Shown: piece after piece, positions 1 to 20,570 of the stretch
How the letters are laid out: the number at the start of each line of letters is the position of its first letter
Numbering within the stretch: position 1 is the stretch's first letter
Origin: a virus
Length of the DNA stretch: 20,570 nucleotides
Strand: one strand, 5' to 3'
IMG/VR virus record: IMGVR_UViG_3300044705_000157
Coordinates: 1-20,570 of that record
Program-made: the position numbers and the translations under genes
Notes under the pieces: model-generated
Seen by the model: the letters and a program-made list of their open reading frames with translations, nothing else
Databases searched by the model: none
Told to the model about the DNA's origin: nothing

Positions 1-69
1 GCAGAGTCTTTGCGCCAAGTCACCCTGGCCGGCAATGACCTAACCGTTTATGAATTTATGCTGCGTTTT

Positions 70-106
70 AAGGAGCTCCCTTACAATGTCCTGCGCGGAG
101 CTCCTT
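70..106 (-). terminator. Hairpin downstream of tail chaperone gene
   Basis: A perfect 10-bp stem (AAGGAGCTCC at 70-79, GGAGCTCCTT at 97-106) encloses a 17-nt loop just after the frameshifted chaperone stop codon. Read on the minus strand there is no U-tract after it, so it may be a processing or mRNA-stability hairpin rather than a true intrinsic terminator. It resembles the hairpin at 723-766 on the other side of the same gene. No complete gene start is visible in 1-69. The next gene, expected to be the tape measure, either begins with a weak start here or lies outside the window. Confidence 0.5.
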
Positions 107-116
107 CTTCTTTGCT

Positions 117-649
117 CTAAAACCCTTTTTCATCGAGTTCCCGCTTGTACTCCCTAGCCATAGATTCGGCTTCAACACATGCAAGCGCCGCCTCAAGCCA
201 AATCTTCGGCTGCTTTAGAAGTTCCCAAGGGGTTGTGTTGGCGTACTTGGCCGCCTGGAAAATCGCGTAGTAGGGAGGAGGGTCAACACCCTCTCCGACG
301 ATGAACCAGGCTAGGCGGCTTTTTCCTCATCAGACGCCCCTAGAGCCGCATCGTTCATGCAAGCGCGAACCATACGCCCGATGAAGCTCATCGGGATAAG
401 CTTCATGTTCTCAACCGTAATGGGAAGCTCCTTGCCCTTCTCATCGGTGATATCCCAGGACTCGATCAGCTCACACGCCTTCTCAAGAAGCGCGTCCGTT
501 GCAGCGTTCCCAGAGAGAGCGTTTTGTAGCTCGTCGATCCACGGGGCGGTCGTCACCCCCAGGTGATAGGTGAGCTTTACATCCTCTCCGAGCATTTTTA
601 TCGAAGTTTCAGGGGTGGCTTTCTCGAACTTGCTTATACAAAACGACAT
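117..649 (-). CDS. Tail assembly chaperone, -1 frameshift product (G-T type)
   Basis: The full-length product is read from ATG 649 through a -1 slip on the A5 run (320-324), then continues in the -1 frame to the TAG at 119-117: 110 residues plus 67, 177 in all. The T part reads ...SRLAWFIVGEGV... and contains TPWELL, a long helical stretch and a charged C-terminus, as in other T extensions. In siphophages such chaperone pairs coat the tape measure protein and recruit tail tube subunits. The slip fits an A_AAA_G tetramer (Lys AAA re-pairing to AAA) better than a full XXXYYYZ heptamer. That the frame is open exactly from the slip point to a natural end supports the call; the frameshift itself is inferred. 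Confidence 0.8.
311..649 (-). CDS. Tail assembly chaperone, unshifted short form (G type)
   Basis: This is the 112-residue zero-frame product, starting at ATG 649 with AAAGGAG ten bases upstream. It is an acidic small protein, lies directly after the tail tube gene and ends ...DEEKAA just after the slippery run. In lambda-like tails the short form greatly outnumbers the frameshifted form, and the ratio matters for tail length control. Identification rests on position (tail tube, then chaperone, then expected tape measure), size, and the -1 overlapping frame, not on a strong sequence motif. Confidence 0.78.
   Translation of the reverse strand: MSFCISKFEKATPETSIKMLGEDVKLTYHLGVTTAPWIDELQNALSGNAATDALLEKACELIESWDITDEKGKELPITVENMKLIPMSFIGRMVRACMNDAALGASDEEKAA
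319..326 (-). promoter_or_regulatory. Programmed -1 frameshift slippery site
   Basis: On the minus strand the sequence reads GGAAAAAG, in zero frame GAG GAA AAA GCC GCC TAG. The Lys AAA codon (322-320) can slip back one base onto AAA (323-321), entering the frame that stays open to position 117. The zero-frame stop lies only two codons downstream, the usual arrangement for tail chaperone recoding. Confidence 0.72.
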
Positions 650-722
650 TGTTGGGTTGCTCCTTTCGAAAAGCGGTAAACTGAAAGCACGCCTGGTGCT
701 GGCGAGAGCGCTAGTGTCTTTG

Positions 723-766
723 AAAGAAGGAGCTGCGGTTTTCTGCTTTGCCGCAGCTCCTTCTTT
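723..766 (-). terminator. Long hairpin between tail tube and tail chaperone genes
   Basis: A perfect 16-bp stem (723-738 with 751-766) and a 12-nt loop lie 19 bases past the tail tube stop. On the minus strand the 3' arm ends CTCCTTCTTT, giving a partial U-rich tail. It is placed to attenuate transcription or to protect the 3' end of the abundant tail tube mRNA. It is too long and perfect to be chance. Confidence 0.65.
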
Positions 767-784
767 TGCTTTGAGGAGCGGTGT

Positions 785-1966
785 TTAGAGAGCAGCAGCC
801 GTGTTGACGACCTTCGCGGCCGTCGCCTTTCCCCAGGTGCCGTCGTGCTCGGCGGCGAGCTTAACCTTGCAGATCCTCGCCGATCCCTCGTTACCGAATT
901 GCTCGGCGGCAGAGACCTGGCAGGCTACATCCCACTGAATCAGGTAGTTAACTCCGGGGGAGATCTGACCGCCTTGAGCCTCGAAACGCACGAATACACG
1001 CTGCTTATTGGTTTCGTAAGACTGGATCTGATCGAAGTCCGAATCGTCAGCGAGCGTGAGGTCTATCTCGAACTTCGGCACGCGCGTGAGGTACTGAAGG
1101 AAAGAGCCTACGCTTCTGTCGTGTATCCAGGCAATATCTACACGATCCTTGAACTGCAATCCAATGTCAAAGTTCGAGGCCATCTTCGTAGTCCCAAGAG
1201 CAGCCGAAGAAGAGTCCATATACACGTCAACTTCTTGGGTTGAAACGGGAACCAGCGTTACCTCACTAACACCGGAGGTTGTTAGTGAGCCGGGAGAAGA
1301 TAGAGAGCGTCCAAGGAACGTTCCCGAGATCGAAGCATCGCCGCTTCTCTTCGAGGTAACCGAGAAGTCTTTCAAAGAACAGTAGATCGCCTTGCGCACT
1401 CGGGAGAGCGCCTGATCACCCTGCTCGAAGGTGTAGGTTTGCAAGGTGTCATTCTGCTCGGAAGAGATATCGAAGCTCCAGGAGTAAGCACCAGAGACAT
1501 CCGAGCCAACTTCTTTCCAGGTTACCCCGCTATCGACGACCGTTGCGCCGGCACTGGTCGGGAAAGTTGGCTGAGAAGAGCCCGAGGTGCCCGAATTCTG
1601 AGCCTGATAGAGATGCGCGTTGGAGACAGTGGGCCTAACGTAATCACCCGAGGTATAGACGTGCGAAGCCTGCCATGTGCTCCCAACCACCACAGCGGAA
1701 GGCGTTGTCTGGCGCATGAGCGAGGAAAGCCAGTAGTGAGCTTCGCTGTAGGCGAGGATCCCGGTAAGCTTCGCCTGGCTCCAGGACTGGTTTAAGACAT
1801 GGGCGCTACTGAACTTGAGGCCCATGGGCGTAAACTCTTTGATCTTCTTTTGGGGGTCAAAGTCGATCGAGGCGGAGCGAAGCTTCTTCGTGATCGTAGC
1901 TTGCGTTCCGGGCGGAGACTCGACGCCAAGCTGGGTAATTTGGTTGGCGGATGCACCGATAGTCAT
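785..1966 (-). CDS. Major tail (tube) protein with inserted carbohydrate-binding-like module
   Basis: This 393-residue protein follows the tail terminator gene and precedes the chaperone, the canonical tail tube slot. ATG 1966 is preferred over an upstream in-frame start because AAGGAG lies eight bases upstream of it. Residues about 97-154 (WQASHVYTSGDYV ... SQPTFPTSAG ... GVTWKEVG) match the pattern of small CBM5/12-like modules in phage proteins: aromatic start, Y-x-x-G-D-x-V, PTxPT, V-x-W. The flanks look like one continuous tail tube fold, so the module is probably a surface decoration that could touch cell-surface or environmental glycans. Function is by synteny; the module call is pattern recognition. 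Confidence 0.75.
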   Translation of the reverse strand: MTIGASANQITQLGVESPPGTQATITKKLRSASIDFDPQKKIKEFTPMGLKFSSAHVLNQSWSQAKLTGILAYSEAHYWLSSLMRQTTPSAVVVGSTWQASHVYTSGDYVRPTVSNAHLYQAQNSGTSGSSQPTFPTSAGATVVDSGVTWKEVGSDVSGAYSWSFDISSEQNDTLQTYTFEQGDQALSRVRKAIYCSLKDFSVTSKRSGDASISGTFLGRSLSSPGSLTTSGVSEVTLVPVSTQEVDVYMDSSSAALGTTKMASNFDIGLQFKDRVDIAWIHDRSVGSFLQYLTRVPKFEIDLTLADDSDFDQIQSYETNKQRVFVRFEAQGGQISPGVNYLIQWDVACQVSAAEQFGNEGSARICKVKLAAEHDGTWGKATAAKVVNTAAAL

Positions 1967-2046
1967 ATGAGATTCTCCTTTCGAGCATGCGAAAGGGCCC
2001 CCAAGCGTCACCCGGGAGCCGCTTGCTTATGGGTGTTGTTGGGGAA
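1967..2046 (-). other. Intergenic spacer with imperfect inverted repeat
   Basis: The spacer between the tail terminator and tail tube genes contains CAAGCG ... CGCTTG arms around a 12-nt GC-rich loop, flanked by C-runs and G-runs that could extend the fold. It also holds the AAAGGAG ribosome binding site of the tail tube gene. A terminator or attenuator role is possible, but the T-tract is weak. Confidence 0.35.
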
Positions 2047-2469
2047 TTAGGCGGCCTGGCTTATGATCTTGTAGAGCCCACCGCGAGAGCGAAAAACTTG
2101 CTGGGTTTCCTTGATTACCGTAGGCGATCCCCTAAGCTCGCTCTCACGTCTGCAGGAGACGATGGTTCCTGTATTGGGAGAGCCAACCGCGACATGCACC
2201 TGACCGTAGAGTGCGTTTTCGAGCTGGTTAGAGAGCTGCCTAATCTGGGTTGCCCCAGGTCCTTCGGTTACTACGTTGATCGACCATATTTCTTCGGCCC
2301 AGGCCCGGTTCGGCCCGTTCATCCAGAGATCGCTAGAGCGGTTCAGGGAGATGATCACGTAGGGAGCTGCCTGCCCATCGGGGGCGAGATCCTCGAATAT
2401 TGGGAGAGAGAGCTGAGTTCCGAGATAGGAGATAAGCCACTGTGCTGCGATGTTGCCTTCAGCGATCAT
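2047..2469 (-). CDS. Tail terminator / tail completion protein
   Basis: A 140-residue protein starting at ATG 2469, preceded by GGAGG ten bases upstream inside the previous gene and overlapping that gene by 4 nt. It has an N-terminal helix (IAAQWLISYLGTQL), PYVIISL and a closing GGLYKII strand, resembling the gpU / DUF3168-type proteins that cap the tail tube and join it to the head. It lies between an HK97 gp10-like gene and the tail tube gene, the expected place. Family membership is inferred from synteny, length and strand-helix pattern. Confidence 0.65.
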   Translation of the reverse strand: MIAEGNIAAQWLISYLGTQLSLPIFEDLAPDGQAAPYVIISLNRSSDLWMNGPNRAWAEEIWSINVVTEGPGATQIRQLSNQLENALYGQVHVAVGSPNTGTIVSCRRESELRGSPTVIKETQQVFRSRGGLYKIISQAA

Positions 2470-2864
2470 TGGGCTAGCACCTCCCCTCCGTGCTCCTCTA
2501 CATAGGCTCGCCCAAGCTCATAGGCTGGTCCAAGGTAAGGCTGTGGCGGAATCGTGTAGGGCTCCTTCTTGGGCTGGCCTTGCTTTGGGCCAACAGGGTG
2601 AACGGTGCCCATTTCTACGTAGGTTGCGTAGTCAACCCCCTGTGCCAGGTCGCCAGCGATCACCGCTACGCTTAGCTCTTCGACCTCTTCTGAGCGGATC
2701 GTCTCGTAGAGGTGCGTGCCTTCCTGCTTTGTTTCGTCAACTGGGCAGTTGTGGATTGCGGCTTCTTCGGTAGTAGTGGCAGCATCATGCAAGATCTTCA
2801 TTACACGCTCTGTGAGCTCGGCTTCTAGCTGATCAAGCCCTTCGGTGCTCGTTTCGATAGGCAT
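2466..2864 (-). CDS. HK97 gp10-like head-tail connector / tail component
   Basis: A 132-residue protein. It carries the hallmarks of the HK97 gp10 family: PVDE near residue 43 (usually PVDTG), a central V-A-V-I-A-G-D segment, VDYATYVEMGT, and the closing PPQPYLGPAYELG in place of the usual QPFLRPA. Such proteins sit at the neck or assist tail joining. It is translationally coupled on both sides: a one-base TAATG overlap with the upstream gene and an ATGA overlap with the downstream gene. Confidence 0.8.
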   Translation of the reverse strand: MPIETSTEGLDQLEAELTERVMKILHDAATTTEEAAIHNCPVDETKQEGTHLYETIRSEEVEELSVAVIAGDLAQGVDYATYVEMGTVHPVGPKQGQPKKEPYTIPPQPYLGPAYELGRAYVEEHGGEVLAQ

Positions 2865-3205
2865 TAGCGCTCTACCACCGAGTAGATGGTTGCTATCCCC
2901 ATCTCGCCCGGATCTTCTGTTTGAAGGATCTCAAAGACACGGCTACCTACCTGAAGGCGATCCTGAACAGAAGCTTGCGGAGGACCGTCGGCGATGATCT
3001 GATGCGTAGCCGGAAAACGTAGCTCTTCAGCAGCAACTATCTCGCCAGTTCGGGAGGAGACTAAAACGGCCTGGAAGGTAACGCTGTTAGAAACCCACCC
3101 GCCGGAGCTTGTCCAGCCACCATCAGCATCAGCGGTGTTGGCTCCCTTAACGAGCACGCTAACCGTTTGATAGAGTTTCTGATAGGGAAGATAGCCGGTG
3201 ATCAT
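2864..3205 (-). CDS. Head-tail adaptor / head closure-like protein
   Basis: A 113-residue, beta-rich protein with an N-terminal YQTVSVLVKG strand, a central FPATHQII and C-terminal GSRVFEILQTEDPGEMG. The organisation suits the Phage_H_T_join / SPP1 gp16-like stopper family. GGGAG lies ten bases before the ATG, and the start directly abuts the stop of the upstream connector gene. Position between a gp6/gp15-like connector and a gp10-like protein is the main support. Confidence 0.6.
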   Translation of the reverse strand: MITGYLPYQKLYQTVSVLVKGANTADADGGWTSSGGWVSNSVTFQAVLVSSRTGEIVAAEELRFPATHQIIADGPPQASVQDRLQVGSRVFEILQTEDPGEMGIATIYSVVER

Positions 3206-3622
3206 TTAGTACCAGCTCCCAGGCCCACCGGAGAAGCTCGTCGAGTAGTCCATCATTCCACGATAGAAGGTAGGACCACACGCAGGATCGGGAAGACCTC
3301 CGGCTACGGGAGACTCAAGCGGGCTCTCTTCCTGCTCGGCCCACGCCTTGAAGCGTGCGGCCATATCGGCGTAGCTCTTGGCACGGGTTGCGAGATCCAC
3401 CTTGAGGTTGCCGGCGGTAAAGCTGGCTTCCCTGGAGAGACGTGTAGCAATGGCATGTGCCGCCATCGAGGTTGCTCGGTAGAAACTGCCTGTCTGAGAA
3501 AGACAGAACTCGATCTCCTCATCTTCAAGGAGCGGCTCTGTCGAATCGGTATCACCGATCTCAAAGCGCACCCGGTCGAGGCCGTTTTGTGAGAGGTTCG
3601 CTATGGTGTAAGAGAAGGACAT
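3206..3622 (-). CDS. Head-tail connector protein (gp6/gp15-like)
   Basis: A 138-residue protein beginning ...GLDRVRFEIGDTDSTEPLLEDEEI, a signature of phage head-tail adaptors that bind beneath the portal, followed by a helical bundle with an SYADMAARFKAWA segment. The C-terminus is Gly/Ser/aromatic-rich. A strong AGGAGG lies upstream of the ATG. It is the first of the connector genes after the capsid gene, as in many siphophages. Confidence 0.78.
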   Translation of the reverse strand: MSFSYTIANLSQNGLDRVRFEIGDTDSTEPLLEDEEIEFCLSQTGSFYRATSMAAHAIATRLSREASFTAGNLKVDLATRAKSYADMAARFKAWAEQEESPLESPVAGGLPDPACGPTFYRGMMDYSTSFSGGPGSWY

Positions 3623-3633
3623 CTAGTCCTCCT

Positions 3634-3807
3634 TTAGCCGTCTTGGTTCGCTTGGGCTTGGGGCGGTTTACCGGGATGCTCTTCAACGAGTCCCAGCTCG
3701 ACAAGAAAATCTTTACGATAAGTGTTCTTGGGAATCACATCGCCTGGGTAATAGTGCTTGTCGCCGATCTTGACACGTTCCCCCTTCTTTACTGCGTGGT
3801 AAGGCAT
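3634..3807 (-). CDS. Small conserved-looking protein after capsid gene
   Basis: A 57-residue protein from ATG 3807 (AAAGGAG five bases upstream; an in-frame earlier ATG lacks a site). The core KKGERVKIGDKHYYPGDVIP looks like a small beta-barrel (SH3/KOW-like) segment and is followed by a hydrophilic Pro/Gln tail. Similar short proteins often lie between capsid and connector genes, and a minor head or neck role is likely. No specific function can be assigned. Confidence 0.65.
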   Translation of the reverse strand: MPYHAVKKGERVKIGDKHYYPGDVIPKNTYRKDFLVELGLVEEHPGKPPQAQANQDG

Positions 3808-3824
3808 AAGGCTCCTTTGATAGT

Positions 3825-3847
3825 GGGGCGACCCCAAAAGCCGCCCC
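3825..3847. other. GC-rich hairpin between capsid and small head gene
   Basis: GGGGCG (3825-3830) can pair with CGCCCC (3842-3847). It lies in the 105-bp gap downstream of the capsid gene and upstream of the next minus-strand start. There is no U-tract on the minus strand, so it is a possible mRNA end-stabilising or pausing structure only. Confidence 0.35.
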
Positions 3848-3912
3848 AGTCGATTACTTGACTAGTGGAGTGTGTTAAGTAATGCGGTGATTGCTCCTCA
3901 AGGTGTCAAGTT

Positions 3913-4950
3913 TTAGCTAGCTAAAGCCGAGCCAACCGCACCGCTTATGAAGGTGCCAAGGTCAGGAGCCACAACACCGAAGCCGTAGCCCATGCGGCTA
4001 GCGAACTTCTCGAAGAACGCGCCACCGTAGCTATCGGTGGAGCGCATAATCGGAGCGGTAGAAGTGCCAGCACCCGGCAGCCTACTCCAAACAAAGGTAA
4101 GGCCGGCGGTTGGGGTCATGAGCCCCGGATTGGGATCAACGTAGCCGATCCACGCACTGGTTGCATCGGCGAGGAAGCTCATCGACACGTTATCCGTAGT
4201 CGAGGTGACCCCGAGGCCCGTGGTGCCCGGAGCCTTCTCCACAGCCGTGTTGTAGACGCTTCTCGTTACGAGTACCCGATCAAGCTCGAACATACGAGCG
4301 AGCATATCCGTGGTGATCGCATCAGGATTCGTGTACTGCCAGCGCTGAACGAGCGAGGGGTTGGTTTTAAGCGCCCGAAAAGCCCCGCGTCCCAAAACCA
4401 GCGTGTTAGGCTCGAAGCCGGTAGCAAGCGCCATCTTGATTTTGAGATGCTCTATGTCATCGAGCGGCGTAGAGGCCGACTGATCCCACTGCACTATCTG
4501 GGAGCTGCTTGGGCTCGAGGTAACGCCGGTGATATCCGTGCTCCAGATGCCCGTGCCGAAATAGGCGGAGGCCCAGAGCCTATCTTGGTGGATTAGCTGC
4601 TGCTGGGAGAGCCACTCGATCTTTGACCGCTCGGGATCATAGGGAGGAGTAGCGTTCGCGCGCTCTGTGGAGTCAAGGCCCGTTGCGATCGTCCACTCAT
4701 CACAGTGGTAAGGAAGGCTATCGATCTCGAAGCCAGCCATCGGAGGCTCGCCGAAGAGCTCACGACGCTGTACCTCATCGCGGTAGAAGTAGCCCTTCGG
4801 GAACCTCATGTAGATCCCGTTCTGGTAATCAACCGGGAAGGGCCTGAAAAGCTGGGGTGCTATGTAGTTTTGCTGCTGCTGAATGTAGGCAACAGAGAGG
4901 TTTGAGAGGAGTAAATCGTAATGGCCTTGAGAGGGAGTTGGCTGAGGCAT
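3913..4950 (-). CDS. Major capsid protein
   Basis: A 345-residue protein with the recurrent pattern of an HK97-fold capsid family: an N-terminal LSVAYIQQQQNYIAPQLF, then FPKGYFYRDEVQRRELFGEPP, DEWTIATGLDSTERANA, a mid-protein TGFEPNTLVLGRGAF and YTNPDAITTDMLARMFELDRVLV, and a late PTAGLTFVWS. It follows the decoration protein gene, has AAAGGAG eight bases before ATG, and has an intrinsic terminator immediately upstream. No N-terminal scaffold domain is fused; the scaffold is a separate upstream gene. Confidence 0.9.
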   Translation of the reverse strand: MPQPTPSQGHYDLLLSNLSVAYIQQQQNYIAPQLFRPFPVDYQNGIYMRFPKGYFYRDEVQRRELFGEPPMAGFEIDSLPYHCDEWTIATGLDSTERANATPPYDPERSKIEWLSQQQLIHQDRLWASAYFGTGIWSTDITGVTSSPSSSQIVQWDQSASTPLDDIEHLKIKMALATGFEPNTLVLGRGAFRALKTNPSLVQRWQYTNPDAITTDMLARMFELDRVLVTRSVYNTAVEKAPGTTGLGVTSTTDNVSMSFLADATSAWIGYVDPNPGLMTPTAGLTFVWSRLPGAGTSTAPIMRSTDSYGGAFFEKFASRMGYGFGVVAPDLGTFISGAVGSALAS

Positions 4951-4973
4951 GTGAATGTCTCCTTTTGGGCATG

Positions 4974-4997
4974 AAAAAGCCCCTCTGGCGAGGGGCT
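4974..4997 (-). terminator. Rho-independent terminator upstream of capsid gene
   Basis: On the minus strand an 8-bp perfect stem (AGCCCCTC / GAGGGGCT) with a 4-nt loop is followed by TTTTT. It lies between the decoration and capsid genes, which are otherwise one operon. It must be partly read through, or the capsid gene needs its own promoter; it may also set relative expression. Confidence 0.85.
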
Positions 4998-5031
4998 AAA
5001 GATGATTAAGGATAGGTTTTAGGAGATTGCT

Positions 5032-5433
5032 CTAGATCTTGGTGGAAACGATCTCGACCGGAACCAACGTATCCTGGACGCTTGAGCCGTCAAGCGCTAT
5101 TGCAAGCACGTCCTGAGACGTAATAACGCCCGTCGAAGTATTCGCGGTAGGTGCGGTGCGCACCACCGCCCGGCCGTTAGAGTCCGGAACCAGCTTATCC
5201 CCGGGGTTGATTGTTCCAGAAGCGGCCGCCCATTTGGAAAAGCCCCTCATTTGTAGGCTAGCCGTAGAGCCCTGCTTCGGGTTGTCGGTAAGGATGCCCA
5301 TAGCACCCTGATTCGGCCCCGTAGCCTGATCGATCGTCTTCGAAGAAGTAAGATAGCCGGCGCGGTACTGCTTGGTAGAAAGATCAGAAGCAGCGGGCGC
5401 AGCCATTCCATTATGAGTCCAGGTAACAGCCAT
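5032..5433 (-). CDS. Head decoration / capsid cement protein (DUF2190-like)
   Basis: A 133-residue protein, rich in small residues and beta strands: KQYRAGYLTSSKTIDQ, GAMGILTDNPKQG, MRGFSKWAAASGTINPGD and SNGRAVVRT, then DVLAIALDGSS. This is the layout of DUF2190-type proteins that stud capsid surfaces. It sits between scaffold and capsid genes, has GGAGG ten bases upstream of ATG, and is isolated by terminator-like hairpins on both sides. Confidence 0.8.
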   Translation of the reverse strand: MAVTWTHNGMAAPAASDLSTKQYRAGYLTSSKTIDQATGPNQGAMGILTDNPKQGSTASLQMRGFSKWAAASGTINPGDKLVPDSNGRAVVRTAPTANTSTGVITSQDVLAIALDGSSVQDTLVPVEIVSTKI

Positions 5434-5453
5434 TTGTATGTAACCTCCGTAGG

Positions 5454-5482
5454 TAAAAGAAAAGGCCCCCGAGTGGGGACCT
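5454..5482 (-). terminator. Terminator between scaffold and decoration genes
   Basis: On the minus strand AGGTCCCC pairs with GGGGGCCT (one G-U pair) around a 4-nt loop and is followed by TTTTCTTTT. The layout matches the terminator at 4974-4997, suggesting graded read-through along the head operon. Confidence 0.75.
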
Positions 5483-5508
5483 CAAACGTTTAGAGAATTA
5501 GAAGAAAG

Positions 5509-6894
5509 TTAGCGCTGGGCAGCCTTCATCTCGCGGTTGTACTGAGCCCTAAGATCCGGGCGCTGCTCCACAGCTTTCGTAAACGCTTGCTCATAAGTAA
5601 GCACCGGACTGTTCTTGCGAATCTCCCCTGCTACTACATCAAGCTCTTCAGCAGCACTCGAGGGGGTTACAACCCCACTTTTGCCGAACTCATCGAAGAA
5701 GGCGCCCTGAACGACCGCCTCATTAGCAGCAGAAAGCGTCTTCAGGAGCAGCTCGCGAGTTTCAGCGCTCTCAACTTCGAGCAGGGCGTCGGCGACCTTC
5801 TCAACCTCGGTTGCCACAGAGGCACATTCACCTCTGACCTTGGAGATCATCTCCTCGCGGCGCTCGGTAGCTTCTTTGTCAGCCAGGCGCTTCTCGAGGT
5901 CGGCGATCTTCTGGATTACCTCGGGAGAGGCGCCTTTGAGAATCTCATCCTTTGGCTCTTCCTCGCCCCGAAGCTTCTTAACCTCTGCCTCAAGCTCTGC
6001 TATGCGCTGATCCTTGTCCATTTTGTCCATCTCACTTTCTTCGTCGGATTCATCTTCTTGGTCTTGCGGTTTCTTGCCGGATGTGTCTTCGCCACCTTGC
6101 TCCTCGTCTGAGCCTTCCTCATCGCCCCCACTTGCAGCTTTGCCAATCCCGGAGAGAAGATCGGCAAGCTCTCCGAGAGTCATAGAGGGACAGAGAATCG
6201 GAGCGGCTGGCATGGCTTCGGCGCTTTCCTCTTCGGGGCTTTCCTCTTCTTCTGAGTCTGTGCCGTTCATCAGATCCCGCATGTCTTCAGCGAGGTCATC
6301 ATCGTCATCAATAAAAACGAGCGTGTCCTTCTCGACCCGCAAGAGTTTTGCTACAGCACTCGCCAGACGCCGGACGGTACCGACCTCATCGCGTTTCAGC
6401 ACATCCGGTACCTCCTTGTTGGGGTTAACTCGCTTGTAGGCAGCGGCGACCTTCCGCTTTACCGCGGGCAAGTCGTCGGAGGGGATTTCGACCTTGTTTC
6501 CGCGAAAGCCCTTGCCAAGGGCAGCAATGGCCCGGCCGACCTGAGCCGGGGTTTCCTTAGCTTCGGGAGACTCCCACAAGCGCAACTTCCAATCGCTTGG
6601 CTGATCTGATGGCGTATAGGCGTAGGCCGATTTGGGAAACGACTGCCCGTTTTCGGTCTTCATCGGGGCGGCCTTCTCGGTAGGTTCATCACCATCCTCA
6701 TCAGAGTGGCCCGTAGAATTCATGTGCCCTCGCAAGCTTTCCTCGCTGTCGAAGCTACTATCGCAGCCGGGACAGGCATAGGAATCGCGCTTGTAGAAGG
6801 TAATGTGAGCTTCCGGACAATCTCCCTTATCGACAAGACTTACCTCTTCGAGCGTGAGATCGTAGAGCTCCTCAGGGAGCCTGGAATCTGGCAT
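5509..6894 (-). CDS. Capsid scaffold-like protein with C2H2 zinc finger
   Basis: A 461-residue protein from ATG 6894 (AAGGAG six bases upstream; an earlier in-frame ATG would overlap the protease). Residues 14-35 (TLEEVSLVDKGDCPEA...) resemble the linker following phage proheads' XkdF proteases. Residues 41-63 form a textbook C-x2-C-x3-F-x5-L-x2-H-x5-H zinc finger. A basic globular region (about 85-165) follows, then a very acidic, Glu/Ser/Asp-rich segment (about 195-290), a coiled coil (about 293-345) and a basic C-terminus. Position between the XkdF-like protease and the decoration gene, plus coiled-coil and acidic content, point to a scaffold cleaved during maturation. The scaffold role is inferred. 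Confidence 0.7.
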   Translation of the reverse strand: MPDSRLPEELYDLTLEEVSLVDKGDCPEAHITFYKRDSYACPGCDSSFDSEESLRGHMNSTGHSDEDGDEPTEKAAPMKTENGQSFPKSAYAYTPSDQPSDWKLRLWESPEAKETPAQVGRAIAALGKGFRGNKVEIPSDDLPAVKRKVAAAYKRVNPNKEVPDVLKRDEVGTVRRLASAVAKLLRVEKDTLVFIDDDDDLAEDMRDLMNGTDSEEEESPEEESAEAMPAAPILCPSMTLGELADLLSGIGKAASGGDEEGSDEEQGGEDTSGKKPQDQEDESDEESEMDKMDKDQRIAELEAEVKKLRGEEEPKDEILKGASPEVIQKIADLEKRLADKEATERREEMISKVRGECASVATEVEKVADALLEVESAETRELLLKTLSAANEAVVQGAFFDEFGKSGVVTPSSAAEELDVVAGEIRKNSPVLTYEQAFTKAVEQRPDLRAQYNREMKAAQR

Positions 6895-6910
6895 GTTTTT
6901 CTCCTTTTGC

Positions 6911-7312
6911 TTAAGCTGCGAGAGCAGGGCGCTTTTTGCCGCTACCCCCAATCGAGAACATGGCGAGACGCCCAGACTTCACGCCCTCCCAGGCATCATC
7001 ATCCTCTACTTTGAAGCCAACCCACCAACCTTGGGGTGCGCCCGATATTCCCATCTGCTCGATCTTTTCGGGGGTAAAGACGACGCTCTCTACAAGCTTG
7101 GCAACATTCCGCCTGTGCATCTCGCCCCCGGTCCGGCTCGTGAGAACGAAAGGATACGCCGCCTTCTCAACCTCATGGATCGGAGCATTCTGTTTTGAGA
7201 TGTCATTTACGAAGTTACCGGAAGAATCTCGATCTATGTAAGCCCAGCCGAATACCAGGCGCTCTTCATCATCAACCTTTGCAACCTCGCCGGTTGCTAC
7301 GAAATCTGGCAT
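6911..7312 (-). CDS. XkdF-type prohead serine protease
   Basis: A 133-residue domain matching the XkdF (peptidase S78-2 type) pattern: GEVAKVDDEERLVFGWAYI at the N-terminus, GEMH (His66, candidate catalytic), LVESVVFTPEKIEQMGI, GWWVGFKVEDDDAWEGVKSG and FSIGG (Ser120, candidate catalytic). It would process scaffold and capsid proteins. It is short because the usual C-terminal extension is encoded by the separate downstream gene 17 bases away. AAGGAG lies five bases before the ATG. Confidence 0.88.
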   Translation of the reverse strand: MPDFVATGEVAKVDDEERLVFGWAYIDRDSSGNFVNDISKQNAPIHEVEKAAYPFVLTSRTGGEMHRRNVAKLVESVVFTPEKIEQMGISGAPQGWWVGFKVEDDDAWEGVKSGRLAMFSIGGSGKKRPALAA

Positions 7313-7448
7313 GATTGCTCCTTTGAGGGATTAAAAAGAGACAGGTGGAAGAAGGATCAGCCTACGTTTATGGCGCGTGATACCACCATTCGTAGGTAGT
7401 CCTGTTGAGACGCCTAGTACCAAATTTCAACCAGGCCGGAAGCACCCC

Positions 7449-7473
7449 GGGGCCAATGATTTTCGGCTAGAAT
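7449..7473 (+). promoter_or_regulatory. Promoter of first moron-like gene (leaderless type)
   Basis: A 25-base block begins GGGGCCAAT and ends CTAGAAT; its TAGAAT (7468-7473) is a good -10 box. It is repeated with 22 of 25 identities at 7746-7770 before the next gene. The GTG start lies 8 nt after the -10, so the transcript would begin at or next to the start codon. There is no recognisable TTGACA-type -35, so the conserved GGGGCCAAT may take its place. Confidence 0.7.
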
Positions 7474-7481
7474 TTGGGTCA

Positions 7482-7736
7482 GTGAGTGAGAGTTTTGCAA
7501 GTACATGGCTAGTTGATGAACTAAACAGTCGTCTTCTTCAGGGCTGCACCTGTAAACCCGACGAATGCCCGATTCATAGCTCTATTCACTTACCAGATGG
7601 CAAGAAAGCCATAGTTGTTAGTTGGTTTATGGAGTTTGGCCCTTCGGAAACCTTCGCCACAGTGGAGATAGACACTTACGATCCTAGCGAACCGCTCCGA
7701 ACAGAACGCCTAAAGATAGGCCCTTTGAAGCTCTAG
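7482..7736 (+). CDS. Small moron-like protein of unknown function
   Basis: An 84-residue product (SESFASTWLVDEL at the start) from the in-frame GTG at 7482. That start is chosen because TAGAAT ends 8 nt before it; there is no ribosome binding site, and an earlier ATG would lie upstream of the promoter. It contains CTCKPDECPIH (possible metal-binding Cys/His cluster) and AIVVSWFMEFG. It runs opposite to the structural operon between the protease and MuF genes, so it is likely expressed independently of late genes. Function is not recognised. Confidence 0.6.
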   Translation: MSESFASTWLVDELNSRLLQGCTCKPDECPIHSSIHLPDGKKAIVVSWFMEFGPSETFATVEIDTYDPSEPLRTERLKIGPLKL

Positions 7737-7745
7737 CTAGTGCGC

Positions 7746-7770
7746 GGGGCCAATAACTTTCAGCTAGAAT
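7746..7770 (+). promoter_or_regulatory. Promoter of second moron-like gene (leaderless type)
   Basis: This is a near-copy of the block at 7449-7473. TAGAAT (7765-7770) is followed by exactly six bases and then ATG 7777, placing the transcription start on the A of the start codon. Confidence 0.72.
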
Positions 7771-7776
7771 TCAGCT

Positions 7777-7998
7777 ATGACTTATGAAATGTCAGAAGAG
7801 AACCGTCTAGAAATAGTCGGAGAGCTTGACATCTTAGAGGGTGAGCTTCTAAGACTCAAACAGCGTTTAGTTTTTAGTCGTGCCTACCAAAGCGTTTCGG
7901 CCGCTGCCCAGGATCTCGCCGTGGCCCAGCATTGCCTTAGAGAAGAAGAGCTTATAGACCGTCAGTGCAAGCAAGCGGTCAAAGAGTCATCGCGCTAA
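7777..7998 (+). CDS. Small helical protein, moron-like
   Basis: A 73-residue, almost entirely alpha-helical and highly charged protein (EENRLEIVGELDILEGELL, then LKQRL and AAAQDLAVAQHCLREEELI), probably a short coiled coil. The start is fixed by the TAGAAT-N6-ATG promoter. Its end overlaps the convergent MuF gene by 4 nt. Function unknown; a small regulator or host-interaction protein is possible. Confidence 0.62.
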   Translation: MTYEMSEENRLEIVGELDILEGELLRLKQRLVFSRAYQSVSAAAQDLAVAQHCLREEELIDRQCKQAVKESSR

Positions 7999-8756
7999 GC
8001 TTTACTATCTGTGCTACATCGGCAGTTCAAATGAAGAGGCGGATCACCACTGGGAAACTCCGTTCCCGCAGGCACAGTAGTTCCGTCTAGCGCTTCACAC
8101 TCAGGACACGGATCGTCTTGGCAAATCCACACTTTCTCAGAGATAAGCCCAAGGCTCGCCCCAAGCCGGTAAATCGCATCCTTGCCAGCATTGAAGGCAG
8201 CGGCAAGCTCTGTAGTTGCGATCTGCGCCGCCCTGCTCTGCCTTAGCCTGTTTGCGTACTGGCTGACCACCGCCGGCATAAACGCCTTCTCGATCTTGCG
8301 CATTTCTTTGACCTTCGCCCCGTAGCGCACCAGGGCTAAAGCTTCGCGGCTATTAAGACCTATAGCTTGCTCAAGGTACGCGGCGATCTCGTCATGTCCC
8401 GGATGTCCAAGAAGCGTAGGCCCCTGGGTTGCAACCATCTGAAGCGCCGATGCCTGCTCGTTAGCCATCCAGCCGGCGAACTGTGCTCCTCGAGCATACA
8501 CCCAGCGGTTATCTGGCTCTGCCGCTACATCTACGTTCACAGCATTAGTCCCGGCCGTATAAGCGCTCTGCCAGGCATCATAGAAGGTTTCGGCGGCTAG
8601 AAGTCGGTAGTCCTGCTCAAAGCCCGCAGCATTGGTAGGGCCCGCTTTCTGCTGGGATCGCCATAGCGAGAGAAGCGCTCGCTCTACCTTTGGCGAAGCA
8701 CTGTCTACGTGATGATCGAGCGTGTCTAGTAGAGTCCTGCGCCCGGAGCTAGCCAT
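7995..8756 (-). CDS. MuF-like head morphogenesis protein
   Basis: A 253-residue protein. The C-terminal CPECEALDGTTVPAG ... PPLHLNCRC is the diagnostic Cys/His-rich MuF (SPP1 gp7-like) motif, preceded by the helical QSRAAQIATTELAAAFNAG segment. These minor head proteins associate with the portal and may be injected with DNA. The start overlaps the portal gene end by 8 nt. No toxin domain is fused to the C-terminus. Confidence 0.88.
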   Translation of the reverse strand: MASSGRRTLLDTLDHHVDSASPKVERALLSLWRSQQKAGPTNAAGFEQDYRLLAAETFYDAWQSAYTAGTNAVNVDVAAEPDNRWVYARGAQFAGWMANEQASALQMVATQGPTLLGHPGHDEIAAYLEQAIGLNSREALALVRYGAKVKEMRKIEKAFMPAVVSQYANRLRQSRAAQIATTELAAAFNAGKDAIYRLGASLGLISEKVWICQDDPCPECEALDGTTVPAGTEFPSGDPPLHLNCRCSTDSKA

Positions 8757-10215
8757 GCGCTCTGGCCCACTCAGCCCATCCCGCTAGCGCTCTCTCCCGC
8801 CCCTTCCTGAGCTTCTCAGCCTGGGCTTCTTCGCCAGCGTCCTCCATTGGACTGTCTTCGCTCGCCGGAACCTTCTCACCCGGAGCGGGCTTTACAGACT
8901 GAGGCTTCTTGGCGGGAGCCTGGGTATCATCTGGCGCATCTTCCACACGTTCGGGCAGTTCTGCCATGCGCCTTACGTGATTTTCAAGGTTCGGATCTGG
9001 CACGATCGTACCGCTACCTACCGCGTACTGAATGAACTCAGCGAAGTCGTGTAGGTCTGGAGTTTCAACCGCAGAGTGAGCAATGGTTGAAAACTCTTCA
9101 AGATTGACGAAGCGTGGATTTACCCGCATGAGTAGAGGAACAGCCACAGTATTAAAGACGCCTGCCACCATATCTAGGTAGGTGTCAACAACCGAACCGA
9201 AGTTCGAGACCTTATCTCTGTGAAGCTCGTAGTTGCCGTTCGGGCCGTGGCCTAGCACGAGAAAGTCAGCAAGCGAGGTCATGAGAATGCGGGTATCGAG
9301 GCGGTGGATTATCTCCTCAACATTGAAGCTACGCTGGCCACCCGTAGAGAGCAGCTCAAACTCCCAGCCGTGGGGCTTTACGATGCCTTCCTGGCTATCA
9401 CGCCTCACGTTCTGCACAATGTTCATCGCAAGCTGAAGCTGCTGGGCGGCCTGGGGATCGCTGGTATCCCAGATGTTCAAGCCTTCTGGAGGAGTAATCA
9501 TCGGAAGGCCGGCGAGATCGCGCTCGGCTCCTATCGCCTCCACTTCTTCCAGGCGCTTCTTGAAGTAGTAAGGCTTCCATGCGTTTCTTAAGATCGAGCG
9601 ACCTTCCGGATTGTGCTTATTAACCTCGGCACGAAACAGAAGAGCCTTGCCCAGAGGGATCGTGTACGCTTGGCCGTACATAAGCTGAGTCATTCCGAGG
9701 AGTTCGCGATTGTCGGAGTCATACTCCCACCGCAAGAAGGACTCTTGAGAGCGGATCGGTAGATCTCGCCAGCCGATCAGGCCATCGTTGTACTTGCTTT
9801 TCTTCGCAGGATCGCGAGAGTCACCGTTACGCTTCTTGAAGAGCATCTCGTGCAGGCTCCAGCCGTACACAAGGAATGAGAAGATCTCAGAGAGCGTATC
9901 GGTCCATGAAGCTTCCATGTCGTGCATGCAGGACTCTAGGAAGTCGGCCGCTTCCTTATCTATTGGCTTCCCTGAAGCGGGATCCACCCGCCACTCGGCC
10001 TGGCGCATCATCATCTTCACGGCAGAAAGCATCGCACCGACGATAGGATCGTTGTCCTTCATCTCGGTGTAGATCTTGACGCCGTGCTTGCCTCGAAGCG
10101 CTGGCAGCCACTCCTCGTGGATTAGTCCCGAATACTGCTGAAGACCGGTAACCCCGTATTCATTAAGGAGTTGATAGCTGGCAGGATTAAGTTGTTGATT
10201 ACTAGAGTCTGCCAT
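8749..10215 (-). CDS. Portal protein (DUF935 / Mu gp29-like)
   Basis: A 488-residue protein from ATG 10215, preceded by GGAGGAG; a longer in-frame ORF upstream lacks support and would cover a promoter. Characteristic segments are DNDPIVGAMLSAVKMMMRQAEW, FLVYGWSLHEMLFKKR, GWRDLPIRSQESF, HNPEGRSILRNAWKPYYFK, and the late HDFAEFIQYAVGSGTIVPD. It forms the dodecameric DNA channel and docks the terminase. Neighbours (terminase upstream, MuF downstream) fit. The C-terminal 80 residues are acidic, Pro- and Ala-rich, and probably disordered. Confidence 0.9.
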   Translation of the reverse strand: MADSSNQQLNPASYQLLNEYGVTGLQQYSGLIHEEWLPALRGKHGVKIYTEMKDNDPIVGAMLSAVKMMMRQAEWRVDPASGKPIDKEAADFLESCMHDMEASWTDTLSEIFSFLVYGWSLHEMLFKKRNGDSRDPAKKSKYNDGLIGWRDLPIRSQESFLRWEYDSDNRELLGMTQLMYGQAYTIPLGKALLFRAEVNKHNPEGRSILRNAWKPYYFKKRLEEVEAIGAERDLAGLPMITPPEGLNIWDTSDPQAAQQLQLAMNIVQNVRRDSQEGIVKPHGWEFELLSTGGQRSFNVEEIIHRLDTRILMTSLADFLVLGHGPNGNYELHRDKVSNFGSVVDTYLDMVAGVFNTVAVPLLMRVNPRFVNLEEFSTIAHSAVETPDLHDFAEFIQYAVGSGTIVPDPNLENHVRRMAELPERVEDAPDDTQAPAKKPQSVKPAPGEKVPASEDSPMEDAGEEAQAEKLRKGRERALAGWAEWARAHG

Positions 10216-10227
10216 TAACTCCTCCAG

Positions 10228-10233
10228 TAGAAT
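10228..10233 (+). promoter_or_regulatory. -10 box TAGAAT for plus-strand cluster (leaderless)
   Basis: TAGAAT is followed by six bases and ATG 10240. On the other strand, two bases from this box, lies the GGAGGAG ribosome binding site of the portal gene, so divergent expression signals are packed within about 25 bp. Confidence 0.65.
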
Positions 10234-10239
10234 ATGTGC

Positions 10240-10419
10240 ATGGATACGCTTCATTGGGCAATGCAAAAGCTTTACAAACGAGCGCATCCCTACGAAATCG
10301 AAAATGCGGCGGCCCTGCTTGTGTCCTGCAAACCGCTCTGTTCTGATTGTCTTGCAACCAAACGTCGAATGCAGCTTAAAATTCTGCGGCAAGCTTCAGA
10401 GTGCAAAGGATACGGCTAG
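10240..10419 (+). CDS. Small Cys-containing protein (plus-strand island)
   Basis: A 59-residue protein. ATG 10240 is preferred over an in-frame ATG six bases upstream because the TAGAAT-N6 spacing puts the transcript start exactly there. It contains CKPLCSDC (CxxxCxxC, possible metal site) and a basic helical second half. It ends in KGYG, as does the gene at 11150. Function unknown. Confidence 0.5.
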   Translation: MDTLHWAMQKLYKRAHPYEIENAAALLVSCKPLCSDCLATKRRMQLKILRQASECKGYG

Positions 10420-10422
10420 CAC

Positions 10423-10665
10423 ATGAATACTACCCAGATTATCTTCAAGTCGGCCTTCTATGTTGGTCAAGTAATGGGACGACGATTTTTAAAAGAACAT
10501 CCTCGCCATCCGTGCCTTCAAGACCCTGTGTGGCTAGCGGGTTTCCTACACGGCGCTGATCTTCATGAAAAAGAATGCGATGTTCTTAAGAAAATCCTCA
10601 AAGGTAAACCGCTCGAGGTACAGCAGCAAATTCTTGCTATGTATCTAAGCGCTGCTAGCAACTAA
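10423..10665 (+). CDS. Small helical protein (plus-strand island)
   Basis: An 80-residue protein starting 3 nt after the preceding stop, so probably co-transcribed from the 10228 promoter; AAAGGA lies 12 bases upstream. It has two hydrophobic helical stretches (IIFKSAFYVGQVMG, WLAGFLHGADLH), then ECDVLKKILKGKPLEVQQQIL. It is not strongly membrane-like. No function recognised. Confidence 0.58.
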   Translation: MNTTQIIFKSAFYVGQVMGRRFLKEHPRHPCLQDPVWLAGFLHGADLHEKECDVLKKILKGKPLEVQQQILAMYLSAASN

Positions 10666-10684
10666 CCTCATTCAACTCTTTCGG

Positions 10685-10690
10685 TAGAAT
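10685..10690 (+). promoter_or_regulatory. -10 box TAGAAT for gene at 10697 (leaderless)
   Basis: TAGAAT is followed by six bases and ATG 10697. The surrounding bases (TAGAATAGGTGCATG) closely resemble the promoter at 10228 (TAGAATATGTGCATG), suggesting duplication or a shared regulator. Confidence 0.7.
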
Positions 10691-10696
10691 AGGTGC

Positions 10697-11146
10697 ATGG
10701 GTTACCAAAAGATGAACGCGCTAATCGTCATAGTCAAAGAAACCGATGTTGGCTTCATCGAAAACTTTCGAGAGACCATCCTCACCTACTCGCATCTCCC
10801 TACGGAATGGCTTTCGCCGCCGATTTGCAAATTTGGCAGCGACTATCTCTACGTGTTTGCGTGTGTAGGTGGCAAGCATCGCTCCCAGGCAAACTTTGAA
10901 GAAGTCGCCCAGAAATTCGTAGAGCTTCTAAAAACTAGATGCTGTACTGTTCTTGGTGTGTCCTTTGGCTTTGACAAGGAATGTCCGCACATGACCTACT
11001 ACACTGGCGGCTTTTCGGAATATGTTAGCGAGCATGGCCTCTTCGACGCTCACCTTGACGGGAACAAGATCTTCGACTCAATCGATCACGGCGGATGGTC
11101 GGCGCCAAAACCCTACGAGAAATATCAGCGAAGGATTGAACGCTAG
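10697..11146 (+). CDS. Hypothetical alpha/beta protein (plus-strand island)
   Basis: A 149-residue protein: an initial beta strand (ALIVIVKETDVGFIENF), SDYLYVFACVGGKH, a helix (FEEVAQKFVELLKTRC), CTVLGVSFGFD, and a basic C-terminus. The alternating strand-helix pattern suggests a compact alpha/beta domain. The start is set by the leaderless promoter. It heads a short operon with the genes at 11150 and 11326. Function not recognised. Confidence 0.62.
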   Translation: MGYQKMNALIVIVKETDVGFIENFRETILTYSHLPTEWLSPPICKFGSDYLYVFACVGGKHRSQANFEEVAQKFVELLKTRCCTVLGVSFGFDKECPHMTYYTGGFSEYVSEHGLFDAHLDGNKIFDSIDHGGWSAPKPYEKYQRRIER

Positions 11147-11149
11147 AGA

Positions 11150-11323
11150 ATGTTCTGCAATGCAGACATTGCCTCCTGGCTAGAAGCTCTTAGAACGGAG
11201 GTTGAGCATTATGGCTACGATCCCGCTATTCTCATCATAGATCCTGAGGTTTATCGCCGTAAGGTACTATGGGATCAGTGGTGGGAAATGCTACTGTGCT
11301 CCAAGCGAAAGGGATACGGCTAG
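11150..11323 (+). CDS. 57-residue hypothetical protein
   Basis: This short ORF fills the gap between two neighbours, starting 3 nt after the upstream stop and ending 2 nt before the downstream ATG, so it is probably translationally coupled. The sequence has an amphipathic helix (ADIASWLEALRTEVEHYG), PAILIIDPEVYR, and a Trp-rich helix ending KRKGYG. The gapless packing and sensible composition support a real gene. Confidence 0.55.
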   Translation: MFCNADIASWLEALRTEVEHYGYDPAILIIDPEVYRRKVLWDQWWEMLLCSKRKGYG

Positions 11324-11325
11324 TC

Positions 11326-11541
11326 ATGAAGACCGCTTACCGCTGTTGCTGCGAAGCTGTAATCGTATTCAACGATGCACTTGTAAAGGTATGTCCCCAG
11401 TGTGGTCAGCTTTATACTCTTAGAAAATGCCACGAGTTCAAAGAGCCAGTGTATAGGTTAACCCCAATCACGCCTCTCCAGGCTGAACACCTTAAGCGGT
11501 ATCGCTGCCAGTTACAACCACCAAACAGGCCAGCAAGCTAG
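11326..11541 (+). CDS. Small zinc-ribbon protein
   Basis: A 71-residue protein from ATG 11326; the longer ORF would overlap the upstream gene extensively. CCC near residues 7-9 and CPQCG about 16 residues later form a plausible zinc ribbon (CxC...CxxC). The basic C-terminus ends RYRCQLQPPNRPAS. Such small ribbons are frequent among phage accessory genes and may bind nucleic acid or host proteins. Confidence 0.55.
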   Translation: MKTAYRCCCEAVIVFNDALVKVCPQCGQLYTLRKCHEFKEPVYRLTPITPLQAEHLKRYRCQLQPPNRPAS

Positions 11542-11572
11542 CCACATACAGCTTTGTAAATATGGGAAAATA

Positions 11573-11584
11573 ATCAACGTTGAT
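11573..11584. promoter_or_regulatory. Palindrome upstream of small membrane gene
   Basis: ATCAACGTTGAT is a perfect 12-bp palindrome in an AT-rich stretch that also contains TATAAA (11597-11602), a possible -10. A third ATCAA half-site lies 7 bp further on. Possible repressor operator for the 11613 gene. Confidence 0.35.
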
Positions 11585-11612
11585 ACTCCAATCAATATAA
11601 AGGAGATTAGTT

Positions 11613-11735
11613 GTGCTTGGCTTACTGAAAGGTGCCGCTTATTTTGGTGCGGGGATGGTGTTCACTGGCTGGCTAATGGACCGAATGATTCGACAGTGGA
11701 ATCGGGGGCAGATGGGGCCCTTTAGGCCGCGCTAG
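11613..11735 (+). CDS. 40-residue membrane peptide
   Basis: Begins GTG with GGAG seven bases upstream. The single hydrophobic segment LGLLKGAAYFGAGMVFTGWL is followed by a basic, Arg-rich tail (MDRMIRQWNRGQ ... RPR), as in positive-inside single-span membrane peptides. It is immediately followed by a terminator. Function unknown; candidates include a lysis accessory or superinfection-exclusion peptide. Confidence 0.55.
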   Translation: MLGLLKGAAYFGAGMVFTGWLMDRMIRQWNRGQMGPFRPR

Positions 11736-11764
11736 CGCTCCAGTACTGGAGCGTTCTCGTTTCT
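11736..11764 (+). terminator. Terminator of plus-strand island
   Basis: CGCTCCAGTACTGGAGCG is a perfect 18-nt palindrome (7-8 bp stem) followed by TTCTCGTTTCT. It begins directly after the TAG of the membrane peptide gene and ends the 10697-11735 transcription unit. Confidence 0.7.
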
Positions 11765-11766
11765 AA

Positions 11767-11797
11767 CTTCATAGCTCTCGATCTTCGAGCTATGAAG
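11767..11797 (-). terminator. Hairpin at the end of methyltransferase gene
   Basis: An 11-bp perfect stem (CTTCATAGCTC / GAGCTATGAAG) with a 9-nt loop overlaps the methyltransferase stop codon. It is convergent with the terminator at 11736-11764. The U-tract on the minus strand is weak (TTAGAAAC). Confidence 0.55.
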
Positions 11798-12470
11798 CTT
11801 TCGCTAATTCTAGGGCGTGTTCTATGCGCCTCTGGGCGATCTCTGCGTACTCCTGTTCGGCTTCTATTCCTATGAAGTCGTAGCCAAGCTCTACTGCTGC
11901 AACTCCGGTCGAGCCAGAGCCCATGAAGGGATCGAGAACTGCGCCTCCCTCGGGGACATAGGAGCGCACTAGGTCAGCCATTAATTCTTTCGGCTTTTCG
12001 TTAGGATGATGTAAGGCGCTCCCGCTCAAGCGACCATGCCGAACTACTGATGTGGGGCGCTTGCCAGGGAGTTGATACTTCCCGCGAGAGGCTAGCCAGA
12101 TCGTGTCATGGCGTGGAGCTGGAGCTCCACGCAGGTTGCCCATTCCGTGATGTTCACGGTCCCAGATTATCTGGGAAATCACCGTAAGCCCGGCCCAGCT
12201 CATTGCGAGCCTAAACGCTTCCGCTGTATCCCAGCGACAAAAGCACAAAACGCAACCACCGTCTTTAAGCAACCTGACCGCTTCTAGAAGCCACCATATG
12301 AACGGAGCTCTATCGTTCGCAATCCGGGCAAAACGCTGCGCCTTATCAGTCCGCCAGGCGGACTGATAATCAATGCCGTAGGGAGGATCAGTGACGATGC
12401 TATCCACACTACTCTCAGGCATATCCCGCATCGCCTCGATGCAGTCGGCATTGATAATAGAAAAAGCCAA
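11790..12470 (-). CDS. DNA adenine-N6 methyltransferase (beta-type)
   Basis: A 226-residue solitary methyltransferase. Catalytic motif IV DPPYG (28-32) comes before the SAM-binding motif I DPFMGSGSTG (180-189), the order of the beta class; DPPY favours N6-adenine, N4-cytosine being the alternative. It starts with TTG 10 bases after a GGAGG embedded in the last codons of the terminase gene, whose stop is 3 nt upstream, so translation is coupled. No restriction partner is nearby, suggesting protection against host restriction or epigenetic regulation. The coding sequence contains two long perfect inverted repeats (12111-12132, 12343-12369). Confidence 0.9.
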   Translation of the reverse strand: MAFSIINADCIEAMRDMPESSVDSIVTDPPYGIDYQSAWRTDKAQRFARIANDRAPFIWWLLEAVRLLKDGGCVLCFCRWDTAEAFRLAMSWAGLTVISQIIWDREHHGMGNLRGAPAPRHDTIWLASRGKYQLPGKRPTSVVRHGRLSGSALHHPNEKPKELMADLVRSYVPEGGAVLDPFMGSGSTGVAAVELGYDFIGIEAEQEYAEIAQRRIEHALELAKAS

Positions 12471-12473
12471 AGG

Positions 12474-13730
12474 CTAAAAACCTCCAAACGCTGACCAGTA
12501 ACTTTGTGTTTCCATCTCGACCGGGGCTCCGTAGACGCCCCGCTTAATCACCCTTTGGCACACATAGCGCAAGGCATCGCAAGCGTGATCCTGGCTTTTT
12601 AAGGGTTTGTCTTCTCCCCGCTTCGCCGCCGTGGGATCCCAGGAGTAAGTAGCAAGCTCACGGGCAAGGTTCTTGCAGCTAGAGTGGATCTTGAGGCGGC
12701 CATCGGCTAAGGCCATGCCCACCGTCTGGATGCCCTCTAGAACCTCGTTATTAGCCTCATAAACAGAGCCGTGGTGATCGTTTCTAAGCTGGAGCAAGAA
12801 GCTTGCGGCCGATGGATCTACATCGGTCGAAGCAGGGCGTATTCCCCCCAGCCACGAGCGAAGATCGATCGAGTAATCCTGATCGGTTTTCTGTCTTCCC
12901 TCTTCCCGGCTAGCGTGATAGTACTCCCGGATCGCGTACCAGACGCCTTTGTGAAGCCCCAAGAGGATGAAGGCGCAAGGATTAACCGTGCCATAGTCGA
13001 TTCCAACGGCGTAGCGCTCGAAGCTTGCCGGTAGAATGTCCACCACGTGAACTTCAGGGTCGAACATGTCATAGACAACGCCTTCAGCGAGTACCCACAG
13101 CCCTAAAATGTTGCGCTTCGCAAAAAGCCCTGTTGATTCAGCCTCAAGGTCTCTAACGTAGTCCTCGTCGAGGTTCGGGTTGTCTCTTAGCTGGAAGTGA
13201 TAGCTCTTGAGGTTTAGCTCATGCTCGCGATCAAGGTATTTCGCTTTAAGGTAATGATAGGGACCTGCGGGATTGGTGGTGCCAAAAAACTTCGCTCCTC
13301 CCACACTAAGGCGTGCTCTTAGCTGGTTGAAGAAGTCCTCGGGCCAGAGCGTAAGCTCATCTCCGTAAGCGCCAGCGAGCGTAGCACCCCGAATCTTGCC
13401 TTCCGATGCCTGGTTGTATGCGCTTCGGAACTTGATCTTGCGCCCGAAGAGCATTGCCTCGCGACTGCCGCGCTTATACTGAAACTCTGCGGCTCCGATC
13501 ATCTGCTCGATCGGATCAAAGATGTTGCCAACAAGCTGATCGATCGTGTGGCCGATCATCATGAGATTGCCCTTTGGGGCATTCTCCACGAAATGAAGCC
13601 AGCGAATAATAGAGGAGATGGTCTTGCCGCTTCTTACTGCGCCATGCCAGATATTGAGACGTGCATCGGAGTCGTAGATGCTAAATAGCTGCTTACGAGA
13701 GAATGAACCCCATTGGAATCCTTCGCTCAT
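12474..13730 (-). CDS. terL: Terminase large subunit
   Basis: A 418-residue packaging motor. The ATPase part shows Walker A GAVRSGKT (30-37), Walker B GAYGDELT (residues 120-127) and coupling motif GTTNP (150-154). The RNaseH-like nuclease has VGIDYGTVNP (Asp245), TDVDPSAASF (Asp303/305) and SQDHACDALRY (Asp381/385). It resembles the PBSX-like family. ATGA overlap with the small subunit gene. Transcribed with the portal farther downstream, but separated from it by the methyltransferase and the plus-strand island. Confidence 0.95.
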   Translation of the reverse strand: MSEGFQWGSFSRKQLFSIYDSDARLNIWHGAVRSGKTISSIIRWLHFVENAPKGNLMMIGHTIDQLVGNIFDPIEQMIGAAEFQYKRGSREAMLFGRKIKFRSAYNQASEGKIRGATLAGAYGDELTLWPEDFFNQLRARLSVGGAKFFGTTNPAGPYHYLKAKYLDREHELNLKSYHFQLRDNPNLDEDYVRDLEAESTGLFAKRNILGLWVLAEGVVYDMFDPEVHVVDILPASFERYAVGIDYGTVNPCAFILLGLHKGVWYAIREYYHASREEGRQKTDQDYSIDLRSWLGGIRPASTDVDPSAASFLLQLRNDHHGSVYEANNEVLEGIQTVGMALADGRLKIHSSCKNLARELATYSWDPTAAKRGEDKPLKSQDHACDALRYVCQRVIKRGVYGAPVEMETQSYWSAFGGF

Positions 13731-14311
13731 TCATCCTCATCCTCCCGTGGTTCCAAGCCAAGAGAGCGTCCGATCGCTCCCATAAGCCCATCAAGCATTC
13801 TGCGCTGCTCCGGCTTCGCGTAGGCGTAGAGCTGATCTACAACCTTTGCCTTTCTGGCAGCGATGGTGTTTAAAGCGTCCTCGAGCTGAGCGATGAGCAC
13901 GGTAGGATGCTTGGTGGTCGTGATCATATCCACGGCGCCTTTGACGTTGTAGCCCTTGGCGTAAACCTGCTCAACAGTAATGTACTCAGACTCAGAAAGA
14001 ACAGCGATGCGCTTTAGGATTCGCCGTTCTCGGATGGTGAGAAGAACTAGAGAATCTTTGGCGATCTCGAAGGGATCGAATTCGAGGGCAGCTGCTATGG
14101 CGCGCTCTTCCTCGCTCATGCAGTCATAGTGGATGCGCTGGTAGAGCCCATGCTTTAGAGCGTTCGTGTTGCCCTTCGGAGCTCCAGCCCCATCAGCGCC
14201 GCCGTGCGCTTTACAGCGCCCTTCCCCCTTGTGAGAGGTTCCCCACCCGGCCACCCGGTTACAAAGAGAGCCCATGCGTGTCTTTGCGCCGCATCTCTGT
14301 AAGTCGGCCAC
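13727..14311 (-). CDS. terS: Terminase small subunit
   Basis: A 194-residue protein starting at GTG with GAGGTG upstream. The N-terminus CGAKTRMGSLC ... GRCKAHGG (Cys/His set, likely zinc-binding) followed by GAPKGNTNALKHGLY is a well-known signature of one small-terminase family. The rest is helical. It recognises packaging DNA and loads TerL, whose gene it overlaps by 4 nt. Confidence 0.85.
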   Translation of the reverse strand: MADLQRCGAKTRMGSLCNRVAGWGTSHKGEGRCKAHGGADGAGAPKGNTNALKHGLYQRIHYDCMSEEERAIAAALEFDPFEIAKDSLVLLTIRERRILKRIAVLSESEYITVEQVYAKGYNVKGAVDMITTTKHPTVLIAQLEDALNTIAARKAKVVDQLYAYAKPEQRRMLDGLMGAIGRSLGLEPREDEDE

Positions 14312-14374
14312 GAAACACCTCGTTTAGTGCATGGGGTTGTTTTTGCTTGAAAGGTTTTTAGAAAGGGGATGGGG

Positions 14375-14563
14375 CTACTTCTCGGCACTAACCGTAATTC
14401 TAAGTAAACGTTCACGCCCAAAGGCCGCAAGTTTAACCACTTCCGCAATCTCAGTAGTAGGAACGTCAATCTTTATGCGAGTCGCCCCGTCGCCTCCCAC
14501 GCTCAAAGCTGATTGTATTTGCGGGATGGTCGCCGAGAACTCCGCTATAACCTTTTCTGACAT
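14375..14563 (-). CDS. Small hypothetical protein upstream of terminase
   Basis: A 62-residue protein from ATG 14563 (GGGGAG four to five bases upstream), overlapping the preceding membrane gene by 19 nt. Pattern: beta strand, Gly-rich turn (SVGGDGATRIKIDVP), helix (TTEIAEVVKLAAFG), strand (LLRITVSA). Small alpha/beta fold, unknown role. Confidence 0.55.
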   Translation of the reverse strand: MSEKVIAEFSATIPQIQSALSVGGDGATRIKIDVPTTEIAEVVKLAAFGRERLLRITVSAEK

Positions 14564-14772
14564 TGCACTCCCCAAACGCGATTCATAAGCCAGCTACCCG
14601 CTAGCCCGATGAAGCCAAGAGCTAACGTAGCCGCATCAATGCACGCACACGCTACAAGCAGCGTCATTACAACTACTATGCCCCATAGCAGCCTGCCCAC
14701 TTGTCCCAGGCCGTAAATAGCCATCGCAAGAAGCAAGAGCCCTAGTAGGCTGTCGATCCTTACCTCAATCAT
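14545..14772 (-). CDS. Small membrane protein, two TM segments
   Basis: A 75-residue protein with GGAG six bases before ATG and two or three hydrophobic stretches (LLGLLLLAMAIYGLG; LLWGIVVVMTLLVACACI; LALGFIGLAGSWL). It ends with basic residues. Holin-like in size, but it lies far from the endolysin and upstream of the terminases, so the role is unknown. Confidence 0.6.
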   Translation of the reverse strand: MIEVRIDSLLGLLLLAMAIYGLGQVGRLLWGIVVVMTLLVACACIDAATLALGFIGLAGSWLMNRVWGVQCQKRL

Positions 14773-14888
14773 CGCCAGCTCCTCAGAGAGCGCATTCCCA
14801 CAAGCTCTAACGCCCGCTCTAAGCTCTCAGCCGTTACCGCAACGTCGAAACTTACAGCGCCGTGCTTTACCCTAATCGAGAATCTCAT
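14769..14888 (-). CDS. 39-residue hypothetical protein
   Basis: A short gene held by ATGA overlaps on both sides: its ATG overlaps the upstream stop and its TGA overlaps the downstream ATG. The sequence (MRFSIRVKHGAVSFDVAVTA ..., ending RSLRSWR) gives a beta hairpin plus helix. Continuous coupling is the main support. Confidence 0.5.
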   Translation of the reverse strand: MRFSIRVKHGAVSFDVAVTAESLERALELVGMRSLRSWR

Positions 14889-15166
14889 CTGAAAAACCCA
14901 AGGGCGGGCTCGCTGGCATCAACTTCGAAATCCTGATCTTCTGGCCTAAAGCGCTTGAAGGACCTGCCAGGACAAGAAACTAGCAGCTGCTTAACTGCCT
15001 CCGCTGCTTTGCGAATACCTGGGCAGAGAATACACAACTCATCGAAGTTCTCCGCGACTACCTGGGCAAGAGCACTCTGGCGCTGCCAATACTCATCCTG
15101 CTCCACACGGCTAGCGGGAACCAGGATCTCCTTGCTCTGGCCCCGATCGTAGTACTCACGCGGCAT
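14885..15166 (-). CDS. Hypothetical protein
   Basis: A 93-residue protein with GAGGAG eight bases before ATG. It is largely helical with CILCPGIRKAAEAVKQLLVSC (three Cys) and a charged C-terminus rich in Asp/Glu. It overlaps the next gene by 4 nt and the previous one by 11 nt. Not recognised. Confidence 0.55.
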   Translation of the reverse strand: MPREYYDRGQSKEILVPASRVEQDEYWQRQSALAQVVAENFDELCILCPGIRKAAEAVKQLLVSCPGRSFKRFRPEDQDFEVDASEPALGFFR

Positions 15167-15365
15167 CGTCTGTGCTCCTCTTCCGGCAATGACGAGGCAA
15201 ATACTTAGAGCGTGAACTATGGCAGCGCCTACGAAAGTGCTTCAAGGTGCGCCCATCATCTTTGCGCTTCGGTGCTAACGGCTTGGGCTCCTCGGCAAGA
15301 ATCACCTTATAGGCCATGTCTTCAAGCGGCTTAGGCTCCGGCGAGGGCTGGCAATCTTCGTTCAA
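15156..15365 (-). CDS. Possible small basic protein
   Basis: A 69-residue ORF starting with TTG (GAAGGG upstream), or from an internal ATG at Met17. It contains two EPKPL repeats and a strongly basic C-terminus (HFRRRCHSSRSKYLPRHCRKR). It fills the start of the minus-strand operon, but the composition is biased and the start uncertain. Confidence 0.35.
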   Translation of the reverse strand: MNEDCQPSPEPKPLEDMAYKVILAEEPKPLAPKRKDDGRTLKHFRRRCHSSRSKYLPRHCRKRSTDDAA

Positions 15366-15372
15366 AACATCC

Positions 15373-15395
15373 CTTCTAAACTGACCGTTTAGAAG
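15373..15395. promoter_or_regulatory. Inverted repeat, possible operator
   Basis: CTTCTAAAC and GTTTAGAAG form a perfect 9-bp inverted repeat around TGACC, just upstream of the first minus-strand gene of the operon. It is a candidate repressor/activator site or an mRNA 5' hairpin. No T-tract makes it a clear terminator. Confidence 0.4.
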
Positions 15396-15428
15396 CCCCC
15401 AAGACGCCCGCTCAGGAGAGGTAAAAGT

Positions 15429-15560
15429 GTGAGTAAAGAGGAGAAAAGATACGGCGTCTTAGGAGCAGCAACAAATAAAGCCCCCAAGAGGGAGGCAGCA
15501 AAGGTGAGAGAAGGCAATAAAAATGCCCCGCCTCGTGCGGAGCTACTTATGCTTCTCTGA
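15429..15560 (+). CDS. Possible 43-residue basic protein
   Basis: GTG start with GGAGAGG seven bases upstream. The product (SKEEKRYGVLGAATNKAPKR, then EAAKVREGNKNAPPRAELLM) is basic, Gly/Asn-rich and ends in a short hydrophobic patch. A ribosome binding site and reasonable composition favour a gene, but it is short and unsupported by neighbours. Confidence 0.35.
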   Translation: MSKEEKRYGVLGAATNKAPKREAAKVREGNKNAPPRAELLMLL

Positions 15561-15571
15561 ATTTAGCAAAC

Positions 15572-15600
15572 AGCATACCAGCTGGGCGGGTCAAACGCAA
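15572..15600 (-). promoter_or_regulatory. Candidate late-operon promoter
   Basis: Read on the minus strand, TTGCGT, 17 bases and TATGCT form a plausible -35/-10 pair upstream of the whole packaging/structural operon. The match to consensus is only moderate, so this is tentative. Confidence 0.3.
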
Positions 15601-15615
15601 ATAGCATAAGCGGAA

Positions 15616-15641
15616 CCCCCGCCGTCGGAAACAAGCGGGGG
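15616..15641. terminator. GC-rich hairpin
   Basis: CCCCCGC (15616-15622) pairs with GCGGGGG (15635-15641). On the minus strand it follows the 15679-15954 gene and could end its transcript, though the U-tract is poor. On the plus strand it is followed by TAGTTTAAAC. Confidence 0.5.
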
Positions 15642-15678
15642 TAGTTTAAACGAGTAATTTTTTTCTTACAGATCTTGC

Positions 15679-15954
15679 TTAGCGATACGCAGTCTGCCTG
15701 GCAATCACCCCTTCCTGCTGTGCCGTAGCGGCCTCTAGCTGCGCCAGGTACTTTTCAGCTAGCTCAGCGCGCAAGATGCGCTCTGTGCGCAGAGTGCCGG
15801 TACCTACGTTCGGGTCCACCCAGTCAAGTCCCAGGGCTACGGGAGTCTCCATGCCTATCACAATCGCTCCTCCTCCCCCTGGAGCAGGACACCAGTACTT
15901 GATCTGGGTAGATGAAATGTGGAGTCCTTCTCCAACATCCACGAAAAACGTCAT
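15679..15954 (-). CDS. Hypothetical protein, divergent from endolysin
   Basis: A 91-residue protein with GGAG ten bases before ATG. The first half is beta-rich with a glycine run (CPAPGGGGAIVIG) and DWVDPNVGTGT; the second half is a helix (ERILRAELAEKYLAQLEAA). It may be a small virion or tail-fibre-associated protein. Not recognised. Confidence 0.5.
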   Translation of the reverse strand: MTFFVDVGEGLHISSTQIKYWCPAPGGGGAIVIGMETPVALGLDWVDPNVGTGTLRTERILRAELAEKYLAQLEAATAQQEGVIARQTAYR

Positions 15955-16040
15955 CGGCGTATCGCTCCTCTCACTAGCTTCACTCTAACTACTTTAGTAA
16001 TATACCAAACTATTACAAGAGCTTTTGTGAGAGGACAAAC
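15955..16040. promoter_or_regulatory. Divergent AT-rich promoter region
   Basis: An 86-bp AT-rich gap between divergent genes contains TAATATACC and, on the other strand, TATATT, either of which could serve as a -10. The endolysin's GAGAGGAC site lies at its right end, before the TTG start. Specific -35 boxes cannot be assigned. Confidence 0.4.
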
Positions 16041-18176
16041 TTGGCTGTTTTAAACGCTAAGGAATTAACTCAGGTCATGCCGAACCTTAGCGAGAAAGAC
16101 GCCAACTTCTACCTACCCTACCTGGTTGCTGCTGTTATCGAATTTGATATCACCACTCGAGGAAGACTTGCCGCATTCCTTGGAATCGGGGCCTACGAAA
16201 CAGGCGAACTCTCACAGTTCGTAGAGATTGGAGCTGACAACCAGCCCTATGCACCCTACATCGGGAGAGGCTTCTTTCAGCTTACCTGGAAAGCTGGCTA
16301 CGCTGCTTGTGGTCAATATTTTGGGGAAGATTTCATAACCAATCCAGCTCTCGTAGCTAAACCGGAGTGGGCGTTTAGAACAGCCGCCTGGTTCTTTAGA
16401 TACGGCAATGGAGACCAGGCAATATTCGCTGACAAAGGGGATTTTTGGAGCTGCTACATTCGAACAGCCGGAGGAGATAACGGCACCTATCCCCAGCGTA
16501 GGCAATATTACCTACGAGCGCTTTCAGTACTACCGCCAACCATAAAGGAGGATGCCAGGGTGGTAACAGGGCAAGATATCGTGAAAAGTTGCTACAAGCT
16601 GAAGGGAGCACCCTACCGGACGTGGACAGCCGGAGCGCCATTGCCCATGTGGCTTAACGATGGCCGGGGCGATCCACCGCCAGCGAGTTGGTTGCTGCAA
16701 GCTGGAGTGATGTGTCTCCCCGGAGACACGATAGTGCAGGCGTCACATGTGAATAGGGCCTATAAGCGGGTCTATAGTGGTGAGCTCGTCACTATCAAGA
16801 CAGCCAGCGGAAACAAGCTCTCCGCAACTCCGAATCACCCGATACTGACTAACCGAGGTTGGTTGGCCATCAAGAGTCTCAGAAAGGGCGATCGTGTAGT
16901 TGACTGCGCCAATACTGGGCAGCTCTTTGAGCCTGGGCCTAATCCAGACCACGAGTACGAACCAACCCATATCGAGCAGATCTATGAGCTTTGCGCGAAA
17001 CGCGGTTCTGCCGAGCGGATTGGAGTCGTACCTCTCGACTTCCACGGCGATGGGCGGCATGGCTATGTCGATGTTGTATTTCCACACCGCGAGCTGCGGG
17101 ACGGGGTTATATCCGCGCTCTCTGAGCAGCGTCGTCAACTCCTCTTCGCCAATGCCAACCTTATCGAGTTCTCGCTGGTGAGAAATGGCGCGACTAATGA
17201 GATAACGCTCCGAGCGCGATCTTCCTCTAGACCACTCGTTAGCCGAACGCGTAATAGCTTTCCGTTCTTCGGAGGTCATTCGGCTGTAGCGCAGCCTGCC
17301 AGCCTCAGAGTTGCTCCTAAGGACTCCGCGCTCCCTGAGTCGCGTATTGATAACTATCGTAGAGACCCCGAAAGCTTTAGCGATCTCGCGCGTTGTTTGT
17401 CCGGCGAGGTATTGGCGAACGATCTCATCAACATCGAGATCCAGTCGGAGAGGGTGAGGCTGCAAGGCTCTTTGTTCGGCGGCACTACGAATGTAGATGC
17501 CAGCTTCACGCAGGCGCTTAAGAATCGTGGATATGTTGACGCCGAGCCTTTTGGCGATGGAGACCGCTGCCTCTCCAGCGGTATAGGACTGGACAATGTC
17601 ATCCAAGTCGAGAGCCACGCGTTTTCCGGCCACGTTTATAACCTCCAAACGAATGCAGGCCAGTACATTGCCAATGGCATTGTAACACACAATTGCGCAG
17701 ACCTAATTTCCTGGGCAATGATGGATAACGGATTGGAGACGGTTTATGGCACTGAAGCTTTTGAGGATTTCCTTGTCGATATTCAAGATTTTGATCCTAG
17801 TGCTCCAGGTGTTCCGGGTGCTATAGCCTACGATCCCTACATAAGCGCCGCCGTAGGCAGCCAGGGGCACATTGCTTGCTACGTTAATGATGCAGTAATT
17901 ATTCAGGCCCTTGCTGGTACTCCTCCCTACTACGGGGTAACTGATGAGTTCACCGATGCTGAAACTTATTCGTGGGGAGGCGACACTTTATTTACTCGCT
18001 ATGGTTTTCTTCCGGGCGTGGACTACTCGAGCACATCTACTACTCCCATCGTTATTCCTCCTAAGTGGATTGCTATAAATCACGAAGGAATGCTGGTTGC
18101 CAACGGCAAAGACTACTCCGGCGGCTGGTATGACACCGGCTGGAGCAAGGGAGATTGGAGCTTTCATGGATCCTAA
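16041..18176 (+). CDS. Endolysin precursor: GH19-like + NlpC/P60-like, interrupted by an intein
   Basis: A 711-residue precursor starting at TTG with GAGAGG six to eight bases upstream. Residues about 20-160 resemble GH19 chitinase/lysozyme domains: AAFLGIGAYETGELSQFVE (Glu53 and Glu62 candidate acids), YIGRGFFQLTW, NPALVAKPEWAFRTAAWFF. Residues about 178-224 plus 552-660 form an NlpC/P60-like peptidase: CADLISWAMMDNG (Cys552 nucleophile) and GHIACYV (His610). Residues 225-551 are the intein. Splicing would give 384 residues and restore the peptidase active site. The protein would cleave both glycan and peptide bonds of peptidoglycan. The end overlaps the holin start by 11 nt. Confidence 0.85.
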   Translation: MAVLNAKELTQVMPNLSEKDANFYLPYLVAAVIEFDITTRGRLAAFLGIGAYETGELSQFVEIGADNQPYAPYIGRGFFQLTWKAGYAACGQYFGEDFITNPALVAKPEWAFRTAAWFFRYGNGDQAIFADKGDFWSCYIRTAGGDNGTYPQRRQYYLRALSVLPPTIKEDARVVTGQDIVKSCYKLKGAPYRTWTAGAPLPMWLNDGRGDPPPASWLLQAGVMCLPGDTIVQASHVNRAYKRVYSGELVTIKTASGNKLSATPNHPILTNRGWLAIKSLRKGDRVVDCANTGQLFEPGPNPDHEYEPTHIEQIYELCAKRGSAERIGVVPLDFHGDGRHGYVDVVFPHRELRDGVISALSEQRRQLLFANANLIEFSLVRNGATNEITLRARSSSRPLVSRTRNSFPFFGGHSAVAQPASLRVAPKDSALPESRIDNYRRDPESFSDLARCLSGEVLANDLINIEIQSERVRLQGSLFGGTTNVDASFTQALKNRGYVDAEPFGDGDRCLSSGIGLDNVIQVESHAFSGHVYNLQTNAGQYIANGIVTHNCADLISWAMMDNGLETVYGTEAFEDFLVDIQDFDPSAPGVPGAIAYDPYISAAVGSQGHIACYVNDAVIIQALAGTPPYYGVTDEFTDAETYSWGGDTLFTRYGFLPGVDYSSTSTTPIVIPPKWIAINHEGMLVANGKDYSGGWYDTGWSKGDWSFHGS
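16743..17633 (-). CDS. Putative homing endonuclease (HTH + Vsr/DUF559-like) encoded antisense within the intein
   Basis: A 296-residue protein from GTG 17633, with GGAGG (17646-17642) eight bases upstream; a longer ORF starts 19 codons earlier without a site. Residues 9-49 and 67-107 are two repeated helix-turn-helix units (LDDIVQSY...SIAKRLGV; VDEIVRQY...EIAKAFGV), the DNA-binding part. Residues about 150-230 resemble the Vsr/DUF559 PD-(D/E)xK nuclease fold: EEELTTLLRERGYNPVPQL, YNIDIAMPPIAVEVE (Asp189, Glu198, Glu200) and LLDMGWFVLVVWI. Residues 231-296 form an unclassified tail opposite intein blocks A and B. The gene lies wholly inside the intein and its codons face the sense codons in register. 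Homing function is inferred from domains and location. Confidence 0.78.
   Translation of the reverse strand: MAGKRVALDLDDIVQSYTAGEAAVSIAKRLGVNISTILKRLREAGIYIRSAAEQRALQPHPLRLDLDVDEIVRQYLAGQTTREIAKAFGVSTIVINTRLRERGVLRSNSEAGRLRYSRMTSEERKAITRSANEWSRGRSRSERYLISRAISHQRELDKVGIGEEELTTLLRERGYNPVPQLAVWKYNIDIAMPPIAVEVERYDSNPLGRTAFRAKLIDLLDMGWFVLVVWIRPRLKELPSIGAVNYTIALSETLDGQPTSVSQYRVIRSCGELVSAGCLDSDELTTIDPLIGPIHM
17642..17646 (-). promoter_or_regulatory. Ribosome binding site of the antisense nuclease gene
   Basis: GGAGG on the minus strand, eight bases before GTG 17633. The complementary plus-strand bases fall in the Asn-Leu codons of the intein's conserved VYNLQT block, so the site is embedded in splicing-essential sequence. 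It decides the start codon over an upstream GTG at 17690. Confidence 0.75.
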
Positions 18177-18471
18177 GAACCAGCAAATAAACCTGCTCTG
18201 CCTCACGATTCTAGGAGGCATGATCTTTATAGGAGTTTGCGTTCTGCTTATCGCGGGAGTTTCTACCGAAACTCTTGTAGCAGGAGGATTAGCTACAGTA
18301 TCAACTATTGTGGGAGTCTTGGGCGGAGTACTCCAGCAGACCAGTGTACGTTCTGTTGCTCAAAGTGATATTCCAGCACTCCTACGTTCTGTAGAAAATC
18401 ATCCTAATGAAAAAGCGGAGCCAGCAACTCCGCATCCTGCTAGTATCTTGTCGAACGAACCTACCTCTTAA
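18166..18471 (+). CDS. Holin-like membrane protein
   Basis: A 101-residue protein from ATG 18166 (GGAG five bases upstream; the longer ORF would run inside the endolysin). Two hydrophobic helices, about residues 10-30 (LLCLTILGGMIFIGVCVLLIAG) and 35-58 (TLVAGGLATVSTIVGVLGGV), are followed by a hydrophilic C-terminal tail. Size, topology and 11-nt overlap with the endolysin gene indicate the holin of the lysis cassette. Confidence 0.78.
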   Translation: MDPKNQQINLLCLTILGGMIFIGVCVLLIAGVSTETLVAGGLATVSTIVGVLGGVLQQTSVRSVAQSDIPALLRSVENHPNEKAEPATPHPASILSNEPTS

Positions 18472-18479
18472 TCTGCGAG

Positions 18480-18644
18480 TCACGGTGTGTGCGCTAGCGC
18501 CTGAATGATCTTGGATAGCATCGGCATCACCATCGGCGAAGCCGCCTCCCACATCCCGGCCAAGACGGCCGAAACTACAAAGAAAGCTCCCAGAATCATA
18601 AACACAACCACGATGTAAGTTCCGACCTGCTTGATCAGATTCAT
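18480..18644 (-). CDS. 54-residue single-span membrane protein
   Basis: ATG 18644 has AAGGAG eight bases upstream. Hydrophobic segment YIVVVFMILGAFFVVSAVLAGM (residues 10-31) follows a short basic N-terminus (MNLIKQVG); the C-terminus is Met/Pro-rich and amphipathic. It converges on the holin gene, ending 8 bp past its stop. It may be a second holin, an antiholin or an unrelated envelope protein. It is too short for default ORF calling but has a strong translation start. Confidence 0.65.
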   Translation of the reverse strand: MNLIKQVGTYIVVVFMILGAFFVVSAVLAGMWEAASPMVMPMLSKIIQALAHTP

Positions 18645-18673
18645 GCCCTATACTCCTTTTGTTGATCGTGTTA

Positions 18674-18711
18674 GGGGCGACGCTAAGAAACGTGCTCTCA
18701 TACGTCGCCCC
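18674..18711 (-). terminator. Hairpin downstream of zinc-ribbon gene
   Basis: A perfect 9-bp stem GGGGCGACG (18674-18682) / CGTCGCCCC (18703-18711) with a 20-nt loop starts six bases past the stop codon. There is no U-tract on the minus strand. It may separate expression of the 18718 gene from that of the small membrane gene. Confidence 0.5.
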
Positions 18712-18717
18712 GTTGGT

Positions 18718-19602
18718 CTACTTCGCTTCTTTGATCCTCTGAGCCTTTGCGGGACGCTTGTAAAAACCGAAGCTTGGATCACTATCGGAACGCTCGACCG
18801 TAGCCGTGAACCTAACCTGATCGCCTACACAAATACTGGGCAGCTCAAGCGCCGAAGGGACCGAACCCCAGACTTTCCAGCCCTCGAGAGATTCCACGAT
18901 CATCACGTGGCGTGAGCTCATCGCGTATTCCTTGAAGTACTCCTTGCTGACAGTCCCCTCTATGACGATGCGCCCTTCCGGAACCGGCGCTGCGACCTCT
19001 TTACGCTCTTCCTCTTGCTGCTCTTTTGCGTAGGATCTCACGATCGCAGCGGCTTGCTTCGGCGAAAGTCGCCCCGTGTGATCAAAACGAGAAGCTACAT
19101 CGAGAATGAAGTAGTTATCTCCCTCATATCCCTCGAGGATCTTCACAGCTTCAGGGTAATCCTCGCGAGCTTGGCTTTGACGATCATCGAGTTCTTCGCG
19201 CTCCCTGAGAACGGAGCGATCAAGCCTTGCCTGCTTTTTCAAGCGCAGAATCTCGAGCGTAGCGCGATCGGGGCAGTCCATCGTGTTGATTACGCAGTCC
19301 CAACCTATCGATACATAATCCTGGCTGGGTACGTGAAAGTAAAGACAGCTGTAGCGAAGATGCGCTCCACAATGATCACAGCGACTAGTGGTCTTATACA
19401 CACTGGTTCCACTCTGCGCTACAAGCTGCTGAGCTTTTCTACGTGCTTCTACGGCTCCCGGAGTAAGTAGCCCAGGAGCATCCGAACTGTTGTCGATCGC
19501 CGTGTAGAACTCGTAGTCCTCGGGCTGGATGTTGTTCCAGCTATGAACGTCATCTCGTGTGGCTGTTGGCACCATTTCCTCCTTTGTTTGGCTTGTCTTC
19601 AT
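18718..19602 (-). CDS. Zinc-ribbon / OB-like phage protein of unknown function
   Basis: A 294-residue protein. CDHCGAHLRYSCLYFH (around residues 75-90) followed by GWDCV suggests a zinc site. A charged helical segment (RLKKQARLDRSVLREREELDDRQ) and a C-terminal beta-rich region (RIVIEGTVSKEYFKEY ... KVWGSVPSAL ... GDQVRFTATVERSDSDPSFGFYKRPAKA) with an OB-like strand pattern follow. Similar proteins occur widely in actinophages, where they may bind nucleic acid; the function is not known to me. The ATG at 19602 suits the leaderless promoter; a GTG at codon 11, with AAAGGAGG upstream, could be an alternative start. Confidence 0.68.
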   Translation of the reverse strand: MKTSQTKEEMVPTATRDDVHSWNNIQPEDYEFYTAIDNSSDAPGLLTPGAVEARRKAQQLVAQSGTSVYKTTSRCDHCGAHLRYSCLYFHVPSQDYVSIGWDCVINTMDCPDRATLEILRLKKQARLDRSVLREREELDDRQSQAREDYPEAVKILEGYEGDNYFILDVASRFDHTGRLSPKQAAAIVRSYAKEQQEEERKEVAAPVPEGRIVIEGTVSKEYFKEYAMSSRHVMIVESLEGWKVWGSVPSALELPSICVGDQVRFTATVERSDSDPSFGFYKRPAKAQRIKEAK

Positions 19603-19608
19603 ACTCTA

Positions 19609-19637
19609 ATTATGCGCTTCAAAGCGCGTAATGTCAA
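19609..19637 (-). promoter_or_regulatory. Near-consensus promoter with internal inverted repeat
   Basis: TTGACA (19637-19632), a 17-bp spacer and CATAAT (19614-19609) lie six bases before ATG 19602: the best sigma-70-like promoter in the window, and leaderless. The spacer contains GCGCTT-CA-AAGCGC (19614-19627), a palindrome placed where a repressor would block polymerase. Confidence 0.82.
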
Positions 19638-19706
19638 TAGTCTGGGGTGATCTTTTCCCGGAAATCCTTGCAAGTCCCTGCTTCAGCATTTGTGCGCCTC
19701 GAAGAG

Positions 19707-19712
19707 TATAAT
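19707..19712 (+). promoter_or_regulatory. -10 box TATAAT of excisionase-like gene (leaderless)
   Basis: A perfect TATAAT is followed by six bases and ATG 19719. No ribosome binding site precedes this start, so translation would be leaderless. Confidence 0.72.
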
Positions 19713-19718
19713 GCAGCT

Positions 19719-19919
19719 ATGTTCAAGGACTACGAAGACGTTTTTGCGGCTGCCGAACGCTTCGGAATCAGCCCCTCTCAGACTAGAAAACTGTGCAAAA
19801 AGGGGATGATCCCAGGAGCGGTTTTCATAGCGAGGCGCTGGTTTATCCCTAAAGACGCGTGGCCCAAGAAGAGTCCTCGAGGAAGACCACCGCTACGGCG
19901 AGAGAAAGGTGAAAGGTAA
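19719..19919 (+). CDS. Excisionase / MerR-like HTH DNA-binding protein
   Basis: A 66-residue protein: AAERFGISPSQTRKLCKKGMIPGAVFIARRWFIPKDAW is the winged-helix pattern of HTH_17/Xis-like proteins, with a basic tail (KKSPRGRPPLRREKGER) reminiscent of an AT-hook. The leaderless promoter sets the start; the longer ORF would include the promoter. It may act in excision or transcription; no integrase is visible in this window. One-base overlap of stop with the next ATG. Confidence 0.7.
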   Translation: MFKDYEDVFAAAERFGISPSQTRKLCKKGMIPGAVFIARRWFIPKDAWPKKSPRGRPPLRREKGER

Positions 19920-20200
19920 TGGACAAAAACATAGAGCATGCTCGCGAACTGTGGCAGGAATGGGGGCCAACTATTCTAAAGAGCACAATGGTACTCGCTG
20001 ACCCCCAACCAGAAACAACACTAGACGAAGCTGCGCACGAGGTAGCTAGGCGTGCTTTAACTCGCTCTAAAGTAGAGGACCGATGGGGCATGACCTTCGG
20101 TAGCACGCACAAGCTCTACCTAGCAGAAGAGCTGCTTAATGCAAATACCGAGCTGGCAAGAGCACTTGACATCTACGAGGAGTTACTCCCCGACGAATGA
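19919..20200 (+). CDS. Hypothetical helical protein
   Basis: A 93-residue, mostly helical acidic protein. TAATG coupling with the HTH gene and GAAAGG before ATG suggest co-translation. Helices: NIEHARELWQEWGPTILKS, DEAAHEVARRALTRSK, and YLAEELLNANTELARALDIY. Unknown role. Confidence 0.6.
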   Translation: MDKNIEHARELWQEWGPTILKSTMVLADPQPETTLDEAAHEVARRALTRSKVEDRWGMTFGSTHKLYLAEELLNANTELARALDIYEELLPDE

Positions 20201-20208
20201 TAGCTTAT

Positions 20209-20214
20209 TAGAAT
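20209..20214 (+). promoter_or_regulatory. Possible -10 box TAGAAT for right-edge genes
   Basis: TAGAAT lies 9 bases past the preceding stop. Here the next ATG is about 30 bases away with a strong GGAAGGAGG site, so unlike the other TAGAAT boxes this would give a leadered mRNA. Confidence 0.45.
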
Positions 20215-20244
20215 TTGTATTCCACAAAGGGAAGGAGGAAGGCA

Positions 20245-20289
20245 ATGGTTAACTGGATCACCATACTACAAAGGAAAGAGGGAGCGTGA
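20245..20289 (+). CDS. 14-residue upstream ORF (possible leader peptide)
   Basis: ATG after a strong GGAGG encodes MVNWITILQRKEGA, ending with TGA that overlaps the GTG start of the next gene (GTGA). The good ribosome site suggests it is translated and couples translation to the downstream gene; a functional peptide is less likely. Confidence 0.35.
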   Translation: MVNWITILQRKEGA

Positions 20290-20570
20290 AATCACCCGGC
20301 TATATTGGCGAAGAGCACATCAACCGTATCTGCGGCCGCTTTTTCGGCCTTGGCGAGAATGGAAAAGAAACTATATGCGGTAAAGAGGCAGCTATCCACA
20401 TTGTTTGGCATTTTGGCGAGAGGGGTGACGACCCGGTAATGGCTATGGCGTGCAACGAGCACCGCGAAGAAGTGCTCGCGCGATGGGGGCCCGCGCTATG
20501 GCACGAGATAGGTCCGTGCTGTGGGATGCCCGGCGCTCTTTGGCTCCTCAAAGAGAATGTGTGCCGTTAC
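20286..20570 (+). CDS. Cys/His-rich hypothetical protein, truncated by window end
   Basis: GTG start with GAGG upstream; 95 codons are present and the frame is still open at the right edge. It has ICGRFF, TICGKEAAIHIVWHF, ACNEHREEVLARWGP and GPCCGMPGALW, a spacing of Cys and His that recalls small zinc-binding proteins of actinophages. Function unknown. Confidence 0.6.
   Translation, partial: MKSPGYIGEEHINRICGRFFGLGENGKETICGKEAAIHIVWHFGERGDDPVMAMACNEHREEVLARWGPALWHEIGPCCGMPGALWLLKENVCRY

Follow-up and report, generated by a model that had tools for sequence, protein, structure and literature searches.

Inteins are thought to be mobile by virtue of an endonuclease domain carried in frame, as in the PI-MtuI RecA intein, and those without such a domain are usually called mini-inteins or degenerate. 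Fractured split inteins, reportedly described by Dassa et al. in 2009, are said to be served by a separate EDxHD/Vsr-like homing endonuclease gene. The TerL inteins of mycobacteriophages are further examples of the in-frame kind, and a survey of mycobacteriophage inteins describes LAGLIDADG domains in frame (PMC5050341). I-Bth0305I, represented in the PDB by 3r3p, is a homing endonuclease of the EDxHD type from a phage group I intron (PMC3943268). Antisense homing endonuclease genes are known from group I introns of nuclear rDNA (PMC9548176). No published description of an antisense endonuclease in an intein was found in the open-access literature, and an earlier report elsewhere is possible.

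The locus analyzed here lies in a window of 20,570 bases, a virus record from IMG/VR, and very probably holds a mobile intein whose splicing function and homing nuclease are written on opposite strands of one segment. It resembles in-frame mobile inteins in its splicing blocks, its conserved phage gene sites, its polymorphic presence, and its associated endonuclease, but they carry the nuclease as a domain within the intein protein, whereas here it is a separate protein encoded on the opposite strand and the sense middle is mostly spacer. With fractured split inteins it shares a related nuclease superfamily and a nuclease separate from the intein protein; those systems reportedly consist of two genes with the nuclease gene between them, whereas here a continuous intein open reading frame (ORF) overlaps the nuclease gene. 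The rDNA group I introns are likewise mobile elements with a homing nuclease gene on the antisense strand, but that gene occupies a peripheral segment of an RNA intron and overlaps no other protein frame, whereas here one segment encodes two proteins. The novelty lies in the two-strand architecture, splicing and homing each being a known function.

The host gene (16041..18176, plus strand) is a single open frame encoding an endolysin with a GH19/phrog_181-like N-terminal part, interrupted by an intein of 327 amino acids (16713..17693, plus strand) that runs from CLPGDT to IVTHN and is followed by a C-extein beginning with CAD. Sequence and alignment give Cys1 (in CLPGDT), block B TPNHP (16827-16841), block F GHVYNL (17628-17645), and block G IVTHN followed by Cys; the intein therefore has the first Cys/Ser, the block B TxxH, the block F, and the C-terminal (H/S)N followed by Cys/Ser/Thr by which inteins are recognized. 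The N-terminal splicing region with blocks A and B occupies 16713..16910 (plus strand), as also indicated by selection on the sense frame, and the C-terminal region with blocks F and G occupies 17574..17693 (plus strand), as indicated by alignment, selection, and the model of the sense product. Pfam Intein_splicing (PF14890) matches the window intein with 46.6 bits against a curated cut-off of 35.8, and a PDB profile search recovered the solved KlbA and RecA inteins. The original prediction of a complete plus-strand intein with all splicing blocks and no nuclease motif in its middle thus agrees with these matches and with the Pfam scan of the sense frame, which covered 37 inteins and in every one gave the splicing domain alone, with no nuclease domain and thus no LAGLIDADG domain between blocks B and F. 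In the predicted structure of the sense product, pLDDT exceeds 90 at the two ends (residues 1-66 and 288-327), confidence is moderate at about residues 81-130, and pLDDT falls below 50 across most of residues 145-287; the best structural matches are intein splicing domains. The model suggests that the splicing ends fold and that most of the middle is an unstructured spacer.

On the minus strand, an ORF in codon-aligned phase with the sense frame is open from a GTG at 17690 to a stop at 16743. The supported start is the GTG at 17633-17631, which lies 8 nt past a GGAGG Shine-Dalgarno sequence (17646-17642, minus strand) placed opposite the block F Asn-Leu-Gln codons; a promoter scan around the start found no promoter-like site near it. 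The resulting gene (16743..17633, minus strand) encodes 296 amino acids plus a stop. Two HTH domains at residues ~10-101 (17331..17606, minus strand) are identified by Pfam HTH families and by the structure model, and a nuclease core at residues ~161-235 (16929..17153, minus strand), with E163, Y186, N187, D189, E198, and K215, is identified by profile comparison with 3r3p and 3hrl, residue counts, and the model. A family profile built from 102 members matches 3r3p, the nuclease domain of I-Bth0305I, with E = 9.1e-6 and the DUF559-like nuclease 3hrl with E = 1.5e-5, a structural counterpart being one of the checks proposed with the original prediction; the match to Vsr is weak (0.32), and a tandem HTH protein is also matched. 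At E <= 0.01, MTES_1575 is matched by 58 and DUF559 by 17 of the 102 members. The predicted structure has a mean pLDDT of 91.6 and shows two HTH domains followed by a helical linker and a nuclease core of alpha/beta type, while a fold search with the whole model gave weak matches (I-Bth0305I, probability 0.80, E = 0.28), perhaps because the protein is multidomain.

Two residues of the core, D189 and E198, are invariant in the family (102/102 each), and E163 is present in 95/102. Of the EDxHD signature, the leading Asp is thus kept in all members and the leading Glu in nearly all, but the trailing His and Asp are absent from the window protein: the His position holds N205 (His in 58/102 members), and the last Asp is replaced by Arg or Lys in the family profile alignment. 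Because these trailing residues are missing, the protein is named EDxHD-like rather than a strict member. The catalytic domain of I-Bth0305I is homologous by profile, but that enzyme is intron-borne, has a different DNA-binding part, and differs from the antisense protein, which lacks the second half of the signature. Homology thus points to a protein of two HTH domains and a putative EDxHD/Vsr/DUF559-like nuclease domain, in line with the original prediction of a 296-residue minus-strand product with its own GGAGG, two HTH repeats, and a Vsr/DUF559-like nuclease domain.

The arrangement recurs among relatives. Searches by tblastn with either product recover a mostly shared set of phage records, in which the two products match opposite strands, from phages of Gordonia, Salmonella, Shigella, Escherichia, Klebsiella, and Edwardsiella, and further from Vibrio, Idiomarinaceae, Pseudomonas, Aggregatibacter, and Mycobacterium phages; a search of phages with the intein at the DNA level gave no match. 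Each of the first twenty inteins examined, ranging from 42% to 68% GC, is covered in this same phase by a long antisense ORF. For the IMG/VR scans, the full family alignment was too divergent to serve as a query and closer sub-alignments were used; loci L002 and L022, which share HTH similarity only, were left out of the membership. At 154 of the 161 loci found through the nuclease, a single ORF running opposite to it contains both the N- and the C-blocks of the intein, and at none do they lie on the same strand, so that a continuous intein, as in the window, is the rule and not a split intein with its halves in separate genes. The antisense ORF spans >85% of the intein length in 114/119 distinct inteins. 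Since these loci had been found through the nuclease, a second IMG/VR search was made with the N-terminal splicing block alone (the first 66 sense residues), which found at least 579 relatives, and the antisense nuclease is present in 80/80 of the best loci among them. Among 58 distinct inteins found in this way, the antisense frame is open in 55 and the sense frame is broken in none. In three loci (L183, L191, and L228), the sense frame is intact and the antisense frame is shortened or interrupted, as would be expected if homing nucleases are lost once the element has become fixed.

Long codon-aligned antisense frames are often held by GC-rich genes, and the antisense ORF is in exactly this artefact-prone phase; chance openness is not negligible in some GC-rich relatives (P = 0.1 for L014 and P = 0.05 for L003). 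A coding-phase artefact is nevertheless hardly credible as an explanation, as the two-strand arrangement persists in distinct inteins down to 36-45% GC and the encoded protein has conserved folds and catalytic-type residues. For the window intein alone, the chance of an open antisense frame is ~1e-5 given the host gene's own codon usage. Across the 119 distinct inteins, the codons TTA, CTA, and TCA, which would place a stop in the antisense frame, occur once in the sense middle against 678 expected from extein codon usage; together with the window value, this argues that the antisense ORF is real and far above chance.

Selection on the two frames can be separated, since in the codon-aligned phase antisense position 1 lies opposite sense position 3 and the second position is common to both. 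In a comparison of 20 disjoint pairs, the N block differs at 244/95/369 sense positions 1/2/3, the middle at 1307/473/898, and the C block at 130/55/199, so that the wobble position switches from the sense frame in the splicing blocks to the antisense frame in the middle (Fisher p = 7e-24, to be taken as indicative because strict independence does not hold for the sites or for some of the pairs). Among 1173 middle codons with a single change, 741 changes are silent in the antisense frame and 318 in the sense frame, an order that is reversed in the splicing blocks, and in the last 20 sense codons, past the antisense start, sense constraint is almost pure. Variation of the middle at antisense wobble positions, together with the depletion of forbidden codons, refutes the chance-ORF reading. 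The overlap is a clean and experimentally accessible one, in which two genes on opposite strands use the same codons and selection on both frames can be measured. The original proposal that splicing and mobility are split over the two strands is accordingly supported by the conserved opposite-strand layout and by selection on both strands, the conservation of the antisense ORF and its purifying selection having been, with the structural match, the computational checks proposed for it, none of which refuted it.

The translation signals of the antisense gene are embedded in the splicing block F. In 95/119 inteins a distance of exactly 60 nt separates the antisense start from the intein 3' end. 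The start codon is complementary to the histidine codon of block F, and the Shine-Dalgarno GAGG to the Asn/Asp-Leu codons of the same block. Codon choice at these sites is skewed: the block F His codon is CAT in 80 and CAC in 15 cases, against 137 CAT and 236 CAC in the exteins (p = 3e-17), and the Leu codon is CTC in 80/105 (p = 2e-25). A similar overlap occurs at the nuclease core, where the sense motif DFHGDG (17037..17054, plus strand; sense residues 109-114 in the relatives) places FHGD opposite antisense IAVE (residues 195-198), including the catalytic-type Glu198. The antisense codons here are almost fixed (Ala196 GCC 92/95, Val197 GTG 86/87, and Glu198 GAA 82/101), whereas those of Tyr186, Asn187, and Asp189 show no bias; because the near-fixed codons preserve the sense FHGD, this short stretch looks constrained in both directions.

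Constraint on FHGD past the needs of the antisense strand, together with the moderate predicted structure at sense residues 80-123, could be taken to mean that the sense middle is itself functional, an unrecognized in-frame endonuclease of which the antisense similarity is a shadow. This is very improbable and was rejected, given that sense residues 145-287 are predicted to be unfolded, that most changes in the middle alter the sense product, and that Pfam shows a splicing domain only in each of the inteins scanned.

A second, independent case of the same design occurs in the Gordonia phages Lennon, Sitar, Nordenberg, Thing3, Barsten, and SchottB, which hold a different intein at the MuF capsid-gene site that in other Gordonia phages is occupied by the EDxHD-like type. 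Its antisense frame encodes a LAGLIDADG-like protein with the motif YVAAFIDGEGTVTV (in Lennon, locus L164, 1992-2582, minus strand, with a counterpart in Barsten, locus L169), an assignment that is based on the motif and on a modest match to I-MsoI (E = 1.3e-3); Pfam gave no match for this protein, and an IMG/VR search with the Lennon protein found no relatives. Between Lennon and Barsten, the intein middle differs at 45/6/11 sense positions 1/2/3, and 39 of 47 single-change middle codons are silent in the antisense frame and 5 in the sense frame. The Lennon/Barsten case indicates that more than one nuclease family occurs in the antisense design. It is likely that these elements form a large class of bidirectional phage inteins, with splicing and homing on opposite strands, a start and Shine-Dalgarno sequence in block F, and dual-constrained active-site codons, and that the design has had two or more origins, involving nucleases that are unrelated (EDxHD-like and LAGLIDADG-like).

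Evidence of mobility comes from intein-free alleles. In Gordonia phages such as Jabberwocky, the MuF gene aligns without a gap across the precise junction that is occupied by the intein in Vivi2, Angelicage, and Fosterous, the flanks being 93-95% identical, and intein-free MuF genes are common among related Salmonella phages, so that precise-junction alleles are present for relatives in both groups; a search of phages and IMG/VR found no empty allele of the window endolysin. Read from the exteins, MuF head morphogenesis genes are the commonest hosts among the relatives, and others look like a terminase (L031 and L048) or a deaminase-like protein (L006) on direct reading of the sequence rather than by family search. 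In the N-extein of L052, the apparent end of another intein (VEKYHNFAVNGIFVHNS) lies upstream of the antisense-type intein.

These features suggest how the element could work. The sense strand would encode a self-splicing intein, both ends of which would fold and splice, keeping the host protein functional, while the antisense strand would encode a homing endonuclease with HTH and EDxHD/Vsr-like parts, translated on its own from a start and Shine-Dalgarno sequence that are hidden in block F. This nuclease may have a cleavage specificity for intein-free host alleles, here of the endolysin and most often of the MuF head morphogenesis gene, and repair after the cut would copy the whole segment, so that intein and nuclease would move together. 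Separate translation could also free expression of the nuclease from that of late structural or lysis genes, which raises the question of how phages time antisense expression against the late host gene.

The antisense protein might be real and yet serve mainly in another role, either attacking co-infecting phages as a competition nuclease or regulating the host gene through its HTH domains. Its HTH repeats are compatible with such a role, cleavage being attributed to it by homology, and in Acinetobacter phage P1068 a free-standing nuclease homologue (L020, 1330-2223, plus strand) is convergent with an adjacent, uninterrupted MuF gene, a layout that could serve exclusion. This role is unlikely to be the main one, however, as the catalytic-type core is kept in every aligned member, the gene lies inside inteins nearly everywhere, and the inteins show insertion polymorphism at precise sites. 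Homing and the cutting of intein-free rivals begin with the same biochemical act, and exclusion may be an added role of a homing nuclease rather than an alternative to it. The P1068 homologue could possibly represent an intermediate or a donor.

The group is widespread, but its nuclease sits in a place that annotation pipelines pass over, and an annotated antisense gene is a rare exception. Several Salmonella and Escherichia phage records include the intein in products named head protein or ADP-ribosyltransferase, and the phrog_15127 family profile also includes the intein.
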